NCBI GenBank assembly: GCA_009841255.1
Contig: VXMD01000026.1
Location: 153,787-217,786, forward strand
From: Candidatus Poribacteria bacterium
GTDB taxonomy: Bacteria; Poribacteria; WGA-4E; WGA-3G
Direction: 5' to 3'
DNA: 64,000 bases
In this document: piece after piece, positions 1-64,000 of the stretch
Layout: the number at the start of each line of letters is the position of its first letter
Position numbering within the stretch: the stretch's first letter is position 1
Program-made: the position numbers and the translations under genes
Notes under the pieces: model-generated
What the model saw: the letters and a program-made list of their open reading frames with translations, nothing else
Told to the model about the DNA's origin: nothing
Databases searched by the model: none

Positions 1-1
1 C

Positions 2-1075
2 GCAGTATTATATGAAACGGACACACACTTAAAGATTGAAGAGTTCGATTTACCGCGTCCACGTGCGAATCAGGTCCGGGTACGATTGGTTGCTAGTGGC
101 GTTTGCCACTCTGACTGGCACGTCGTTAAGGGCGATTGGCCCTTCGTCAGGCTACCTGTTATTCTTGGACATGAAGGGGCTGGTGTCGTAGAAGAGATCG
201 GAAGTGATGTGACGCAAGTCCAGGTCGGCGATCATGTTATTCTGTCGTGGAAACGGAATTGTGGATTCTGCGAGATGTGTCAGAAGGGGTATCCGAATTT
301 GTGTGCACTTCCTTCTGATGGGTCAGGCAGACCGGCTATAAGATCGAGTGGACAAGAGATCGATCAGATGTCGGGATTGGGGACCTTCGGTACTGAAACA
401 CTTGTCCCGCAGGACGCAGTTGTTCCGATTGATAAGGATATGCCGTTTGCACAAGCCGCGCTCATCGGGTGTGGCGTGATGACCGGTGTCGGTGCGGCTA
501 TCAATACGGCAGAAGTTGCGCCCGGCAGTTCAGTCGCTGTCTTTGGATGCGGTGGCGTTGGACTTAATTGCATACAGGGTGCCGCGATCTCTGGGGGTGA
601 ACCCATTATTGCTGTTGATGTACTCGACAACAAACTTGAACTTGGCAAGCAGTTTGGAGCGACGCACACGGTTAACGCCTCCGAAGTAGACGCTGTGGAG
701 CGGATTAAGGAGATTACCGATGGACGCGGTGTTCACTATGCTTTTGAGGCAATCGGGTTGATCGGTGCCACGTTCCGACAGGCAATCCTCTGTACGCGGA
801 GTAGAGGCGTAACGGTGTTTGTCGGGCATGCCCCGGAGAACACGCCTGTGGAATTCGATGCACGGATGCTAATAGCTGAAAAAACGGTTATCGGTTCAAT
901 GTATGGAACTGCGCGCCCGCATGTGGATTTCCCGCGGTTGGTTTCACTCTATAAAGCCGGACAACTTAAACTGGACGAACTCGTCACACGCACCTATCCG
1001 TTAGAAGGAATCAACGATGCATTCGAGGCTTTGGCAAGGGGTGAAGTCGCACGGAGCGTTCTTGATTTAACCTAA
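2..1075 (+). CDS. Zn-dependent alcohol dehydrogenase (MDR family), 5'-truncated by window edge
   Basis: Medium-chain dehydrogenase that oxidises an alcohol to an aldehyde or ketone with NAD(P). The frame is open to base 2 with no start, so the first few residues lie outside the window; 357 residues are visible against about 370 for the family. Seen: catalytic zinc ligands in GVCHSD, GHEGAG and the later IGCGVMTG; a structural-zinc loop with four cysteines (CGFCEMCQKGYPNLC); the Rossmann motif GCGGVG; and an Asp after the second strand (AVDVLD) that suggests NAD rather than NADP. The pattern is closest to class III-type or AdhC-like enzymes. The substrate cannot be told. No operon partner is visible; the next gene is convergent. 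Confidence 0.9.
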   Translation, partial: AVLYETDTHLKIEEFDLPRPRANQVRVRLVASGVCHSDWHVVKGDWPFVRLPVILGHEGAGVVEEIGSDVTQVQVGDHVILSWKRNCGFCEMCQKGYPNLCALPSDGSGRPAIRSSGQEIDQMSGLGTFGTETLVPQDAVVPIDKDMPFAQAALIGCGVMTGVGAAINTAEVAPGSSVAVFGCGGVGLNCIQGAAISGGEPIIAVDVLDNKLELGKQFGATHTVNASEVDAVERIKEITDGRGVHYAFEAIGLIGATFRQAILCTRSRGVTVFVGHAPENTPVEFDARMLIAEKTVIGSMYGTARPHVDFPRLVSLYKAGQLKLDELVTRTYPLEGINDAFEALARGEVARSVLDLT

Positions 1076-1168
1076 GGTGTTTCATACATGCTGGATTGAT
1101 TTCAAAGAGTCTGTTCATTTATGTGCTAAAGCCTTATGTCGGACTCATGTTAGATTGATTTATTGAGT

Positions 1169-1753
1169 CTAATCCTCTGATTCATCATCTTCAAAACGTT
1201 TTAGGTATTCAATAGCTGTCTCCAAAATCGCAATATCGTCTTTGAATCTACCCAAACCGGTATTACAACTGTCGCAGATCCATTCGCGTCCTGATCCTGT
1301 GTCATGGTCGTGATCAGCAACGATCTTTGCAGTTACGTCCACGATTGTCCGTTTCTCACAGATGGGGCATATAAAGACGGTTTGATCTGATGGTCGATTC
1401 GCGTTCATCCTCCTACGCTCTGGTGTTGGCATTCTTTCTCCGTCAATAACTTTCCGACAGTCTTTACAACTTGGGCGTGTGGTAGGTCTTCCGCTGGCAT
1501 TCGTCTGATTTCTGTCAAACTCTTCTTTTGGTTTGAGAATGTGACAGACATTGCAAATTTTGACCGAGTACTCCTCTCCTGTTTCACCAACATTTATAAC
1601 TTGAAGAGAATTAAATGGTGCTATTACTACCTCATTTCTCCCAATGAAGTAGACCTGCACACCTTTTTCGCAAATTGAATTGATTATCCCAACGGAATTT
1701 ATGATAATTCCATTGATAGGTCGCGTCGCAATGACAAAATCATCTGGTTTCAT
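1169..1753 (-). CDS. Hpy99I/endonuclease VII-like type II restriction endonuclease
   Basis: Putative beta-beta-alpha-metal (HNH-type) restriction nuclease of 194 residues. An N-terminal beta-rich part (about 1-65) is followed by two zinc-binding repeats: C67/C70 with C96/C99, then C129/C132 with C160/C163. The second repeat holds the likely active site, D147-H148 (in ADHDHD) and N164 directly after the last cysteine, the arrangement of T4 endonuclease VII and of R.Hpy99I. From memory, Hpy99I has the same order (beta barrel, then two zinc repeats), a length near 190 and catalytic D148, H149 and N165, so both architecture and numbering agree. It overlaps the methyltransferase stop by 4 bp, as expected of an R-M pair. 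CGWCG specificity would be inference from Hpy99I only. Confidence 0.8.
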   Translation of the reverse strand: MKPDDFVIATRPINGIIINSVGIINSICEKGVQVYFIGRNEVVIAPFNSLQVINVGETGEEYSVKICNVCHILKPKEEFDRNQTNASGRPTTRPSCKDCRKVIDGERMPTPERRRMNANRPSDQTVFICPICEKRTIVDVTAKIVADHDHDTGSGREWICDSCNTGLGRFKDDIAILETAIEYLKRFEDDESED

Positions 1754-2529
1754 AATAGGCTCAAATTTAGTGCTTCTATACGTTCTTTTGCGATCGTAAT
1801 ATACTCCTCGGAAATATCAACACCAATAAATCTACGTCTGTGTATAAGTGCCATTTTTCCTGTTGTGCCGCTTCCACACATGGGGTCAAACACAAGATCT
1901 TCTGGATTTGTCCAAGACAAAATATGCTCTTCCGCTAATTTTTCGGGAAAAACAGCTGGGTGTTCAAAGGCAATTTTATCGGTAGTCGTCCCTCCATAAC
2001 CCACAGCATAAGACCAGATGTTAGTACGGGTCTTTTCCTTCTTTAATTCCTTGAGTGCCTTTTTGTTTACGCCATCGGACTTTTTGTTGTGAACAAGCAT
2101 TTCGGGTCCATGTCTGACTGTTTTGGTTTTCAATGGATTGAAGGTATTCGGTTTCCCTCGCGACAGAACGAACATAAACTCGTAGCAGTTTGTGTAAGCG
2201 TTACTTCGCATAAAGGGTGTATTCTTTTTTTGATAGATCATGACATCGTGCATCTGAAAACCTATGTCTTGAAAGAATAACCCTTGCCTAAAACTAGTGA
2301 GCGTACGTCCACCATTAATTTTATCGCCTACCACCCAGACAACGATTCCGCCCGGCTTTGTTACTCGATACAGCTGGCTTGCGATATTCTCAAAGTCAAA
2401 CGAATAGCCTCTATAATCCCGTAGATTATCATAAGGCGGAGAGGTCACGGTCAAGTCAACAACTCCCTCATCCATGCGACTCATAAACTCGACACAATCT
2501 GCAACAAAAAAACCGTCCTTTATTGCCAT
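1750..2529 (-). CDS. DNA methyltransferase of the Hpy99I-like R-M system (beta class, TSPPY)
   Basis: SAM-dependent DNA amino-methyltransferase of 259 residues that should protect host DNA from the overlapping nuclease. Catalytic motif IV (VTSPPYDN, near residue 30) comes before the SAM-binding motif I (FDPMCGSGTTGK, near residue 220), which is the beta-class order. SPPY is common in N4-cytosine enzymes but does not settle the target base. I chose the second ATG (2529) because GGAG lies seven bases ahead; an ATG at 2541 would add four residues. The surroundings are AT-rich compared with the metabolic genes nearby, consistent with horizontal acquisition. Confidence 0.85.
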   Translation of the reverse strand: MAIKDGFFVADCVEFMSRMDEGVVDLTVTSPPYDNLRDYRGYSFDFENIASQLYRVTKPGGIVVWVVGDKINGGRTLTSFRQGLFFQDIGFQMHDVMIYQKKNTPFMRSNAYTNCYEFMFVLSRGKPNTFNPLKTKTVRHGPEMLVHNKKSDGVNKKALKELKKEKTRTNIWSYAVGYGGTTTDKIAFEHPAVFPEKLAEEHILSWTNPEDLVFDPMCGSGTTGKMALIHRRRFIGVDISEEYITIAKERIEALNLSLL

Positions 2530-2631
2530 TTTTTTCTCCATAAAAATTGGATTGACATTTCATGGCGAGCAGTTTACAATAAAACCGCCGACATAAAATG
2601 ACAGATTTTACTCATCTCATTTAGTTGGTAT

Positions 2632-2651
2632 GGGGCGACCCACATCGCCCC
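2632..2651. repeat. Short GC-rich palindrome
   Basis: GGGGCGA and TCGCCCC arms around a 6-nt loop. It lies in the 259-bp gap between the methyltransferase and the next minus-strand gene. No good T-run follows on the minus strand, so it is more likely a dispersed palindrome than a terminator. It resembles the R3 palindromes near 55.1 and 56.2 kb. Confidence 0.4.
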
Positions 2652-2788
2652 GTTTCTCATATTTTACATCATCTTAGTTACTTTGTCCATAAAATTATTA
2701 TGGACTTGCTGAGGAAACGACTGAAGGTCTCTGATCTTCGTGAAGCCACCGAGCTGGTTTAAAAAGTGTAGCACAAAAGGGAGAACAA

Positions 2789-3790
2789 TCAAATTTCCCT
2801 TGACATCAACTTTCTGAGCTCGTCCGAAACTTTCAGATAAAATTCTGTTTTATCAATAATAAGCCCATGAACTCTAACGAGAAATCTGTATTCCTGCTGT
2901 TCCTGGTATGTCTCACGTTTCACAAATGGAATAATATTTGCACCATTTGCTTCGGGATCCTCTTTAACTACTTCTATGATCTCACTCTCATCCAAATAGA
3001 TAACTGGACCATGATCAACTAAAACAAGATATTCACCCATGCCCCTAGTCAGTTTTCTATGAAAAGAGCCAAGCGTATGCAAAATGGGGGCTTGAGAAAA
3101 GTCAATCTCTAAATCATTTTGTAAACTAATGTGCTTTCCGACATCACGCCCTAATTGCTCAGCAAACTCCGATGGTTTTTCTATTTTTGTCATAAAGTCG
3201 TAATCCAAAGACAGGTTTTTCATTTGCTTTTCTCGTAGGCAACTTAGGCCGGGGTCAATTGAAGTACAGTACATACAAAAATTATTAACCTCTATCCTAA
3301 AAGAGAAGGTCGTATTAGTTCTGAAAGAAAGCAAATTCTTAGTCAGAGATTTTTCGACTCTTTTGATCGCAGCCCTCTCCTCATCATTCCAATTACCGTG
3401 CTTTATATACGTAGATTCTAAATCATCTGCTATTAACTCCGAGTTTGTTTCCACTTCCAACTCACGGTAATAAAGAGGAGTAGCAAGTTTAAGAAAATCT
3501 GCTGATTTTGACGAGACAGGGGAATGCTCTGCCTTAGAATATTTGATTAACGTATCAGGTTTAGAATATGAATACTGAACGCCTGATATAATAGTTTGTA
3601 GATCCACAAAGCGGACTTGTACCGTGTATGATTGATCTTCGGTAGTGAAGGTAGACTCACACTTGTATCCGAGTGGTAGATCTGGTTGTATGGCTTGTTT
3701 TAAGATATGATCAACCTTCTTTTGCAGCAACTTTTGTCGATTAGGTTGTTGCATAATTTGCTCAAGCTCTGTGTATGATATGCTATTCAT
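2789..3790 (-). CDS. Hypothetical protein beside the R-M pair
   Basis: A soluble 333-residue protein that I do not recognise. No signal peptide or membrane segment is visible. It is rich in charged residues and has a central cysteine group (NNFCMYC, then SCLRE). The C-terminal part contains IPFVKRETYQEQQEYRFLV, a Lys-aromatic-Glu-Tyr-Arg-Phe pattern that recurs at the ends of several uncharacterised prophage- or defence-associated families; this is resemblance only. Codon and base composition are AT-rich like the adjacent restriction-modification genes, so it may belong to the same acquired island. An accessory defence role is inference from position. Confidence 0.6.
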   Translation of the reverse strand: MNSISYTELEQIMQQPNRQKLLQKKVDHILKQAIQPDLPLGYKCESTFTTEDQSYTVQVRFVDLQTIISGVQYSYSKPDTLIKYSKAEHSPVSSKSADFLKLATPLYYRELEVETNSELIADDLESTYIKHGNWNDEERAAIKRVEKSLTKNLLSFRTNTTFSFRIEVNNFCMYCTSIDPGLSCLREKQMKNLSLDYDFMTKIEKPSEFAEQLGRDVGKHISLQNDLEIDFSQAPILHTLGSFHRKLTRGMGEYLVLVDHGPVIYLDESEIIEVVKEDPEANGANIIPFVKRETYQEQQEYRFLVRVHGLIIDKTEFYLKVSDELRKLMSREI

Positions 3791-3942
3791 AAAGATACCT
3801 CTCGCCTTGTTGAATTAGGTCATAACTACCTAAACAACTGCCAAGTGCCTCACGTATGACACCGGATCTATAACAAATCAGCCTACATGCTTTCATGTGT
3901 ATGAATATTATTTTACCAGTCGTCCCACTACGGCATCAGCAA

Positions 3943-4761
3943 TTATGCCAGAATACGCTCCATACGCTCGCGAATCCACGCCTTGTGCTCAGAGTGCGTG
4001 TGGATGTAGAAGGTGCCATTCTGGATAGCATTATAGACATGCTCTGCCACTTCCGCGGGGGACAATCCCGCCTCCATCTCGGCGCGGGCGTTTCGTGAAC
4101 CGCCGATAACGAGTTCTTGTAGATGCTTTTTCTCTGCTGGATTTTGTAATGCAACCGGACGGTTGCGAGCTGCGTCCAGGATCCCTGTGCGCACCCATCC
4201 GGGACACAGCACATGCACCTGGATATTAGCCTCTTTCTGTGTCAATTCAGCGGCGAGGGTCTCTGAAAGCACGACGACACCGTGCTTGCTCACCTTATAG
4301 ATGCCTTCGCCACTGCCGCCCACCAGACCTAAGATAGAAGCCGTGTTCACAATATGACATTCGTCCCCTTGTGCAAGCATACGGGGGACGAATGCTCGGA
4401 TGCCATGGATAACGCCCCACAAGTTAACACCTAACACCCACTCCCAGTCGGCAAGGGTATGCTCCCAGACAGGACGGCTACAGACGACCCCCGCATTATT
4501 GCAGAGAATATGCACCGCACCAAAAACGTCTAACGTCCGCTCAGCAAGATTTTCAATCTCTGTTGCGTTTGAGACATCCGTCCTGACGGTAAGGATCTGC
4601 GCCCCTTTAGCCTGTAGGTCCGCTTTAAGTTGAGCTAACGGCTTCTCTTCAATGTCGGCGAGGACGACTTTCATACCCTCCGCGGCGAACCGTTCTGCAA
4701 GTCCTCGTCCAATACCGTTCGCCGCACCCGTAATAACAGCAACCTTTTGCATGACGTTCAA
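3943..4761 (-). CDS. SDR family NAD(P)-dependent oxidoreductase
   Basis: Short-chain dehydrogenase/reductase of 272 residues. Cofactor motif TGAANGIG lies near residue 11, an acidic Asp after the second strand (VLADIEE) favours NAD, NNAG is near residue 90, and the catalytic Ser (NTASILG) and Tyr-Lys (YKVSK) are present, so all active-site residues are intact. The C-terminal region is longer than in minimal SDRs. The substrate is unknown. It stands alone on the minus strand; upstream lies repeat R1a and then the DUF169 gene. Confidence 0.9.
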   Translation of the reverse strand: MNVMQKVAVITGAANGIGRGLAERFAAEGMKVVLADIEEKPLAQLKADLQAKGAQILTVRTDVSNATEIENLAERTLDVFGAVHILCNNAGVVCSRPVWEHTLADWEWVLGVNLWGVIHGIRAFVPRMLAQGDECHIVNTASILGLVGGSGEGIYKVSKHGVVVLSETLAAELTQKEANIQVHVLCPGWVRTGILDAARNRPVALQNPAEKKHLQELVIGGSRNARAEMEAGLSPAEVAEHVYNAIQNGTFYIHTHSEHKAWIRERMERILA

Positions 4762-4787
4762 TCTCCGATTAAATCAGCAACGAAACC

Positions 4788-4876
4788 GTAGCCCGTAACG
4801 TAGTGGAGGGCGGTTTTAAGAAACGCGCGCAATCGTCTTAACTCACGCTGTTCCTCCGAAAGGTAAGTTTAAAAGA
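4788..4876 (+). repeat. Dispersed repeat R1, copy a
   Basis: Begins GTAGCCCGTAACGTAGTGGA and ends with a CCGAAAGGTAAGTTTAAAA version of the family end. The last 34 bases lie inside the 3' end of the DUF169 coding region, so the repeat contributes that protein's final residues or has replaced its original end. Confidence 0.7.
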
Positions 4877-5547
4877 CGTTGCTGATGGTATTCCTCTAAC
4901 GCTTGATTCGCATTCACAATCGTTTCCAACTTTTCAACGAGCGCGTCGATGTGTGTGCCGGGGAAAGCGAAATAGAAGTCATCGTCAGAGAGCGCCGTAT
5001 AGACGCGGTTGCCGATACATCCCAAACTACTGACGCTCCGTCCGCCTTGTATGACGGCAGGAATAGCGGCACACGTCGGGCGTCCCATAACTCCATTTTC
5101 ATTTCCAATCCCCGCAGCGGTCGCGGCTTCCGCTAAGAGCATCATCTGTTTCGGTGTACCCGAAATGATGACGACATCCGGCGTGCCTATCGCATCGGAT
5201 AGGGGGGCATAGACTGCATTTTTGAACGGGGTTTCGCGTGTTGGGATACCCGGGACTTCTTCCATAGTGATGTAGCCGAGTTCCCCCATCAGTCCGAGCG
5301 TGTTTTCGAGTTCCTTCATCTGGGCATCTGGTAACGCAACGTTATGTGTGTAGCATCCTATCGGGCAGTTGTAATGGTCGGACGCTTCGGTATAGAAGGT
5401 TTTGCCTTCCGCGGCGCGTCGCCAATAGGTGCAACCGGAGGCTTCGACCTTTTCGACACGGGAAACGTCCTCTGGTTGTGCATCGTGAAATGTTACCGCG
5501 ACAGGGGTAGTTTCCAGATTGAGTAGTTCTTGTAATTGTTCTGACAT
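4843..5547 (-). CDS. DUF169 family protein
   Basis: A soluble protein of 234 residues. The conserved features of DUF169 are seen: an N-terminal LETTPVAVTF-like start, cysteines in ASGCTYWRRA and NCPIGCYTHN, the later GRPTCAAIP and a glycine/cysteine segment SSLGCIGNR. The biochemical role of the family is not established; the conserved cysteines suggest a metal or cofactor site. The start at 5547 is preceded by an AAGGA about 11 bases upstream that is part of an R1 repeat, and a second R1 copy in the opposite orientation overlaps its 3' end. It lies between the SDR and the radical SAM gene but is spaced as a separate transcription unit. Confidence 0.8.
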   Translation of the reverse strand: MSEQLQELLNLETTPVAVTFHDAQPEDVSRVEKVEASGCTYWRRAAEGKTFYTEASDHYNCPIGCYTHNVALPDAQMKELENTLGLMGELGYITMEEVPGIPTRETPFKNAVYAPLSDAIGTPDVVIISGTPKQMMLLAEAATAAGIGNENGVMGRPTCAAIPAVIQGGRSVSSLGCIGNRVYTALSDDDFYFAFPGTHIDALVEKLETIVNANQALEEYHQQRLLNLPFGGTA

Positions 5548-5548
5548 T

Positions 5549-5660
5549 TTTTTTACATTCCTTGCGGTTCGGTTAGATGAAATTTGGTATGAACGCCTTT
5601 CTCCGTATAGCCAGTCCGCCCGCCCCTTCCCAGTAACGGGTGGGGACCCCGGTTGGACTT
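5549..5660 (-). repeat. Dispersed repeat R1, copy b
   Basis: On the minus strand the copy runs from a diverged CCCGTTACT...GGGCGG segment through TACGGAGAAAGGCG to CCGAACCGCAAGGAATG and an A-run that abuts the DUF169 start codon. The repeat end therefore supplies that gene's Shine-Dalgarno-like AAGGA. Confidence 0.65.
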
Positions 5661-5711
5661 ACACATTTTGGCTAATACAATATTGTGACATTCATTGCTA
5701 CGAAGCACAAG

Positions 5712-5732
5712 CCCCACGCTTTAGCGTGTGGG
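5712..5732. repeat. Hairpin downstream of the radical SAM gene
   Basis: CCCACGCT and AGCGTGTGGG form a strong stem with a very short loop. It could end the minus-strand radical SAM transcript, although no T-run follows. Similar hairpins occur at ends of IS200/IS605 elements, but no transposase or guide-like sequence is here. Confidence 0.4.
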
Positions 5733-5743
5733 TGCCTTGACTC

Positions 5744-7147
5744 CTAAACGTGTATTGGGGCGAACTGCCCATCAGTAGGTTCCGCTCAGCAGAACCACGC
5801 TTCGGTGAGCCGTGGTGCCGGTAGATGTGCTTCTTTCCTCTGCTTCGGTGGAGGGTGTCCGTGCATATCTGCAGCGAGTGTCCAGATCCGATAAAAGGTT
5901 TCCAGTGCATCCACACCGGCGCGCGCGTCGTTTTCAACGAGGGCGTTAACCGTTTTATGGAGTTCGTCCATTCGTGCATCGGGATGCACCCACGTATAAC
6001 TGAAGGAGGCTTCGTCAAGTACCAGTGAAAGTGCTTTCGTTTCGGGACGGTTGAGTAGATAGGATCCGGGCGGGATTAGCAACCGAACGGCGTACTGCAC
6101 CGGGTCAACGTGATACACAAGACCGTGCGTCTCAATAAACTGAAGGAGGTCGAGATAGTCGTCCAAGGTCGTCCACGGCGTGAACGGCACCCATGTGGGA
6201 CGCAAGGCGATTCCAGTTCCATGAACGATATCAAGTGCGTCCGCTACATCGGCGCGTGTGTGATGCTTTTCCAAAATCGTCAGTACCTGTTCGTTCAGCG
6301 TTTCGACGGCAGAGATGACGAACCGACATCCGAGTTGCGCGAATTCTCGGAAGTGTTCTCTATTTTTCAGGATGTGCTCAATCTTGGTGGTGAAGTCGAA
6401 GGTGAGGCTTGGGAAAGACTCATGCATTGCCCGGAGGATGCGGAGTCCGTGCATCGGACCGTTGAGAAAATCTGGGTCGCCGAACGTAATATGTGTCGCA
6501 CCTTCCACGACCTGTTCCCCTATTTCGGCGAGGACGGTGTCGCGCTGCACAGCGAAAAACTTACCGTTATAGACTGGGGGGATGGGGCAGTGTGTGCAGA
6601 GATGCTTGCACCCGTGCGTCGTTTCCGTATAGCCGACGGTTCGCACCTCATCTTTGTCCTCAAATTGGGCGTACGTCTCCAGTGGTGGTAATTCCGCAAG
6701 GAAATCGGATTCCTGGACCTCGGATTGTTCTTCCTTCGCGAGGGATTCCGCCAACGCGACAAGTTGCGTTGAATCTGTACCTGCGATACAAAAATCGACA
6801 CCGTGTGAAAGCAGATAGTCGGTGTTGAGCGTTGCGTAAAGCCCGTACATGCATATTTTATAGGATGTTCCCTGCTTGAGTTGACGGATACGATCAAGCA
6901 GATGAACCCCCAGTCGCAAAGCGGTGTGCATCGGGACGGATATACCAATGAAGCGGGCGCGCGCAATCTTTTCAACGTCCGCGGGTTCGACTGCAATATC
7001 AATCGCATCGGGCGCGAATCCTGCGGTTTCAAGAGCGCGCAGTGGACGGGTGAGTCCGATCGGTCGGTGCCCAAGTTCGTAGCAAGAGATCAAGAGAACT
7101 GCGCCAGGGGCACGTATCGCTGAGGTGATTTGCGCCTGCATTTCCAT
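5744..7147 (-). CDS. B12-binding/radical SAM protein with CUAEP tail; probable selenoprotein with in-frame UGA
   Basis: Radical SAM enzyme with an N-terminal B12-binding-like Rossmann domain (about 1-140) and the 4Fe-4S motif CKHLCTHC at C180/C184/C187. Conventional reading stops at a UGA (5786-5788) directly after LTEAWFC. Read as selenocysteine, the frame continues Sec-AEPTDGQFAPIHV to a TAG at 5744-5746, giving 467 residues. From memory, a radical SAM family is defined by a CUAEP or CCAEP tail after an EPWF-like motif, and this sequence matches it exactly. A small hairpin follows the UGA where a bacterial SECIS would lie. The arsinothricin enzyme ArsL is, as I recall, a relative; the reaction here is unknown. 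Selenocysteine machinery would have to be encoded elsewhere in the genome. Confidence 0.8.
5762..5782 (-). promoter_or_regulatory. Candidate bacterial SECIS-like hairpin after the UGA codon
   Basis: Starting four bases after the UGA on the minus strand, GAAC pairs with GTTC around a 13-nt segment in which CT can pair with GG, leaving a small apical loop that contains G. Position and size are compatible with a bacterial SECIS element, but the stem is short and no folding was run. Confidence 0.4.
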
Positions 7148-7339
7148 GTTAAATAGGATAGCACGTCATCAGAGAATTGGCAATATAATTCAATTGCACC
7201 AGAGTATAGTCAGACACGATATTCTGCTAAACGCTTGGAAAGTGCATCCAAGTGGGTATATAGATGAGGGTTGTATTATCGTTTGAGGGTTGAAAAGAAG
7301 CAAGTTCCACGCCGCAAGATGTGAAAACGGAAACAACAA

Positions 7340-8794
7340 GTGATTTGGACGCTGATTCGACATGAACTTTTAACCAATTTAATGACGTTCCGATTTTTGG
7401 TGACCTTGATTTCGTGTTTGCTACTTGTGCTCGCCGGCAGCATTGTCTTAACAGACAACTATGAACGGAGACTTTCGAGTTACAACGCCGCAGTCCAAGA
7501 ACACCAGGAGCGGGTTGCTCGTGCAGAAACCTACTCAGATTTTACACCTTTTCTCGATAGAGCGCCGAACCCGCTGAGTCTCTTCAATCAAGGACTTGAC
7601 AAGCGTGCGGGAAATTCTATCCAGATTCGCCTTGGAGAGGTACCCTTCTTATGGGCGGATGTTTACCGCAGTACCGGCTTCAATAATCCGTTCCGACATC
7701 TCCTTGCGGATATAGATCTGATTTCTATCTTCCAAATCCTTTCAAGTCTCCTCGCCTTGGTGTTTGCTTACGACGCGATCGCTGGCGATCGCGAGAATGG
7801 TACGTTACGTCTAATCCTTGTCAATCCTGTGGGGCGCGGCTTGATTATATTGTCAAAGTATGTGGGTGCCATGTTATGCTTTACACTACCGTTGTTAATG
7901 AGTTTCCTGTTGACACTATTGCTGCAACTTCAATCCAATGCTATCCATTATGGTACCGACGATTTTCTTAGGATTGGCGGCATCTTCCTCACAACGGTCA
8001 TTTATACCTCCACGTTCTATCTCATCGGATTGCTGATCTCCAGCTTGATTCACCGCACGGCAACATCCCTTATTGTTTCAATGTTCATCTGGGTAGTGTT
8101 GACGTTACTCTATCCGAACGTGAGCCTATTTCTTGTGAACCGTTTTATGGATACGTCCGAGAGAATGGAGCAAACGCATCAACACATTGAACAACTTGCC
8201 GAGCGTTTCTATCGCGAGGAAGAGAAACTACAGAATCCCTTTGAGCACCTCGGACGGGGCTGGCATAGCAGTTACACCCATCGGAGTAAGACGATCGCAT
8301 CTATTCCGGTGGAAAGCGAGCCGGATGTCCCTGCCGTGAAAGCCTATTTTAAAACCTTAACAGCATTGCAGATGAACACAGCGAAGGCAGTCTGGCGGGT
8401 CCGAGAGCAAGCCTTTTCTGAAACGTATATCCGTAAATCGCTCACTGCCCGAAACGTCCTCCGATTTTCACCTACGGGTTTATATCAACTCTCAACTGCC
8501 GCATGGGCAGGCACAGATATCGCCAGAATGGAAGACTTCTTCAACGCAGGTCGGCAGTACAGAGAGACGCTCTTAGACTACTTCTACGACCAAAAGGCGT
8601 TCACTTCACGTCAATGGTTTGCGAGTGATAAAGCAGCTGTTCGATGGGAGGATATCCCTCGATTCTCGTATCACCCGCCAAGCGTCTTTGAAGAGGGTAG
8701 CAACCGCGCACTTCCAGACCTCGTCCTTCTTTTCCTGCTGAATCCTGTGCTGTTTATGACCGCTTTCAGTGTCTTCTGCCGACAGGAGATATGA
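7340..8794 (+). CDS. ABC-2 type transporter permease subunit (1)
   Basis: Inner-membrane permease of an ABC-2 exporter, 484 residues. One N-terminal membrane segment (about 15-37) is followed by a soluble region and a cluster of four or five segments (about 125-265), a long soluble loop and a last segment at 455-477. The motif YDAIAGDRENGTLRLIL after the second segment is the usual ABC-2 signature. The start is a GTG at 7340. It overlaps or abuts the next permease, with which it presumably forms a heterodimer. No ATP-binding subunit is encoded next to the pair, so the ATPase must come from elsewhere. Substrate unknown. Confidence 0.85.
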   Translation: MIWTLIRHELLTNLMTFRFLVTLISCLLLVLAGSIVLTDNYERRLSSYNAAVQEHQERVARAETYSDFTPFLDRAPNPLSLFNQGLDKRAGNSIQIRLGEVPFLWADVYRSTGFNNPFRHLLADIDLISIFQILSSLLALVFAYDAIAGDRENGTLRLILVNPVGRGLIILSKYVGAMLCFTLPLLMSFLLTLLLQLQSNAIHYGTDDFLRIGGIFLTTVIYTSTFYLIGLLISSLIHRTATSLIVSMFIWVVLTLLYPNVSLFLVNRFMDTSERMEQTHQHIEQLAERFYREEEKLQNPFEHLGRGWHSSYTHRSKTIASIPVESEPDVPAVKAYFKTLTALQMNTAKAVWRVREQAFSETYIRKSLTARNVLRFSPTGLYQLSTAAWAGTDIARMEDFFNAGRQYRETLLDYFYDQKAFTSRQWFASDKAAVRWEDIPRFSYHPPSVFEEGSNRALPDLVLLFLLNPVLFMTAFSVFCRQEI

Positions 8795-8795
8795 C

Positions 8796-10244
8796 ATGCT
8801 GTGGTATATTATTAAACGTGAACTATTTGAGCAGATCAGCAGCCTCCGTTTCGCACTCGCGATGCTACTCACTGTTTTTTTGATGATCGTCAACGCCTTG
8901 GGGCATATAGGTGCATCTAAAATACAGCAAACAGAATATCGGCAAAACGTCTCAAAGGCTTTGACAGCACTGGAACGCGATAGCCATCAGTTCTACAACC
9001 TCGTCCTCCGGGGACCGGGCGTACTTTATAAAGAACCCGCCTCACTCACTTTCTGTGCACACGGTAGTGAAAATAACCTACCGGAGTCTGTATTGGGGTG
9101 GAGTGCGGGCTATGGTATGGGTCCCGTTATAGATGGAAAAAGCTATCCTTTTTCGGGTATCTGGAGACTGAAGTATACCAGTTTTCCGCCAATCCGGGCA
9201 GCCGACATCTTTCCAATCTTCTTAAGGGTCGACTGGACGCTTATCATTGCAAACATTCTCAGCTTCCTTGCACTCATTTTCACCTTTGACGCCGTGGCTG
9301 GCGAAATGGCACAAGGAACCCTCCGGTTGACGTTGTCAAATTCCGTTGCACGTCGAACGCTGCTCACGGGGAAATTCTTAAGCAATTTTTTCAGCCTCGG
9401 TGCTGTTTTTATGAGCGCGGTATTGGTTAATCTCCTACTGCTATATCTCTCTGGAAGCCTGCAATTAAACACTCAAGAATGGTACAGAATCGGTGGTATT
9501 TTCGTCGTAGGTTTGATATATATATCTGTCTTTATTGCTTTGGGGCTTTTCATCTCAACACTTCTTAACACCCCTTCAACAAGCCTTGTCATCCTGCTGC
9601 TCATATGGGTAATTTGGGTTATCCTCGTGCCGTCAATGCTTGGGACAATTATGAGCGGGCTGAACCTGCCCTCAACCCAGAAGGGACCGAGCCCTGTATA
9701 TTTCAGGCGTAGTGGACTCTATGAACGCTACAAGGCACGCGGATTAGAGGAAGAAGCCCCAACCCGCCAACGCCCACCAACACCCGCAACGATGCTGTGG
9801 GCGGAATTTCTCGATGAAGAACTCCAAGAAGGAAAACGGTTAAATAAAATGTTCTTGCGTGCCCAAATCAACCAAATTCGGATTGCAAGGGAAGTGAATC
9901 GGATCTCACCCACTGCGGTCACACAATATGCAATCGAATCCCTTGCAGGAACGGGGTTCCAAAGACATCTGAATTTTTTGAAAAATGCCGAGCGTTATGC
10001 CGATGAATTCAATGATTTCCTCATCTCTGCCGATCGCGCCGACCCAGACAGTCTACACGTCCCTTTTGTTAGAGAAGGTATGTCTAATAAGCCCGTCCCG
10101 TTTGAAAGCATTCCTAAATTTCAGGACCGGGTACGTTTAGAGGATGCATTCAAGGGCGCGATTCTGGACGTGATGCTGTTATTACTCTTTTTTACGGTGT
10201 TATTTGCAGCAGCACACATCTCATTTCAGCGTAAGGAGATATAA
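8796..10244 (+). CDS. ABC-2 type transporter permease subunit (2)
   Basis: A 482-residue paralogue of the preceding permease with the same layout: first membrane segment at about 15-35, the signature FDAVAGEMAQGTLRLTL after the second, three further segments, a long soluble region, and a C-terminal segment. I chose the ATG at 8796 because AGGAG lies seven bases upstream; this start is one base past the stop of the first permease, showing translational coupling. A longer frame from 8769 would overlap the upstream gene without a ribosome site. Probably the partner half of an ABC-2 exporter. Confidence 0.87.
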   Translation: MLWYIIKRELFEQISSLRFALAMLLTVFLMIVNALGHIGASKIQQTEYRQNVSKALTALERDSHQFYNLVLRGPGVLYKEPASLTFCAHGSENNLPESVLGWSAGYGMGPVIDGKSYPFSGIWRLKYTSFPPIRAADIFPIFLRVDWTLIIANILSFLALIFTFDAVAGEMAQGTLRLTLSNSVARRTLLTGKFLSNFFSLGAVFMSAVLVNLLLLYLSGSLQLNTQEWYRIGGIFVVGLIYISVFIALGLFISTLLNTPSTSLVILLLIWVIWVILVPSMLGTIMSGLNLPSTQKGPSPVYFRRSGLYERYKARGLEEEAPTRQRPPTPATMLWAEFLDEELQEGKRLNKMFLRAQINQIRIAREVNRISPTAVTQYAIESLAGTGFQRHLNFLKNAERYADEFNDFLISADRADPDSLHVPFVREGMSNKPVPFESIPKFQDRVRLEDAFKGAILDVMLLLLFFTVLFAAAHISFQRKEI

Positions 10245-10253
10245 CACGCGCAC

Positions 10254-11627
10254 TTATCCTGCCAGCCGCCGCAGGACGTTGTGCGTGATGCGTTCAACCA
10301 CTGTATCGCCACCTGCCAAGCCGTGCGACCAATCGGTTGTAGCGGCAGTGAAAACGGTCCCGCCTTTCGTGTAAGTACCCATCGTTGCGGCACCGGTTCT
10401 CCCTCTTTCCCAACGCTCATACCATTCACAATCATCGGAATGCCAGCGAACAGGCGCCGTTGCGAGAATCGTGAAGCCCTCGGGCGTACCATCTTGATAG
10501 GTCGGAACCGGCAAACCGTCTACAAGGGTCCATTCGCATCCGTCGCATTCGTAACCGACAATGGTATTTTCGCCACCGAAGGTGTCATCTCGCGAAAGAT
10601 GTGTGCCTTCAAATACCCAATGCTCCGGACGATGAACTGTATATTCGCCTGCACCGTCCATAAATTGTCCGTGACTCAGGTGATAGCCGCCTTGGAGGAA
10701 GCCGACGCCGGTCAATTGGTTCTCAGGACGATCCACCAGATAGTGGCTCCACAACGTACTGAGGGTACTGAGATCATCGGTCTTGTAAACCGGATCCTGA
10801 TTATAGCTTTGCTTCCAACAGACAAGCGCCCTGCCGTCGTCTTCGGAGCGGACCTGCCAGCAGACGGAATTCCCACTAAAGAAGGCGGCATTTCCACCGT
10901 TGGCGATGAACGCCTCAAGATTGTCGCGCATCGGGGCAGACCAGTATTCATCGTGTCCGACGCTCAAGACGAGTTTGTAGTGTTCTAAGAGTTCGGGATG
11001 GAATTCCAAGTCGGAGTTTGCGGCGTAATCGAACGTGTATCCGTTCTGCTCTGCCCAGACGATGAAAGGCAATTCCCAGTTGCTACAGATACCGCGCATC
11101 GGTCGATCAAACGAGACGCGGTTCCCCTGTATCTTGCTTGCGCCGTGATACCCGTAAAGACTGAAGCCGCCCCAATTGTTGTATGCGTTATAGGTGTTGG
11201 TAGAGAGTTGGAGCAGGATAGGCGTGTTCGCTCCAGGTTTCGCAGGACGGATAATAAAGAAGAGCGTGCTTTCAGCCGTGCGATGATTTCTATACACCTG
11301 GGCACCACCACTATCAGTTGCCCGGAGTGTGCCTTCATAATAACCGCTCTGCCACGTTTCGGGGACTTCGAGCGTAAAGATGGGAGCCCATCCACATCCC
11401 TGCGATGACGCATCTGCGGGAATGGGTTGTGCTTCACCGGGAAGTTCATCTTGACGCCAGACGACCTCGCGCGTCGCGCCGATACGAGCGATCTCAAGCG
11501 AATAGTTTTCTGCACTTGTTGAGATATGGAACGCAATTTCTTCGCCGGGGACGTAACTGAGTTGGTGGGTGTATCCGTCAATATACAACGGTCTGATTTG
11601 GTTCTCGGTCTGCGTTAAAGTTGCCAT
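10254..11627 (-). CDS. N,N-dimethylformamidase large-subunit-like protein
   Basis: A 457-residue protein resembling the C-terminal domain of the DMFase large subunit. Seen: an N-terminal beta-sandwich-like part (about 1-130) with YVPGEEIAFHIST, then a hydrolase-like part with NTYNAYNNWGG, SVGHDEYWS, a glycine-rich FSGNSVCWQVR segment, and a C-terminal AATTDWSHGL. In the known enzyme a mononuclear iron bound by Tyr, Tyr and Glu hydrolyses dimethylformamide; many bacterial homologues have unknown substrates, so the activity here is not assured. Start 11627 is set by AAAGGAGG eight bases upstream. It converges on the ABC permease and stands alone. Confidence 0.8.
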   Translation of the reverse strand: MATLTQTENQIRPLYIDGYTHQLSYVPGEEIAFHISTSAENYSLEIARIGATREVVWRQDELPGEAQPIPADASSQGCGWAPIFTLEVPETWQSGYYEGTLRATDSGGAQVYRNHRTAESTLFFIIRPAKPGANTPILLQLSTNTYNAYNNWGGFSLYGYHGASKIQGNRVSFDRPMRGICSNWELPFIVWAEQNGYTFDYAANSDLEFHPELLEHYKLVLSVGHDEYWSAPMRDNLEAFIANGGNAAFFSGNSVCWQVRSEDDGRALVCWKQSYNQDPVYKTDDLSTLSTLWSHYLVDRPENQLTGVGFLQGGYHLSHGQFMDGAGEYTVHRPEHWVFEGTHLSRDDTFGGENTIVGYECDGCEWTLVDGLPVPTYQDGTPEGFTILATAPVRWHSDDCEWYERWERGRTGAATMGTYTKGGTVFTAATTDWSHGLAGGDTVVERITHNVLRRLAG

Positions 11628-11710
11628 GCTGCATCCTCCTTTGATGTGTAGGGTATCATTTTTTGATCTAAATGTCAACTTCTCAAGGTTGCTGACTAAC
11701 GCCTATTCTT

Positions 11711-11739
11711 TTGACTTTCTTTATCAAATGTGCTATGAT
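11711..11739 (+). promoter_or_regulatory. Sigma-70-type promoter for the PhyH gene
   Basis: TTGACT (11711-11716), 17 bp, TATGAT (11734-11739), followed by a short A/T-rich leader to the ATG at 11807. Good match to the consensus. Confidence 0.6.
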
Positions 11740-11806
11740 CTTTCTAACCTTTTGCTTTATGACATCTTAATTTTAAAAATTATTCAAACTTTGGAATCGA
11801 GAAAAA

Positions 11807-12664
11807 ATGAATATCAACCAGAAACAGGCAACTTTGCTATCGCCTGAACAGATGGATCAGTGGGAAAACGATGGATATTTGCTCCTAAAAGGTGTTGTTC
11901 CAGAATCTGCCATCAACGGTGTGCGAGACAGTTTTGCCGGCATGGTAGACGATATCATCCGCGAGTTGAAGGCGGACGGGATTATTGAAGATGAAGGAGC
12001 GGACCTCCCGTTTGAGACGCGGTTTTCACAGGTCGCCGGTGAACACGCCAACCGCTTTGGTCGTTCTTGGCGCAACCAAGTTGCGACACCTGAAGTTTTC
12101 GAGTTACACCACGCACCGCGCCTCGTGGATGCAATCGGGCAACTCACAGGCACAGATGTCATTGGACACCCCGTTTTCAATGCGCGTCCGAAACTCCCCG
12201 GTCAGCAATTGACAGTCGTTCCGTGGCATCAGGACAGTGGCTATTTCGGTACGGTGAGCGAAACTTCGCTTATCCCGACTGCATGGATACCGTTGGTGCC
12301 GGTAGATGAGGCCAACGGTTGTTTACAAGTGGTTGCAGGCTCACATCGGTTAGGCGTGGTCAATCATCACACAGAGGAACGGGAAGGGAAGTTTCTTGAG
12401 GTAATGGACGAACTTATTGAGAATTCTCGTGTCGTGACCTGCCCGATGGAGGTAGGCGATGCCTTGGTGTTTCACAATCTGACGCTCCACCGATCATTGC
12501 CACATACCAGCAGTGAGATCGTTCGTTGGGCAATTGATATTCGCTATCTCCGAGATGGCGACCATCCGGGCACAATTTACTGGCAGGATCCCGATTTCAA
12601 GTGGGTCATCCGTAGCGAAACACAACCCGTGACACCCGTTGCTCAATGGCTTGAGATGTGGTAA
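11807..12664 (+). CDS. Phytanoyl-CoA dioxygenase family protein
   Basis: Non-haem Fe(II)/2-oxoglutarate-dependent oxygenase of 285 residues. The metal triad is visible as H-x-D in VPWHQDSGYF (middle of the protein) and a distal His in LTLHRSLPHTS, followed by an Arg (VRWAIDIRY) that would bind 2-oxoglutarate. The N-terminal DQWENDGYLLLKG is typical. The family hydroxylates very diverse substrates; none can be assigned here. It has its own promoter and converges on the TonB receptor gene. Confidence 0.9.
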   Translation: MNINQKQATLLSPEQMDQWENDGYLLLKGVVPESAINGVRDSFAGMVDDIIRELKADGIIEDEGADLPFETRFSQVAGEHANRFGRSWRNQVATPEVFELHHAPRLVDAIGQLTGTDVIGHPVFNARPKLPGQQLTVVPWHQDSGYFGTVSETSLIPTAWIPLVPVDEANGCLQVVAGSHRLGVVNHHTEEREGKFLEVMDELIENSRVVTCPMEVGDALVFHNLTLHRSLPHTSSEIVRWAIDIRYLRDGDHPGTIYWQDPDFKWVIRSETQPVTPVAQWLEMW

Positions 12665-12689
12665 CGACCCAGCACAAAGGGACCGACGC

Positions 12690-15083
12690 TTAAAAGTTTG
12701 CTTCGAGTCCGATCCATGCGGCACGGGGGGCACCGGGGGAAAGGAAACGTGAGTCCTCAAAATCGTCTCCTAACACTTCGTCTGCCTCTCCAAACAATCC
12801 AAAGGTTTCATACGTCTCATCGAAAAGATTGTTTACCTTCGCAAAGATGGAAAGATGATTCCACAATGTATACCTCGCGCGCAGATTAACGATGCCGTAG
12901 CTTGGGATCTGGTCAATCAAATTACCCTCATCGCCACGGAAGACTTGACTGGAATTGATGAGGATATTCGTCCCCAAGGAGAGTGCGTCGGTTACGGTAA
13001 AGATGATGTCCGCTTTGAGGTTATGTTGTGGGACCCCCGGAATGCGATCACCTTGCTCCACATCAATCTCTCCAGCCCGTGCTTCGGGGTGGTTCGGGCT
13101 GCTGACTGTCAAATCAGTCTCGAAAGTCGCTGAAATGAAAGTATAATTGAGCCGTCCGTGCAGTCGGTTAAAGAGAGTCCCACCGATGCTGAGTTCAACG
13201 CCTTGACGCAGCGTCTGAGCGACGTTCTGAAAATAGCCTTCGTTGGTGAGTGCACCACTGCTAATGAAGATGAGGTCGTCAAAACTCGTTCCTTGAAACA
13301 GATCAGCGTTCCAGCTGATGTCGCCTAACTCACCCCGCAATCCCACCTCAAAGGTTTTTGTTATCACCTGATCCAACGGCGGATCGGCGACGAATGCGTT
13401 CGGTAATTTACAGGGGGCTTCAGGATCGGCGCACGTCAATTCCACAGGCGTTGGCACCCGTGAGGACTCACTATAACTGCCATAGAGTGAAAGTCCGCTG
13501 TAGATCTGATAGGTCAAGCCTACTGCTGGGTTGAAGCGGTTAAAGATATGATCCCCATTGAGCGCTACACCAATCTGGTCGCGCAATACAACCGCAGTTC
13601 TGTTGTAGCGTCCCGACAACGTGAGACCTAACTGAGGTGTGATGGAAAAGGTGTTTGTCGCATAGATGCCAATATTCTGAACCGCAGCCTCAACGTCTAC
13701 AAAGGATTCGTCGTCAAAAATACCGCTACCGACTGTGCCACGATCTGGTGTCAGACTCGCTAGTTCCGTCTCAGCGTTAAACAACGCCCCACCATGGTCG
13801 AAACTCGCACCAGCAATGAACTGATTTTCACGGTTGGCGAGGGGGTTCGTGAAGGTCGCCTGTAAGGTCGCACCGTAGCCGCCTTGGCGCGTTTGGCTCG
13901 TATTATTTGTGGCGTTGAGTCCTCCTTCATCGTCGTCATTGTCTCCATCAATTTCGTTCTCTTCGTCATCACTGTCATAACCATTTTCGGTGAGACGAAC
14001 GTCGTTTCCGAACTGGTCCCTCACCCGTTCCTCCTCTGAACCTTCCTCAACGCACAGGAAACCAGCGTTTTCAGGATCTTCACACGGTTCAAAGTCCGTA
14101 TCATCTCCATTGAAGGTTTCAATATGGTTGCGCCGAAAGTAGAGTGTACTTGCCAACAGTACGTTATCCGACCACGCGTGACGGCTCCGCAAGTTGGCAA
14201 GGAGCATGTTGTTCTCTGTTCTGTCGGGATGTGTAAACACGGCGTTGCGTTCTGTCTCAAGGAGTTGAATCGGTAGCGCGCCGTTGCCTAAGAGTTCATT
14301 ATCTGCCAGCGTCAGACTTAGGTTCAGGGCAGTAGCGTCGCGCCTCCAACCGACGTTGCCAAACAGCTGCCTGACATCGGAAGGCGAGAAATCGCGCCAA
14401 CCGTCTTCCCTAAAGAGATTGCCGCTGAGGAAGTAACTTAACCTCTGATTGTGACCTCCGCTGGAAAACTCGACAGCTCTACGGACGAATGAACCCCCAT
14501 AGAGTTTTACATCGTGTCCAGGGTGTGTAAAACCTGTCTTGGTCCTCAGCGAGAGTGCACCCCCGAGTGTGTTCAAACCGAAAAGCGGATTCGAGCCGGG
14601 TATAAGATTGATGCTGGCAATTGCGGATTGCGGAATGACATCCCAGTTCACTGTGTCACCAAACGGCTCATTGATACGGATACCGTCTTGATAGGTCGCT
14701 AATCCCTGAGGTAATCCGAGCAATGGGGAAGCCGTAAAACCGCGGAAACGGACGTCGAGTTGGAAAGGATTGTTCTGGGCTTCGTTGATGTGCACACTGC
14801 CTAAGTTATGATTGATGAATTCGGCGAGGTTTAAGCTTTGGGCAGCGTCAATTTCGGTATGCGTCGCTGTTTGGATGTTCGTAGGCACCTTATCTTTCGG
14901 GAGACCCACACCGTGGAGGGGTGTCACACCGATGACCTCGATCGGCTCCATCTTCAGCAGTTCTTCCTCGGGATCCGCCAAAGCATTCCCGAAGGCGAGT
15001 ACAAACCATGCAATAAGCATACAGTTGAAGGTTTTGAATAAACTATTTAAGGAGACCACTTTTTTCTTCCGCTTGTAGGACAT
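12690..15083 (-). CDS. TonB-dependent outer-membrane receptor
   Basis: A 797-residue outer-membrane transporter. A signal peptide (about 1-36, hydrophobic core before NALADPEEE) precedes a TonB-box-like acidic segment with MEPIEVIGV, the plug domain (about 50-170; FRGFTAS, YQDGIRINEPFGD, GGALSLRTK) and a 22-strand-type barrel ending in the expected aromatic residue (...LEANF). One extracellular loop is strongly acidic (about residues 280-345, runs of Asp/Glu with two Cys pairs). Substrate unknown. Start 15083 is preferred to 15113 because MSYKRKKK gives a normal signal peptide. Other components of the system (TonB, ExbBD) are not in the window. Confidence 0.92.
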   Translation of the reverse strand: MSYKRKKKVVSLNSLFKTFNCMLIAWFVLAFGNALADPEEELLKMEPIEVIGVTPLHGVGLPKDKVPTNIQTATHTEIDAAQSLNLAEFINHNLGSVHINEAQNNPFQLDVRFRGFTASPLLGLPQGLATYQDGIRINEPFGDTVNWDVIPQSAIASINLIPGSNPLFGLNTLGGALSLRTKTGFTHPGHDVKLYGGSFVRRAVEFSSGGHNQRLSYFLSGNLFREDGWRDFSPSDVRQLFGNVGWRRDATALNLSLTLADNELLGNGALPIQLLETERNAVFTHPDRTENNMLLANLRSRHAWSDNVLLASTLYFRRNHIETFNGDDTDFEPCEDPENAGFLCVEEGSEEERVRDQFGNDVRLTENGYDSDDEENEIDGDNDDDEGGLNATNNTSQTRQGGYGATLQATFTNPLANRENQFIAGASFDHGGALFNAETELASLTPDRGTVGSGIFDDESFVDVEAAVQNIGIYATNTFSITPQLGLTLSGRYNRTAVVLRDQIGVALNGDHIFNRFNPAVGLTYQIYSGLSLYGSYSESSRVPTPVELTCADPEAPCKLPNAFVADPPLDQVITKTFEVGLRGELGDISWNADLFQGTSFDDLIFISSGALTNEGYFQNVAQTLRQGVELSIGGTLFNRLHGRLNYTFISATFETDLTVSSPNHPEARAGEIDVEQGDRIPGVPQHNLKADIIFTVTDALSLGTNILINSSQVFRGDEGNLIDQIPSYGIVNLRARYTLWNHLSIFAKVNNLFDETYETFGLFGEADEVLGDDFEDSRFLSPGAPRAAWIGLEANF

Positions 15084-15250
15084 CGAGAGAAAAGATGGGA
15101 TGGTTAAAAACACGACTCTGGGTATCTATGATATACCATAAAACGCTTTCACGCAAGGCCAAATCTGACCAGGATTTTTGTGATTTATGTGATTACCGTG
15201 ATGGTAAAACCTCCGATGATTATGGGCAATCACTCAATCATAGTTCAGAC

Positions 15251-15279
15251 TTGCTTTTTTCTTAGACATCGGGCATAAT
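15251..15279 (+). promoter_or_regulatory. Promoter for the YiaK-like gene
   Basis: TTGCTT (15251-15256), 17 bp, CATAAT (15274-15279), placing transcription start about 25 bases before the ATG at 15312. Moderate consensus match. Confidence 0.5.
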
Positions 15280-15311
15280 GGTGTTTAATAAATTGATGGG
15301 GACGAAAGTGT

Positions 15312-16322
15312 ATGAAACGTGTGCCTTTTCAAACTTTACGAGATGAATTTTATCGTGTGCTTGCAGGAATTGGATTTAACGGCGAGCGCGGCATGTTATG
15401 CGCGCGACTGTTCGCCGAAAATCAGCGTGATGGCGTGTACTCGCACGGACTGAACCGCTTTCCTGGATTCGTCGCAGCATTAGATGGCAAACAGGTCGAT
15501 TTCCGTGCGAAGCCAGAAAAAGTTGAGGGTTTCGGTGCGTTGGAACGGTGGGATGGCAAGATGGGGGTAGGACTCGTCAACGCTCATTTCTGTATGCAAC
15601 GGGCAACTGCCCTTGCAGATGTCCACGGTATCGGGTGTGTCGGGCTTTCAAATACAAATCACTGGATGCGTGGCGGTGCCTACGCGTTACAAGCCGCAGA
15701 AGCCGGATATATCGGGATCTGTTGGACGAATACAACCCGACTCATGCCACCGTGGGGTTCTGCGGAAAAGAAAATTGGGAACAATCCGATGGCGATTGGT
15801 ATTCCGAGAGAAGGCGGGCATATTCTGCTGGATATGGCGATGAGTCAGTATTCAAACGGGAAGTTGGAAGTGTTGCAACTACAAGGGAAACGATTACCGT
15901 TACCGGGTGGATACGATACCAAAGGAGAATTAACGGTTGAACCAGGGGAGATTCTTGATTCCGCAAGGGCACTTCCGATCGGTTATTGGAAAGGGTCGGG
16001 TTTGGCACTGGTGCTTGATACGATGGCATCCGTCATTTCGGGGGGACAGGCGACCCACGAAATTGGAAAGCAGGGCTCGGAATACGCCGTTTCTCAGGTG
16101 TACATCGCTATTAACGCCACTGGGATGATGGGACAAGCGGTGTTGGACGAAACAGTGGCAGCGATTATTGACGATTTCCGCACATCAAAACCCTTAGACG
16201 AAGATGACGGTGTGAGGTATCCGGGGGAAGGCATGCTGCGGACGCGGCAGGAGAGCCTTGAAAAGGGGGTCCTCGTGGACGAAGCGCAATGGCAGGCGTT
16301 ATTAGAAATGACTATCGCTTAA
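15312..16322 (+). CDS. yiaK: 3-dehydro-L-gulonate 2-dehydrogenase-like (YiaK; Ldh2 family)
   Basis: NAD(P)-dependent oxidoreductase of the malate/L-lactate dehydrogenase (Ldh2) family, 336 residues. It matches E. coli YiaK (332 residues) along its length as I remember it: GVYSHGLNRFP, ANTNHWMRGG-like NTNHWMRGGAYALQAAE, GYIGICWTNTT, PPWGS and LPIGYWKGSGLA. YiaK reduces 2,3-diketo-L-gulonate in L-ascorbate/L-xylulose-type sugar catabolism. Catalytic His in SHGLNR is present. It is followed by repeat R1c and then a sugar oxidoreductase and an FAH-family protein, consistent with acidic-sugar breakdown. Exact substrate is inference. Confidence 0.8.
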   Translation: MKRVPFQTLRDEFYRVLAGIGFNGERGMLCARLFAENQRDGVYSHGLNRFPGFVAALDGKQVDFRAKPEKVEGFGALERWDGKMGVGLVNAHFCMQRATALADVHGIGCVGLSNTNHWMRGGAYALQAAEAGYIGICWTNTTRLMPPWGSAEKKIGNNPMAIGIPREGGHILLDMAMSQYSNGKLEVLQLQGKRLPLPGGYDTKGELTVEPGEILDSARALPIGYWKGSGLALVLDTMASVISGGQATHEIGKQGSEYAVSQVYIAINATGMMGQAVLDETVAAIIDDFRTSKPLDEDDGVRYPGEGMLRTRQESLEKGVLVDEAQWQALLEMTIA

Positions 16323-16408
16323 AGGTAGTTAGTTGTTAGTTGTCTGTTCTCGGTTAAGAGGTTTGGTTGCACAACAAAAGGGGTCCTCTTGAGATAGCCT
16401 CAAAATTC

Positions 16409-16499
16409 GTAGCCCGTAATGTAATGGAGGGCGGGTCTACGGAGAGACACTCCCAGTCATCAAATCCATCTCACCGAACCGCAAGGAATTTTTAAAAAT
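16409..16499 (+). repeat. Dispersed repeat R1, copy c
   Basis: Nearly full copy: GTAGCCCGTAATGTAATGGA, GGGCGGG, TCTACGGAGAG, then CCGAACCGCAAGGAATTTTT. GTAG-CCCG can pair with CGGG-(T)-CTAC to form a hairpin in the left half. It shares an extra upstream segment (GAGATAGCCTCAAAA) with copy d and directly precedes a promoter. Confidence 0.8.
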
Positions 16500-16503
16500 T
16501 GGC

Positions 16504-16531
16504 TTGCACTCTTTTTCGATCAGCGTATAAT
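16504..16531 (+). promoter_or_regulatory. Promoter for the Gfo/Idh/MocA-FAH genes
   Basis: TTGCAC (16504-16509), 16 bp, TATAAT (16526-16531). It begins directly after the A/T-rich end of repeat R1c. It should drive the gene at 16601 and perhaps the FAH-family gene after it. Confidence 0.6.
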
Positions 16532-16600
16532 ACATCGTAGCACGAAATCTGAAAACCATGCTCTAAATCACCAACATAGACTGGATTCAGGAGATAACAC

Positions 16601-17704
16601 ATGACATTACGGGCAGGAATTGTCGGTTGCGGCGGGATTAGCCGGAGTCACGCTGGCGCGCACGCCAACTTGGACGGCGTTGATCTCGTCGCGATGTGCG
16701 ACATAAATCGAGACGCGCTCAACAACCGTGCCGATGAATACGGCGTCTCAAGTCGATACACCGATTACGAGGAGATGTTCGCACGAGAGGGACTCGATAT
16801 CGTGAGTGTGTGTACGCATGCCCCGTTACACGCGCCGATAGCGATTGCTGCCGCGAAAGAAGGCATCCATGTTTTGTCTGAGAAACCGTTGTCCGTTGAT
16901 TTAGAAACGGCGGATCAAATGTTCACGGCATGTCGTGAGGCGGGTGTGCACTTGGCGGTCAGTCATCAGTTCCGATTTACACCCCTCTTTCGGCACGCAA
17001 AATCCTTAATTGATGCGGGTAAAATCGGTGAACTCCGTTCGATTCGTGAAGTCGGTAAAGGACGCGAAGCCGGATTCGAGTTGATGGAGATGGGGGTGCA
17101 CTATTTTGACGAGATGGATTTCTTTTTAGACGGTATCTCTTGGATTCAGGCACATATCACATATAAAGGACACGATGTGACGGAGGCGGACATTATGCAC
17201 AGCAGCGAGTTGTGCAAAACTGACCGACGCGACAATGGGATGGTCGCGGGAGACACGATGCTCGTGCATATCGGCGGTGGGAACAGTGCCTACGGCATTA
17301 TGGAACTCTATTGCCGTGAACCGAGACACGGGTGGATGATGGGACCGCATCTGCTCGGTTCAGAGGGGCAATTGATGGTAAAACCGCATCCTGATACCGG
17401 TATAGATGAGATGTGGTACTGTCCGTTTGATGTCTCTTTTGCGGCGCATACACCGGCGTGGGAACAGATAGAACTTGACGCATCGGCGTTTCTCATCTCC
17501 GGAAAACCGTGGCAGTCGCGCCACACCATCTGGAGCGCGAAAAATATACGGGACGCAATTCTTAACGAAAACCAGCCAGAACTCGGTGGACGCAACGCGC
17601 TCACATCCCTTGAGTGTGTCAGCGCAACCTATGTCTCCCATTTCAGTGGAACAAAGGTGCAACTGCCATTAGAGGAGCGGAGTCATCCGCTTGTCATTTC
17701 ATAG
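16601..17704 (+). CDS. Gfo/Idh/MocA family oxidoreductase
   Basis: NAD(P)-dependent sugar or inositol dehydrogenase of 367 residues. Rossmann motif GIVGCGGISRSH lies at the N-terminus; SEKPLSVD carries the catalytic-region Lys of the EKP motif (near residue 94); MGVHYFDEMDF supplies the conserved HxxD-like segment. A good ribosome site (CAGGAG) precedes the ATG. The FAH-family gene follows after 55 bp, and the upstream YiaK-like enzyme is on the same strand, so a role in sugar-acid catabolism is plausible. Its stop codon overlaps by two bases the first R4 repeat. Confidence 0.9.
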   Translation: MTLRAGIVGCGGISRSHAGAHANLDGVDLVAMCDINRDALNNRADEYGVSSRYTDYEEMFAREGLDIVSVCTHAPLHAPIAIAAAKEGIHVLSEKPLSVDLETADQMFTACREAGVHLAVSHQFRFTPLFRHAKSLIDAGKIGELRSIREVGKGREAGFELMEMGVHYFDEMDFFLDGISWIQAHITYKGHDVTEADIMHSSELCKTDRRDNGMVAGDTMLVHIGGGNSAYGIMELYCREPRHGWMMGPHLLGSEGQLMVKPHPDTGIDEMWYCPFDVSFAAHTPAWEQIELDASAFLISGKPWQSRHTIWSAKNIRDAILNENQPELGGRNALTSLECVSATYVSHFSGTKVQLPLEERSHPLVIS

Positions 17705-17723
17705 CAAGTTTTGGCTTGCAAGC
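17703..17723 (+). repeat. Short inverted repeat R4, copy 1
   Basis: GCAAGTTTTGGCTTGCAAGC; with the following TACGCCAAAA it forms TTTTGGC/GCCAAAA and GCAAG/CTTGC stems. It abuts the stop codon of the Gfo/Idh/MocA gene. Identical 20-mers occur at 18836 and 18953. Confidence 0.75.
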
Positions 17724-17759
17724 TACGCCAAAAATCTTAACAGAGGAGCAGAAAACTAA

Positions 17760-18608
17760 ATGAAACTTGCCTTTTTTAATGATGACCAACTCGGTGTAAT
17801 AACAGATGATGGGATCGTTGACATCAGCGGGGCACTCAGTGGTGTTTCCTACCATACACCGCAAGAACTCATACGAACGGTGATTGAGGATTTTGACAAT
17901 CTACGTCCGACAATAGAGGACGCAGTTAAAAACGGTGCTGCCACTGCTTTGGACAGCGTCAGTTTTAAAGCACCGGTTCCGCGCCCGGGACAACTCGTCT
18001 GCCTTGCGGGCAATTACATTGAACCCGATAGTCCTTCACGTGGGGATTTCAATGCCTTTCTGAAGTCGCCGACTGGTATCATTGCCACGAAGGGGATGGT
18101 GGAACTTCCAGAGGCGGATGTGACCGTGTTCCACTTTGAGCCGGAATTAGCGATTGTGATTGGTAAAACGGCAAAACATCTATCCGAAGACAATGCTTTA
18201 GATTGTGTGTTTGGTTACACGCAATTTATTGATGTCTCTGCGCGGGGATTGCCCGGGGGGTTCTTCTTAGGAAAGAGTTGGCATACGTTTGCACCGATGG
18301 GGCCAGCGATCGTTACGGCTGACGAAGTGGGCGACGGGAACGCACTCGGCGTGCAACTCTGGATTAACGACGGGCTGCAACACGATTTTTCTACAAATTC
18401 CATGGCACGCTTTATCCCCGAATTGCTGGCAGAGGTGACGAGTGTGGTAACATTGGAACCGGGTGATGTTGTATCGACAGGGACGCACCATGAGGCACTC
18501 ACCGCAATCGGAGATGGAGATACGGTAAGACTCTCCGTAGAAGGTTTCGGTCCAGCGTTAACCGTTAGCGTGAGCGACCCACTCAAGCGAACGACTTGGC
18601 GCGGTTAG
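17760..18608 (+). CDS. Fumarylacetoacetate hydrolase (FAH) family protein
   Basis: A 282-residue FAH-superfamily protein, a family of metal-dependent hydrolases, isomerases, decarboxylases and dehydratases acting on oxo acids. The N-terminal small domain (about 1-75) precedes the catalytic domain, with LAGNYIEP, a metal-binding glutamate pair in FHFEPELAIVIGK, a conserved SWHTFAPMGPAIV and the closing VVSTGTHHEALTAIGDGD. In sugar-acid pathways such enzymes act as 2-keto-3-deoxy-sugar-acid dehydratases or hydrolases, which would fit the preceding oxidoreductases. Specific reaction not determined. GAGGAG precedes the ATG. Confidence 0.87.
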   Translation: MKLAFFNDDQLGVITDDGIVDISGALSGVSYHTPQELIRTVIEDFDNLRPTIEDAVKNGAATALDSVSFKAPVPRPGQLVCLAGNYIEPDSPSRGDFNAFLKSPTGIIATKGMVELPEADVTVFHFEPELAIVIGKTAKHLSEDNALDCVFGYTQFIDVSARGLPGGFFLGKSWHTFAPMGPAIVTADEVGDGNALGVQLWINDGLQHDFSTNSMARFIPELLAEVTSVVTLEPGDVVSTGTHHEALTAIGDGDTVRLSVEGFGPALTVSVSDPLKRTTWRG

Positions 18609-18653
18609 GATATAAAGAAAAATTAAAATCCTCTGGAGATAGCCTCAAAACCC

Positions 18654-18742
18654 GTAGTTCGTAATGTAATGGAGAGCGGATATGAGGGAAGCACGCCAAA
18701 GACAGATCCCACGTTGTTTCTCCGCAAGGAAAAATTAAAAAA
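18654..18742 (+). repeat. Dispersed repeat R1, copy d
   Basis: GTAGTTCGTAATGTAATGGA at the left, TCTCCGCAAGGAAAAATTAAAA at the right end; preceded by the same GAGATAGCCTCAAAA segment as copy c. The right end runs straight into the -35 box of the next promoter. Confidence 0.75.
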
Positions 18743-18744
18743 TG

Positions 18745-18774
18745 TTGACAACTGTATCAATTTATGTGTATAAT
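18745..18774 (+). promoter_or_regulatory. Near-consensus sigma-70 promoter
   Basis: TTGACA (18745-18750), 18 bp, TATAAT (18769-18774). Both boxes are perfect. It would transcribe the lipoprotein gene at 18928 with a leader of about 145 nt that contains R4 copy 2. Confidence 0.75.
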
Positions 18775-18835
18775 ACTTAAAGGTATAATTTAGAGGCTTC
18801 CCTCTAACCACGAAATCCTTCTTCTAATAGCAATT

Positions 18836-18855
18836 GCAAGTTTTGGCTTGCAAGC
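18836..18855 (+). repeat. Short inverted repeat R4, copy 2
   Basis: Exact 20-mer GCAAGTTTTGGCTTGCAAGC in the untranslated leader of the lipoprotein gene. Unlike copies 1 and 3 it lacks the trailing GCCAAAA. Confidence 0.75.
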
Positions 18856-18927
18856 TGCGCGCCTTTCAACTTAAGATGTGGCGCGATCCGAAATGAGAGC
18901 CTTTCTGACCACAAGGAGACCGAATTA

Positions 18928-19890
18928 ATGAGAAACCCCAGGATTTTCAACAGCAAGTTTTGGCTTGCAAGCGTTGCCAAAAAAGCCGTGCCTGCTGTCC
19001 TCGCGATTGTCTGCGTGTGGATAGCAGGATGTGCTGGCTGTAATCCAGAACCGATGCCGAGCGGAATGAGTCCTACAGAGGGACCCGAAACCGGTGGCAC
19101 AACAGTCCAGATTACCGGCGAAAAATTTGATATGAAAAACGGCGTAACCGTGACGTTCGGTGGGAAAAATGCGCAAAGTGTAACCGTTCCAAGCGAAATG
19201 CAGATCACGGCAGTAACTCCCGGTGGTATGGCGGGAGAGTCTGTGTCCATCGTCGTTACGAATAAAGGGAAACCGGAAGTACCGGTCACGCTTTCACAGA
19301 AATTTACTTACACTGACGCGACCCCGCCGACAGTGACAATGAATGAACCTGTGGATGGCACGGTTATCTCTGAGTATGAGGATTCCCTGAATGTGATGGA
19401 TAGCCTGACGGTTTCGTTTAGCGAACCGGTTGATAGCGGCAGTGTTTCCGTGGAGGTAGCGGTTACGAAAACGGAAGATTCAATGAGTGAACCGATGAAT
19501 CCAATGTTGTCAGGGACAGTGAGTGGGAGTGGTGATTCTGTGACCTTTACATCCGATATGCCGATGCGCGCGGGACGTATGTATACTGTCACCGTCTCCG
19601 GTGCTACGGATCTGGCAGGCAATGCCCTCGAAAGCTCACACAGTTTCAGTTTCAGCGTCACCAGTCCTGAAGTGCTTTACAAATACCATGTGAAGGAAAA
19701 GGATATTCAGAAAGAAAACGGCGAAGCGGCACTTAAGCGCATCGCTGCGCGTCCTGAGATTTTCGATAACGCGGAGATGTGGAAACGGTTGGTCGCCGCG
19801 AACCAGGACGATTACATCTTTGATCGGAGCAAGCTGAGTGTGGGACAACTGTTATTGATTCCACGTGGGCGCGCTTGGGGCGATAAGTAG
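18928..19890 (+). CDS. Lipoprotein with IPT/TIG, Ig-like and LysM domains
   Basis: Envelope lipoprotein of 320 residues. The hydrophobic signal ends in a lipobox (WIAGC, Cys35). Then come an IPT/TIG domain (about 45-125; MSPTEGPETGGTTVQITG), a bacterial Ig-like domain (about 130-245; PPTVTMNEPVDGTVI through YTVTVSGATDLAGN), and a LysM-like C-terminus (YKYHVKEKD ... LSVGQLLLIPRGR), which would bind peptidoglycan. Residues about 9-15 (SKFWLAS) in the signal's n-region are encoded by the third R4 repeat copy. GAGACCGAATTA precedes the ATG, giving a weak ribosome site. A strong promoter lies upstream and a strong terminator downstream, so it is a single-gene unit. Confidence 0.85.
   Translation: MRNPRIFNSKFWLASVAKKAVPAVLAIVCVWIAGCAGCNPEPMPSGMSPTEGPETGGTTVQITGEKFDMKNGVTVTFGGKNAQSVTVPSEMQITAVTPGGMAGESVSIVVTNKGKPEVPVTLSQKFTYTDATPPTVTMNEPVDGTVISEYEDSLNVMDSLTVSFSEPVDSGSVSVEVAVTKTEDSMSEPMNPMLSGTVSGSGDSVTFTSDMPMRAGRMYTVTVSGATDLAGNALESSHSFSFSVTSPEVLYKYHVKEKDIQKENGEAALKRIAARPEIFDNAEMWKRLVAANQDDYIFDRSKLSVGQLLLIPRGRAWGDK
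18953..18972 (+). repeat. Short inverted repeat R4, copy 3, inside a coding region
   Basis: The exact 20-mer lies in frame within the signal-peptide region of the IPT/LysM lipoprotein gene and is followed by GTTGCCAAAA as in copy 1. Confidence 0.75.
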
Positions 19891-19894
19891 TTCT

Positions 19895-19924
19895 GAACGA
19901 ACCGCAAGGAAAGCTTAAAAACTT
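19895..19924 (+). repeat. Dispersed repeat R1, copy e (right end only)
   Basis: Only the GAACCGCAAGGAAAGCTTAA end is present, directly ahead of full copy f; both share the same AAGCTTAAAAA variant, suggesting a local duplication. Confidence 0.65.
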
Positions 19925-19934
19925 GTGAAAATAT

Positions 19935-20023
19935 GTAGCCTGAAACGAAGTGGAAGGCGGGGCTACGGAAAGGTACATCAACCCTCAAACTGCCCTGAAC
20001 GAACCGCAAGGAAAGCTTAAAAA
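19935..20023 (+). repeat. Dispersed repeat R1, copy f
   Basis: GTAGCCTGAAACGAAGTGGA, GGCGGGGCTACGGAAAGG, ending GAACCGCAAGGAAAGCTTAA. GTAGCC and GGCTAC can pair. It is followed directly by an intrinsic terminator. Confidence 0.75.
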
Positions 20024-20027
20024 ATCG

Positions 20028-20058
20028 AAAAGCCGTGTACCTGCTACACGGCTTTTTT
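20028..20058 (+). terminator. Strong intrinsic terminator 20 bp before the amylase start
   Basis: AGCCGTGTA (20031-20039), 5-nt loop, TACACGGCT (20045-20053) and a T-run to 20058; flanking A and T residues extend the stem. It should end the lipoprotein transcript, but it also lies only 20 bp from the amylase ATG. Confidence 0.8.
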
Positions 20059-20078
20059 GTTTCTCAGGAGAGGAGACC

Positions 20079-21848
20079 ATGTTTGGTCCGCAAAGAGATT
20101 TTGAGAATTGTATCGTCGAATACCGAAGCAATTTAGTAGGTATCAAGCATCTTCACCGATTAAATCCACCGTTTACGAACCTATCGGGACCGCAACCAAA
20201 CCGACCGATTGGCATTTACGTGACAACCTCTGGCGGTGTTGCCTACGATGTGATTCGCTGTTGGATGGACGTAGATGGTGAGGAATCCACGTTTGAACTT
20301 ACGTCGAGTGAATCGGTATGGAATTCACTGGAATGGCGATATCTGCGCCATTGGCGTGGACAAATTCCACCGCAACCCAGTGGGACAGTCGTCCGTTATA
20401 GGATTGGTGGACGCATCGTGGGGTCAGATGGATGGATCTTTGCGGATAACCAAGCGCGAATGTTATCCGAAGCAACCGAATTCGCCATCTGTATTGACGA
20501 TTCCGACGTGCCGCAGTGGGTCCGCGAGGCTGTGATTTATCACATCTTCCTTGATCGGTTTTATCCGGGGGACGGTGTGCCGTGGAAGAAACCGACAAAC
20601 CTCTCTGGGTTTTTTGGTGGAACGCTCCGTGGCGCCATTCAGAAACTTGACTACATTCAATCGCTTGGATGCAACGTAATTTGGCTTTCACCCGTCTTTG
20701 CAAGCCCATCTCACCACGGCTATGACGCCACGGATTATTACACCGTTGAACCTCGGTTCGGCACAAACGCGGAACTGGTAGAACTCATCGAAAAAGCGCA
20801 TCGACGTGGTATACGGATTATTCTCGATTTTGTTGCCAACCACTGGTCGAACCACCATCCCACGTTTCAAGCGGCGCAGCAGGATCCAGAGAGTGAGTAT
20901 CGGGCGTGGTACACATGGCAGCGCTGGCCCGACGAATACACAAGTTTCTTCACTGTGAAAGGAATGCCACAGTTGAACTTAAAACACAAACCGGCGAGCG
21001 ATTATTTATTGAGGTGTGCAGAGCATTGGCTTCAGAAAGGTGTTGATGGATATCGGCTCGACTATGCGCCAGGTCCGCCCCGGACGTTCTGGGCAGATTT
21101 TCGCCAAGCCTGTAAAGCCGTGAAGCCTGACGCTTTTCTGTTCGGGGAGGTCGTGAGTCATTCGGAGGTAATCGCCTCCTATATCCCACATTTTGATGGG
21201 TGCCTCGATTTCCTTCTTGCGGATGCGCTCCGACGGACGTTTATCCTTGAAACTTCGACACTGCTGGAATTTGAGGCGTTTTTAGCAGCGCATGAGACAT
21301 ACTTTCCAGATAATTTTTCACTGCCAGCGTTTCTGGATAACCATGATATGACGCGCATTCTCTATTTAGCGAAGGGAGATAAAGCGAAAGTCAGGTTGGC
21401 AGCATTGGTGCTATTCACACTCTCCGCACCGCCTGTGATTTACAACGGAACTGAGGTCGGCGTTTCGCAAAGAAATCCGCTTGGGCGTTTAGAGGAGGCG
21501 CGGTTGCCGATGCCGTGGGAGGATGAAGTGGACGAAGATTTGTTGGACTATTTTCGACGTTTGGGAGCGTTACGGAAGCGGTTTTCGGTGCTTGCTTCTG
21601 GTATGCGAAAGGTTGTTCATCTGAACGTCCAGAAGGGGACTTACGCGTATCTACAGGCTTCAGCAGAAGGTGAGGTCCTAGTCGCATTGAATACGAGTCG
21701 GTGCTCTCAGACGATAGATGTCGCGATTTCGTTGGGACAGGATCGCGATTCTACCTTGAAAGACCAGCTCAATGAAAACCGGGTGACAGTATCAGAGGAT
21801 GGGATAAGTGTTTCATTGCCAGCGCAAGGTGGGGCGTTTATTGCTTGA
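20079..21848 (+). CDS. GH13 alpha-amylase family glycosidase (cyclomaltodextrinase/neopullulanase-like)
   Basis: A 589-residue alpha-glucan hydrolase. An N-terminal beta-sandwich (about 1-125) precedes the (beta/alpha)8 barrel. Visible GH13 regions: DFVANHWSNH, the nucleophile Asp in GVDGYRLDYA, the acid Glu in FLFGEVV and the third Asp in FLDNHDM. A C-terminal beta domain follows (about 510-589). The absence of a signal peptide from the chosen start implies a cytoplasmic enzyme acting on imported maltodextrins. I chose ATG 20079 because of the AGGAG just upstream; the longer frame from 19950 would run back through a repeat and a terminator. No promoter is obvious between that terminator and the ATG. 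Confidence 0.88.
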   Translation: MFGPQRDFENCIVEYRSNLVGIKHLHRLNPPFTNLSGPQPNRPIGIYVTTSGGVAYDVIRCWMDVDGEESTFELTSSESVWNSLEWRYLRHWRGQIPPQPSGTVVRYRIGGRIVGSDGWIFADNQARMLSEATEFAICIDDSDVPQWVREAVIYHIFLDRFYPGDGVPWKKPTNLSGFFGGTLRGAIQKLDYIQSLGCNVIWLSPVFASPSHHGYDATDYYTVEPRFGTNAELVELIEKAHRRGIRIILDFVANHWSNHHPTFQAAQQDPESEYRAWYTWQRWPDEYTSFFTVKGMPQLNLKHKPASDYLLRCAEHWLQKGVDGYRLDYAPGPPRTFWADFRQACKAVKPDAFLFGEVVSHSEVIASYIPHFDGCLDFLLADALRRTFILETSTLLEFEAFLAAHETYFPDNFSLPAFLDNHDMTRILYLAKGDKAKVRLAALVLFTLSAPPVIYNGTEVGVSQRNPLGRLEEARLPMPWEDEVDEDLLDYFRRLGALRKRFSVLASGMRKVVHLNVQKGTYAYLQASAEGEVLVALNTSRCSQTIDVAISLGQDRDSTLKDQLNENRVTVSEDGISVSLPAQGGAFIA

Positions 21849-21871
21849 GATGTAGCGTAGAAAATAGGAAA

Positions 21872-21907
21872 GGGACCGACGACTACAAAATACTGTTCGT
21901 CGGTCCC
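21872..21907. terminator. Bidirectional terminator between convergent genes
   Basis: GGGACCGACGA pairs with TCGTCGGTCCC around a short loop, with pyrimidine-rich sequence on either side. It separates the amylase and the P460-like gene. Confidence 0.65.
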
Positions 21908-21933
21908 CTTCTTATGAGTGTTATGAGATGTGA

Positions 21934-22602
21934 CTATTGGGCAGCACCAGCTTCGGGCATTTCTGGCATTTCATCAGCATCGGCACCGTCCATGCCTTCC
22001 ATGGAGAGTGAGACGAAGACGCTGTCATTATCGGCTTCGGCGTGACAACCGTGACAACCATTGCCTGCATCTTCAAGGTTAGACCCTCTCACCTGCATAT
22101 ACTCACCATCCGCACTGGAACGGGCATATTTTTTGTAGACCCACCCCTTGTGGCCGGCATACATCTCGTCGTCACTTTTCATCATCATGGCGACTTTATC
22201 GACAAACGTTTCGGTATCATCCATAATTTCCTTGACGATGATAGTCCCAGCGGGATAGGCTGTGCCTGCCTTATTCGCCATGGCACCGATCTCGTTAATG
22301 TAGACCGTCCGGGAGGTCGTAATCCTCGTGTTCGTGTGGGCTGGATTGTGTGCCGCACCGGTCTCAATCGGGCTCGTCGCCTCTGCCATGGGCGCAGGGG
22401 CTGGAAGCGCGAGGCTTGCCCATGACATGTACATTGACGAGTCGATCATCTTCATCATCTCCATCGTCATGTCCATTGGCTTATCATCGGTAGCCGTCAT
22501 GTCCTCGGCAGCAGGTTCCAACATTTTTTGAGCTCTGTCGCAGGATACGAAAGCAACAGCAGCGATTAGGATCGCAATCAGAGCGATCCGACATTTAGAC
22601 AT
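21934..22602 (-). CDS. Cytochrome P460-like haem lipoprotein
   Basis: A 222-residue predicted lipoprotein. The signal ends in a lipobox (AVAFVSC, Cys21), followed by a Met/Asp-rich linker (TATDDKPMDMTMEMMKM). The C-terminal half resembles cytochrome P460: YPAGTIIVKEIMDD, GHKGWVYKKY and the c-type haem site NGCHGCHAE (CxxCH), then DSVFVSLSM. P460 proteins oxidise small nitrogen compounds in some bacteria, but most homologues are uncharacterised. Start 22602 is set by AAGGAG; a longer frame lacks a signal. Signal, linker and leader resemble those of the next lipoprotein gene (22892-23227), so the two share ancestry at their 5' ends. Confidence 0.8.
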   Translation of the reverse strand: MSKCRIALIAILIAAVAFVSCDRAQKMLEPAAEDMTATDDKPMDMTMEMMKMIDSSMYMSWASLALPAPAPMAEATSPIETGAAHNPAHTNTRITTSRTVYINEIGAMANKAGTAYPAGTIIVKEIMDDTETFVDKVAMMMKSDDEMYAGHKGWVYKKYARSSADGEYMQVRGSNLEDAGNGCHGCHAEADNDSVFVSLSMEGMDGADADEMPEMPEAGAAQ

Positions 22603-22728
22603 TTTGTAAAAACTCCTTATTCTGTTAAAAATGGGGATCAACGAAGAAGTGTCGGCTTTTAAGCGACAAAGCCTATCCACGTCGTTGTGGCGCTCTTCGA
22701 GATCACATACTACACAACTTCACCTTAA

Positions 22729-22757
22729 ATTATATAGTATTTCGCCTTATTTTTCAA
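22729..22757 (-). promoter_or_regulatory. Promoter for the P460-like gene, with structured leader
   Basis: Minus strand: TTGAAA (22757-22752), 17 bp, TATAAT (22734-22729). The roughly 120-nt leader contains an AGGCTT...AAGCC hairpin at about 22645-22675, which is also present in the leader of the neighbouring lipoprotein gene. Confidence 0.65.
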
Positions 22758-22823
22758 GGAAGTTTTAAAATCGAATAGTCAGTAGATGTTACTTTTTGTT
22801 AAATGAGCAAGTTTCCTAAACTA

Positions 22824-22871
22824 AAAAAACGGGACCGGCAACTATAGAATGCAGTTACCAGTCCCGTTTTT
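22824..22871 (-). terminator. Terminator after the Met/Asp-repeat lipoprotein gene
   Basis: AAAAACGGGAC pairs with GTCCCGTTTTT, with a partly paired interior. A/T tracts on both sides allow bidirectional function. Confidence 0.7.
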
Positions 22872-22891
22872 ATTGCGGTTATGAGATGGAA

Positions 22892-23227
22892 CTATTGCGT
22901 GTCATCGTCATCATCCATGCTCTCGTCCATGTCTTCGTGCATGTCCCCATCCATATCGCTGTCCATGTCGCCATCCATGTCTTCGTCCATCATGCCATCA
23001 GCCATGCCGTCGTCCATCATGCCATCAGCCATGCCGTCGTCCATCATGCCGTCAGCCATGCCGGCGTCCATCATGCCGTCAGCCATGCCGGCGTCCATCA
23101 TTTCCGAATCACTGCCCGACATCATGTCATCCGTAGCCGGTTTCATGATGTCCTGAGCTCTGTCACAAGATACAAAGGCGAAACAAGCGATCAAAACAGC
23201 AATGGAAAGCATCTGAAATTTTAACAT
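22892..23227 (-). CDS. Small lipoprotein with Met/Asp-rich tandem repeats
   Basis: A 111-residue predicted lipoprotein with no recognisable catalytic domain. The signal ends in the lipobox CFAFVSC (Cys21), followed by DRAQDIMKPA as in the P460-like neighbour. The mature part consists almost entirely of Met, Asp and Gly: four 9-residue units of the type MADGMMDxG, then MDGDMDSDMDGDMHEDMDESM and an Asp run. Such Met/Asp/His-rich sequence could bind copper or other metals, or be a low-complexity spacer; this is inference. AAGGAG precedes the ATG. It has its own near-consensus promoter and terminator. Confidence 0.75.
   Translation of the reverse strand: MLKFQMLSIAVLIACFAFVSCDRAQDIMKPATDDMMSGSDSEMMDAGMADGMMDAGMADGMMDDGMADGMMDDGMADGMMDEDMDGDMDSDMDGDMHEDMDESMDDDDDTQ
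22985..23101. repeat. 27-bp tandem repeat (four units) in the lipoprotein gene
   Basis: Units start at 22985, 23012, 23039 and 23066, with a partial fifth at 23093. They differ only by A/G and T/G changes and encode the nine-residue MADGMMDxG unit. The array is coding, not CRISPR. Confidence 0.85.
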
Positions 23228-23620
23228 TGTGATTGCTCCTTATACTGAATATTTCCTTATTCTATATACTAAACTAAAGTAAAAAGTTATGGAAGAGTCA
23301 CGAATTTCACCGTGCGGCTTCAAACCGATAAGCCTATTCGGATTAGAATAGGACCCTCCAAATCCATGTACCATACAATTTAGGTGAATTATACCATTTT
23401 CTACTTTAAATTGTCAAGAAAAAATGTAGGAATGTAGGGATAATCATTATTTGAAGAGACTTCTAAGCAAATTTTAGTGTTAACATTGAAGTTTTGTATC
23501 CACAAGCGGGTTGAAAAGTTGGAAGATTGGGAGGGTGGAAGATAGCAGATACGGTTTTTCTTTTAGGTTTCTTGGGCTTCTATCCTTCCTCAAAACCTAA
23601 GATTGGTTTCTTAATATTGC
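23228..23620. other. 393-bp gap between the Met/Asp lipoprotein and the TPR gene
   Basis: Holds the leader and promoter of the lipoprotein gene (to 23417). The remainder (23420-23620) is A/T-rich with a weak TTAGGTTT/AAACCTAA inverted repeat near 23571-23601. No gene seen. Confidence 0.5.
23388..23417 (-). promoter_or_regulatory. Near-consensus promoter for the Met/Asp lipoprotein gene
   Basis: Minus strand: TTGACA (23417-23412), 18 bp, TATAAT (23393-23388). Leader of about 155 nt with the AGGCTT...GAAGCC hairpin shared with the P460-like gene. Confidence 0.75.
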
Positions 23621-25294
23621 TTATGGAGCGGTTTTTAGGATTTCTGAGCGAATTCGTAGAATATAGGGGTGTTTCGGAACTTGCGCAAAAGCGATTTCAA
23701 TTTCACGGCGCGCATCGGGAATGCGGTTGAGACGGTAGTAAACAAAAGCAAGTGTGGCACGGTGTGTCGGCTGATCTTCGCTTTTAACGGCAGTCTCGGC
23801 AAGGGTAAGGGCTTCAGCGAGTTCCCTGTTTTCCGTTGCGAGTAGGGACGCTAATGCCTCTTTCGGAAATGGAACGTCTGGCGCGAGTTGAATGGCGCGA
23901 CGGAAATCGGTTTCTGCCATGTTGGATTCATTCTGCTTTTGGTAAATCTTTCCACGCCACAAGTACCCGGGTGCCCATGTGGGTTCGTGTTGTATTCCCA
24001 TCGTAAGTGCCTCTGTAGCGGCTGGTAAATTGCCTGATTTCTCATGAAAGTTTGCGAGTTGTACGTAGGTGTCCATAAAATCCGGTTCGTGTCGGATAAG
24101 CGCGAGATAGTGTGAAACCGCTGCCGCTGGGTTTCCGAGTTTGGCATCTATCATGCCGAGATGTAGGAGCGCCTGACGTGAATTAGGCTCTATCTTTAGC
24201 ACCTGTTGATATGATCGCTTTGCAGCTGTGAGTCCACCGAGTTTCATCTGAACGTAGGCGTAGTCTTTCAACGCAGGAATGAAGGTTTCATCCGCTTCGA
24301 TGGCTTTTTGGAGAGGCGTTAAGGCGCGCTGCGGCTGTCTTTTCTCAAGGAACCAGTGCGCTTGACGGCGGTAGCGTTCTGCCAGTGTTCGGCGATACCG
24401 CGTTTCGGCGACCTCGGCTTCTCCGTTACGCCCTATATTACGGAGAACATCTGCGAGTGATTTGTGAAAGATAGGTTCCTCTGGGGCATGTCGGATGGCA
24501 CGTTCGTAAAAACGTTGGGCGGTGATGAATTGACCGCGTCTTGCGCTGACTTCACCCCGTCCGAAAGCGGCACTCGCAAGCGTCCCGTCTTGGGTGAGTG
24601 CTTCCCGAAATACGGCATCTGCTTCATCGTTGCGATTGAGTTTGAGAAGAATATGTCCAAGGTTATTATAGGCAGCAGTCGTCTCTGGGTGTAACTGCAC
24701 GGCGACGATATAGTATCTACGTGCCTGCTCTAAGTTACCACGCTCGGTTTCAATCTGCCCTAAGGCGAGATACCATGCCACTGGGGCATCTTCGCCGGCA
24801 CCTTTAACGGCTTTTTGGAACCATATATCGGCTTCGTCGAGTTGCTGATTACGGTGATATGCAGCGGCGAGTTTAGCTTGCACTGTAATCTGTAGCCGAG
24901 AATTTGTAATATCGACTTGAGGTTGTGTTGAGAGGCGTTGCAAGGCACGTTGGAACGCAGTAATAGCGGTAGGATAGTCCTTCAGTTTTGCGGCGGCATC
25001 TCCCGCGCCGATGTAAACGATCGGGAATTCGGGTGCTTTTTTGGCGAGTGCTTGATATAAACGGAGTGCTTCGTGCCACTCTTCCGCTTGAAACGCATGT
25101 TGGGCATCTTTCAACTGCTTCTGGAACGTTTTAGGAGCATCCGAGACATCGTCTCCAGATACCCACGCAACGAGCATAAACAGAAGCGGAATGCTGATAA
25201 GATGCCCCCATTTCATCAGGGTTTTTCTACCTGTCGCACGGCTTCGGGGCTGATTGGACCGAATCGGTTTATTTCTCCTCTGCAAGTTCATCAT
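23621..25294 (-). CDS. TPR-repeat protein, membrane-anchored or exported
   Basis: A 557-residue protein made of about 13 tetratricopeptide repeats (for example AAYNNLGHILLKLNRNDEADAVFREAL). A basic N-terminus and one hydrophobic segment (about residues 32-48, LISIPLLFMLVAWVSG) suggest a periplasmic protein held by an uncleaved signal. TPR arrays are protein-protein scaffolds. The start overlaps the SurA-like gene by 26 bp, so the two are translationally linked; an internal ATG at 25216 would also preserve the hydrophobic segment. A shared role in envelope protein handling is inferred from the SurA-like partner. Confidence 0.85.
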   Translation of the reverse strand: MMNLQRRNKPIRSNQPRSRATGRKTLMKWGHLISIPLLFMLVAWVSGDDVSDAPKTFQKQLKDAQHAFQAEEWHEALRLYQALAKKAPEFPIVYIGAGDAAAKLKDYPTAITAFQRALQRLSTQPQVDITNSRLQITVQAKLAAAYHRNQQLDEADIWFQKAVKGAGEDAPVAWYLALGQIETERGNLEQARRYYIVAVQLHPETTAAYNNLGHILLKLNRNDEADAVFREALTQDGTLASAAFGRGEVSARRGQFITAQRFYERAIRHAPEEPIFHKSLADVLRNIGRNGEAEVAETRYRRTLAERYRRQAHWFLEKRQPQRALTPLQKAIEADETFIPALKDYAYVQMKLGGLTAAKRSYQQVLKIEPNSRQALLHLGMIDAKLGNPAAAVSHYLALIRHEPDFMDTYVQLANFHEKSGNLPAATEALTMGIQHEPTWAPGYLWRGKIYQKQNESNMAETDFRRAIQLAPDVPFPKEALASLLATENRELAEALTLAETAVKSEDQPTHRATLAFVYYRLNRIPDARREIEIAFAQVPKHPYILRIRSEILKTAP

Positions 25295-25916
25295 CCAGAA
25301 TATCCCAAGTTTCTTCTTCTTTCTGTTTGGTTAACCATGTTTCAAACTGTTCGTTTGCCAATTCCTGTCGAATCCGTTCTGTAATCTCCTCGCTGACTTC
25401 TTCATACGTTTTTTCGTACTGGGCACGATTGGCATCGTAATATGATTTGGCTAACTTGGCGACTTTCTCACTGTTGACGGTATAGAAAAATATACGGCGA
25501 AAGAATTCATTGTAAATCAACTGCTCGTAGATCCATGCTTCCAGGCACGCTCGTTCTAACTGGTACCGTTGCAAAGCACTCTGGAACGCTGTGTCCGAAG
25601 CGTATTTGGCGGAAATTTCTGCCATTTTTACGGTTACTTGTGAATCTCGCTCGGTTACGGCAATACCGAGTCTTTCAGCTTCTTGTAAGGCGAATTTTCG
25701 GTTGATAATCGTATTGAGGGCGGCGCGTTTCTCAACAACAGTCGGTGGCATATCAGTGCGTATCCCCACAAGTACAGCAATACGAAATTCATCTTCGAGT
25801 TCACTGCGAGTGATAGCATCGTCATTGACGACCGCGATGATAGCGTCAATGAGCGTTTGGGCGGACGCGTTACCACCGATACAGAATAGGATCAGAAAGG
25901 TGATGTAGCGGATCAT
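25269..25916 (-). CDS. SurA N-terminal domain-like periplasmic chaperone lacking a PPIase domain
   Basis: A 215-residue exported protein. A signal peptide (cleavage near GNASA-QTL) precedes the typical SurA/PpiD N-terminal sequence IDAIIAVVNDDAITRSELE and the helical chaperone core. The parvulin domain, with its usual GG-x-x-G and His residues, is absent; after the core there is only a charged helical C-terminus. It may act as an outer-membrane-protein chaperone, as SurA can without its PPIase domains. It starts one base past the stop of the upstream enolase gene and overlaps the downstream TPR gene, so all three form an operon. Confidence 0.82.
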   Translation of the reverse strand: MIRYITFLILFCIGGNASAQTLIDAIIAVVNDDAITRSELEDEFRIAVLVGIRTDMPPTVVEKRAALNTIINRKFALQEAERLGIAVTERDSQVTVKMAEISAKYASDTAFQSALQRYQLERACLEAWIYEQLIYNEFFRRIFFYTVNSEKVAKLAKSYYDANRAQYEKTYEEVSEEITERIRQELANEQFETWLTKQKEEETWDILDDELAEEK

Positions 25917-25917
25917 G

Positions 25918-27090
25918 TTACCGCGGGTTCCTCGGCGTTAGCCACTCCTCTTCAATGTGCAAACCGAGTCCGGGCCCGTCGTTTGGAGCGATGTAACTAT
26001 CCGTTGGGAGCGATTCACCTTCAAACAGTTTCGTTTCCTCTAACGGGACACCGGGTGGGGTGCCGAGGTAGTATTCTACCCAAGGCGTGTTCGGCATAGC
26101 AGCAGAAAGATGGAGTCCGGATTGCCGGAGTCCGCCGCCGTGGAAAATTACAGTGAGTCCGGCGGCATCTGCGAGATGGCAGATTTTGACGCATTCGGTT
26201 ATTCCGCCTACCCAGAAGGTGTCGGGTTGCAGGATGTCCAAGCACCGTTTTTCGATAATCTGCTGAAATGGGAAACGGGTGTAGTGGTGTTCGCCGCTCG
26301 CTAAGCTCACCCAATCGACAGCCTCTCTAACTTTCACTAAGCCTTCAATATCTTCCGGGATGAGAAACTCTTCAATCCACTTGAGACGATACGGACGGAG
26401 CCGGTGTGCTAAGCGGATGGTGTAATCAACATCGAAAGCCATGTAGCAATCGAGCATAATTTCAACGTCGTCACCGACCGTTTCTCGGGTCTTCGCGACC
26501 AGTTTTTCATTTTCTTTCAAGCCCCATTCGCCGTCTACCGGTCCGTAGGGACACGCCAATTTCACGGCTTTGAATCCGAGTTCCAATTGCCAGTCGGTGT
26601 CGTTGCCTGTGGCGTAAGCGAACATCTTCTCACGCAACGGTCCACCGAGTAGTTCGTAGACGGGTTGGTTCTTGATTTTGCCGTTCAGATCCCACAAAGC
26701 GATGTCGACGCCGCTCATGGCGCAACTGGTTAAGCCTTGCGAGCCGTAAGGTTTGGACATACGGAACATCATGTCCCAAATCTTTTCAACGGCGAAGCAA
26801 TTTTCACCGATGAGCATCGGTGCGAAGTGTTCATCAATAATCGCGGCGACCGGTGTGCCGAAAGAGGTCTCCCCTATGCCCCAAGTGCCGTCTTCAGCGG
26901 TGACTTTGACGTAGACTTGATCCCACGTTTTCGGCATCCAACTGGAACGGTGGCGTTTGTATTGCGGGTAGCGCGACATCGGGTTGGCGACTTCGGCGTG
27001 GACATTCCACGACTCGCGGCGAGGTTCCGTGTGTTTGATGTCGCGTTGTGGGATGTTGATTCGGACTGTTTGTATGTCTTTGATTTTCAT
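25918..27090 (-). CDS. Enolase-superfamily sugar-acid dehydratase, L-rhamnonate dehydratase-like
   Basis: A mandelate racemase/muconate lactonizing-type enzyme of 390 residues. Compared from memory with E. coli RhmD it shares ANPMSRYPQYKRHRSSW, VDIALWDLNGKI, YELLGG, the metal ligands Asp (MLDCYMAFDVDY), Glu (KWIEEFLIPED) and Glu (ASGEHHYTR), and ILQPDTFWVGGITE. RhmD dehydrates L-rhamnonate to 2-keto-3-deoxy-L-rhamnonate. RhmD's PHGSS-like region is FHGGGL here, so substrate range may differ. Start 27090 has a purine-rich ribosome site (ACGGAGCGAG); the longer frame lacks family sequence. First gene of an operon with the SurA-like and TPR genes, an unusual partnership. Confidence 0.82.
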   Translation of the reverse strand: MKIKDIQTVRINIPQRDIKHTEPRRESWNVHAEVANPMSRYPQYKRHRSSWMPKTWDQVYVKVTAEDGTWGIGETSFGTPVAAIIDEHFAPMLIGENCFAVEKIWDMMFRMSKPYGSQGLTSCAMSGVDIALWDLNGKIKNQPVYELLGGPLREKMFAYATGNDTDWQLELGFKAVKLACPYGPVDGEWGLKENEKLVAKTRETVGDDVEIMLDCYMAFDVDYTIRLAHRLRPYRLKWIEEFLIPEDIEGLVKVREAVDWVSLASGEHHYTRFPFQQIIEKRCLDILQPDTFWVGGITECVKICHLADAAGLTVIFHGGGLRQSGLHLSAAMPNTPWVEYYLGTPPGVPLEETKLFEGESLPTDSYIAPNDGPGLGLHIEEEWLTPRNPR

Positions 27091-27137
27091 CGTCTCGCTC
27101 CGTTCAAGGTTTGTGGCATGATACCACGATTTGACGT

Positions 27138-27830
27138 TTAATTCAGTACTATCAAACCACACCCGATTTTGGCACCGCCTCCCGGGAGAATTGGGGGTAT
27201 TGTCATCTGTGTGTTAGCGTGGGAATGTGGGGGTGTTCCCGGTGGATGGAAATGGGGTTGGACCACCTCCATATTCATATCCGTTTGCGCCTTCATAGGT
27301 TGTGCGTGTGGATGCGTTAGGAAGGTATCGCCAGTTTCGTGAATCATAATCAGTTTGCCGAGGATGTCGGTGTTGGGATCTCCACCGAGAGACCAGAAGG
27401 GTGTCATAAATTCTAAGACCCCCGTCCCGTCTGCTCCGACTGTGATATTGCCGACTTCGCCTACGCCGATAGGTGGCGCATCGAGCGTCGCTTGGACGAC
27501 AGGTATACCGGATGTGCCGATTGGAACGTCCATGGGATGCCAATGGGGTCCTATATCGTCGCAGCTGCTACCGATATGGAGATGTATTGCGTGTAAACCG
27601 GGGCTGGCGTTCTGAACTTCGATGACAACGTGAACCTCTGCATCCATTTCCGTGAAGGTCGCTATGCCTGTTAGACCGCTCCCGTCTATTTCAGAGATGG
27701 TGGCGACTGCAACTTTGTCAATGGGGTGCGCGGTAATCATCTGGGTTGGAATTTTTTCGCAACTTGTTACAAGACATGCGGTGATAATAAGGGGTATGAT
27801 TGCTTGGTACGTGTGGCGTTTAATGTCCAT
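27138..27830 (-). CDS. sodC: SodC-like superoxide dismutase lipoprotein with copper but not zinc ligands
   Basis: A periplasmic lipoprotein of about 230 residues with the Cu,Zn-SOD fold; lipobox LVTSC near residue 24. Copper-site histidines are present (AIHLHIG, GPHWHP and MIHETGD). The canonical zinc ligands are missing: the region that normally carries the loop His reads VPIGTSG, and HVGDLGN is replaced by GVGEVGN. The active-site Arg of GGGARVACG is Lys (GGGAKIGCG). A His-rich loop (PHFHPPGTPPHSH) precedes the last strand. This pattern recalls copper-only SODs such as M. tuberculosis SodC and fungal SOD5. A TTG at 27839 is an alternative start. Confidence 0.8.
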   Translation of the reverse strand: MDIKRHTYQAIIPLIITACLVTSCEKIPTQMITAHPIDKVAVATISEIDGSGLTGIATFTEMDAEVHVVIEVQNASPGLHAIHLHIGSSCDDIGPHWHPMDVPIGTSGIPVVQATLDAPPIGVGEVGNITVGADGTGVLEFMTPFWSLGGDPNTDILGKLIMIHETGDTFLTHPHAQPMKAQTDMNMEVVQPHFHPPGTPPHSHANTQMTIPPILPGGGAKIGCGLIVLN

Positions 27831-27931
27831 GAATATCAAATTGTTCCTTTCGGTGTGGCATTGAAGATATTATATAGCATTTCGGTACCGAAGTCAATCG
27901 CGTCTTGCTATTCAGAAACTACGATTCATGC

Positions 27932-27959
27932 TTGACATTCCGCTCCATATTGATACAAT
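27932..27959 (+). promoter_or_regulatory. Promoter for the ADC-like gene
   Basis: TTGACA (27932-27937), 16 bp, TACAAT (27954-27959), about 28 bases before the chosen ATG (27994). It makes the upstream in-frame ATG at 27928 unlikely. Confidence 0.7.
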
Positions 27960-27993
27960 AGAGATATACTACCCAAAACACGGAGGGAACGAG

Positions 27994-28839
27994 ATGGGAT
28001 ATAAATTAGATCCGAACGCGATGTATCGGATGCCGACACATTTTGGACCGAGAACGGGACCGAGATACGGACCTGATGGCAGAAAATTCGAGTGTAAAGA
28101 TAACCCGAAATCAACGTCAGTTTCAGTGAGTTTCCTGACAAACAGCGAGCAACTTGAGGCTTTTCTGCCGCCCGGCTTTTCGCTCAACGGTGAACCCGTT
28201 GTGTCTGTCTCTGGGGGCTATATGAAGGAGATTGAGTGGCTCGCGGGACGGGGCTACAATACGCTCGGCGTTAGTTTCCCAGTGGTTTTCGAAGGTGAAG
28301 TGGACAGGGCGACGGGTTCTCTGTTGACGGTGCTGTGGGAAAATCTGACGGATCCGATTTTGACGGGACGTGAGGAATTAGGTTTCTCTAAAATCTATTG
28401 TGCGCTTCCGGATCCGATAACTTTTAACGGTGAGACACACTGCACCGCCAGTTGGCTCGGTTTTAAGTTCATGGACATGCGTGTGCAAGCGACGGAACAG
28501 GTTCCGATACCACCGGCGTCCCCGCCGCCGCAGGAAAGTGGCGAACAACCGCTCACGGGGACACTCCATTATAAATACATGCCGAGAACGGGTGTCTGGG
28601 GCACCGCTGATATTGCGTATGCCGTTCTAACGCCATCGCAGACGCCGAACCGGGTTGTACAGGAGCAGTGGCGCGGCGAGGGAACCGTCGAGTTCCACAA
28701 AGCACGCTGGGAAGACTTACCGACGCAGTATAATATTGTCAACGCTTTTCACGAATTGGAAGTCAAGGAGTGGCGTGGGGCATCTATCGTCAAAACTGTC
28801 GGTGGAAAAGACTTGGGTGATCAACGCATCTTGCGTTAA
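27994..28839 (+). CDS. Acetoacetate decarboxylase-family protein
   Basis: A 281-residue member of the ADC superfamily. The Schiff-base region appears as LTGREELGFSKIYCALPDP, with the Lys in the expected position after the conserved GRE; other family features are LEAFLPPGFSL and the WENLTDPILTG segment. True acetoacetate decarboxylase makes acetone and CO2; many homologues in natural-product or degradative contexts do aldolase or dehydratase chemistry, so function is open. ACGGAGGG lies ahead of ATG 27994, and the promoter overlaps any longer start. Single-gene unit. Confidence 0.82.
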   Translation: MGYKLDPNAMYRMPTHFGPRTGPRYGPDGRKFECKDNPKSTSVSVSFLTNSEQLEAFLPPGFSLNGEPVVSVSGGYMKEIEWLAGRGYNTLGVSFPVVFEGEVDRATGSLLTVLWENLTDPILTGREELGFSKIYCALPDPITFNGETHCTASWLGFKFMDMRVQATEQVPIPPASPPPQESGEQPLTGTLHYKYMPRTGVWGTADIAYAVLTPSQTPNRVVQEQWRGEGTVEFHKARWEDLPTQYNIVNAFHELEVKEWRGASIVKTVGGKDLGDQRILR

Positions 28840-28893
28840 TTGGCAGTTAGCGGTCAGCAATCAGCAGCCTGCAACAATACGCAGAAATACGCA

Positions 28894-28913
28894 GAAACGC
28901 CCAAGCAAAAACC
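28894..28913 (-). repeat. Short repeat R2, copy 1
   Basis: On the minus strand GGTTTTTGCTTGGGCGTTTC. The same 20-mer, with one change at most, occurs at 31833 and 49183. Confidence 0.65.
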
Positions 28914-28966
28914 CCAAGCGAAAACACGCAGGCGACTCGAGAGAAAAGCGCGTCAAAGTTTGAACC

Positions 28967-28998
28967 TGCGTCGTTTCTCCGCAAGGTATAATTAAAAA
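28967..28998 (+). repeat. Dispersed repeat R1, copy g (right end)
   Basis: TTTCTCCGCAAGGTATAATT followed by AAAAATT, abutting the stop codon of the SDR gene that starts at 29835. Only the right half is recognisable. Confidence 0.6.
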
Positions 28999-29835
28999 TT
29001 AATCCATCACGGAACCGCCTGAGACGGTAATGGAAACCCCTGTTAGGTAGGCGGCTTCGTCTGAGGCGAGGAAAGCAGCCATCTTGGCAACATCAGCTCC
29101 CTCAGCGAGTCGCCCAAACGGGACAGCTGCCTCGGAGCGGTGTGTGTATTCCGAGAGTTGTTCATCAGCGGAAAGATTGTCGGGCATTAGCACAGAGGCG
29201 AGGTGTGTGACGCGTTCTGTGTCCACAAGTCCAGGACAGATGGCGTTGACATTTACTTGATACGGTGCCATCTCATGGGCAAGTGATTGCGTGAAACCGA
29301 TCACGGCGAATTTTGAGGCACTATATGCAGCGAAACGCGCCGATCCGCGTTTTCCAGTAACAGATGAGATATTGATGATTTTGCCGCCCGTTCCCTGCGT
29401 GATGAGATGACGTGCCACCGCCTGGGAACAGAGGAATACGCCTTTCACATTGACCCGCTGGACTCTGTCCCAATCTTTTTCAGCCAAATCTACGACAGGC
29501 ACACGGTCCTTACCAGCGATTGTTCCGGCATTGTTGACGAGGAGGTCGATTTTGCCGAAATGTGCAACGGTCTGGTCCACCATCTCTTTTACCTGTGTCG
29601 CGTCCGCAACGTCCGCAACGACACTGATGGCGCGTTGGCCCATCGCCTCAATTTCACGAACAACATCGGGTAAGCCTTGCCAATCCGCTTGATCTGCGGC
29701 GTAAGGATGTTCGGTAATATCGTTCACAGCGACATCGGCACCCTCTTTCGCTAAGCGGGTTGCAATGGCGCGTCCGATACCGTTTTTACCGCCAGCACCT
29801 GTCACTAAAGCGACTTTTCCAGTTAAGTTGTACAT
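28999..29835 (-). CDS. SDR family oxidoreductase (3-oxoacyl-ACP reductase-like)
   Basis: A 278-residue short-chain dehydrogenase. Seen: cofactor motif TGAGGKNGIG near residue 13, VNNAG near 103, catalytic Ser in NISSVTG, YSASK, and a C-terminal GVSITVSGGSVMD typical of classical FabG-like enzymes. An insertion around residues 35-55 (EHPYAADQADWQG) lengthens the first half compared with FabG. It likely reduces or oxidises a small carbonyl or sugar substrate. AGGAG precedes the ATG. It lies downstream of the membrane-protein gene on the same strand. Confidence 0.9.
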   Translation of the reverse strand: MYNLTGKVALVTGAGGKNGIGRAIATRLAKEGADVAVNDITEHPYAADQADWQGLPDVVREIEAMGQRAISVVADVADATQVKEMVDQTVAHFGKIDLLVNNAGTIAGKDRVPVVDLAEKDWDRVQRVNVKGVFLCSQAVARHLITQGTGGKIINISSVTGKRGSARFAAYSASKFAVIGFTQSLAHEMAPYQVNVNAICPGLVDTERVTHLASVLMPDNLSADEQLSEYTHRSEAAVPFGRLAEGADVAKMAAFLASDEAAYLTGVSITVSGGSVMD

Positions 29836-29890
29836 TGGGATGTAGCTCCTTTAGTTAACTTGTGTCATTTAATGTGGCTTTGCGTATACC

Positions 29891-31819
29891 TCAAGGCGAC
29901 CAGAGGACGTAGGTCGGCATATCAAACAGCGTGCCGATGAGTGCCCAGCCTCCTACGAACACATAGTCGCCCATCACCAATCCCAGGAAGAACGGGATTG
30001 CGCGTTGATGTGCGCGTAGACCGAAGATTGAGACAATGATGACCTTTATCATCCAGCCGATATAGACGGAGAACCAGAAATCAGCGAGACCGCCCCAGGT
30101 TGCAGCTGTCATCACGTATCCGATCGGATGGAAGGGCCACCAGATAAATTTATGCCGCAGGAAATAGAGGAGCCACGTCATCGCTGCCCCGATTCCCATG
30201 GATTGTGAGCCGTCCCAATTCGGACCGGCGGGATTGTTCAGCCACCGTTCTAAACGTCTACCGAAGACCTCCTCACCGATACCAAGAATATAGCCGTGTA
30301 CAGCGAATGCCCCGGTCTCATAAAGAAGATAGAGGAACGCCCAAAATGATGCCAGTGTACCGATGATAATCGCGAACATCATCACCCAGACCAGTCTTCG
30401 GCTGTTTATGCCTGCCCGTTCTGCGAGTTTGAAGCCTTCTAATTGATTTGGCATCGGGTGCGAAACATTGAGTCGATTGAGCCAGTAGTAGAAGGATATG
30501 ATTGTGAGATTACCCGTCCCAACGAATCGGGCACCAAAGGTGACGACCATCAACCGTGCTGGATCGAGGGCAAGAATCTCGTGGGAAGGCGGTCCAAACT
30601 CAGCACGTACGCGTGTAACACCGAGTGCCATCAAGATGAAAATGACGATAAAGCCGAGGACACCGCCCAATGACATACCCGCCTTTATCGAAAATAGCGT
30701 GAGTCCGATACCACCAAAGATGAGTCCGAGAACAGCCACACGGTAGGGCATCGGTTCATTTGAATCATCGTACGCTTTTTTGGTCATTAAGCAATTCAAG
30801 ATGACATCACGGAGATGTCTTCGGGTTCCCCACAGTGCCAAGATACCGACGGCGAGCCATGCCCCACCTGCTCGTTCTGCGAAATAGAGTTCACCCTCAC
30901 CTAACATCCCCGTCCGAATCACCCGCTCCGCTTTGCCGAACAGGTAGAAAAACCATGCGGACATTGAGATGTCCAACGGAACGAAAAATGTAAGTCCTAT
31001 AATGAACGGGTAGATAGATAAAGGGACCCACCCGACAGCGTTCCATGGCTTGTCCGTAAACCAGTGCGTAATAGAATAAGAACTCAGTTGGATAGAGGGG
31101 ACTTGAGGGAATAGATGGCTTAATCCGGCGAGGAGTTCAATAAACGCGGCGACCGAAAAACCTACCCACATCGTACGGTTTCTGTAAAAACTTTTTCCCC
31201 CCTGCGCCATCTGAAGCGGTAATTGGATGATCGGGTATGCCAACTTTTCACGCTCCGTCCACTGAACGCGGATGATGCTATTGAGGCATATCAGTGTAAA
31301 CCAGAGGAGTGCGACGAATCCGGTCCAGACGAGGATCGGCACCATCCAACCGCGTAGATGCTTCGGGAGATAAAAACTCAAGCCGCCCTTAAAGTAGGCA
31401 TCGAGTGCATAGTCTTCAGGCACAAACCATGTCGGGATGTAACGCCAAAAGAGAGATGCCCATTCGTTTTCGATAGTGGCGAACCGAAACGGATGGGCGA
31501 GGGTTCCAATCAGGAACGTCATCATGGAATGCCCACCGATGGTGGATACCATAACAACCATAATGTAGATAACAAGGAGTTCCTGTGGGGTCAGTGCGCT
31601 GCGCGGCGCAAGTTTTTTCCAAACGAGGTTGAAAGCGATAACAGCGAAAAGGGTGAAAAGGGCGTTGAAGAAGAGCGAGACGAAGTTAAGCAGGAACTGC
31701 GGCTGGATCATCTCCGCCGCGTAGGCGAGCCAGTAGGCATTCCCGATAACGAGGAGTGTGCCAATCAGGAGTGCGCGGAGCGTAATTCCAGATGTAAATG
31801 ACGTGTGAGGTTTTGGCAT
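29891..31819 (-). CDS. Polytopic membrane protein, DUF6785/DUF6784-like
   Basis: An inner-membrane protein of about 642 residues with some 13-15 hydrophobic segments, starting at ITLRALLIGTLLVIGNAYWL. Conserved-looking soluble motifs include TPQELLVIYIMV, ATIENEWASLFWRYIPTWFV, VQWTEREKLAYPIIQLPLQM and VRAEFGPPSHE. These recall a large uncharacterised membrane family (DUF6785/6784) from Planctomycetes- and Poribacteria-like genomes, perhaps distant from oligopeptide transporters; transport is inference. I prefer the ATG at 31819 because the upstream 24 codons of the longer frame (to 31891) include repeat R2 and overlap the CBM9-like gene. Confidence 0.75.
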   Translation of the reverse strand: MPKPHTSFTSGITLRALLIGTLLVIGNAYWLAYAAEMIQPQFLLNFVSLFFNALFTLFAVIAFNLVWKKLAPRSALTPQELLVIYIMVVMVSTIGGHSMMTFLIGTLAHPFRFATIENEWASLFWRYIPTWFVPEDYALDAYFKGGLSFYLPKHLRGWMVPILVWTGFVALLWFTLICLNSIIRVQWTEREKLAYPIIQLPLQMAQGGKSFYRNRTMWVGFSVAAFIELLAGLSHLFPQVPSIQLSSYSITHWFTDKPWNAVGWVPLSIYPFIIGLTFFVPLDISMSAWFFYLFGKAERVIRTGMLGEGELYFAERAGGAWLAVGILALWGTRRHLRDVILNCLMTKKAYDDSNEPMPYRVAVLGLIFGGIGLTLFSIKAGMSLGGVLGFIVIFILMALGVTRVRAEFGPPSHEILALDPARLMVVTFGARFVGTGNLTIISFYYWLNRLNVSHPMPNQLEGFKLAERAGINSRRLVWVMMFAIIIGTLASFWAFLYLLYETGAFAVHGYILGIGEEVFGRRLERWLNNPAGPNWDGSQSMGIGAAMTWLLYFLRHKFIWWPFHPIGYVMTAATWGGLADFWFSVYIGWMIKVIIVSIFGLRAHQRAIPFFLGLVMGDYVFVGGWALIGTLFDMPTYVLWSP

Positions 31820-31832
31820 TTTTAAATGGTGG

Positions 31833-31852
31833 TGTTTTTGCTTGGGCGTTTC
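31833..31852 (+). repeat. Short repeat R2, copy 2
   Basis: TGTTTTTGCTTGGGCGTTTC in the 50-bp gap between the membrane-protein start and the stop of the CBM9-like gene. Confidence 0.65.
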
Positions 31853-31869
31853 TCCAGCTGACAACTTTT

Positions 31870-32652
31870 TTACTCTTTCAAGGCACCCCACGTTAAAGCA
31901 AGTTTACCGGAGGGGTCGACATCTAATACTTCGTCGTCAAAAATGAGGTCGCCATAGGCGAGACCATCCCAGGCACCACCCGGCATCCATCCAATCTGAT
32001 GTTCGCGTCCCCCACCCTCACAATCGTTTGCGTGGAAGCTAAGCCCGATAAGTAAGCCGTCTTCTGCTTTGAACTTGTCCCCTTCCCCAGGATTCGCGAA
32101 CTGTGGGTTGCCGCGCGGTTTCGTCGGATCAATAGCCACTTCATAGATGTAGTCATTGCCGTTCTGAATCAGCACCCACTCCGTGTTTTCCTTAGATGCT
32201 GCAGCGGATAGGTCTTTACCATTCGCACCGAGTGTCCACTGAACGAGGGTGTCCCGGACCATACCGTTGGCAAAATCGAACATGAATTCAACGCTATCGT
32301 CTTCCCACCATCTGGCACCAGGTGGGTTAACATCTTGGAGTTTATCGTCGGTAATTTCAACAGCGAAATAAATACGGGTTGGGTCTTGGGCACTCCACGC
32401 GACCCTGCCCTGTCCCGTGAAATCACTGGCTTTAGGAATACCGTCCCCGACATCCTTCAATTCATCAAAAGCGACGATTTCGGCGCGTTCCCATTCGCCG
32501 AGATTACCGTCCACTTTGAGGTTCGTAATTTGTTTGGCGACGTACTGTTTATCGCGCTTTGCAACTGCTGTTAGATGTGTTGCGAGGAATATCAGCGTGA
32601 AGGCTGCTATTATCCTACCCGCGGTCTTGTCAATCTTCATAAATTTTTTCAT
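31870..32652 (-). CDS. Secreted CBM9-like protein with the TWG C-terminal tail
   Basis: A 260-residue exported protein. The signal peptide (about 1-31) is followed by a carbohydrate-binding-module-9-like beta sandwich (about 40-235): VDGNLGEWERAEIVAF, IYFAVEITDDKL, WWEDDSVEFMFD and a closing strand. CBM9 domains bind sugar chain ends or act in surface glycan recognition. The protein ends in VDPSGKLALTWGALKE, a short tail shared with five other secreted proteins in this window. The ATG overlaps the stop of the methyltransferase-HNH gene (ATGA), with AAGGAAGG upstream. It may be co-expressed with the downstream membrane protein. Confidence 0.8.
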   Translation of the reverse strand: MKKFMKIDKTAGRIIAAFTLIFLATHLTAVAKRDKQYVAKQITNLKVDGNLGEWERAEIVAFDELKDVGDGIPKASDFTGQGRVAWSAQDPTRIYFAVEITDDKLQDVNPPGARWWEDDSVEFMFDFANGMVRDTLVQWTLGANGKDLSAAASKENTEWVLIQNGNDYIYEVAIDPTKPRGNPQFANPGEGDKFKAEDGLLIGLSFHANDCEGGGREHQIGWMPGGAWDGLAYGDLIFDDEVLDVDPSGKLALTWGALKE

Positions 32653-34034
32653 GGCACAATTCCTTCCTTTTTTAACGTCTGAATCAGTTGATTCTGTGTG
32701 CTATTCCGCTTCATCAATTTACACGTTCTACACAACAATTGAAGGTTGTCAGGAGTATCGGTGCCTCCATGGGATTGTGCTACAATTGGGTCGATTGTCA
32801 TATTACGAAACAGGGATAACGTTTGACAACCATTGCATCTGCCTTCCTGAAGTCCGAATAATATATGTTTACGGGTTCGATCCTGCTGGTAAGGTTTAGG
32901 ATTCCCCTTTCGGTGGATAACCTTCTTGATGATGCTGTGCTGTTCAAGACGCAGTTTAACCAATTTGAAAGATTTAGGGCTTAAATCAATACCGATCCAG
33001 TGTCGTTGTAAGCGTTCGGCGGCAATACATGTGGTGGCACACCCGCAGAAAGGGTCGAGTACCATGTCTCCCGGGTTGCTGCTTGCGCGAATAATTCGCT
33101 CTAACAAGGCAATAGGTTTCTGTGTGGGATACCCAATCCGCTCTTTATTTCGTGCTGTTAAATTGGGGATATCTACCCAGATGTTATTCAGCGTTTTACC
33201 TTTCTGTTCATCCAGGTAGCGTTTGTATCGTGGAACGTTTCCGGGGCGTGTCTGCACAACACGTCCGGCTTCGATTTCCTTGAGCATCCGTGATTCTGCC
33301 CATCGCCATGTTCTGGTGACGCCCATGACTTCGTATGTGAGATGGGAATTCGGATCTTGGATCTGAGCGGTTATAGAGGTATGCGATACGAGGCGTCCAG
33401 TGCCGGGTTCAACGTAATAATATTGGCGTTTAGTTTTTTCGTCGAGAGCCTCCATATCGTAAGGGATCGTGACGGCGTCAGGATTCCATACGAAATCATT
33501 GCCTTTTGAATACCGGAGGATGAGATCGGAATCCCGCGCCAGTCCTTTTTTGAGGTTCCCTTTGCTGGTTACGGCTCTTTGCCAAACGATCTCGTTCCTA
33601 AAATTGTCTCTCCCGAAAATGCCATCCATCATCATTTTGAGATAGTGACTCGCGTTATCATCGCAATGAAGATAGATAGTTCCTGTCGGTTTCAGGATTC
33701 GATACATCTCCAGCATCCTGATACCCATCATAATGAGATAGGCTTTCATGGACTTCCCGTGTGTGAACTCAGCGGTGCTGATGGCGTGATAGAGACCGGG
33801 TGCTTTCTCTGCGAGTTCACCGTGCCACGTACAGTCTAAATCATTGAGTGTCCAAGAATCTTTGAATGCGGCGCCTGCTGCTTCGCTCTCTGTTGGTGCT
33901 TTAAAGGTTCGGTTGGAATTGAAAGGTGGGTCGAGATAGATCAGGTCGATGGTATCAGCGTCAAGACCGCGAAGCACATACAGATTGTCCCCTTCAAAAA
34001 TAGTGCGATTCTCGACATTCATTTTGCTGCCCAT
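32649..34034 (-). CDS. DNA methyltransferase fused to a degenerate HNH nuclease domain
   Basis: A 461-residue fusion (457 if ATG 34022 is used; neither start has a good ribosome site). Residues about 1-385 form a beta-class DNA amino-methyltransferase with motif IV LIYLDPPFNSN and a later motif I VLDPFCGCATT. Residues about 390-461 form an HNH zinc-ribbon domain with all four cysteines (GRCNGC, LLCRTC) and the usual GGTDTPDNLQLLC. However, the expected catalytic DHI reads DPI (His to Pro), and the CN of the last motif is CK. Nuclease activity is therefore probably lost, leaving a solitary methyltransferase. Its stop overlaps the CBM9-like gene's start. It lies among secreted-protein genes, not with other defence genes. 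Confidence 0.83.
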   Translation of the reverse strand: MGSKMNVENRTIFEGDNLYVLRGLDADTIDLIYLDPPFNSNRTFKAPTESEAAGAAFKDSWTLNDLDCTWHGELAEKAPGLYHAISTAEFTHGKSMKAYLIMMGIRMLEMYRILKPTGTIYLHCDDNASHYLKMMMDGIFGRDNFRNEIVWQRAVTSKGNLKKGLARDSDLILRYSKGNDFVWNPDAVTIPYDMEALDEKTKRQYYYVEPGTGRLVSHTSITAQIQDPNSHLTYEVMGVTRTWRWAESRMLKEIEAGRVVQTRPGNVPRYKRYLDEQKGKTLNNIWVDIPNLTARNKERIGYPTQKPIALLERIIRASSNPGDMVLDPFCGCATTCIAAERLQRHWIGIDLSPKSFKLVKLRLEQHSIIKKVIHRKGNPKPYQQDRTRKHILFGLQEGRCNGCQTLSLFRNMTIDPIVAQSHGGTDTPDNLQLLCRTCKLMKRNSTQNQLIQTLKKEGIVP

Positions 34035-34048
34035 ATAATAAAGGTCGG

Positions 34049-34074
34049 GTAGGCACGCTTGGCGGCGTGCCTAC
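34049..34074. terminator. Intergenic hairpin after the LamG gene
   Basis: GTAGGCACGC and GCGTGCCTAC with a short loop, between the end of the LamG gene (34093) and the methyltransferase start. It may terminate the upstream LamG transcript; there is no clear T-run. Confidence 0.45.
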
Positions 34075-34092
34075 GAAGTGCATCGAGTCTTA

Positions 34093-34884
34093 TCAGCGTG
34101 CTTTGAGGGTGCCCCACGTCACGGCGAGTTTGCCGTTGGGCTCAACCGCGAGTCCTGTGTCAGACTTGAAGTTCTGATCGACTTCGGCTTCGTCAAGGAC
34201 TCGATCGTAGACGCTGAATTCGTCGATGATGCCGGTAAACACGCCGAATTCACCATCCGCTCTGCCATCTAAGCCGATAAACATGTGAATACTTGCCCAT
34301 TCATCTTCAGGGAATTGAGCGAGATTCAGCACGCCCTCGGTCGTTGCTTCGCCATCAACAAAAAATTGAACCTTACTATCTTCCGGTGTCCCTGCGACAG
34401 CGATGTGATGCCATTTGTTATCGTCAATGGTATTTCCTAAGTCTTCGACGTTGCCGACCCAGCCGGTATCAAGGTTAAGCACACTATTACGAAGCCATAA
34501 GGTTTTAGGACCCTTATCATCAGTGCCGGGACCGCCCGTTTTGGCGAAGATTACGCCGGGACCGGAATTATCGGTTTTTACCCATGCCGACCAAGTGAAA
34601 TCTGCGTTGAAATCGAATGCTTCTGGATCGTCAATTTCGACAAAATTTGTCTCGTCCCCGTCGAATTCCAGGGCATCGCCGATTTTACCAGCGACCTTTT
34701 TAGGACTGCCGTTGAGGGTTCCATTGTAATTGCCGGTTCCGTCCTTAACGGTCTTTCCGTCAACGTTGTTGGCATCAAAACTCCAATAGCTGACCAGTCC
34801 ATCTTCCACGATTTGGGCAGGGAGGTTGGTTGTAATGAAACTAATCGCGAGGATTAGTAGCACGAAATTAGCCTTTCGTAGCAT
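34093..34884 (-). CDS. Secreted LamG-domain protein with the TWG tail (1)
   Basis: A 263-residue exported protein. After the signal peptide (about 1-23, ...NLPAQ) comes one LamG/concanavalin-like jelly-roll (about 28-235): LVSYWSFDANNVDG, ALEFDGDETNFVEI, FTWSAWVKTD, WHHIAVAGTPEDSKVQFFVDG, GIIDEFSVYDRVLDEAEV. LamG modules bind glycans or proteins. It ends in LAVEPNGKLAVTWGTLKAR. No lipobox or membrane anchor, so the protein is released or retained by an unknown route. It neighbours the other tail-bearing proteins. Confidence 0.85.
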   Translation of the reverse strand: MLRKANFVLLILAISFITTNLPAQIVEDGLVSYWSFDANNVDGKTVKDGTGNYNGTLNGSPKKVAGKIGDALEFDGDETNFVEIDDPEAFDFNADFTWSAWVKTDNSGPGVIFAKTGGPGTDDKGPKTLWLRNSVLNLDTGWVGNVEDLGNTIDDNKWHHIAVAGTPEDSKVQFFVDGEATTEGVLNLAQFPEDEWASIHMFIGLDGRADGEFGVFTGIIDEFSVYDRVLDEAEVDQNFKSDTGLAVEPNGKLAVTWGTLKAR

Positions 34885-35293
34885 AAGTGAATCTCCTTTG
34901 ATTGATTTGTATATGGGAAACGTGCAAGCGAAGCCTTACATCGGCGTGTCTTCTATCCTCTGAAAATTTTCCTGAGAATCAGAAACGCACCGCCAACGAC
35001 AATGATGAACAAGGCAACGGAAAATAGGAAAGCGAAAATTGCTTGCAAAATTTGGAAAAGAATCAGAATACATGCAACAAAAATGACGATCCCGAAAACG
35101 ACGAGTAAAATTGTTCCCATACGTTAGTGTGTATGTGGATATTGATCCACGTTGTGAGCAGCTGTTAGCGTTAATGATTTTCGGTTGTCAGTTATCAGTG
35201 AAAGAGGACTCTGGGTAAACAGAACCCGCTTGTTCCTGATAACTGAAGACTGAAAGCCTGCGAAGCAGGCGAACTGATAATGCGTAAACTCTA
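34885..35293. other. Region between two secreted-protein genes
   Basis: Contains the small membrane-protein frame (34953-35120). The rest, 35121-35293, is non-coding with an inverted pair TCAGTTATCAGT and CTGATAACTGA (about 35190-35255), a form of dispersed repeat. Confidence 0.5.
34953..35120 (-). CDS. Small membrane protein (55 aa)
   Basis: A 55-residue open frame from ATG 35120 to TAG 34953. The translation starts MGTILLVVFGIVIFVACILI and ends LILRKIFRG; it is almost wholly hydrophobic with two membrane-spanning stretches (about 3-27 and 29-49) and a basic C-terminus, so it would be an inner-membrane protein with positive end inside. No ribosome site is obvious. Similar small YtxH-less, phage-shock-like or DUF-type membrane peptides are common, but I cannot name a family. 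It lies between two TWG-tail protein genes. The amino-acid pattern is more protein-like than expected by chance. Confidence 0.5.
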   Translation of the reverse strand: MGTILLVVFGIVIFVACILILFQILQAIFAFLFSVALFIIVVGGAFLILRKIFRG

Positions 35294-36067
35294 TTAATAG
35301 CGTTCTTTGAGCGCGCCCCAAACGGTTGGCAGTTTGCCGGTTGCTTGAACAGCGAGGATTTCATCGGGTGTGCACTCGTCAGCCGTCTCGCAAATAGCCC
35401 AATTGTCAAATGAGACAATGGTCAGCGCAGGTGCACCTCTGCTTGAACCGCCGTTGAGTCCAACTTGTCCGCTCTCAGGTCTGGGACCCCCGAAGTCGAG
35501 TTTACTTTCAAGAAGCCAGTCTTTGGGTTCATCTTTGCCATCTTCCCAGATTTTACCGGTGAAATTCTTGTCAGATATTTCTGCCTTCATCCAGTACCAA
35601 GTGCCGATTTTCACCTCTCCGAAAGGAGGTTCGGTATCGTTCCCTTTCCAGGCGCGATGGTCATTGAGGAACTCCATGTTGTTGAGGAAATGGTGAATCA
35701 GGAAGGCGTAACCGGAGGCGTCTCCCGGATCGAGACGAAATCCCATTCCACACCGGGCAAGATCGTGATCTCCCCAGTCATCAACGCGAACCATCACTAA
35801 GCCGGTATGGGGCTCTGGAAAACCGCCGTCTAAGACGAGGTAGGTGTGGTCGCCGGGGGCTTCATGGGTTTGGCTGATAACGCCGCCTTTTTCTACCCAA
35901 TCGCCTTCATGGTTCTTGAATTCATAGTTTCCATCGATTTTTCCATCTTCAAAATCGTCAAGGTATAAAACTTCGCCAAAACTGGTGGAAGCCCAGGCAA
36001 AAATAGCGGCACATACCAGCGTGAAGAGGAGAAATTTGTGGGTTGATAAACTTTTAACAATACTCAT
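35294..36067 (-). CDS. Secreted jelly-roll protein with the TWG tail (2)
   Basis: A 257-residue exported protein with a signal peptide (about 1-31, ...STSFG) and a beta-sandwich like those in LamG or DUF1080-type proteins: YLDDFEDGKIDGNYEFKN, GMGFRLDPGDASGYAFLIHH, TWYWMKAEISDKNFTGKIW and a final strand with ALTIVSFDNW. A Cys pair (ICETADEC) comes before the end. It finishes LAVQATGKLPTVWGALKERY, the shared tail. Probable extracellular glycan-binding role; catalytic residues cannot be assigned. Confidence 0.78.
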   Translation of the reverse strand: MSIVKSLSTHKFLLFTLVCAAIFAWASTSFGEVLYLDDFEDGKIDGNYEFKNHEGDWVEKGGVISQTHEAPGDHTYLVLDGGFPEPHTGLVMVRVDDWGDHDLARCGMGFRLDPGDASGYAFLIHHFLNNMEFLNDHRAWKGNDTEPPFGEVKIGTWYWMKAEISDKNFTGKIWEDGKDEPKDWLLESKLDFGGPRPESGQVGLNGGSSRGAPALTIVSFDNWAICETADECTPDEILAVQATGKLPTVWGALKERY

Positions 36068-36301
36068 TAGAACAAGCCTCCTTCAAAGCAATTCTTTGTT
36101 GATTTTACTTTACACAAGTTTCTACTTACAATATTTTAGACAGGCATACACCACTTTTGGTTGAAAATACAAGGGATTTTCTCTAATTCTGGTGTTTTGC
36201 GGTATCCTATCCCTACAATTCTTGTTTATTTTCTCTGAGGTGGCAACTTAAGTTAACTTAATATTGAGGAAAGGGATCTCATCCACGCGGATTTACTGCC
36301 T

Positions 36302-37090
36302 TTATGGGGTTGAACGGCGGTTGCCACCATCCATATAAAGCGCGCTCCCAAATATATAGGAGCAGGCTTCAGAGGCTAAGAACGTTACGACGTTCGCGAT
36401 CTCTTCGGGTTCCGCGATACGTCTTGCAGGTAGTTCCTGCCCGAGTTCCTGTAACAGCACTTCGACATCGCGTCCTTCACGTGCTGCTCTCGCACCCTGC
36501 TGCGTGCGTGCTCGATCGGTGTTCGTCAATCCCGGACAGACAGTATTTACCAAAATTCCGTCACCCGCAACAGCATCGGAAAGTGCGCGTGTGATGTTCA
36601 GAATAGTGATGTTGGCAGCACCTGTCGGTATGTTGCCACGGGTCGGACTTGTACCGGCTGAACCTGCGATGTTGACGATGCGTCCCCAACCGTTTTCCTT
36701 CATATACGGAATAACCAGTTGTGACATCCGAAGATAACTATACGTTTTCAATGAGAGTGCTTCGTCAATCAGTTTCGGCGATAGATCCAAGATATCGGCA
36801 TTCCGAGCGGCACCGACATTGTTGACAAGAATATCAACACCCCCAAAGCGATTAATTGTTTCTTGCACGACTCTCTCACAATTCGCTGGTATGTTTAGAT
36901 CGCCTACAACAGCATGTCCTTCGGATCCAGCCTGCTCAAGTTCCAGGAGGACGTGATTGAGTACGTCTTGTGTTCGGGCGGCAATGCAAACATGAACACC
37001 TTCTCGTGCGAGCGCAAGTGCGCACTGCCTACCGATCCCTCGACTACCCCCGGTAACGATTGCGCGTTTTCCGCGCAGTCCTAAATCCAT
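36302..37090 (-). CDS. SDR family oxidoreductase
   Basis: A 262-residue classical short-chain dehydrogenase: TGGSRGIG near residue 13, AARTQD (Arg after the second strand, favouring NADP), NNVGAARN, Ser in IAGSAGTS, then the catalytic Tyr position, which is not the usual YxxxK: the segment reads NIPTGAANITILN. That apparent loss of the Tyr-Lys pair resembles some atypical 3-oxoacyl-ACP-reductase-like SDRs, so activity is uncertain. Ends SALYMDGGNRRSTP. It sits between tail-bearing secreted-protein genes with no clear operon partner. Confidence 0.85.
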   Translation of the reverse strand: MDLGLRGKRAIVTGGSRGIGRQCALALAREGVHVCIAARTQDVLNHVLLELEQAGSEGHAVVGDLNIPANCERVVQETINRFGGVDILVNNVGAARNADILDLSPKLIDEALSLKTYSYLRMSQLVIPYMKENGWGRIVNIAGSAGTSPTRGNIPTGAANITILNITRALSDAVAGDGILVNTVCPGLTNTDRARTQQGARAAREGRDVEVLLQELGQELPARRIAEPEEIANVVTFLASEACSYIFGSALYMDGGNRRSTP

Positions 37091-37176
37091 GTATTGACCA
37101 TCCGCTACAATTTATTTTCTTTATTATAATGAGGAGATGCCCGCCTCAATTTGACGGACATCATTTCGATACATAC

Positions 37177-38019
37177 CTATTGTGAGGATTTGAGTGAACC
37201 CCAAGTGGTCGCTATTTTTCCAGCGGCCTCAACGGCTAACGCGCCTTCAATACCTTCACCGAGTTTCGCTACATCATCGTCAGAGAGCACTGTATCGAAG
37301 ATAACAACTTCGTCGATGATACCGTTCCACTGACAGCGTTTACCACAGCCCGGGTCCGCACCGATGTAGACTTCTTCGGGAGATGCCCACGGCGGTCCCT
37401 TGGCATCTTCGGAGTTCTGTAGTTTGCCGTTGACGTAGACATGGAGTTGGGATCCATCCCATGTACCGACGAGGTGTATCCACTCTTTAGACGAGAGTTC
37501 ATCACCGAGGACCTCAAGTTTCCCACCGCCATTGGCGGCACGGATATGAAACGCTGCCTGCGTGCTATTTTGCCCGTTTTCATGTGCCCCTGTTCCGAGT
37601 AAATACTGGGACCAGGTTGAACATCCAAGCCCTTTCCATATCACACATTTCCCGGTGGGATCCTCTGCGGCGTAGACCCAAGAATGGATTGAGAACCCTT
37701 TGGACTCCGTGAAATCCAAGGCGGCTAACGTTTTATCTTCACCCTTCGTGCCGAGTTTGACCCACGTGTCTGCGCCGTTAAATTCTAACCCGCCACCGAA
37801 TTTGCCTTTCGCCCACTTCAGGTCACCGACAAATTCACCATCGGTGTCGTTACCGGAAAGATCTTTTACAACTTTACCTTTACCTTCTTCAAAGGTCCAC
37901 ATCCCTGCAATGTCTCCTTCATCAAACGCCGCGTCGCTTACGGTTATCACAGCGAAGCTGAGAGCGATGACTACAATCGCAGTGAGTGTATAATTCAAAT
38001 AGCGTTTTGCCAAAAGCAT
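37177..38019 (-). CDS. Secreted LamG-domain protein with the TWG tail (3)
   Basis: A 280-residue exported protein. The signal peptide (about 1-30, ...TVSDA) precedes a LamG jelly-roll: IAGMWTFEEGKGKVVKDLSGN, GLEFNGADTWVKLG, GFSIHSWVYAAED, WIHLVGTWDGSQLHVYVNGK, GIIDEVVIFDTVLSDDDV. Two Cys pairs occur (GLGCSTW, PGCGKRCQW). It ends LAVEAAGKIATTWGSLKSSQ. Start 38019 follows AGAGGAAC; the longer frame would overlap the upstream LamG gene. It is probably co-transcribed with that gene (44-bp gap). Confidence 0.85.
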   Translation of the reverse strand: MLLAKRYLNYTLTAIVVIALSFAVITVSDAAFDEGDIAGMWTFEEGKGKVVKDLSGNDTDGEFVGDLKWAKGKFGGGLEFNGADTWVKLGTKGEDKTLAALDFTESKGFSIHSWVYAAEDPTGKCVIWKGLGCSTWSQYLLGTGAHENGQNSTQAAFHIRAANGGGKLEVLGDELSSKEWIHLVGTWDGSQLHVYVNGKLQNSEDAKGPPWASPEEVYIGADPGCGKRCQWNGIIDEVVIFDTVLSDDDVAKLGEGIEGALAVEAAGKIATTWGSLKSSQ

Positions 38020-38063
38020 ATTTATGTTCCTCTTGAGAATGCGATTCGACGATCGCTTCTCCG

Positions 38064-38822
38064 TTACTTCTTGAGACTGCCCCACGTGACAGCCAACTTC
38101 TCTTTCGCATCTACGGCGAGGGTTGTTTCGTAACCGTCCTCCATAACTGCTTGTACGTCACCTTCATCAAGAAAAGCGCTGAAGATGATGAACTCGTCTA
38201 ACAATCCTTCCCATTGTCTGCTTTGGTTCCAGTCGCCAATTCGGGCTGGATCGAGCACACCCGGGTTTCCACCCCAATCGTTTTCAATATCGAGTTTACC
38301 GTTGACGTAAAAACGGATCTTCTTTTCTTTCGCGCTGTAGGCAGTCGCGATGTGGACCCATTTATCCATCTGATCGCCTGCCAACATATAGTTCGCAAAG
38401 GTGTCGTTCCCGCCAGGGTTACTGTGAATGGAGAACTCAACTTTATTATTCGGGTGCATCTGGTAATGGATGTCCCCGGCTTTCCAACCGTTGACGTTGA
38501 AGAAAACGCGCCATGCGCCCTCTCGTCCAGTGGACTTGACCCAGTGTGTGAAGGTAATTTCTTCAAATTCGCCGATCCGCTTCGGGATTTCTACCCAGTC
38601 GCCTGCGCCGTCGAGTTCAATCGCGTCGCCGAATTTCCCGGCGACGAATTTGCTGCCTTTGACTTCACCATCAAACCCGTTTCCGGACATATCTTCGGCA
38701 TCGCCTTCAAACAGCCATGCTGCCGCGATCATATCTTCGGTGATTTCTGCGGAACTGAGCATACTGCTACCCAATATGAGCAGGGCGCTGAGCGTAACTG
38801 TGATAATTCTTGAATTTAACAA
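38064..38822 (-). CDS. Secreted LamG-domain protein with the TWG tail (4)
   Basis: A 252-residue exported protein: signal peptide (about 1-26), then LamG sequence MIAAAWLFEGDAEDMSGNGFDG, AIELDGAGDWVEIPK, ITFTHWVKSTGREGAWRVF, WVHIATAYSAKEKKIRFYVNG, GLLDEFIIFSAFLDEGDV. It ends LAVDAKEKLAVTWGSLKK. It is first in a two-gene unit with the next LamG gene and has a good promoter. A recent duplication with that neighbour is possible, though the two domains differ considerably. Confidence 0.85.
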   Translation of the reverse strand: MLNSRIITVTLSALLILGSSMLSSAEITEDMIAAAWLFEGDAEDMSGNGFDGEVKGSKFVAGKFGDAIELDGAGDWVEIPKRIGEFEEITFTHWVKSTGREGAWRVFFNVNGWKAGDIHYQMHPNNKVEFSIHSNPGGNDTFANYMLAGDQMDKWVHIATAYSAKEKKIRFYVNGKLDIENDWGGNPGVLDPARIGDWNQSRQWEGLLDEFIIFSAFLDEGDVQAVMEDGYETTLAVDAKEKLAVTWGSLKK

Positions 38823-38910
38823 AACAACCTCCTATGTGTTGATGAAAGAGCCCATAAACCTTAGACATTCCCGATTCTTCTAAGGCATCTCTTACTGTGT
38901 GTATACTTTA

Positions 38911-38939
38911 ATTATAGCATAAAAAATGTGGAGATACAA
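38911..38939 (-). promoter_or_regulatory. Promoter for the paired LamG genes
   Basis: Minus strand: TTGTAT (38939-38934), 17 bp, TATAAT (38916-38911), giving a leader of about 80 nt to the LamG gene at 38822. Confidence 0.6.
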
Positions 38940-38974
38940 CCTCATTTTTAAGACTGGAAATCGTGGCGGGAGGA

Positions 38975-39826
38975 TTAAACAAATCTGTCCTTATGTGGAC
39001 TGGCTTCCCATTGGGCACACCACGTCTGCCATGACGTAGGGCATTGCTTGCTTTCACGCTCGCGAGCTGGACAAGCAATCGCTTCGTGCCAGAGTCCGTT
39101 TAGCGGGGTGCCGGTGCGACTGAACCGAAAATCTGTCGACCAGCGGATGCTGTCACTCTGATTGACTAAGGATCGATGGAAGACCAGATTGTTAAAGACG
39201 AGTAGGTCACCTTTCTTCATCTCTAAGGTATCGATGTCGGTATCGGATGAGGTGGGCGGAAGGACCGGAACAGCAAATGCCTCACCCGGCACGCGGTGAT
39301 AGGTTTGTAAGCCTGACGTGTGGCTTCCGGGTAGGAATTGTAGGGGACCCTGCTCCAATTTGATATCGACGAGCGGGAGCCAAACGGTCAGGTGCGTATC
39401 GTTTTCGGTGTCCGGCATATACGCGCTGTCTTGATGCCAAGGGAGCGTCGTGAGTTTTTCGTTGGGGAGTTTCGGACGCACCCAAAAATCGCCATTGAAT
39501 TGAATATCACTTCCGATAAGGGATTCCAAGATGTCTAACACCTTCGGATGAGTTATCAGATGAAAGAGTGCCTCGCTGAAGACAAGCGTATGCCAACCAA
39601 AGACCTCATTTTCTCTGCCGCACGCCTTTAAAACAGCATGCCAACGGCGTTCAAAAGGCATCTCTTTGTAGGTATCCGAGATAATTCCGTCTTTATAGAG
39701 TTCGGTAGCACGTGTATCGACGACTTCGGAGATAACAGCGATTAAGGGGGCAAGGTCTGATTCGGATAGTGCTGATTGGACAACAAGGTAGCCGTGTTCG
39801 GCAAATTTTTCAGAATTCGTTTCCAT
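38975..39826 (-). CDS. Phytanoyl-CoA dioxygenase family protein (2)
   Basis: A 283-residue Fe(II)/2-oxoglutarate oxygenase. N-terminal FAEHGYLVVQSALSES, the H-x-D pair in LPWHQDSAYMPD, distal His in LVFHRSLVNQSD and the 2-oxoglutarate Arg in SIRWSTDFRFSR are all present. It is recognisably related to the enzyme at 11807-12664. Start 39826 is preferred because the longer frame (39859) overlaps the upstream LamG stop. With only 5 bp between the genes, it is probably co-transcribed with that LamG gene. Substrate unknown. Confidence 0.88.
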   Translation of the reverse strand: METNSEKFAEHGYLVVQSALSESDLAPLIAVISEVVDTRATELYKDGIISDTYKEMPFERRWHAVLKACGRENEVFGWHTLVFSEALFHLITHPKVLDILESLIGSDIQFNGDFWVRPKLPNEKLTTLPWHQDSAYMPDTENDTHLTVWLPLVDIKLEQGPLQFLPGSHTSGLQTYHRVPGEAFAVPVLPPTSSDTDIDTLEMKKGDLLVFNNLVFHRSLVNQSDSIRWSTDFRFSRTGTPLNGLWHEAIACPARERESKQCPTSWQTWCAQWEASPHKDRFV

Positions 39827-39831
39827 CGTTT

Positions 39832-40560
39832 TTAGCGTACTGTTTTTATGCCTCCCCAAGTCGTTGTGAGTTTTCGTCCCGGTTTCACAGGAAGTGGGTC
39901 CATGGCGTCCTCAACGGAGATCGCCTCGTTCCAGAATGCCACTTCGTCAACGGCACCCCCGAAATGGTTTTGACCGTTACGGCTGCCAATCGTGAAAGGC
40001 AATCCTTCGGTGATGTGGACGGCATCGGCACCAGGCATCTCGCCTTCCAGTTTTCCATCAACGTAAGCCTTTACGGACTTGCCATCATAAGAGCCGAAGA
40101 TATGGTACCATTTTCCAATTTCCATTTTAACATTGCCGACGCAACAGACGAGATTATTTCCGGGACCGGTGGAAACTTCAAAGGAGAGTGTCCCGTCAGG
40201 TTCGATGAAGAAGCCGTAACTCCAGTTGAGGTGAATCCCCTTCTCAGCAACGGCGACCCATGCACCGAGTTTTAGCGGCTGAATCCACGCCGACATAGAC
40301 AATGCTTCGAGTTCAGAGATTGCTGGTGCGTCGGGGATCTCTACATAATCAGTGCTGCCGTTGAATTCTAACGCCTCACCGAACTTTCCTGCGACTCCCT
40401 TCGGATTCCCATGGATTTTGCCGTCGTGGCCGTTTCCGGTTAGGTCATCCACGCCATCTGCTTTATCAAAAGACCAATAACCGACTAATTCGGCATTTGC
40501 TGCGAGATTGAGGATACCGAACAGGACAAAGGTTAGACACACAATTTTTGGAAGGAGCAT
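39832..40560 (-). CDS. Secreted LamG-domain protein with a variant TWG tail (5)
   Basis: A 242-residue exported protein. Signal peptide (about 1-23, ...LAANA), then LamG: LVGYWSFDKADGVDDLTGNGHDG, ALEFNGSTDYVEIPD, LSMSAWIQPLKLG, WYHIFGSYDGKSVKAYVDG, GAVDEVAFWNEAISVEDAM. It ends PVKPGRKLTTTWGGIKTVR, the most diverged of the six tails but with the TWG-x-[LI]-K core intact. GGAGGCATCACC lies before the ATG. It is followed after 5 bp by the PhyH-type dioxygenase. Confidence 0.85.
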   Translation of the reverse strand: MLLPKIVCLTFVLFGILNLAANAELVGYWSFDKADGVDDLTGNGHDGKIHGNPKGVAGKFGEALEFNGSTDYVEIPDAPAISELEALSMSAWIQPLKLGAWVAVAEKGIHLNWSYGFFIEPDGTLSFEVSTGPGNNLVCCVGNVKMEIGKWYHIFGSYDGKSVKAYVDGKLEGEMPGADAVHITEGLPFTIGSRNGQNHFGGAVDEVAFWNEAISVEDAMDPLPVKPGRKLTTTWGGIKTVR

Positions 40561-40588
40561 GGTGATGCCTCCGTTTAAGCGAACATGT

Positions 40589-40609
40589 GGCGAGGCGCGA
40601 AGCCTCGCC
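40589..40609. repeat. Intergenic hairpin
   Basis: GGCGAGGC and GCCTCGCC around a 5-nt loop, between the LamG gene and the first Gfo/Idh/MocA paralogue. It could terminate the Gfo transcript. Confidence 0.45.
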
Positions 40610-40653
40610 TTAGCGTGAAAACGGGCATGCGGTGTTCAGAAGCACAAAGGACC

Positions 40654-41691
40654 CTATAGTTTGGCTCTCAGTTTATCCATGAGTCCATCCGGTGGATCGA
40701 AGGGGAGATCAATCACTTCGTTCGTGATGCCGCTATAGTAAATTCCCAAAAGTAGATTGAACTCTGCGAGCGACTGTTCAAGATGGGTGGGATGAACTTT
40801 ACTCTCATCATCCAGCCAATCGAAGACTGCCTCGGTGAGATTGCCCTGTGCGGCGACATCCTGTTCTCCATAGTTAAGGGGACCGCCTTCATAGCCGTTT
40901 TCTGGTGTTGAACGTTCCCAACTACTAAACCGCCAATGCACGAAACCCTTCTCTCCAATGACAAAGACGCGTTTGTGGAAGAAGACGACGGGATCGTTGG
41001 ATGCAGTCGGTGCAATGGCTGTCCCGAACGCAACAGAGACATGAAGCCCGTTCTCGTACTGAACGCGTGCACTCGCATATTGCGGAGAGGGTTGTGCGGA
41101 GTCGAGGTGTTCGGCACCCGAGATTTGTCCGAGGACTCGCACGGGGCGCGAATTATCAATGTAGGAGGACACAAGCTGCAACACATGGGGGCCCTGATCG
41201 ACGGGTGTGCTACGTGCGCTGGCATCAATGAATTTGATGTCTCCGATTCGACCTTCTGCGACATCCTGCTTCAATTCCAGATTTTGTGGATGGAAATTGA
41301 GTTGCGTGTTGACGACGAATTTCGTTTTCGTTTCCTTAGAAAGTCCTGAAATTTGCTTCCAATCCTCGCTTTCAACAGCAATCGGTTTTTCGACGATAGC
41401 GGCCGGCACCCCCGCATCTGAGGCTTGTTTCATCAATGGGTAGCGGATGCGCTCGTTGCTACCCCGCAGCACGGGTGCTGTGACGATGTGGAGGACATCG
41501 GGTTTCTCTTTTTCGAGCATCTCATCCAAGTCAGCGTAGCGTGAAGAGATGTCGAAGTCGTCTCCGAATGTGTTGAGTAATTCTGTGTTCATATCACAGA
41601 TTGCGGCGAGTTTACCATTTTTAACGAAGCGATAGGCATCTGCGTGTGCGCGTGCGCGCCCCCCGCAGCCTAACATCGCGGTTTTATACAT
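40654..41691 (-). CDS. Gfo/Idh/MocA oxidoreductase, tandem paralogue 1
   Basis: A 345-residue NAD(P)-dependent sugar oxidoreductase. It begins MYKTAMLGCGGRARAHADAY (Rossmann GxGGR), has the VEKPIAVE motif near residue 97, and a conserved middle part (FIDASARSTPVDQGPHVLQL) and C-terminus (LPFDPPDGLMDKL). It is one of four clearly homologous copies between 40.6 and 46.1 kb; the central region around residues 205-245 varies most, so the copies may differ in substrate. AAGGAG precedes the ATG. It is separated from the other three by the Rpn-type gene. Confidence 0.9.
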   Translation of the reverse strand: MYKTAMLGCGGRARAHADAYRFVKNGKLAAICDMNTELLNTFGDDFDISSRYADLDEMLEKEKPDVLHIVTAPVLRGSNERIRYPLMKQASDAGVPAAIVEKPIAVESEDWKQISGLSKETKTKFVVNTQLNFHPQNLELKQDVAEGRIGDIKFIDASARSTPVDQGPHVLQLVSSYIDNSRPVRVLGQISGAEHLDSAQPSPQYASARVQYENGLHVSVAFGTAIAPTASNDPVVFFHKRVFVIGEKGFVHWRFSSWERSTPENGYEGGPLNYGEQDVAAQGNLTEAVFDWLDDESKVHPTHLEQSLAEFNLLLGIYYSGITNEVIDLPFDPPDGLMDKLRAKL

Positions 41692-41793
41692 AGAAAAGGC
41701 TCCTTATTAATATCCTGATTTCAACCAAAATAGATCAAGGTTGTGTTAATAGTCGTGAGGCGTTAAAATAAGTGGCAGGGAGGAAGGCACAGT

Positions 41794-42687
41794 TCAGTTG
41801 TCATTTTCGCCTAATGCCTGCTTGAAGTCCTCCGCGGTTTCCGCCTGCATTGCGGCGCGAAACAGCTGCTCAAGGTGTTGTAGGTCATCAATCGCTTCAA
41901 GCGTCGGCTTGAAAGTTTGTGCTATCTCAGGCTGTAATCGAAGTGTAAGAGCCTCAAGGATATGCTTGCGAGTGGTTTCTTGAACACCTTGTTGGATTCC
42001 TTGTTCGTGTGCTTCTGGCGCTAAGTATTCGGCGATAGAAGATTGTTGCATGGTTTCCTCCGAAATGATCTCCAAAATCGTTTGCGCATCGTAAACTAAA
42101 TTTCCCAAGACCGCGAGACTTCCAAGATACTCCGGCTTATTCGGGACATCAATGTCATCCGCTGTTTGAATACATCGTCGAAGCCACTGCTCCGCATCCA
42201 TACCCGCTGGTCGTTTCATAAGTGGAGTAAACGGTATCAAACCCACGGGCTTCAAATCAAGAATTTCTTGACCCTCCATCTCGATCAACCGAAAAACCTG
42301 ATATTCAATAGAAATGTTATGTCGTTCCAGATTTTGCACAAATTTCCCCGGATCGTTATTACCGGCATCAGGACGCAAGTAGATGACATTCGAATAGACG
42401 GGCAACCGATAGACTTCAATTGCTCTGATAACGTAACCTGCCATTCGGAGCGGCATTTCAGGATCGTAACTGTCGGTAGTTTGAAACTCGAAATGCACAA
42501 GGACTTCTTGATCATCACGCAATGCTTTAATGAGAATATCTGCTTGGTGCATCTCAACGGTAGGTTGCTCCGGTGTAATAAGTTCCAGCGCAGTGATATT
42601 TGTCAATTCGAATTTGAAGCAAAGGTTTACGAAATCCTGAGGGTTTGTTTCGACCTGTTTCTTAGAGGCAGTATCAAAACTTGCCAT
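41794..42687 (-). CDS. Rpn-type PD-(D/E)XK nuclease/putative transposase protein
   Basis: A 297-residue protein related to recombination-promoting nucleases (Rpn). The PD-(D/E)XK core is seen as an Asp in MHQADILIKAL and Glu in LVHFEFQTTDSYDPEMPLRM (E-x-Q variant), followed by a helical part and the GIQQGVQE-type segment common in this family (about residue 235). Rpn proteins promote recA-independent recombination in E. coli. It sits inside the array of four sugar oxidoreductase paralogues with its own near-consensus promoter, suggesting an insertion. No terminal repeats or target duplications could be recognised. Confidence 0.8.
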   Translation of the reverse strand: MASFDTASKKQVETNPQDFVNLCFKFELTNITALELITPEQPTVEMHQADILIKALRDDQEVLVHFEFQTTDSYDPEMPLRMAGYVIRAIEVYRLPVYSNVIYLRPDAGNNDPGKFVQNLERHNISIEYQVFRLIEMEGQEILDLKPVGLIPFTPLMKRPAGMDAEQWLRRCIQTADDIDVPNKPEYLGSLAVLGNLVYDAQTILEIISEETMQQSSIAEYLAPEAHEQGIQQGVQETTRKHILEALTLRLQPEIAQTFKPTLEAIDDLQHLEQLFRAAMQAETAEDFKQALGENDN

Positions 42688-42723
42688 CCGACCCCTTTCG
42701 CAGTTTTAGTGTGCCTTTTTAAA

Positions 42724-42753
42724 ATTATAGCACACGTTTGGAATACCTGTCAA
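42724..42753 (-). promoter_or_regulatory. Near-consensus promoter for the Rpn-type gene
   Basis: Minus strand: TTGACA (42753-42748), 18 bp, TATAAT (42729-42724), only about 30 bp before the coding start. Confidence 0.7.
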
Positions 42754-42761
42754 TTTTTGGA

Positions 42762-42796
42762 CATAGCGGCAGGTTGATCTCTCACCTACCGCTATG
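42762..42796. terminator. Strong hairpin after Gfo/Idh/MocA paralogue 2
   Basis: CATAGCGGCAGGT pairs with ACCTACCGCTATG (one mismatch) around a short loop. It lies directly between paralogue 2's stop and the Rpn promoter, so it probably insulates the two units. Confidence 0.55.
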
Positions 42797-42805
42797 CTTT
42801 TCGAT

Positions 42806-43849
42806 TTATAGTTTTTCTCGAAGGACATCAATCAACCCGTCGGGCGGTTCAAACGGAAGTTCAATAATCTGGTTCGTTACCCCGCTGTAGTAGATACCGA
42901 GAAGGAGATTGAACTCTGCCAGAGATTGTTTGAGATGCGTCGGGTGCACATTCTTCTCATCATCAAGCCAATCGAAAACGGCCTCCGTGAGGTTGCCTTG
43001 TGCGACGACATCCTGCTCCCCGTAATCGAGCGGACCACTCTCGTAACCACCCTCCGGTGTTGCGCGTTCCCAACTGCTGAATCGCCAATGTACGAAGCCT
43101 TTCGTGCCGACGACAAAGACGCGTTTGTGGGTATGATTACCCGCATCTGGCTCTTTCGGCACTCGCTGTCCTACACCTGTTCCGAATGCGAGGGAGACGT
43201 GAAGCCCGTTTTCATAGAGTGCCTGAGCGGCAGCGTGCATAGGCGAAGGCTGAGTGGAGTCCAAATCCTGAGCCCCAGAAACCTGTCCGAGTACCCGCAC
43301 CGGACGCGAATTGTCGATATAGGAAGAGACGAGTTGCAATACGTGGGGTGCTTGATCGACGGGTGTACTCCGGGCACTGGCGTCAATGAATTTGATGTCG
43401 CCGATGCGACCTTCAGCGACATCCCGTTTCAATTCCAGGTTTTTCGGGTGGAAGTTCAACTGTGTGTTGACGACGAATTTCGTTTTCGTCTCTTCTGCTA
43501 ATCCGGCGAGTTGCTTCCAGTCTTCGCTCTCAACGGCAATCGGTTTTTCGACGATGGCGGCTGGTACCCCGGCATCCGAGGCTTGTTTCATCAACGAGTG
43601 CCGAATCCGTTGGTTGGTGCCGCGTAACACCGGTGCGGTAACGATATGAAGGACATCGGGTTTCTCTTTTTCAAGCATCTCATCAAGGTCGGTGTAGCGT
43701 GAAGAGATCCCGAAATCCTCACCGAAGCTGGTGAGAAGTTCTGTATTCATATCACAAATTGCGGCGAGTTTCCCGTTTTTGACGAAGCGATAGGCGTCTG
43801 CATGCGCCCGGGCACGTCCACCGCATCCTAACATGGCAGTTTTATACAT
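42806..43849 (-). CDS. Gfo/Idh/MocA oxidoreductase, tandem paralogue 2
   Basis: A 347-residue homologue of the other three array members, with the same MYKTAMLGCGGRARAH start and VEKPIAVE motif. It differs mainly in the segment VSGAQDLDSTQPSPMHAAAQ and KEPDAGNHTHKR. The nearly constant N- and C-termini with variable middle suggest functional divergence after duplication. GGAG precedes the ATG. Only 43 bp separates it from paralogue 3, so the two are probably one transcript. Confidence 0.9.
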   Translation of the reverse strand: MYKTAMLGCGGRARAHADAYRFVKNGKLAAICDMNTELLTSFGEDFGISSRYTDLDEMLEKEKPDVLHIVTAPVLRGTNQRIRHSLMKQASDAGVPAAIVEKPIAVESEDWKQLAGLAEETKTKFVVNTQLNFHPKNLELKRDVAEGRIGDIKFIDASARSTPVDQAPHVLQLVSSYIDNSRPVRVLGQVSGAQDLDSTQPSPMHAAAQALYENGLHVSLAFGTGVGQRVPKEPDAGNHTHKRVFVVGTKGFVHWRFSSWERATPEGGYESGPLDYGEQDVVAQGNLTEAVFDWLDDEKNVHPTHLKQSLAEFNLLLGIYYSGVTNQIIELPFEPPDGLIDVLREKL

Positions 43850-43892
43850 GGAGAAGTCTCCTCTAAAGATTCCGTCTAAATTCGGATTGCGT

Positions 43893-44930
43893 TTACAATT
43901 TTTCCCGAAGGGTGTCCATTAATCCGTCTGGGGGTTCAAAAGGTAAATCTATAATCTCGTTTGTGATACCACTGTAGTAAATTCCCAAAAGCAGATTGAA
44001 TTCCGCAAGGGATTGCTTGAGATGTGTCGGATGCACCTTGTTTTCATCGTCGAGCCAGTCAAAAACGGCTTCGGTGAGGTTGCCCTGTGCGGCGATGTCC
44101 TGTTCCCCGTAGTTGAGCGGACCGCCTTCGTAACCGCCTTCGGGTGTTGCGCGTTCCCAACTGCTGAACCGCCAATGCACAAAACCTTTTGTCCCGATGA
44201 CAAAAACGCGTTTATGAGCAACGGTGCTCTCACTGTCGGATGCTAATGTGCCCATACCCGTGCCGAATGCAACAGAGACATGTAGTCCGTTTTCATACAG
44301 GACATGCCCGGCGGCATGCATGGGAGAAGGTTGTGCCGAATCTAACTGCTCGTTCCCTGCAATCTGTCCGAGTACACGGACAGGACGCGAGTTGTCGATA
44401 TAGGAAGACACCAACTGAAGCACGTGGGGTGCCTGGTCGACTGGGGTGCTCCGTGCGCTGGCATCGATGAACTTAATTTCACCGATACGACCTGCCGCGA
44501 CATCCGCTTTTAATTCGAGGTTTTGTGGGTGGAAGTTGAGCTGTGTGTTAACAACGAATTTGGTTTGTGTCTCTTCTGCCAAACCTGCGATCTGTTTCCA
44601 ATCCTCGCTTTCAACGGCAATCGGCTTTTCCACAATCGCCGCTGGCACCCCGGCATCTGAGGCTTGTTTCATCAACGGGTACCGGATCCGTTCGCTGGTG
44701 CCGCGTAACACCGGCGCCGTAACGATGTGGAGAACATCGGGTTTCTCTTTTTCGAGCATCTCGTCTAAGTCCGTATAGCGGGAAGAGATACCGAACTCCT
44801 CACCGAAGTTGGTGAGCAATTCTTCATTCATATCGCAAATTGCGGCGATTTTGCCGCCTTTGACGAACCGGTAAGCACTCGCGTGCGCACGGGCACGACC
44901 CCCGCACCCTAAGAACGCCGTTTTATACAT
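43893..44930 (-). CDS. Gfo/Idh/MocA oxidoreductase, tandem paralogue 3
   Basis: A 345-residue member of the same array (MYKTAFLGCGGRARAHASAY, VEKPIAVE, GFVHWRFSSWERATPEGGYE). The ATG at 44930 with AGGAGACAACCTC upstream aligns with the paralogues; a longer frame to 44975 is not supported by them. Variable region: IAGNEQLDSAQPSPMH and DSESTVAHKR. Presumably co-transcribed with paralogues 2 and 4. Confidence 0.9.
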   Translation of the reverse strand: MYKTAFLGCGGRARAHASAYRFVKGGKIAAICDMNEELLTNFGEEFGISSRYTDLDEMLEKEKPDVLHIVTAPVLRGTSERIRYPLMKQASDAGVPAAIVEKPIAVESEDWKQIAGLAEETQTKFVVNTQLNFHPQNLELKADVAAGRIGEIKFIDASARSTPVDQAPHVLQLVSSYIDNSRPVRVLGQIAGNEQLDSAQPSPMHAAGHVLYENGLHVSVAFGTGMGTLASDSESTVAHKRVFVIGTKGFVHWRFSSWERATPEGGYEGGPLNYGEQDIAAQGNLTEAVFDWLDDENKVHPTHLKQSLAEFNLLLGIYYSGITNEIIDLPFEPPDGLMDTLREKL

Positions 44931-45037
44931 GAGGTTGTCTCCTCTAATATTAACAATAGCACGCCAGCAGCGCACCAGAACGTAGGGCGGGACGAGGGCA
45001 TGGGACCTCGACCCATCCAGGACAAATTTGTTTCAAA

Positions 45038-46084
45038 TTACAACTGCTCTCGGAGCATGTCCATTAGACCGTCGGGCGGTTCAAACGGGAGCTGGATAAC
45101 CTCGTTGGTGATCCCACTGTAATACATCCCTAAGATGAGGTTGTTCTCAACGAGCGATTGCTTGAGATGCGTCGGATGGACGTTGTTCTCATCCTCTAAC
45201 CAATCAAAAACGGCTTCGGTGAAGTTACCCTGTGCGACAACGTCTTGTTCCCCATAGTTAAGCGAACCGCCCTCATAGCCGCCGTCCACTGTTGAACGTT
45301 CCCAACTGCTGAACCGCCAATGCACAAAGCCTTTCGTTCCAGCAACAAAGACGCGTTTGTGCCCATAGATACCCGGGTCATTGGATACCTTTTGCCCGAA
45401 CGCTGTTCCAAATGCGAGAGAGACATGGACACCGTTCTCATACAAAGCATGTCCAACGGCGTGCGTTGGGGATGGATGTCCACCAGGCGCAAAATTTAAA
45501 TTCTCGCTTCCAGCGATTTGTCCAAGAATCCGCACCGGACGCGCGTTATCAATGTAGGAGGACACCAGTTGTAGCACATGTCCACCCTGCTCGGCGGATC
45601 TACTACGCGCACTCGTATCAATAAACCTTATTTCACCGATACGTCCTTCTGTGACATCTCTTTTTAATTCCAGATTTTTCGGATGGAAGTCGAGTTGTGT
45701 ATTGACGACAAATTTCGTTTGTGTCTCTTCCGCTAATCCCGCAATCTGTTTCCAATCTTTGCCTTCAACGGCAACCGGTTTCTCAACAATCGCCGCAGGA
45801 ACACCGTGGTCGGATGCCTGTTTCATCAACGGGTACCGGATCCGTTCGTTGCTGCTCGGAACCACGGGACTTGTGACGATATGGAGGACATCGGGTCTCT
45901 CTTTTTCAAGCATCTCGTCTAAGTCGGTGTAACGCGAAGAGATTCCGAAGTCATCCCCGAATGTGTTGAGACGTTCTGCGTCCATATCGCAGACTGCGGC
46001 GAGTTTCCCGCGTTTGACGAAGCGATAAGCATCTGCATGCCCACGAGCACGACCCCCGCAGCCTAACATGGCTGTTTTGTACAT
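45038..46084 (-). CDS. Gfo/Idh/MocA oxidoreductase, tandem paralogue 4
   Basis: A 348-residue member and first gene of the array. It is the most diverged copy: MYKTAMLGCGGRARGHADAY, VEKPVAVE, and an extra segment in the variable region (SGENLN-like SENLNFAPGGHPSP). Ribosome site GGAGATC. A promoter lies upstream, so this gene probably leads a transcript including paralogues 3 and 2. Confidence 0.9.
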   Translation of the reverse strand: MYKTAMLGCGGRARGHADAYRFVKRGKLAAVCDMDAERLNTFGDDFGISSRYTDLDEMLEKERPDVLHIVTSPVVPSSNERIRYPLMKQASDHGVPAAIVEKPVAVEGKDWKQIAGLAEETQTKFVVNTQLDFHPKNLELKRDVTEGRIGEIRFIDTSARSRSAEQGGHVLQLVSSYIDNARPVRILGQIAGSENLNFAPGGHPSPTHAVGHALYENGVHVSLAFGTAFGQKVSNDPGIYGHKRVFVAGTKGFVHWRFSSWERSTVDGGYEGGSLNYGEQDVVAQGNFTEAVFDWLEDENNVHPTHLKQSLVENNLILGMYYSGITNEVIQLPFEPPDGLMDMLREQL

Positions 46085-46159
46085 AGGAAGATCTCCTAAG
46101 TGTCCGTGATGTGTAAGGTCAAAGCCGTAGATTACAAAAAAATAGTAACAGGTTGTATC

Positions 46160-46188
46160 AGATTAACAATAGAAGCGGTTTTTGTCAA
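46160..46188 (-). promoter_or_regulatory. Promoter for the Gfo/Idh/MocA array
   Basis: Minus strand: TTGACA (46188-46183), 17 bp, TAATCT (46165-46160). Strong -35, weak -10. Confidence 0.45.
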
Positions 46189-46206
46189 ACCTTATTTCAG
46201 GGATTG

Positions 46207-47253
46207 CTACTCCGAGGCGATGTGGACTTTTTCTCCACTTTTTGCACTGTCGTAGAACGCGTCCAAGATTTTCATAAAGGTATACGCATCGGGGGCTGAG
46301 ACGTCTGGCGCAACCTCGCCCGCTATCGCCATGGCGAAGTGGTTGAGTTCGTAGTAGAAGACGTGGACCTCTTCAGGGAGTTCACCGTGGTCGATTTCGA
46401 GGGGTTGTTCATCAACGGTTTCTCGAACGAATTCGCCATCTTTAAATCGGGCTATGCCGCCGTTTGTGATTGCGCCGGTGGTGCCGTAAAGTTCAACGAC
46501 GCTGGCGGAATCGGAATGGCTCATCCGGGAACAATCGATCTGGATGGTTTTTCCGCCTTCGCATCCGAGGATACCGGTGAAATAGTCCTCTGCCGGTCCT
46601 TCCGGGCCGTTGTATTGTGGATAAAGCACATGCTTCGCAGCGAACGCCCATTCGGGTTTCGGGCATCCCATCCACCACCACGTGAGGTTGAGTTCATGCG
46701 AGTAGTGTTGTCCTAACGAACCGCCCTTCTGTCCATAGACGTGTAGCCATCGACTGTTGGGGTCGAGCTGCGGGATGAAGTTGTATTTTCCAAAGATACG
46801 AGCGTGATACAGGTCCCCGATCGCGCCGTTCAGTACAGCGCGCCGAATCTTCCGGTTGTTCGGGAAGTGGCGCATAAAGTAGCAGAATTGGAGCGTTTTC
46901 CCTGCGCGTTGTGCGGCTGTCTCCATCTCCAAGATTTCGGGTGCCCGGATTGCGTGCGGTTTTTGCACCAAGACATGCTTACCTCCACTGAGTGTATCAA
47001 GCACTTGCTGCAGCCTGCCATCTGGATTGGTAGCGAGATAGACGGCTTCAACATCGCGGTTGTCAAGAAGTTCGCGGTAGTCGGCATAGCGGTGTGGCAC
47101 GGCGTTGTCACCGCTTGCTTGTTCGCGACGGGTTGGATCGCTCTCGGCGATTGCAATAACGTTGAGTCGAGAGGTGGCGTTAGCGGCTTCGATAGCTCGG
47201 CAGCCTGCCCATCCACACCCAACGACTCCGGTTGGAATAGATTGGTTTGTCAT
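46207..47253 (-). CDS. Gfo/Idh/MocA oxidoreductase, separate subfamily
   Basis: A 348-residue NAD(P)-dependent oxidoreductase of another branch: GVVGCGWAGCRAIEAA at the N-terminus, QKP in place of the usual EKP (VLVQKPHAI, near residue 98), and GGSLGQHYSHELNLTWWWMG carrying the conserved His. The QKP variant occurs in some family members and does not by itself show inactivity. GGAGGCAATAC precedes the ATG. It lies between the HAD phosphatase and the tandem array, on the same strand. Confidence 0.88.
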   Translation of the reverse strand: MTNQSIPTGVVGCGWAGCRAIEAANATSRLNVIAIAESDPTRREQASGDNAVPHRYADYRELLDNRDVEAVYLATNPDGRLQQVLDTLSGGKHVLVQKPHAIRAPEILEMETAAQRAGKTLQFCYFMRHFPNNRKIRRAVLNGAIGDLYHARIFGKYNFIPQLDPNSRWLHVYGQKGGSLGQHYSHELNLTWWWMGCPKPEWAFAAKHVLYPQYNGPEGPAEDYFTGILGCEGGKTIQIDCSRMSHSDSASVVELYGTTGAITNGGIARFKDGEFVRETVDEQPLEIDHGELPEEVHVFYYELNHFAMAIAGEVAPDVSAPDAYTFMKILDAFYDSAKSGEKVHIASE

Positions 47254-47306
47254 AAGTAGTATTGCCTCCGATACTTCTCTGGAAACGTGCGGCAGAGATA
47301 TTGTGT

Positions 47307-48098
47307 CTAAAAGAGTTGTGATAACTCCGAAATACTATTGAGCACCCATGTCGGTTTCGCGACAGGATTTTCCAATTGATCGGGTTTAAACTTCCCGGTC
47401 TTCACAAGAACACTCCGCATCTTCATACTTTCTGCCCCAACGATGTCGGTGGTAATATCGTCGCCTACCACGACTACATCCTTTGGCGCGAGTTGAAGGT
47501 TACCAAGCACGGTTTTGAAGAACGTCTTGCTCGGCTTGCCCATGATTGTCGCTGTTTTGCCCGCAGCAGCCTCCAGGAGCGTCACGAACGCGCCGCAATC
47601 CAAGCGTATCCCTTCAGGAGAGAACCAGTAGAGTCCCTTCTGTAGCGCGATGAGTTCCGCGCCGTTCATCAACAGGCGGAAAGCGTGATTGAGAGCGTGA
47701 AAATCGAAGCCTTCCCCATAGTCCCCAACAACAACAAAATCGGGGGCATGATCGTCTGTAGGTATCTCCTTGAAAAACGCTTTGACGGCATCATCGACCA
47801 TAAAGTGGCAACTCGCTCCAGATTGTGCGCGTAAGTGGAGAAGACACGCGTACGTCGCATTAAAAATCTCATCTTCGTAGATCTCAAACCCCAATTCTTG
47901 CATCTGCGCGTGAAGCATCTTTGGGGTTTTGGCAGTCGTATTCGTCAAAAATCGGAGTTGATATTTCTCCTGCCGCAAATAGTTAACGGTTTCAATTGCG
48001 CCGGGGCAAGGTTCGTCCTTAAAATAGAGCGTCCCGTCCAAGTCAATCAAAAAAGCCTTTGGCGGCGTTGCATTCAATTGCTGTGTTGTGTTTGTCAT
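47307..48098 (-). CDS. HAD-IIA family hydrolase (NagD/LHPP-like phosphatase)
   Basis: A 263-residue haloacid-dehalogenase phosphatase. Motif I LIDLDGTLYF with nucleophile Asp near residue 18, motif II FLTNTTAKT, the conserved Lys in IMGKPSKTFF and motif III VGDDITTDIVGAE are all present; the cap (about 80-190) is of the IIA type. It would dephosphorylate small phosphorylated metabolites. It lies 3 bp from the broken periplasmic-binding-protein gene upstream, perhaps using the same promoter. Confidence 0.87.
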   Translation of the reverse strand: MTNTTQQLNATPPKAFLIDLDGTLYFKDEPCPGAIETVNYLRQEKYQLRFLTNTTAKTPKMLHAQMQELGFEIYEDEIFNATYACLLHLRAQSGASCHFMVDDAVKAFFKEIPTDDHAPDFVVVGDYGEGFDFHALNHAFRLLMNGAELIALQKGLYWFSPEGIRLDCGAFVTLLEAAAGKTATIMGKPSKTFFKTVLGNLQLAPKDVVVVGDDITTDIVGAESMKMRSVLVKTGKFKPDQLENPVAKPTWVLNSISELSQLF

Positions 48099-48101
48099 GC
48101 G

Positions 48102-48937
48102 TTAGGGTTCTATAACCTTATAGTGTTCCACCTGTCCACCCTTGATTGTTTGGATCGTGAGGCTTTTGACGGGATGCCGATTTTCGTCGTAATGCGAAAT
48201 GGTGGTGGCACCTTTGTAGCCACTGACTGCCGCGAACGCATCGCGGACCGCAACGCGGTCAAGTGAGCCAGCGGTTTCTATTGCGCGTGCCAAGAGTCGC
48301 ATCGCATCGTAGCCGGATGCAGCAATGCCATCGGGTGGACTCTCAAATAGTGCCGTGTAACTCCCTACAAACTCTTGAACGGCTGGATCCTGTGTGGCGA
48401 CAGAGAAATTCGTCGGATAATAACTGCCGTCCAACACGGTGTTATCATCTAAGATGCTGAGAAAGCGTTCCCGGTCATCCCATGCACTACCCCCGAGAAA
48501 GGTGCCTGTGATACCGATTTCGCGTGCTTTGTTTATCAACGAGGGCACTTCTGGCTGAAAGCCAGGACAGAAGATGACATCAGGTTGAACGTTGTGGATC
48601 TCTGTGAGCAGTGCAGTAAAGGCGGTGTCACCTACGGTATAGGCACCGCTATAGACGATTTCCCCGCCGGTTTCCTGAAAAGCTGTCTCAAATGCCTCGA
48701 CGAGACCGGTCGTATAGTCATCGTCTGCCTCGATAATTGTCGCTGCTGTTTTGGCACCGAGTTCATCGGGATTCATTGCGAAACTCGCCATCACTTTCCC
48801 TTGGAATGGGTTAGGGATGGTGATTAAAAAGACGTAATCTCCTGCTGCTGGCACATTCGCACCACTGGAACCGGGAAGCATGAGCCGCTGTGCTTGTTGT
48901 GCGATCGGACCAACCTCAAGGGAATTCTCACGCGCAT
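48102..48937 (-). pseudogene. Periplasmic binding protein (LivJ/LivK-like), 5'-deleted remnant
   Basis: The C-terminal two thirds of a branched-chain-amino-acid-type ABC substrate-binding protein: VGPIAQQAQRLMLPG, DYVFLITIPNPFQGKVMASFAM, TIIEADDDYTTGLVEAFE, then the second lobe to the end. A normal protein is about 380-400 residues; here only about 275 codons align. The signal peptide and the first part of lobe I are missing. A promoter, an AAAGGAG site and an ATG (48937) remain in front, but that ATG is out of frame with the rest and reaches a stop after about 37 codons. An internal ATG (48881) could give a fragment. This looks like a deletion joining the gene's start to its middle. Confidence 0.75.
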
Positions 48938-49018
48938 AATGTGGTATTTCTCCTTTTACGAAAATTAGAAAATGTTTGAAAAATATTTGAGTTTATGGTA
49001 ATTTCTTACCCAACAAAA

Positions 49019-49047
49019 ACAATAACAGACACTACAGGTTTTGTCAA
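49019..49047 (-). promoter_or_regulatory. Promoter upstream of the broken binding-protein gene
   Basis: Minus strand: TTGACA (49047-49042), 17 bp, TATTGT (49024-49019). It could now serve the HAD phosphatase gene downstream. Confidence 0.6.
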
Positions 49048-49159
49048 GTTTTGAAACATATGGGGACATATCTATTTAGGAATTGGTAGTCAGTAGTCGG
49101 TTTTCGGTGACAATGAGTAGTTGGTTTTCGGTGAAGGGGTGTTCGTTATATATAAACAC

Positions 49160-49275
49160 GTAGCCCGTAAGCGTAGCGGAGGGGTTTTTGCTTGGGCGTT
49201 TCCCCTTAGGTCTACGGAGAGGCATTTTATCTATCAAACCCACCTGCCCGAACCGCAAGGAAAATCAAAAAAAGG
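49160..49275 (+). repeat. Dispersed repeat R1, copy h, interrupted by R2 (49183-49202)
   Basis: GTAGCCCGTAAGCGTAGCGG, then GGTTTTTGCTTGGGCGTTTC (R2), then TCTACGGAGAGGCATTTTAT and CCGAACCGCAAGGAAAATC. The R1 end abuts the start of the LLM oxidoreductase gene and supplies AAGGAAA sequences ahead of its ATG. Confidence 0.8.
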
Positions 49276-49285
49276 AAATTAAAAA

Positions 49286-50344
49286 ATGGAACTCGGTTTT
49301 TTCACAATGCCTTTACACCCACCCGGCAGTGACACTACCAAGACGCTCGATGATGATATTGAGCAGATGGTAGTACTGGACGAGTTGGGCTATAAAGAAG
49401 CTTATGTTGGTGAGCATTTTACGTTTACGTGGGAGAATATTCCGTCTCCGGATCTTTTCATTGCAAAAGCGGCTGCGATGACAGAGAACATCGTCTTCGG
49501 CACGGGAATTACCTGTATGCCGATACACAATCCCGCCGTTGTCGCGCACCGGATCGCGCAACTTGATCATCAAACGCACGGACGCTTTCATTGGGGTGTT
49601 GGATCGAGTTCCACGCCGAGCGATGCGGAGATGTTCCTTGCAGATGGAGACAGACGGCAGTCGACCCGAGAAGGCATTGAGGCGGTACTCAAAATTTGGA
49701 CGGATCCGGAACCCGGACATTACAAAAGCGATTTCTGGGAATTTAAGATCCCCGAAGACCGTCCGAATATCGTCAGTGTTCACATGAAGCCTTATCAGAA
49801 ACCGCATCCGCCGATCGCAATGGCGGGATCATCGCCCAGATCCGACACACTCGTTCTTGCGGGCGAGCGGGGCTGGATTCCGATGAGTATTAATCTGGCG
49901 CATGTTTCTGTAATCAAAACACACTGGGACGCTGTCGAAGAGGGCGCGGAAACAGCTGGTTTATCACCATCTCGTTCGACATGGCGTATCGCCCGTGAGG
50001 TTTACGTTGCGGATACCACCGAACAGGCGAGAAAAGAGGCACTTGAAGGCACACTTGGACGCGATTTTAGGGACTACTGGTTTAACTTGTTTAGCCCAGG
50101 AAACTTTAAACCGGATCCAGATATGGACGACGCAGACATGACCCTCGAACATCTGTTGGATACCTTGTGGATTGTCGGGAGTCCAGATCACGTCGCGAAT
50201 CGCCTGCGTGAACTCTACGACGAAGTCGGTGGCTTTGGTGTCTTACTCGCCATGGGACACGAGTGGGAGCCGAAAGAGCAGTGGTTGAACTCAATGACGC
50301 TCCTCAAGAATGAGGTGATGCCGCAGCTGGCGGATTTGACATAG
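49286..50344 (+). CDS. LLM class flavin-dependent oxidoreductase
   Basis: A 352-residue luciferase-like FMN/F420-dependent monooxygenase. The (beta/alpha)8 features are visible: MELGFFTMPLHPP, YVGEHFTFTWENIPSPDLFIA, GTGITCMPIHNPAVVAHRIAQLDH, GRFHWGVGSSSTPSD and IAMAGSSPRSD. The family oxidises a wide range of organic compounds with a reduced flavin; no flavin reductase is adjacent. AAAGGAAATTAAAAA from the end of repeat R1h lies before the ATG. The stop codon is the first base group of the MITE-like element's left repeat. Confidence 0.88.
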   Translation: MELGFFTMPLHPPGSDTTKTLDDDIEQMVVLDELGYKEAYVGEHFTFTWENIPSPDLFIAKAAAMTENIVFGTGITCMPIHNPAVVAHRIAQLDHQTHGRFHWGVGSSSTPSDAEMFLADGDRRQSTREGIEAVLKIWTDPEPGHYKSDFWEFKIPEDRPNIVSVHMKPYQKPHPPIAMAGSSPRSDTLVLAGERGWIPMSINLAHVSVIKTHWDAVEEGAETAGLSPSRSTWRIAREVYVADTTEQARKEALEGTLGRDFRDYWFNLFSPGNFKPDPDMDDADMTLEHLLDTLWIVGSPDHVANRLRELYDEVGGFGVLLAMGHEWEPKEQWLNSMTLLKNEVMPQLADLT

Positions 50345-50521
50345 CACTCCGCTGGAGTGCAAGAAGGTTTCTATTTTCTTTACTATGGATATGTTGCTCC
50401 GCTGGAGCAAAGAGTTCTCTTTGTAGAATGGAAACCCATAATTCCGACTTTCTTCACGCCATCGGCGTGATATGTCTATAGAAATCGGCATTGTCCGTAG
50501 CGGCACTCCAGCGGAGTGCTA
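50342..50521. mobile_element. 180-bp MITE-like element with 19-bp perfect terminal inverted repeats
   Basis: Left end 50342-50360 (TAGCACTCCGCTGGAGTGC) and right end 50503-50521 are exact reverse complements; each end is itself a palindrome. The interior has another palindrome (TTGCTCCGCTGGAGCAA, about 50393-50410) and CACGCCATCGGCGTG near 50457. No coding capacity. The left end includes the TAG stop of the LLM gene. Non-autonomous transposable element or complex palindromic repeat; no transposase seen. Confidence 0.7.
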
Positions 50522-50611
50522 TGTGTTTTGGCGAGATATCTTGGTGGTCAACTTTTTCAGCGGAACGCTACCAAAATATTTACACATCCTTGTTCAATCA
50601 GGAGGCTTCTT

Positions 50612-51853
50612 ATGACGACCCTCATGGCAGGTGCAGCAGAGACTGTGATTACCTCCATAAAGGACAGACCCGATGTTTATGCCGAGTTGTATGCGCGCGT
50701 TTTGGTGCTCGCCGATGGTGAGAAACAGCTCGCTATTGTTACAGCCGACTATGGGCAGTTTTCACTTCAGTACAACAAGGTGTTGCTCGATGCAATCCAA
50801 GGTGCTACAGGTATACCGCCAGAGCAGGTCGTCATCAACTGTAGCCATACGCATAACGCGCCAGGCGTTGACGGGCGAGAGATGAGTGAAACATCTGAGG
50901 CGTGGTTGGCGACCTGTCTTGCCGAATTGGTGAAGGATGCTGTGGATACGCTTGAGCCGGCGACCTTGCGCGTCGGGCGTGCCCCTGTCCAAGTCGGCTA
51001 CAATCGGCGCATAATGAACGACGAGGGCTATATTACCATGGCACCCAACCCGGAGGGTCCCGTTGTGCCGTGGGTTGACGCGTTAGGGGCTTACGACGTA
51101 AATGGGGACATTATCGCTGTGCTGTTCTCGCATGCGGCGCATCCGGTGATTGTCCACTGGTCGAGCGAGGAGATGGGTGCGGATTTCCCCGGTTATGCCG
51201 TTGAGCATCTGCGCAATTTCTTGGCATTGAAGTCGAAAAGCATTTTACTCTTCGCGCAAGGTTGCGCCGCGGACATCAACGGGTATCCATTGCGAGGGGG
51301 TTTCGAGGCGTGCGATGTCGCTGGATTCATGCTGGCGTTTGCGACACACCAAGCGTTGAAAACTGCGAAAGAGGTTCCCGCCGCACCCCTTAAAGCCTGT
51401 TCAAAATTGGTCAGTTTACCGTTCCGAGCTCCGCCATCGGTTGCGGAGTGCGAACAGTTAATCGAAGAATTTCCTGACGATGAACGTTATGTTGCCCTGT
51501 TAGAGATTGCTAAGAGCGGTGAAAAGCGCACTCTACCCTTCCCCATAAGCGCGTTCGCTGTCGGCGATGCGCTCTGTTTCTTGTCTGTATCGCATGAACT
51601 CTTTTCGGAATATCAACTCTTTGCGGACGAGACCTCACCGTTCTCGCACACCTTCGTTTTTGGGTACACGAACGGCAGTGAGGTCTATATTGCGACCAGA
51701 GCGGCTTACGAGTTGGGGTTGAAGGCAGGTTATGAAGCTGGACCCCGGAACCATGCGCTCAGCGGTCCGTATCGATTAGCGTTGTTACCGGCAGTCGAAG
51801 AACAGATTCACGCCGAGATGACGGATCTATTAGGGAAACTAAAAGGTTCGTGA
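50612..51853 (+). CDS. Neutral/alkaline ceramidase N-terminal domain-like protein
   Basis: A 413-residue protein resembling the catalytic domain of neutral ceramidase. Seen: AIVTADYGQFS, INCSHTHNAPGVDG (a His pair expected to bind zinc), AVLFSHAAHPVIVHWSS (another zinc His), LFAQGCAADINGYPLRGG with the catalytic-type Cys/Gly stretch, and C-terminal FVFGYTNGSEVYIA. Ceramidases hydrolyse the N-acyl bond of ceramide; many bacterial homologues of this length lack the C-terminal domain and have unknown substrates. No signal peptide, so cytoplasmic. Start 50612 follows CAGGAGG; a longer frame would begin inside the MITE-like element. Confidence 0.85.
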   Translation: MTTLMAGAAETVITSIKDRPDVYAELYARVLVLADGEKQLAIVTADYGQFSLQYNKVLLDAIQGATGIPPEQVVINCSHTHNAPGVDGREMSETSEAWLATCLAELVKDAVDTLEPATLRVGRAPVQVGYNRRIMNDEGYITMAPNPEGPVVPWVDALGAYDVNGDIIAVLFSHAAHPVIVHWSSEEMGADFPGYAVEHLRNFLALKSKSILLFAQGCAADINGYPLRGGFEACDVAGFMLAFATHQALKTAKEVPAAPLKACSKLVSLPFRAPPSVAECEQLIEEFPDDERYVALLEIAKSGEKRTLPFPISAFAVGDALCFLSVSHELFSEYQLFADETSPFSHTFVFGYTNGSEVYIATRAAYELGLKAGYEAGPRNHALSGPYRLALLPAVEEQIHAEMTDLLGKLKGS

Positions 51854-51932
51854 GACGTGGAAAGATGGAAGAATCAAGATGTCGCTTCCACCCTTCCATG
51901 CTTCCAAATCTATTTTTTTATTTCGTCTGAGA

Positions 51933-52691
51933 CTAAAAATGGGTTTCCAGTTGCGCCCGTGCGTTTGCAACCCCGTCAATAATCGGTTGTGGCGTTTCCG
52001 CTTGCAATCCTAAATAGATAAGCATAATCTCTTCAGTGTAGCCGACACGGTCTATCTCCTGACAGATGGCGGGGAAATCCATCTCTGGTGCCCAGAACGG
52101 CTCGCTGCCTGTCCCTGAATCCACGCCACAGTTGAAATAGACACTGACCAACCGCTCCGACAAGGTCCGCAAGGCGACAACTGGATCGTCTCCGGCGCGA
52201 TGAAAATGAAACGGACTGTAGTAAAAACCGAAATTTTCGGCGGGGATCGCATTGAGGATGTGTTGCGTGCGTTCCAGATTGTAAGCCATGCTCCCTTCGT
52301 GCGCGTAGAGCATCAGGGTTAGATTACGAGTCCGTGCTTCTGCGGTGACTGTTTGGAGATGATCAATAATCGTTTCAATCTCGCGGGCGGTGGCTTCTTC
52401 TTTGCCACCACTCGCGATGCTGACGAGTGGAATGGAAAGCCTTTGGGCAGTGTCAAGAATTTCGATTAACGCCTCAAGTCCGTCTGGCGCGTCGACTGCC
52501 ACAGTACTCAACATAGATTTAAAACGGAGTCCAGTCTTCTCTCGGAGGGTAGCGATGGTTTCAGCTTCCACAGTCGAAAAATGAGATTGGGCGAGTTCAA
52601 TCGCGGACACGCCCTTTTGGGATAACCCACCTACAAATTCCGTTAATGGGTAAGGAGAAAATGGGAGGGTGCTTGCGCAATAGGTTCTCAT
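51933..52691 (-). CDS. Sugar phosphate isomerase/epimerase (TIM barrel) (1)
   Basis: A 252-residue xylose-isomerase-like TIM barrel. LTEFVGGLSQKGVSAIELAQSHF, PLVSIASGGKE, LMLYAHEGSMAYNLERTQ (metal ligand region), FGFYYSPFHFHRAGDDP and SVYFNCGVDSGTGSEPF fit the family. Its start overlaps the stop of the next isomerase by 4 bp, so the two are translationally coupled. Such pairs act in sugar or inositol catabolism; substrate unknown. Confidence 0.82.
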   Translation of the reverse strand: MRTYCASTLPFSPYPLTEFVGGLSQKGVSAIELAQSHFSTVEAETIATLREKTGLRFKSMLSTVAVDAPDGLEALIEILDTAQRLSIPLVSIASGGKEEATAREIETIIDHLQTVTAEARTRNLTLMLYAHEGSMAYNLERTQHILNAIPAENFGFYYSPFHFHRAGDDPVVALRTLSERLVSVYFNCGVDSGTGSEPFWAPEMDFPAICQEIDRVGYTEEIMLIYLGLQAETPQPIIDGVANARAQLETHF

Positions 52692-53464
52692 TTCCCCATC
52701 TCCTTCAGTGCGCTCAGGCAGCGTTCGACAGCCTCAAGCGGCGGGAAGGCATCACTTTCATACTCAACGATATACCATTTCGTGCCACCCGTGGCTTCAC
52801 AGACTCGAAAAATCTCATCCCACGGCACGCTGTCCTCACCTATGACCGGACGGAAACCGGCGTGTCTATCTGCCGCACCCAGTGATTCTGTGTAAGGTTT
52901 GAGATGGACTGTGCCAGCGCGGCCTGGATATCTCTCCAGAATGCCGACGAGATCCGCACCACCAGATAACGCGTTACCCATATCCAGTTGCATCACAACG
53001 CCTTCGTTGGTGTTACCGAAAAAAGTGTCCCACGGCAGTTCGCCATCCAACGGCGAAAATTCGATGTGATGGTTATGGTAGCCCGTCACCATGCCATGTG
53101 CGGCGAGTTTATCAGCGATTCCATTAAAAGTATCTGCTAACTTCAACCAGTCCGCCCGTGATTGACGCAGTTCCCCCGGAATCCCCGGAACAATGACATA
53201 AGGATTTTCCAAGATTTTGTTGAATTCGATTGTGTCATCAAGCGTGTCTTCTTGAACGAGGTTGAAAGGTGTGTGCCAACCGCAGCAGACCAAGCCGAAC
53301 TCGTCAAGCAAGCTTTTCAACTCCTGTGCGGAGTGTTGCGGTGGACCGGCGAATTCAACGCCTTCATATCCCATCTCGGCGACCGCTTTTATCGTGCCGC
53401 GGACATCTTCTGCCAACTCATTTCGGACGGAAAACAATTCTAAACCAATTGGTACTCTTGACAT
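52688..53464 (-). CDS. Sugar phosphate isomerase/epimerase (TIM barrel) (2)
   Basis: A 258-residue TIM barrel of the same superfamily: IGLELFSVRNELAEDVRGTIKAVAEMGYEGVEFAG, GWHTPFNLVQ, YHNHHIEF (metal ligands), VVMQLDMGNALSGG and GTVHLKPYTESLG, ending with VPWDEIFRVCEATGGTKWYIVEYES. Closest to proteins often annotated as xylose isomerase-like or inosose dehydratase-like. First gene of a coupled pair. Confidence 0.87.
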   Translation of the reverse strand: MSRVPIGLELFSVRNELAEDVRGTIKAVAEMGYEGVEFAGPPQHSAQELKSLLDEFGLVCCGWHTPFNLVQEDTLDDTIEFNKILENPYVIVPGIPGELRQSRADWLKLADTFNGIADKLAAHGMVTGYHNHHIEFSPLDGELPWDTFFGNTNEGVVMQLDMGNALSGGADLVGILERYPGRAGTVHLKPYTESLGAADRHAGFRPVIGEDSVPWDEIFRVCEATGGTKWYIVEYESDAFPPLEAVERCLSALKEMGK

Positions 53465-53510
53465 GATTTACCTTTCTTTATTTCGTGGAAATGTGTATAT
53501 GGTGAAAACA

Positions 53511-53600
53511 TAAGCCCGTAACGAAGTGGAGGGCTGACTCTACGTCGAGGGACATCAATCATGAAACTACGCTTACCGTCCCGCAAGGTAAGTTAAAAAA
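53511..53600 (+). repeat. Dispersed repeat R1, copy i
   Basis: TAAGCCCGTAACGAAGTGGA at the left, GACTCTACGTCGAGGGACAT in the middle, CGTCCCGCAAGGTAAGTTAA at the right, abutting the stop of the toroid-type gene. Confidence 0.75.
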
Positions 53601-55022
53601 CTATCGTGCGGTGTAGTTGGGCGCGAGGGGACATACCGTAGAAAGTGCCAGCAGTGCCACTCGTGCCAAGCCGTGAATCAGGTACGCGGGGCCCATCTGC
53701 GATTCATACCAGTCAATCCCGGAGGCGCCGAAGGGGAGTGCCTCTGGAAAATAGACCTCCAATACCGTTTCTGATAGTTCAATGCCGCCTTCCAGCCATA
53801 TCGACTCGCCGGTGATGTCGTAGAGATCGGCGAACAATTCAAGTGTGAGACCGGCATCGGATGCCGGAATCTTAAACCCTTCGGTATGAACGCGATTGAC
53901 CGGAAATTTCTCATCAAGATAGGTGTTGCCAACCACGCGCGCCCATTCCATCAACTTCTCATTCTGTGTCAATCGCCATCCACCGAGACAAAGCACTGCC
54001 GTGCTACACACGGTTCCTGCACCATAAACGCTGCCCCACGTTGACATGCGCTCAAAAATCCGGTTCGTCTCACACTCACATAGACTGATGAATTCACGGG
54101 TTTCAAGGTTGTGCGGTGCAGCGAGAAATCCGTCAATATAGACTAAGCCGTAGTGCCGCATCTGGTCTGCCAATTCCGGCAGGAGCGACTCTATCAACGC
54201 GGCGGATTCCAGTAGACTGATTCCTAACGAGAGCGTCTGTGTGGGAGCGTTCTTCTCAAAAAACCGTTCATCCTCTTTCGGTGAGCGACTCTCGATACGC
54301 AGAAGTCCACGCCCATCCCGTTTCTCCCACCAGTAGTGGGTATAGTTCTGAATCTGTTGATGGATTTCGGGACGTTGGTCTTGTGTATATGCGAACGCCA
54401 AATCGAAGATGTAGAAACCTGAATGGCGTGGAAAATCACATGCACGCGCCCCGCGAGTGAGATGGGCTTTTGTGTCAATATTCGCATGCCGTATGTATTC
54501 AAGTCCTTCACCCTCTGTCCAGTGATAATCCAACCCGTCGGCGAAACGCTGAACACAGGCAGGGTTAAACGTATTCAGTTTTTGCCAGATCCAGAGTGGG
54601 ACCTTGCGAAGGTGGTCGTGAATTGCTGCACCACCCGCCGGATTGCGCGAACATCCGACCCGTTCCTCAATGAGTTGCCAAAAGGCGTGTTCGCCCCAAG
54701 GGAATAACCCTGTTGTGGTATTTGTGCAATTCTGGGCAAAGTGCTTCAGATAGCGATCTACGGCTTCAATGTATTCCGGTTTCGATTGACGCACAGCGAG
54801 TGCGTTCATCGTAGCAAGCAGTGGCTCATCGTGAATCAAATTGGAACCGAGATGTGCTCTGTCGCCGTCCCGTTGTCCCGGGATCTTAGTCGGTTTCTCC
54901 GTTAGCATATCGCCAGTTTGTGGATGCAGAATTGAGGGAAACAGCCCTTTGTAGGGTTCGCTACTTTCGATAAGCTGGTCGATGGCGTTGCATATTTTCG
55001 TTATAATTGCTTCTGGGTTCAT
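53601..55022 (-). CDS. (Alpha/alpha)-toroid protein, pectate lyase-like annotation possible
   Basis: A 473-residue soluble protein without signal peptide. Repeated Trp/Tyr-rich helices (LFPWGEHAFWQLIEERVG, DYHWTEGEGLEYIRHANID, YTHYWWEKRDGRGLLRIESR, WARVVGNTYLDEKFP) suggest an alpha/alpha toroid as in six-hairpin glycosidases and some polysaccharide lyases. A catalytic pair cannot be named from sequence alone. Start 55022 follows GAGGT at a suitable distance; the longer frame adds 15 residues. Likely a glycan-processing enzyme; it lies upstream of two sugar isomerases but behind repeat R1i. Confidence 0.65.
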   Translation of the reverse strand: MNPEAIITKICNAIDQLIESSEPYKGLFPSILHPQTGDMLTEKPTKIPGQRDGDRAHLGSNLIHDEPLLATMNALAVRQSKPEYIEAVDRYLKHFAQNCTNTTTGLFPWGEHAFWQLIEERVGCSRNPAGGAAIHDHLRKVPLWIWQKLNTFNPACVQRFADGLDYHWTEGEGLEYIRHANIDTKAHLTRGARACDFPRHSGFYIFDLAFAYTQDQRPEIHQQIQNYTHYWWEKRDGRGLLRIESRSPKEDERFFEKNAPTQTLSLGISLLESAALIESLLPELADQMRHYGLVYIDGFLAAPHNLETREFISLCECETNRIFERMSTWGSVYGAGTVCSTAVLCLGGWRLTQNEKLMEWARVVGNTYLDEKFPVNRVHTEGFKIPASDAGLTLELFADLYDITGESIWLEGGIELSETVLEVYFPEALPFGASGIDWYESQMGPAYLIHGLARVALLALSTVCPLAPNYTAR

Positions 55023-55104
55023 TGCAATGAGACCTCTACCTGTGCTGAATGGGAAATATCGTATCATGAACAGATTAAATAATCAAGTACGGACGAGTGT
55101 GTTT

Positions 55105-55126
55105 GTAGTAGTGCGATTCATCGCAC
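55105..55126 (+). repeat. Palindromic repeat R3, copy 1
   Basis: GTAGTAGTGCGATTCATCGC followed by AC: stem GTGCGA/TCGCAC with a TTCA loop. A close match lies just past the gene on the other side (56163). Confidence 0.6.
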
Positions 55127-55256
55127 GTTCAGAAGGTGTGTATAACGGGCATTGTCCCGCAAGTCCACACGCGACTTGCGCAGGGTTGCCCTACTACCAA
55201 CCAATTTAACTTGAAGTATGGCAAACTGAATATATCTGGACAACCCCATTTTTTTC

Positions 55257-55285
55257 TTGTCATCTGCTTGTTTGTCTTATATAAT
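55257..55285 (+). promoter_or_regulatory. Promoter for the TIM-barrel isomerase gene
   Basis: TTGTCA (55257-55262), 17 bp, TATAAT (55280-55285), about 60 bp before the ATG at 55347. Confidence 0.7.
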
Positions 55286-55346
55286 CATCATGTTTTCTAT
55301 ACTTCAGATCGAACTTACGAAAACCATTATTTCACAGGAGAAACTT

Positions 55347-56147
55347 ATGCACGTTGGACTTATGGGAGGGACAATTCGACGCGAAACGCTCGGCGAGACG
55401 CTGGACGCTATTGTGGAACACGATGTCCATCATTTACAATATCATGTGCCTGCAGGACTGACGCTCTCGGAGGTTCGCAAGGCGATCGACGACCGACAGA
55501 TTACGATCTCAGCACTTGGAGGCACCTATAACATGATTGATCCCGATGTTGAGAAACGACACGCTGGATTGCAGATGTTGCGTTCTGTCGCTGAGCAGTG
55601 TGTGCCAATGGGCACATCCGTGATTACGATCTGTACCGGCTCGCGTGACCCGAACAGTATGTGGCGGGCACATCCTGATAACAATACACCGGAAGCGTGG
55701 CGCGATCTCGTTGAATCTATGAAGCAGGCACTGGAGGTCGCTGAGGAGTACGAGGTGACACTCGCTCTTGAACCTGAAGTCGCGAACGTCGTCGATTCAG
55801 CACCGAAAGCGCGTCGTCTGCTCGATGAGATGCAATCACCGTACCTGAAAGTTTGTATGGACGGCGCGAATATCTTCCACAAAGGTGAACTCCCGAAGAT
55901 GCGTGAAATCCTTGATGAGGCGTTCGCACTGCTTAAGGACGATATTGCCTTGGCACACGCGAAGGACTTGGACCGCGATGGTGAGGCAGGTCACCTCGCC
56001 GCTGGGACAGGGCTGCTGGACTACGATCAGTATCTCGGGCTGCTAAAGGAGAGCGGTTATGATGGAGCGGTCGTGCTACACGGGTTGTCGGAAGAACAGG
56101 TGCCTTTTTGTACAAGTTTCCTACGGGAAAAAATTGCTGCACTGTAG
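55347..56147 (+). CDS. Sugar phosphate isomerase/epimerase (TIM barrel) (3)
   Basis: A 266-residue xylose-isomerase-like TIM barrel. MHVGLMGGTIRRETLGET, SVITICTGSRDPNSMWRAHPDN, VTLALEPEVANVVDSAPKA (metal Glu), LKVCMDGANIFHKGELPKM, IALAHAKDLDRDGEAGHLAAGTGLLDY and a final AVVLHGLSE. These match 2-keto-myo-inositol- or 5-keto-type isomerases in general shape; the substrate is unknown. ATG 55347 has CAGGAG eight bases upstream; the promoter lies within the longer frame that begins at 55257, which rules that start out. Confidence 0.87.
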   Translation: MHVGLMGGTIRRETLGETLDAIVEHDVHHLQYHVPAGLTLSEVRKAIDDRQITISALGGTYNMIDPDVEKRHAGLQMLRSVAEQCVPMGTSVITICTGSRDPNSMWRAHPDNNTPEAWRDLVESMKQALEVAEEYEVTLALEPEVANVVDSAPKARRLLDEMQSPYLKVCMDGANIFHKGELPKMREILDEAFALLKDDIALAHAKDLDRDGEAGHLAAGTGLLDYDQYLGLLKESGYDGAVVLHGLSEEQVPFCTSFLREKIAAL

Positions 56148-56162
56148 GAAATGCTTTGGTTC

Positions 56163-56184
56163 GTAGTAGGGTGATTTATCGCCC
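56163..56184 (+). repeat. Palindromic repeat R3, copy 2
   Basis: GTAGTAGGGTGATTTATCGC followed by CC: stem GGGTGA/TCGCCC with loop TTTA. Same layout as copy 1 with compensating changes in the stem. Confidence 0.6.
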
Positions 56185-56188
56185 GTCT

Positions 56189-57829
56189 TCAGATCTTTCC
56201 GGACATTCGTTCTGCTAAGCGAGCGAGTGCCGGTGACGTGTCCAATTGGTCAAGTTCCGCTTCAATCAGGGTAAAGTATTGTGTCTCGGCGAGTGCGGCT
56301 TTAATGGCTTCGTCGAACTCACCTTCGGTGCGAACATGGTAGCCGCGTCCTGTTCCAAACAGTGTCGGCATAGAACTGTAGTTCCAACAGCCTATGTCGT
56401 TAAAGGGACCGTCGAGGAGATGCCGTTCAGTGCCATACCCGTGGTTGTTCAGTACAAGAACAATCGGATTGAGTCCGTACCGGACGGTCGTTGAGAGTTC
56501 GGTGCCTGTCATTTGGAAGGCACCATCTCCGACGATAACGAGGCACCGTGCGTGTGGCATACTCAGTTGCGCCCCAACGGATGCCGGCACTGCAAACCCC
56601 ATTGAGGTGTAATAGGCAGGACTGATGAAGTTGGTATGTTGATGGATTCGCAACTCCGCAGCCCCGAAGAGACTGTCGCCGACATCGGCGATAACTGTCA
56701 GTTCGTCGTTTATGAATTCGTTGAGGTGTTGGAACAACCGGCACGTTGTTAAAGGCGCGTCGGGTTCGACCTTAAACGGTTCCCTATCTGAGGATACCCA
56801 TCCCAAATTCGGCTTCCGTCGTTTTCGGAGTTTAGGCGAATTGAGACCGTCAATAAAATCGTCGAACATCACCTCTTCATAATTGTGATAGCGGACTGTA
56901 ATTTTTTCCGAGGTGGCGTAGATTGAGTGTGCTCGATCGAGGTTTGCGGTGTAAATTCCAAGGTTCACATCCGTCATGAATGCGCCCAGGATAATCACAC
57001 AGTCCGAATCTTCAACAAATTGTCGGACCTCTTGTCTCCCCATCGCGCCCTCATATATACCCAAGTAAAGTGGGTGGGATTCCGGCATCACCGATTTTCC
57101 AAGCAGCGTTGCCACGACTGGAATCCGTTTTTCTTCTATGAGTCTGAGTAATTTATTTTGGTAACCGAATCTGTGGAGTTCTACGCCCGCGAGAATGACA
57201 GGTTTTTTGCTGTGGTTGATGAAATCGAGGGCATCTTCAACAGCGGCGTCCAATGTGTCTGGGTCGCTGAGATGTCCACCGGTTGAGGGACGTTGGTGCA
57301 GCGTGCCACGGACATCCACCATATCGCGTGGGAGTTCAATGTATCCCGGACGTTTGTAGCGATAGACGGCATCAAGCACTCGATCGATTTCATTGAAGGC
57401 GGTAAAGGGTTCGTCAAGCAGTGCCGTTGCGACGGTTATCTCGTCATAAATCCGTTGCTGTGTATGGAAATCCCTGACTTTATGGTGGAGGAGTTCATCT
57501 TTTCCGTGTTCTCTGATGCCGGGGGCACCACTGATAACAACAACGGGTGATTTCTCTGCGTAGGCACCCGCGACAGCGTTCACCATGGATAACCCACCGA
57601 CGCAATAGGTAACACAGGCGGCACCCATGCCTTTTATCCGAGCATAAGCATCGGCGGCGTAGCCTGCTGCGTCCTCACGGGTCATACCGATATGCTGAAT
57701 TGAGCTCTGCTCGATAAGGTCATAGAACCGCAGGACGTAATCCCCAGGAATACCGAAGATGTGTTCAATGTCATAACCCTCTAATTTTCTGAGTAGGTAT
57801 TCGCCGATCGTTGGAGGTCTGTTGTACAT
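56189..57829 (-). CDS. TPP-dependent 2-oxo acid decarboxylase (indolepyruvate/phenylpyruvate/branched-chain type)
   Basis: A 546-residue thiamine-diphosphate enzyme that decarboxylates a 2-oxo acid to an aldehyde. Three domains: N-terminal pyrimidine-binding (about 1-185; catalytic Glu in TREDAAGYAADAYAR near residue 48, plus the HH pair ELLHHKVRD), central (about 195-330), and C-terminal PP-binding with GDGAFQMTGTELSTTVRYG...NNHGYGTE. The HH pair and DxG contacts favour the indolepyruvate/ketoisovalerate decarboxylase group over acetolactate synthase. It lies upstream of, and close to, no coupled partner; the restriction gene follows on the same strand 29 bp away. Confidence 0.87.
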   Translation of the reverse strand: MYNRPPTIGEYLLRKLEGYDIEHIFGIPGDYVLRFYDLIEQSSIQHIGMTREDAAGYAADAYARIKGMGAACVTYCVGGLSMVNAVAGAYAEKSPVVVISGAPGIREHGKDELLHHKVRDFHTQQRIYDEITVATALLDEPFTAFNEIDRVLDAVYRYKRPGYIELPRDMVDVRGTLHQRPSTGGHLSDPDTLDAAVEDALDFINHSKKPVILAGVELHRFGYQNKLLRLIEEKRIPVVATLLGKSVMPESHPLYLGIYEGAMGRQEVRQFVEDSDCVIILGAFMTDVNLGIYTANLDRAHSIYATSEKITVRYHNYEEVMFDDFIDGLNSPKLRKRRKPNLGWVSSDREPFKVEPDAPLTTCRLFQHLNEFINDELTVIADVGDSLFGAAELRIHQHTNFISPAYYTSMGFAVPASVGAQLSMPHARCLVIVGDGAFQMTGTELSTTVRYGLNPIVLVLNNHGYGTERHLLDGPFNDIGCWNYSSMPTLFGTGRGYHVRTEGEFDEAIKAALAETQYFTLIEAELDQLDTSPALARLAERMSGKI

Positions 57830-57858
57830 GGGGTTGCCTCGCTGTGTATAGTTGTTTT

Positions 57859-58521
57859 TTAGAAGTCCTCAGTAGCAACAAGAGCACCATCCGGAATTTT
57901 CTGGATGTTTACGTTGAATTTCGGTGGTCTTGGCCTACCATTAGAGTTTCTACCTTGATGGTACAAACTACTACATTGATCTAACGTCTCGTTATCCAGG
58001 CAAATAAAGTGGATTTCCGATAAAACGAACTCTGTCTTACGTCGTCTTGACATCGCACCTCTATTGATTCTATTTGTTTCATATTTGCTGATGCCCTCTT
58101 TCAGCTCGTCATGCCATTTTTTGAAAGTTCTTTTCTCGTCGTTGTACTCTACTTCACCGATCGCGAGGATCAGTCCATAGTGTCCATAATTATCAAGTGT
58201 GTTTTTTATTGCCTCCACATCATTTGTAACGACATCGTGCCGCGTTGTATTAGCGGCATGTGCCTTAAAGTCCCACGAGATTTCCTGAAATGCATCAAAT
58301 ATTGTATTACCATACTTCTTGCCGGGCATATCAATTATGCCATTAAAATGGGTTTCACATAAAAATTCAAAGTAAAAGCCCATCCATTCCATTTGCTTCC
58401 ACTGTGTTGAACCACCCTCTTTCATCTCAAGAATAGAGTTTCTGCCATCCCAAACTGTTGGTATGTTTCGCGAGGCGGTTTGCAGTTTTTCAACTGTGTC
58501 AGTGATTTTTGGGTTTATCAT
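57859..58521 (-). CDS. Putative type II restriction endonuclease (PD-(D/E)XK-like)
   Basis: A 220-residue soluble protein next to a DNA methyltransferase (7-bp gap, same strand), the usual arrangement of an R-M pair. A likely catalytic segment is NTIFDAFQEISWDFKAHA (about residues 72-89), with D76 and D84-x-K86 matching a PD-(D/E)XK core. A second conserved-looking part is GLILAIGEVEYND. I cannot name the family or recognition site. The A/T-rich composition differs from the surrounding metabolic genes, suggesting acquisition. The start at 58521 is followed directly upstream by the methyltransferase stop. Confidence 0.68.
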   Translation of the reverse strand: MINPKITDTVEKLQTASRNIPTVWDGRNSILEMKEGGSTQWKQMEWMGFYFEFLCETHFNGIIDMPGKKYGNTIFDAFQEISWDFKAHAANTTRHDVVTNDVEAIKNTLDNYGHYGLILAIGEVEYNDEKRTFKKWHDELKEGISKYETNRINRGAMSRRRKTEFVLSEIHFICLDNETLDQCSSLYHQGRNSNGRPRPPKFNVNIQKIPDGALVATEDF

Positions 58522-58528
58522 AATAAAA

Positions 58529-59344
58529 TTACGCTTCCTTGTTGAATAAGTCCCATACGGGTTCTTCTTCTGTTTTCTGAATCAAGTATTTCCCTGACTC
58601 AAGCCTGTCGCTGGCGAATTCATAATATGCTGGAACAATCTCGAAGCCTATGTAATGCCGTCCCTTCATTTTACTAACGACAGCAACCTGCCCTGAACCT
58701 AAAAACGGATCCAAAACGACATCACCTTTTTCACTGGAATAATCAAGGATTTTGTCAATAAGTTCAGCTGGCAATTTCGTTGGTGTTTTCACTGCACCTT
58801 GCCAATACTCTCTCTTAATTTCCCAGACATCCTCTTTATCTTTATAGTGCGCCGATCCACCGTTTGCAGTCTTTGCATCCTTATCAAATCGGCGATACGG
58901 ATAAAACTTTCGTTTTTTATCGTTTTTGCACAAAAAAAGACAATGGTAATGGGAGGTTACGTATTTACGCTTGGTAACAACACCAAACTGATATTTCCAA
59001 ATTAGGTGATTGACTGTCGTCAGCTGACACTCGTCGATTGCTATCAGGAGGTCTTTTAGATGATTCCAACCGGAGAAGATATACATGCTTCCAGAATCCT
59101 TTAGCACTCGCGTCGCAGCAGAGAGCCAATCAAGCGTAAAAGCAAGATAATCGCTTCCTTCAATTTCGTTGTAACCTTGAAGGACTCGATTCTCTTTCCG
59201 ATTGTAATTGTGACGAGTCGCTTTGAAGTCAATCGCGAAGGGCGGATCCGTTATGACGAGATCGACACATTCCTCCGGCATTTCGGACATCAGTTGAATA
59301 CAATCACCCTGTTTAATTATGTCAATCCATTCAGGTTGTTTCAT
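58529..59344 (-). CDS. Type II DNA methyltransferase (beta class, DPPF)
   Basis: A 271-residue DNA amino-methyltransferase: motif IV ITDPPFAIDF (near residue 33) precedes motif I VVLDPFLGSGQVAVV (near residue 210), beta-class order. DPPF is typical of N6-adenine enzymes. The N-terminus is IIKQGDCIQLMSEMPEECVDLV, the usual start for this class. Its ATG overlaps the stop of mannonate dehydratase as ATGA, so its translation is coupled to a sugar-catabolic gene, unusual for a restriction system. Partner nuclease is likely the next gene downstream. Confidence 0.88.
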   Translation of the reverse strand: MKQPEWIDIIKQGDCIQLMSEMPEECVDLVITDPPFAIDFKATRHNYNRKENRVLQGYNEIEGSDYLAFTLDWLSAATRVLKDSGSMYIFSGWNHLKDLLIAIDECQLTTVNHLIWKYQFGVVTKRKYVTSHYHCLFLCKNDKKRKFYPYRRFDKDAKTANGGSAHYKDKEDVWEIKREYWQGAVKTPTKLPAELIDKILDYSSEKGDVVLDPFLGSGQVAVVSKMKGRHYIGFEIVPAYYEFASDRLESGKYLIQKTEEEPVWDLFNKEA

Positions 59345-60312
59345 TTCTCGACCGCCATTAAGATTTCGAGGAATGCTGTCATGTACCCGATGGCGTATGC
59401 GCGACCCCGATGTCCCCAGTCTGTGTCATCAACGATATGTGGCACATGATCAGTAATCATGAAGCCTGTAAAACCGACCTCTTTCAACGTCCGCATCACG
59501 TCAAACATATCGCAATTGCCGTTGTTAACGAAGGATTCCGCAAATTTTGGGACATGCCCTTGCACATCTCGGAAATGGACGTAAAAAATCTTGTCGCGTT
59601 CTCCGAAATAACGGATCGCATCCGTGACACCCGGTCCCATTTCGGACCAGGAACCGACACAGAAATCGAGTCCGTGTAGGGGACTGTCGGCGATTTCCAT
59701 CCCGCGTTTGAAACCCTCAAAGTTGCGGAACAGGCGCGGCACACCCGCAAGGGATTCCACAGGCGGATCATCTGGATGGAGCGCGAGCTTAACGCCTGCC
59801 TCTTCTGCGACGGGCAGAATGGCGTTCATGTAATACTCGTAATTCTCCCATATCTCGTCTTCCGTGTAAACACGACCGTGTGTTAAAGGCGCGTCTTTGA
59901 CCTGTTCCATATCGAAACTGGTAACAGCGGCACCGCCTCTTCCCGGTGTGGTTCGGGAGGTCCGCCAGACTTCGTTGGGCATCCAGTGGTACCCGAATAT
60001 TTCAACACCAGCCTTGCCGAGGTTGCGGATTGTTGTTGCCATGTTCTCAATCTGGGCGTCGCGTCCGGGCAAACCGAGCATCGTTTTGTCGTAAAAGGAG
60101 ACAGGCACGTTCTCAAGTGCGGCTAACCGTAACCCAGCATTCTCTATCTCCGTCCGGAGATGAAGAATGTCCATGAATTCCCAGCGTTCTGTGCCGGGGA
60201 GTTGTGGTGTGTTGAGCAGCACATCTTCAACCCCAAGTTGCTTGATGAATTTCAGCCGTTCTTCACTGAGGGCATTGAACTGACCTAAACCGAGACGCAT
60301 TTTCTGTGACAT
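59341..60312 (-). CDS. uxuA: Mannonate dehydratase (UxuA)
   Basis: Converts D-mannonate to 2-keto-3-deoxy-D-gluconate in hexuronate breakdown. A TIM barrel of 323 residues, shorter than E. coli UxuA (394) but near the length of compact bacterial versions. Visible family motifs: VEIFGYHWMPNEVWRTS, LALHPDDPPVESLAGVPR, FCVGSWSEMGPGV, YVHFRDVQGHVPKFAESFVNNGN and MITDHVPHI; the His, Cys and Asp metal ligands are present. CAGGAG-like GAGCAGATAACC precedes the ATG. It leads an unusual transcript with the R-M genes. Confidence 0.85.
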   Translation of the reverse strand: MSQKMRLGLGQFNALSEERLKFIKQLGVEDVLLNTPQLPGTERWEFMDILHLRTEIENAGLRLAALENVPVSFYDKTMLGLPGRDAQIENMATTIRNLGKAGVEIFGYHWMPNEVWRTSRTTPGRGGAAVTSFDMEQVKDAPLTHGRVYTEDEIWENYEYYMNAILPVAEEAGVKLALHPDDPPVESLAGVPRLFRNFEGFKRGMEIADSPLHGLDFCVGSWSEMGPGVTDAIRYFGERDKIFYVHFRDVQGHVPKFAESFVNNGNCDMFDVMRTLKEVGFTGFMITDHVPHIVDDTDWGHRGRAYAIGYMTAFLEILMAVEK

Positions 60313-60412
60313 GGTTATCTGCTCCTTTTTAATCTATTGCTCCTGGACGGGGTTTCCTCCGTCAACTCCGATCTAAAATTGTTAAGAAACCTGCTTTAGG
60401 TTGGGACAGGTT

Positions 60413-60474
60413 TTTTAACAATTGGAATACTGTCCTGACCACGGAAGGACAGCCCAGGACCAATTGTTAAAAAT
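60413..60474. terminator. Inverted repeat at the dtd stop codon
   Basis: TTAACAATTGG and CCAATTGTTAA arms about 35 bases apart with a CTGTCC/GGACAG inner pairing; one arm includes the dtd stop codon. Probable termination structure between dtd and uxuA. Confidence 0.5.
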
Positions 60475-60916
60475 TTTTGTCGCTATCCAGTAAAATGGTG
60501 ACGGGACCGTCGTTAATGAGTTGGACATCCATCATCGCTTGAAAGGTGCCCCCTTGCGTTGGGACCTTTCGTTTTTCTAAAGCAGCGATGAACTCTTCAT
60601 ACAGCGCATTCGCGACTTCGGGACGAGCGGCGTTGATAAAACTCGGACGTCGTCCTTTACGGCAGTCCCCGTAGAGGGTGAATTGCGAGACAACGAGTGC
60701 AGCCCCTCCCGTTTCAAGGAGTGAACAATTCATTTTACCCTCTACGTCCTCGAAGATACGCAGGTTAGCAATCTTGTTAGCGATGTATTCTAATTCTGTT
60801 GTTGTATCGTCATGGGCAACGCCGAGAAAAATGAGGACGCCTGCTCCTATTTCGGAGACGCGTTCGCCGTCTACTGTAACACTCGCGGATTTGACGCGTT
60901 GAACAACTGCTCGCAT
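60467..60916 (-). CDS. dtd: D-aminoacyl-tRNA deacylase
   Basis: Removes D-amino acids from mischarged tRNA. 149 residues, the normal length. [17 protein letters not shown] at the start, the SQFTLYGD motif near residue 78, RRPSF, and the C-terminal [11 protein letters not shown] (the invariant GPVT motif) are all present. The start is fixed by alignment of the MRAVVQRV sequence; the A-rich end of R1 copy j with AAGGA lies 11 bases upstream. Housekeeping gene standing alone between catabolic and envelope genes. Confidence 0.95.
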
Positions 60917-61005
60917 CTTTTTAATTTTCCTTGCGGGTAAGTAACGGGGTTTAAGGCCTTGACGTTTTCTGTGTTCGAGCCGTCCTCCACTACGTTACGG
61001 ACTAC
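60917..61005 (-). repeat. Dispersed repeat R1, copy j
   Basis: On the minus strand GTAGTCCGTAACGTAGTGGA, GGACGGCTCG, then CCCGCAAGGAAAATTAAAAA directly before the dtd ATG, supplying its Shine-Dalgarno-like AAGGA. Confidence 0.75.
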
Positions 61006-61099
61006 TCATTAGTTCATATCGGACGGGAATGAACTCTGATTGTGGGATACTGCTTGCATCTTTATTGATTTTTCCTTGATAATTATCCTGATTTTTATG

Positions 61100-62113
61100 C
61101 TAAAAGAGTAAATTTTCACCCTCAAATGCCTGTGTCTCTTCGCCGCCGAACGTTAGGTTAAACTGGAATCCGGGTTGGCTGTTGAATCCGAGTTGGAACG
61201 CAAGCGTATTCGATAGTTCATAGCGGAATCCCATCCCGATGAGGTTTGTCACGTGTATACCGGCATACGGGAGTTCGCGCGAGAAATCTGCTATCAACCA
61301 CATGTTGTCTGAGACGGCGATTTCACCGCCGACTTGCCAATTGAGTGTAAAAAAGTCGGTCGTTTTGAGTGCTTTTGATGTCAAGAAGACGCCGACACCG
61401 GCGTGAAGTTTAAAGAGGCTCCCGAGTCTTTGGGTGCCAACGAGGTAGGTATTGATTCCAACAAATGGAAACCCATCGGCGGGGCTGTGGTCGAGGAATT
61501 CGTTATCTGAATTGAGGCGATCATCGGCGGTGAACCCGAATTGCGCGTCGCCACCCACAGAAATACTCGGTAGATTATCATTCCGATCGGGTTTGATGTT
61601 ATATTTGAGTCCGATGCTGCCATCGAAGAGCGGTTGGTCATAGACGCGGCGATTGATATTTGGGTCGTCAGCAGTCTCAGTAGCGGTATTGTAGAAATCG
61701 TGGACGACTTTCCGCACACCGCCTGTCGAGAATGTGCCACCGAGCACGAGGTCGAGTTCGTCGCTTAAGCCGTAAGCGAATTTGACAGGGATAAGGAAGG
61801 TCTCAACCTCCAGGCTGACGCGATGGGATTCTTCAAACCCACCGATATCGACCCTCTGACTGAATTCCGGTAGCAGATCCACTTTGGGGTATTGAAAGAG
61901 TCCGAAGGTGGTGCTTGAACCGCCTTTGCCCACCGTTTCCGCAGTTTGAATGGTACTAAGATGTGAAATGGGAGGTAATTGTGCCCACAGGGGTGTTGCT
62001 ATGCCTATGAGGAGCAATAAAATCATGAAAATGAAAGTGCGCGTGTTGTGCTGTCTCTTTTTCGGGGCATAACGGGTAAGCCCAAAATTTGCTTTGGAAA
62101 AGTTAGCGTGCAT
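61100..62113 (-). CDS. Predicted outer-membrane beta-barrel protein
   Basis: A 337-residue exported protein. A signal peptide (about 20-45; hydrophobic FIFMILLLLIGIATPLWA) precedes alternating strands with aromatic girdles and turn-forming Asn/Asp/Gly: SSTTFGLFQYPKVDLLPEFSQ, VKFAYGLSDELDLVLGG, SIGLKYNIKPDR, GGEIAVSDNMWLIADFSRE, GMGFRYELSNTLAFQLGFNSQPGFQFNLTFGG, ending in a phenylalanine, as outer-membrane barrels do. No specific family recognised. AAAGGA lies ahead of ATG 62113. Probably co-transcribed with the fibronectin-type lipoprotein upstream. Confidence 0.75.
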   Translation of the reverse strand: MHANFSKANFGLTRYAPKKRQHNTRTFIFMILLLLIGIATPLWAQLPPISHLSTIQTAETVGKGGSSTTFGLFQYPKVDLLPEFSQRVDIGGFEESHRVSLEVETFLIPVKFAYGLSDELDLVLGGTFSTGGVRKVVHDFYNTATETADDPNINRRVYDQPLFDGSIGLKYNIKPDRNDNLPSISVGGDAQFGFTADDRLNSDNEFLDHSPADGFPFVGINTYLVGTQRLGSLFKLHAGVGVFLTSKALKTTDFFTLNWQVGGEIAVSDNMWLIADFSRELPYAGIHVTNLIGMGFRYELSNTLAFQLGFNSQPGFQFNLTFGGEETQAFEGENLLF

Positions 62114-62169
62114 GGATTTATCCTTTGGCGTTATGTCGTTATTCGAGGTTCTTTGCAGAATCATTGTAG

Positions 62170-63309
62170 TTATCGCGATTTCGCCTCGACCAGTGCGCTT
62201 TCGTCGCGTCTTCCATCGGGTCCAGGTGTATTGTCATAGGCGGTTATGTAGTACTTCTTGAATTCTAATGATTGACCGACGAGAATCGGATCTTCACCAG
62301 GGATAGTGAAGGTGCGCTCCTTGGGTCCGACTGCTGGACGCGGGAGGAGTTTGCCAGCGGCGTCTCTGGTATAGAGTTGGTATCCGGCAAGATCTGGCTC
62401 GATGTTGGGGGTCCATGAGATAACTGCGTCGTATTTTGTATTAAAGAGAGAGCGCGGTAGGTAACGAACCCGAACGTCTTTCGGAGATGCCGGTGGGACA
62501 TTTGGTACTGCTGCGGTGACCGTAGTGACTGCCTCTGCGCCGAAGTGATCAACACCGGCAACGCGATAAACCTTTCGAGTGCCATCGACTTGGAAATCGT
62601 GGTCGAAATAGTAGAGTCGATCTCGCTTCGGCTCGGCGATTAACTCGAAACGTAGCGGTTTGTCATCTTGGGTGTCGAGTGCGGCGTAAACGCGGAAGAT
62701 AGAAAAGTCGTCAGGAAATTCATAGCCCTCCCAAAAGAGTTTGATGGTAAGGTCAGTCGGATCGCCGAGTGTTACGTTCGGTGCAGGCGGTGGGACGCTT
62801 GGAGTCGCCAGAGCAGTTTTCCAGAGGCGGCGTGGGTCTTCATTCTCAGCGGGCGGATTTGCTGGGTCCGGCGTTTCAACACCGTTGGCATCAACATAGC
62901 TGATGCGGTATTCGTAGGCGAGAAGCCGTCCAGACACATCGAGTCGATCGTTTTCAAGATTTTGGGTGTCAATAAATTCATTGGCAGGGGCATCGACGGA
63001 TCCAACTTGCTGAAATTCTGTGTCTGCACCACCTGTGGAGCGTCTGTAGATACGGTATGCTTTGATGCCCTCCTGTCCAGTATCGTTCCACGTGACCCGT
63101 ACCTGCTTATCGCCCGCGTAAAGCGTGAGACCATCCGGCGCGCCGGAGGTCCGTAGGTTCTCAGGATCGAGTGGGTTCGCGAAGTCTTCGTTACTCGTGC
63201 AAGCATTAAAGAAAACGAACGCAAGCAGCATAGGAAGGCTGAGCACCACCATAATCTTGCTGATGGATCGTCTGCTGAAAAAGTCTGAACTATGATTTTT
63301 AGGATTCAT
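62170..63309 (-). CDS. Fibronectin type III-like lipoprotein
   Basis: A 379-residue predicted lipoprotein. The signal (SKIMVVLSLPMLLAFVFF) ends in the lipobox NAC (Cys near residue 36), followed by three FN3-type modules (about 50-150, 165-255 and 265-360): APDGLTLYAGDKQVRVTWNDTGQEGIKAYRIYRR, then PPAPNVTLGDPTDLTIKLFWEG, and PASPKDVRVRYLPRSLFNTKYDAVISWTPNIEPDLAGYQLYTRD. FN3 modules serve as binding or spacer domains in surface proteins. Start 63309; a longer frame lacks support and overlaps the next gene. Likely forms an outer-membrane unit with the barrel gene 56 bp downstream. Confidence 0.8.
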   Translation of the reverse strand: MNPKNHSSDFFSRRSISKIMVVLSLPMLLAFVFFNACTSNEDFANPLDPENLRTSGAPDGLTLYAGDKQVRVTWNDTGQEGIKAYRIYRRSTGGADTEFQQVGSVDAPANEFIDTQNLENDRLDVSGRLLAYEYRISYVDANGVETPDPANPPAENEDPRRLWKTALATPSVPPPAPNVTLGDPTDLTIKLFWEGYEFPDDFSIFRVYAALDTQDDKPLRFELIAEPKRDRLYYFDHDFQVDGTRKVYRVAGVDHFGAEAVTTVTAAVPNVPPASPKDVRVRYLPRSLFNTKYDAVISWTPNIEPDLAGYQLYTRDAAGKLLPRPAVGPKERTFTIPGEDPILVGQSLEFKKYYITAYDNTPGPDGRRDESALVEAKSR

Positions 63310-63389
63310 GTGATTCACCGTGATTATCATGCACCCCAATGGGGTTGAAGAACACCTCTTTACTGCGGGATTCCGATGGCTGTCGGCTA

Positions 63390-63917
63390 TTAAAAAAAGT
63401 GCAAAAGGCTTAGACTCGCGCACTGAGTCTGGAAGTCGTAGGACGGAAGCAGCTGGAACGGGGTCCTGGGAAGTAGCAAACTCGTGTTTTCGGAGAGGCG
63501 ATCTGTGAAACCTCTTAGGCGTGTTAGTGGGATTTCAATATCAGTTAAGGAGACTGAATCCTCTACGGGTTCTGGTGTGTCAAGTTGACTGTGGATTGAG
63601 AAAAGCACAGCGAGTCCTACCAATCCGAAACCTACGCGGGACGTAATCGTGCTGGCATTTCGCCTGGAACGGAAAGCGTCTTTGTGTGTTTGAATGTCTG
63701 CCTGAATGGCAGCGTTGAGATAGGTGTCGTAGTGGTTTTGGGCAGAGGATTTAAGGAAGCTGCTTCCAAACTGGAGACCTATGCCCGAAGCGAAAAGCGC
63801 GATTGGTAGAACGTTCGAGCGGCGCGCAGCATCGGCATGTTGACTCGTTAAGATGAAAATAAGGACGCAACTGCTCGCAACGGCAATGTATTTCTGAGCG
63901 GTACTATGGCAGTTCAT
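63390..63917 (-). CDS. Hypothetical exported protein with one internal membrane segment
   Basis: A 175-residue protein I do not recognise. A signal peptide (about 1-30, ...TSQHADA) is followed by a second hydrophobic stretch (VLPIALFASGIGLQFGSSFL), a polar region with several Asp/His, another hydrophobic stretch (SRVGFGLVGLAVLFSIH) and a hydrophilic C-terminus. The layout of two hydrophobic helices and a short soluble tail is seen in DUF5683-like proteins associated with the envelope. AAAGGAACAAATT precedes the ATG. It lies upstream of the FN3 lipoprotein and barrel genes and may belong to the same transcript. Confidence 0.6.
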   Translation of the reverse strand: MNCHSTAQKYIAVASSCVLIFILTSQHADAARRSNVLPIALFASGIGLQFGSSFLKSSAQNHYDTYLNAAIQADIQTHKDAFRSRRNASTITSRVGFGLVGLAVLFSIHSQLDTPEPVEDSVSLTDIEIPLTRLRGFTDRLSENTSLLLPRTPFQLLPSYDFQTQCASLSLLHFF

Positions 63918-63963
63918 GTCGAATTTGTTCCTTTGTTGGGATATCTATTTCTGTGATAGACCT

Positions 63964-63998
63964 CCGAATGAATTCGGGAGTTTTAGACTCGGAGTCTT
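63964..63998. repeat. Two short palindromes at the window end
   Basis: CTCCGAAT/ATTCGGGAG and AGACTCGGAGTCT in tandem, upstream of the exported-protein gene. Their continuation past the window edge is unknown. Confidence 0.4.
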
Positions 63999-64000
63999 TG

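Follow-up and report, generated by a model that had tools for sequence, protein, structure and literature searches.

The locus described here raises the question of whether an in-frame UGA close to the end of a radical SAM gene terminates translation or is read as selenocysteine (Sec). The gene is encoded by the minus strand of a 64,000-nucleotide stretch of contig VXMD01000026.1 (assembly GCA_009841255.1, Candidatus Poribacteria bacterium), which was analysed as a whole and is named the window in the following. The reading frame starts with the ATG at position 7147 and proceeds to ...LTEAWFC, which is followed by the UGA at 5788-5786 and the codons GCG GAA CCT ACT GAT GGG CAG TTC GCC CCA ATA CAC GTT, until it closes with a TAG at 5746-5744. 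If the UGA is decoded, the tail of the protein is CUAEPTDGQFAPIHV and its length is 467 residues; standard gene calling yields 453 residues, and the 14 residues lost are U454 and the 13 that follow. A preceding sequence-only reading had described the UGA after LTEAWFC, the in-frame tail, the TAG, and a truncation by 14 residues: The coordinates and the tail proved correct when the sequence was read again, and the truncation is borne out by the two lengths. Table 1 compiles the features of the locus.

Table 1. Features of the radical SAM locus in window coordinates, with the evidence for each assignment.
Feature	Position	Strand	Evidence
Predicted CUAEP-tail radical SAM selenoprotein gene	5744..7147	-	467 aa with Sec454; NF040546, Pfam, AlphaFold2
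In-frame UGA, predicted selenocysteine codon (residue 454)	5786..5788	-	TGA/Cys exchange in relatives; Sec machinery
Post-Sec tail AEPTDGQFAPIHV, lost in standard gene calling	5747..5785	-	AEP kept in 79/80 relatives
Core GGGC(AGUUC)GCCC of the putative bacterial SECIS hairpin	5758..5770	-	Covariation, confinement to TGA genes, codon control
DUF169 (PF02596) protein, probable operon partner	4843..5547	-	Pfam 4.9e-31
Short-chain dehydrogenase, downstream	3943..4761	-	Neighbour cluster 3; adh_short by Pfam on cluster representative

The NCBIfam profile NF040546 ('CUAEP/CCAEP-tail radical SAM (seleno)protein', curated cut-off 500 bits) was matched by the window protein with 606.9 bits over profile positions 1-467 of 468. 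A radical SAM family named for such a tail had been invoked in the sequence-only reading; it does exist, and the window protein exceeds its curated cut-off with an alignment that extends through the tail. The full-length match, the CUAEP tail, and the occurrence of Sec or Cys variants are common to the family and the window gene, and no substantive difference separates them. The gene is a member of an already named family, and the pairing with an ATP-grasp ligase presented below is an addition to a family name that denotes no function. The name is found on public records, as for Thermomicrobium roseum: On its plasmid NC_011961.1 (L127:7340-7480), the CUAEP/CCAEP gene TRD_RS12835 is annotated as ending at the UGA; AEPLEDP... 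continues in frame beyond this codon, which indicates that the public record is likewise truncated. Our literature search, which was partial in coverage, found no paper on the CUAEP/CCAEP family or NF040546.

Pfam assigned a Radical_SAM domain (1.2e-12) to the window protein and, slightly under the cut-off, an N-terminal B12-binding-like domain (2.2e-06). The radical SAM motif CX3CX2C is constituted by C180, C184, and C187, all of which are invariant in alignment A1; in alignment A5, C180 and C184 are invariant and C187 occurs in at least 90% of the sequences. An AlphaFold2 model based on 52 sequences reached a pLDDT of 89 and a pTM of 0.88, with averages of 76-80 for the tail blocks. The solved folds nearest to this model are those of AprD4, OxsB, and TsrM, radical SAM enzymes with a B12 domain; their sequence identity, however, is as low as about 14-17%, and cobalamin binding is for the window protein only predicted.

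The codon at the Sec site was compared in 80 relatives from many phyla, which were fetched by means of the patterns WFCCAEP and LISCYELG and thus constitute a biased, non-random sample: It is TGA in 59, TGT in 11, and TGC in 10 cases, and the AEP tail is retained in all relatives except one (L120, SEP). Two HMM searches, of a Poribacteria set and an Acidobacteriota set, are free of this bias. Among the 85 genomes of the Poribacteria set, all 48 unbroken copies above the cut-off (47 genomes, that of the window included) contain exactly one stop, which is TGA, and each tail examined reads C-U-A-E-P-T; for this reason, a chance UGA is excluded. Given the number of these copies and genomes, the UGA cannot stem from faulty sequencing or from one isolated nonsense mutation. 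One further Poribacteria copy (G019:C189:2254-3703) is broken by a frame break and a TAA. In Acidobacteriota, the gene was detected in 50 of 297 genomes; most copies contain one TGA, a minority none. Two of the Acidobacteriota copies (G418:C65:5803-7251 and G386:C93:35354-36724) contain one TGA and one TAG, due to decay or sequence error. Copies of the Cys form stem chiefly from Nitrospirota, and in a quick tree, about four switches from Sec to Cys or back are needed. That close homologues might end at the same Cys and lack the AEP, as had been considered in the sequence-only reading, is refuted, since close homologues retain it.

By sequence, the window protein falls within Candidatus Poribacteria, with 86-87% identity to Poribacteria assemblies. 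Following a proposal made together with the initial claim, the source genome was searched for selA, selB, selC, and selD, and all were found: SelA with 595.8 bits, SelB with 353.2 bits and an adjoining tRNA-Sec with 78.1 bits, and SelD with 361 bits, the last itself containing one TGA. The machinery gives no refutation of the recoding. In phyla other than Poribacteria, SelA was found in 16 of 19 genomes possessing the TGA form versus 2 of 21 possessing the Cys form (Fisher 2.8e-6); the assemblies of the three TGA genomes in which it is missing are small (2.3-2.9 Mb) and possibly incomplete. Cys codons replace the UGA in lineages that mostly lack SelA, in agreement with the initial claim.

The small hairpin 3' of the UGA, which had also been pointed out beforehand, is present at 5770-5758 and is conserved by covariation in the relatives. 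Its core (GGGC-AGUUC-GCCC) comprises just 4 bp, and its loop lies about 20 nt past the UGA. For six pairs following the UGA, 81.3% of the cells are paired versus 69.8% in shuffles; the covariation value is 0.371 versus 0.157 after shuffling, and five of the six pairs vary on both sides. Of 57 distinct TGA genes, 56 form the four inner pairs, as opposed to 0 of 21 Cys genes, a comparison which is partly confounded with phylogeny; CAGUU is invariant across the TGA genes and is found in six of the 21 Cys genes. When synonymous codons were redrawn according to each gene's own usage (1000 draws), the hairpin occurred in 9.9 of the 57 genes, with a maximum of 19; therefore, it is not explained by the protein sequence alone. 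Rfam gave no matches in the whole window at the gathering threshold; around the UGA and at E <= 10, it gave chance-level matches only and no known SECIS. In these patterns, the hairpin shows the behaviour expected of a bacterial SECIS element.

We consider it very nearly certain, on the basis of sequence comparison, that the window gene is a genuine CUAEP/CCAEP-tail radical SAM selenoprotein gene whose UGA is recoded as Sec; this confidence covers the recoding and the family claim, the chemistry lies outside. The probable selenoprotein of the sequence-only reading is hence supported by Sec machinery, the exchange of Cys and TGA, and the SECIS-like hairpin. An ordinary stop, which would make Cys453 the end of the enzyme and the AEP tail chance or dead sequence, agrees with standard gene calling and with the annotation of the T. 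roseum record, both of which terminate at this codon; it is extremely improbable, since 47 genomes of the phylum, as well as other phyla, have kept the tail, this single site holds either TGA or a Cys codon, and only TGA genes possess the hairpin. It is equally hard to believe that the UGA is decoded as Trp, Cys or Arg through a near-cognate tRNA, or as an ordinary amino acid through a code change: Read-through alone would leave the identity of the residue unspecified, but related genomes use TGA for regular termination (it ends, for example, the ATP-grasp genes of L137 and L143), Cys is the only exchange partner at the site, the TGA form goes along with SelA, and the bSECIS-like hairpin is present.

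For the predicted Sec-containing enzyme, the genomic context offers hints at its role. In 80 loci, the co-directional neighbours common to several phyla are a DUF169 protein, an NfuA-like scaffold protein, and an ATP-grasp ligase; the window holds only the DUF169 gene adjacent to the radical SAM gene. A DUF169 homologue is located near the radical SAM gene on the same strand at 46 of the 80 loci (Poribacteria, Nitrospirota, Planctomycetota), and the DUF169 gene is probably the operon partner of the window gene. Its product contains four invariant cysteines (C39, C61, C159, C177) in alignment A8, and Foldseek returned no PDB structure of matching fold at E <= 0.001. The neighbouring dehydrogenase belongs to a cluster of 34 Poribacteria members and one from Tectomicrobia, which is essentially restricted to Poribacteria. 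In Ignavibacteria, the radical SAM gene is situated among consecutive Fe-S assembly genes of the SUF type.

The ATP-grasp partner is a member of the L-amino acid ligase family: It consists of the domains ATP-grasp_4 and LAL_C2 and matches PDB entry 3vot with 7.5e-60; no NCBIfam equivalog scored above its cut-off. These two domains are shared with BL00235 (3vot) and BacD. In the source genome, the orthologue is found at C31:158375-159622 and is unlinked to the radical SAM gene. If fragments are counted, 49 of the 85 Poribacteria genomes possess both genes, one only the radical SAM gene, five only the ligase gene, and 30 neither; Fisher's test, uncorrected for phylogeny, gave 1.1e-16 overall and 5.6e-9 in the family, and about 4e-4 within each of two genera. 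Among the 297 Acidobacteriota genomes, the respective numbers are 49, one (a fragment), four, and 243 (p 4e-50, uncorrected for phylogeny), and the two genes are at most 3 kb apart in 32 of the 49 two-gene genomes. In other phyla, 36 of 40 genomes with the radical SAM gene also encode the ligase, the four exceptions being Planctomycetota. The pairing holds inside individual genera as well as in different phyla, and the adjacency of the two genes lends it support; at the level of gene content, CUAEP radical SAM enzyme and ATP-grasp ligase are shown to be an almost obligate pair. As far as our partial literature search goes, this co-inheritance appears to be unreported. In one Poribacteria genome, the ATP-grasp gene is reduced to the first 33 and the last 25 residues (G067:C17:246298-246456) and the radical SAM gene is also absent, an apparent joint loss. 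The genes flanking the ATP-grasp gene in the gene listings of two Poribacteria loci (L136, L138) suggested no further pathway gene.

An invariant Cys follows an IGGx motif of the partner ligase, whereas 3vot possesses neither this Cys nor a TGA at this site. In three Poribacteria, namely G070 (L141), G080 (L142), and G078 (L143), the codon of this Cys is an in-frame TGA; the other ligase matches listed contain no internal stop. The genomes G070, G078, and G080 correspond to the assemblies JAJDUH, JAPPNJ, and OX638316; they originate from separate projects and OX638316 is a complete chromosome, which argues against an assembly error. SelA and SelD are present in all three. Downstream of the TGA, dN/dS is 0.06 for G070-G080 (dS 0.56), 0.075 for G080-G078, and 0.12 for G070-G078; the region is under purifying selection in these genomes. 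The TGA-bearing ligases are nearer to one another than to the Cys copies and consequently trace back, probably, to a single event that was kept over time. A hairpin is strong in two of the three TGA copies, with a loop fairly near the UGA, and weaker look-alikes exist in some Cys relatives; it is at most suggestive of a bSECIS. The ATP-grasp ligase of these three genomes is accordingly presented as a candidate for a second selenoprotein. Selenoprotein reviews and a paper search, with partial coverage of the literature, contained no mention of an ATP-grasp or ligase selenoprotein. If true, this would be one of the rare cases in which Sec occupies a conserved position in a ligase instead of an obvious redox enzyme.

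The named family nearest to the window protein, apart from its own, is ArsL (NF040542), for which it scored 312.3 bits, below the cut-off of 450. ArsL, an enzyme of arsinothricin biosynthesis with an RCCLKC tail (PMC8552651), has the CX3CX2C motif and a C-terminal vicinal Cys pair in common with the CUAEP enzyme; the alignment shows 35-37% identity over most of the protein and places the vicinal CC of ArsL in the Cys-Sec columns. In contrast, ArsL does not possess the C-terminal extension of about 60 residues and the AEP tail, and RCCLKC is absent from the window protein. The arsQML neighbourhood of ArsL was not seen at the CUAEP loci examined: Neither arsM nor arsQ is among the neighbours identified there, part of which were scanned. 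The likeness supports ArsL-like chemistry; an arsenic substrate or the same SAM cleavage is unproven by it.

In our reading, SelB and Sec-tRNA(Sec), guided by the hairpin at 5770-5758, recode the UGA and thereby provide a C-terminal Cys-Sec-Ala-Glu-Pro arm. For the chemistry, we tentatively propose the following scheme, which as a whole is rather less likely than not. The radical SAM enzyme would use SAM and a [4Fe-4S] cluster to generate a radical and, similar to ArsL, produce an unusual amino acid, while the Cys-Sec pair could serve at the active site as a holder of a soft electrophilic atom or as a redox arm. The ATP-grasp enzyme would then couple this amino acid to a partner amino acid, and the DUF169 and NfuA-like proteins may be cluster or metal helpers. 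That the Cys-Sec tail has an active role in catalysis, as the sequence-only reading had it, we infer.

A C-terminal vicinal Cys-Sec resembles redox arms like the C terminus of thioredoxin reductase. Based on this similarity, the pair might reduce or regenerate the enzyme or its cluster, with a substrate free of metalloid; genes for NfuA-like, SufB/D, class-V aminotransferase, and NifU_N proteins, which adjoin the radical SAM gene in Ignavibacteria and others, would fit such a function. However, no reductase recurs as a partner in the neighbourhoods across phyla and the amino-acid ligase points toward product assembly, so that we regard a redox arm of this kind as possible, if somewhat unlikely. 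Alternatively, vicinal Cys/Sec pairs bind soft metalloids, and Cys-Sec could be the arsenic ligand of an enzyme that transfers the 3-amino-3-carboxypropyl group of SAM to As(III), the product being ligated into an arsenic-containing dipeptide. ArsL, the nearest named relative, is predicted to catalyze this transfer (PMC8552651), and an Alicyclobacillus plasmid combines an ArsL-type radical SAM gene with ATP-grasp, MFS, and putative arsM genes; but the score of 312 versus the ArsL cut-off of 450, the missing RCCLKC tail, and the lack of ars genes adjoining the CUAEP genes in the neighbourhoods examined make an arsenic enzyme quite improbable. A still wider, speculative extension of our scheme, to which we attribute little likelihood, is that Cys/Sec occupies the key sites of both enzymes of a two-enzyme pathway because its intermediate contains a soft atom (arsenic or selenium); the product would then be a new metalloid-containing amino-acid conjugate of many uncultured phyla, and the ligase an undescribed selenoprotein family.

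The window gene itself is a well-supported, ordinary addition to its family, and its value lies in the correction of an automatic truncation; its source is a sponge-associated bacterium which, by our assignment, reads a stop signal as selenocysteine. What lifts the finding above a routine annotation fix is the ligase, with its pairing and its candidate Sec. A radical SAM family without a function in the sources found is tied to one amino-acid ligase in two deeply sampled phyla and in single genomes of several others; this pairing leads to a concrete product hypothesis and makes a two-gene system available for expression and assays.

Some minor observations were made at related loci. On plasmid pAACI01 of Alicyclobacillus acidocaldarius (L128), a radical SAM gene with an RCCLKC tail is accompanied by ATP-grasp, MFS, and putative arsM genes, which makes a parallel layout of radical SAM enzyme and ligase. 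One tblastn match of the DUF169 partner (L066:11723-12424) crosses a TGA, which is possibly merely the natural end of the gene. Directly 3' of the radical SAM gene, the window contains at 5705-5728 a further hairpin, GCTAAAGCG...GGGGCTTG, with a weak likeness to HEARO RNA (E 1.6, below threshold); its core has two further copies in the genome, and the hairpin is possibly the remnant of a mobile element.
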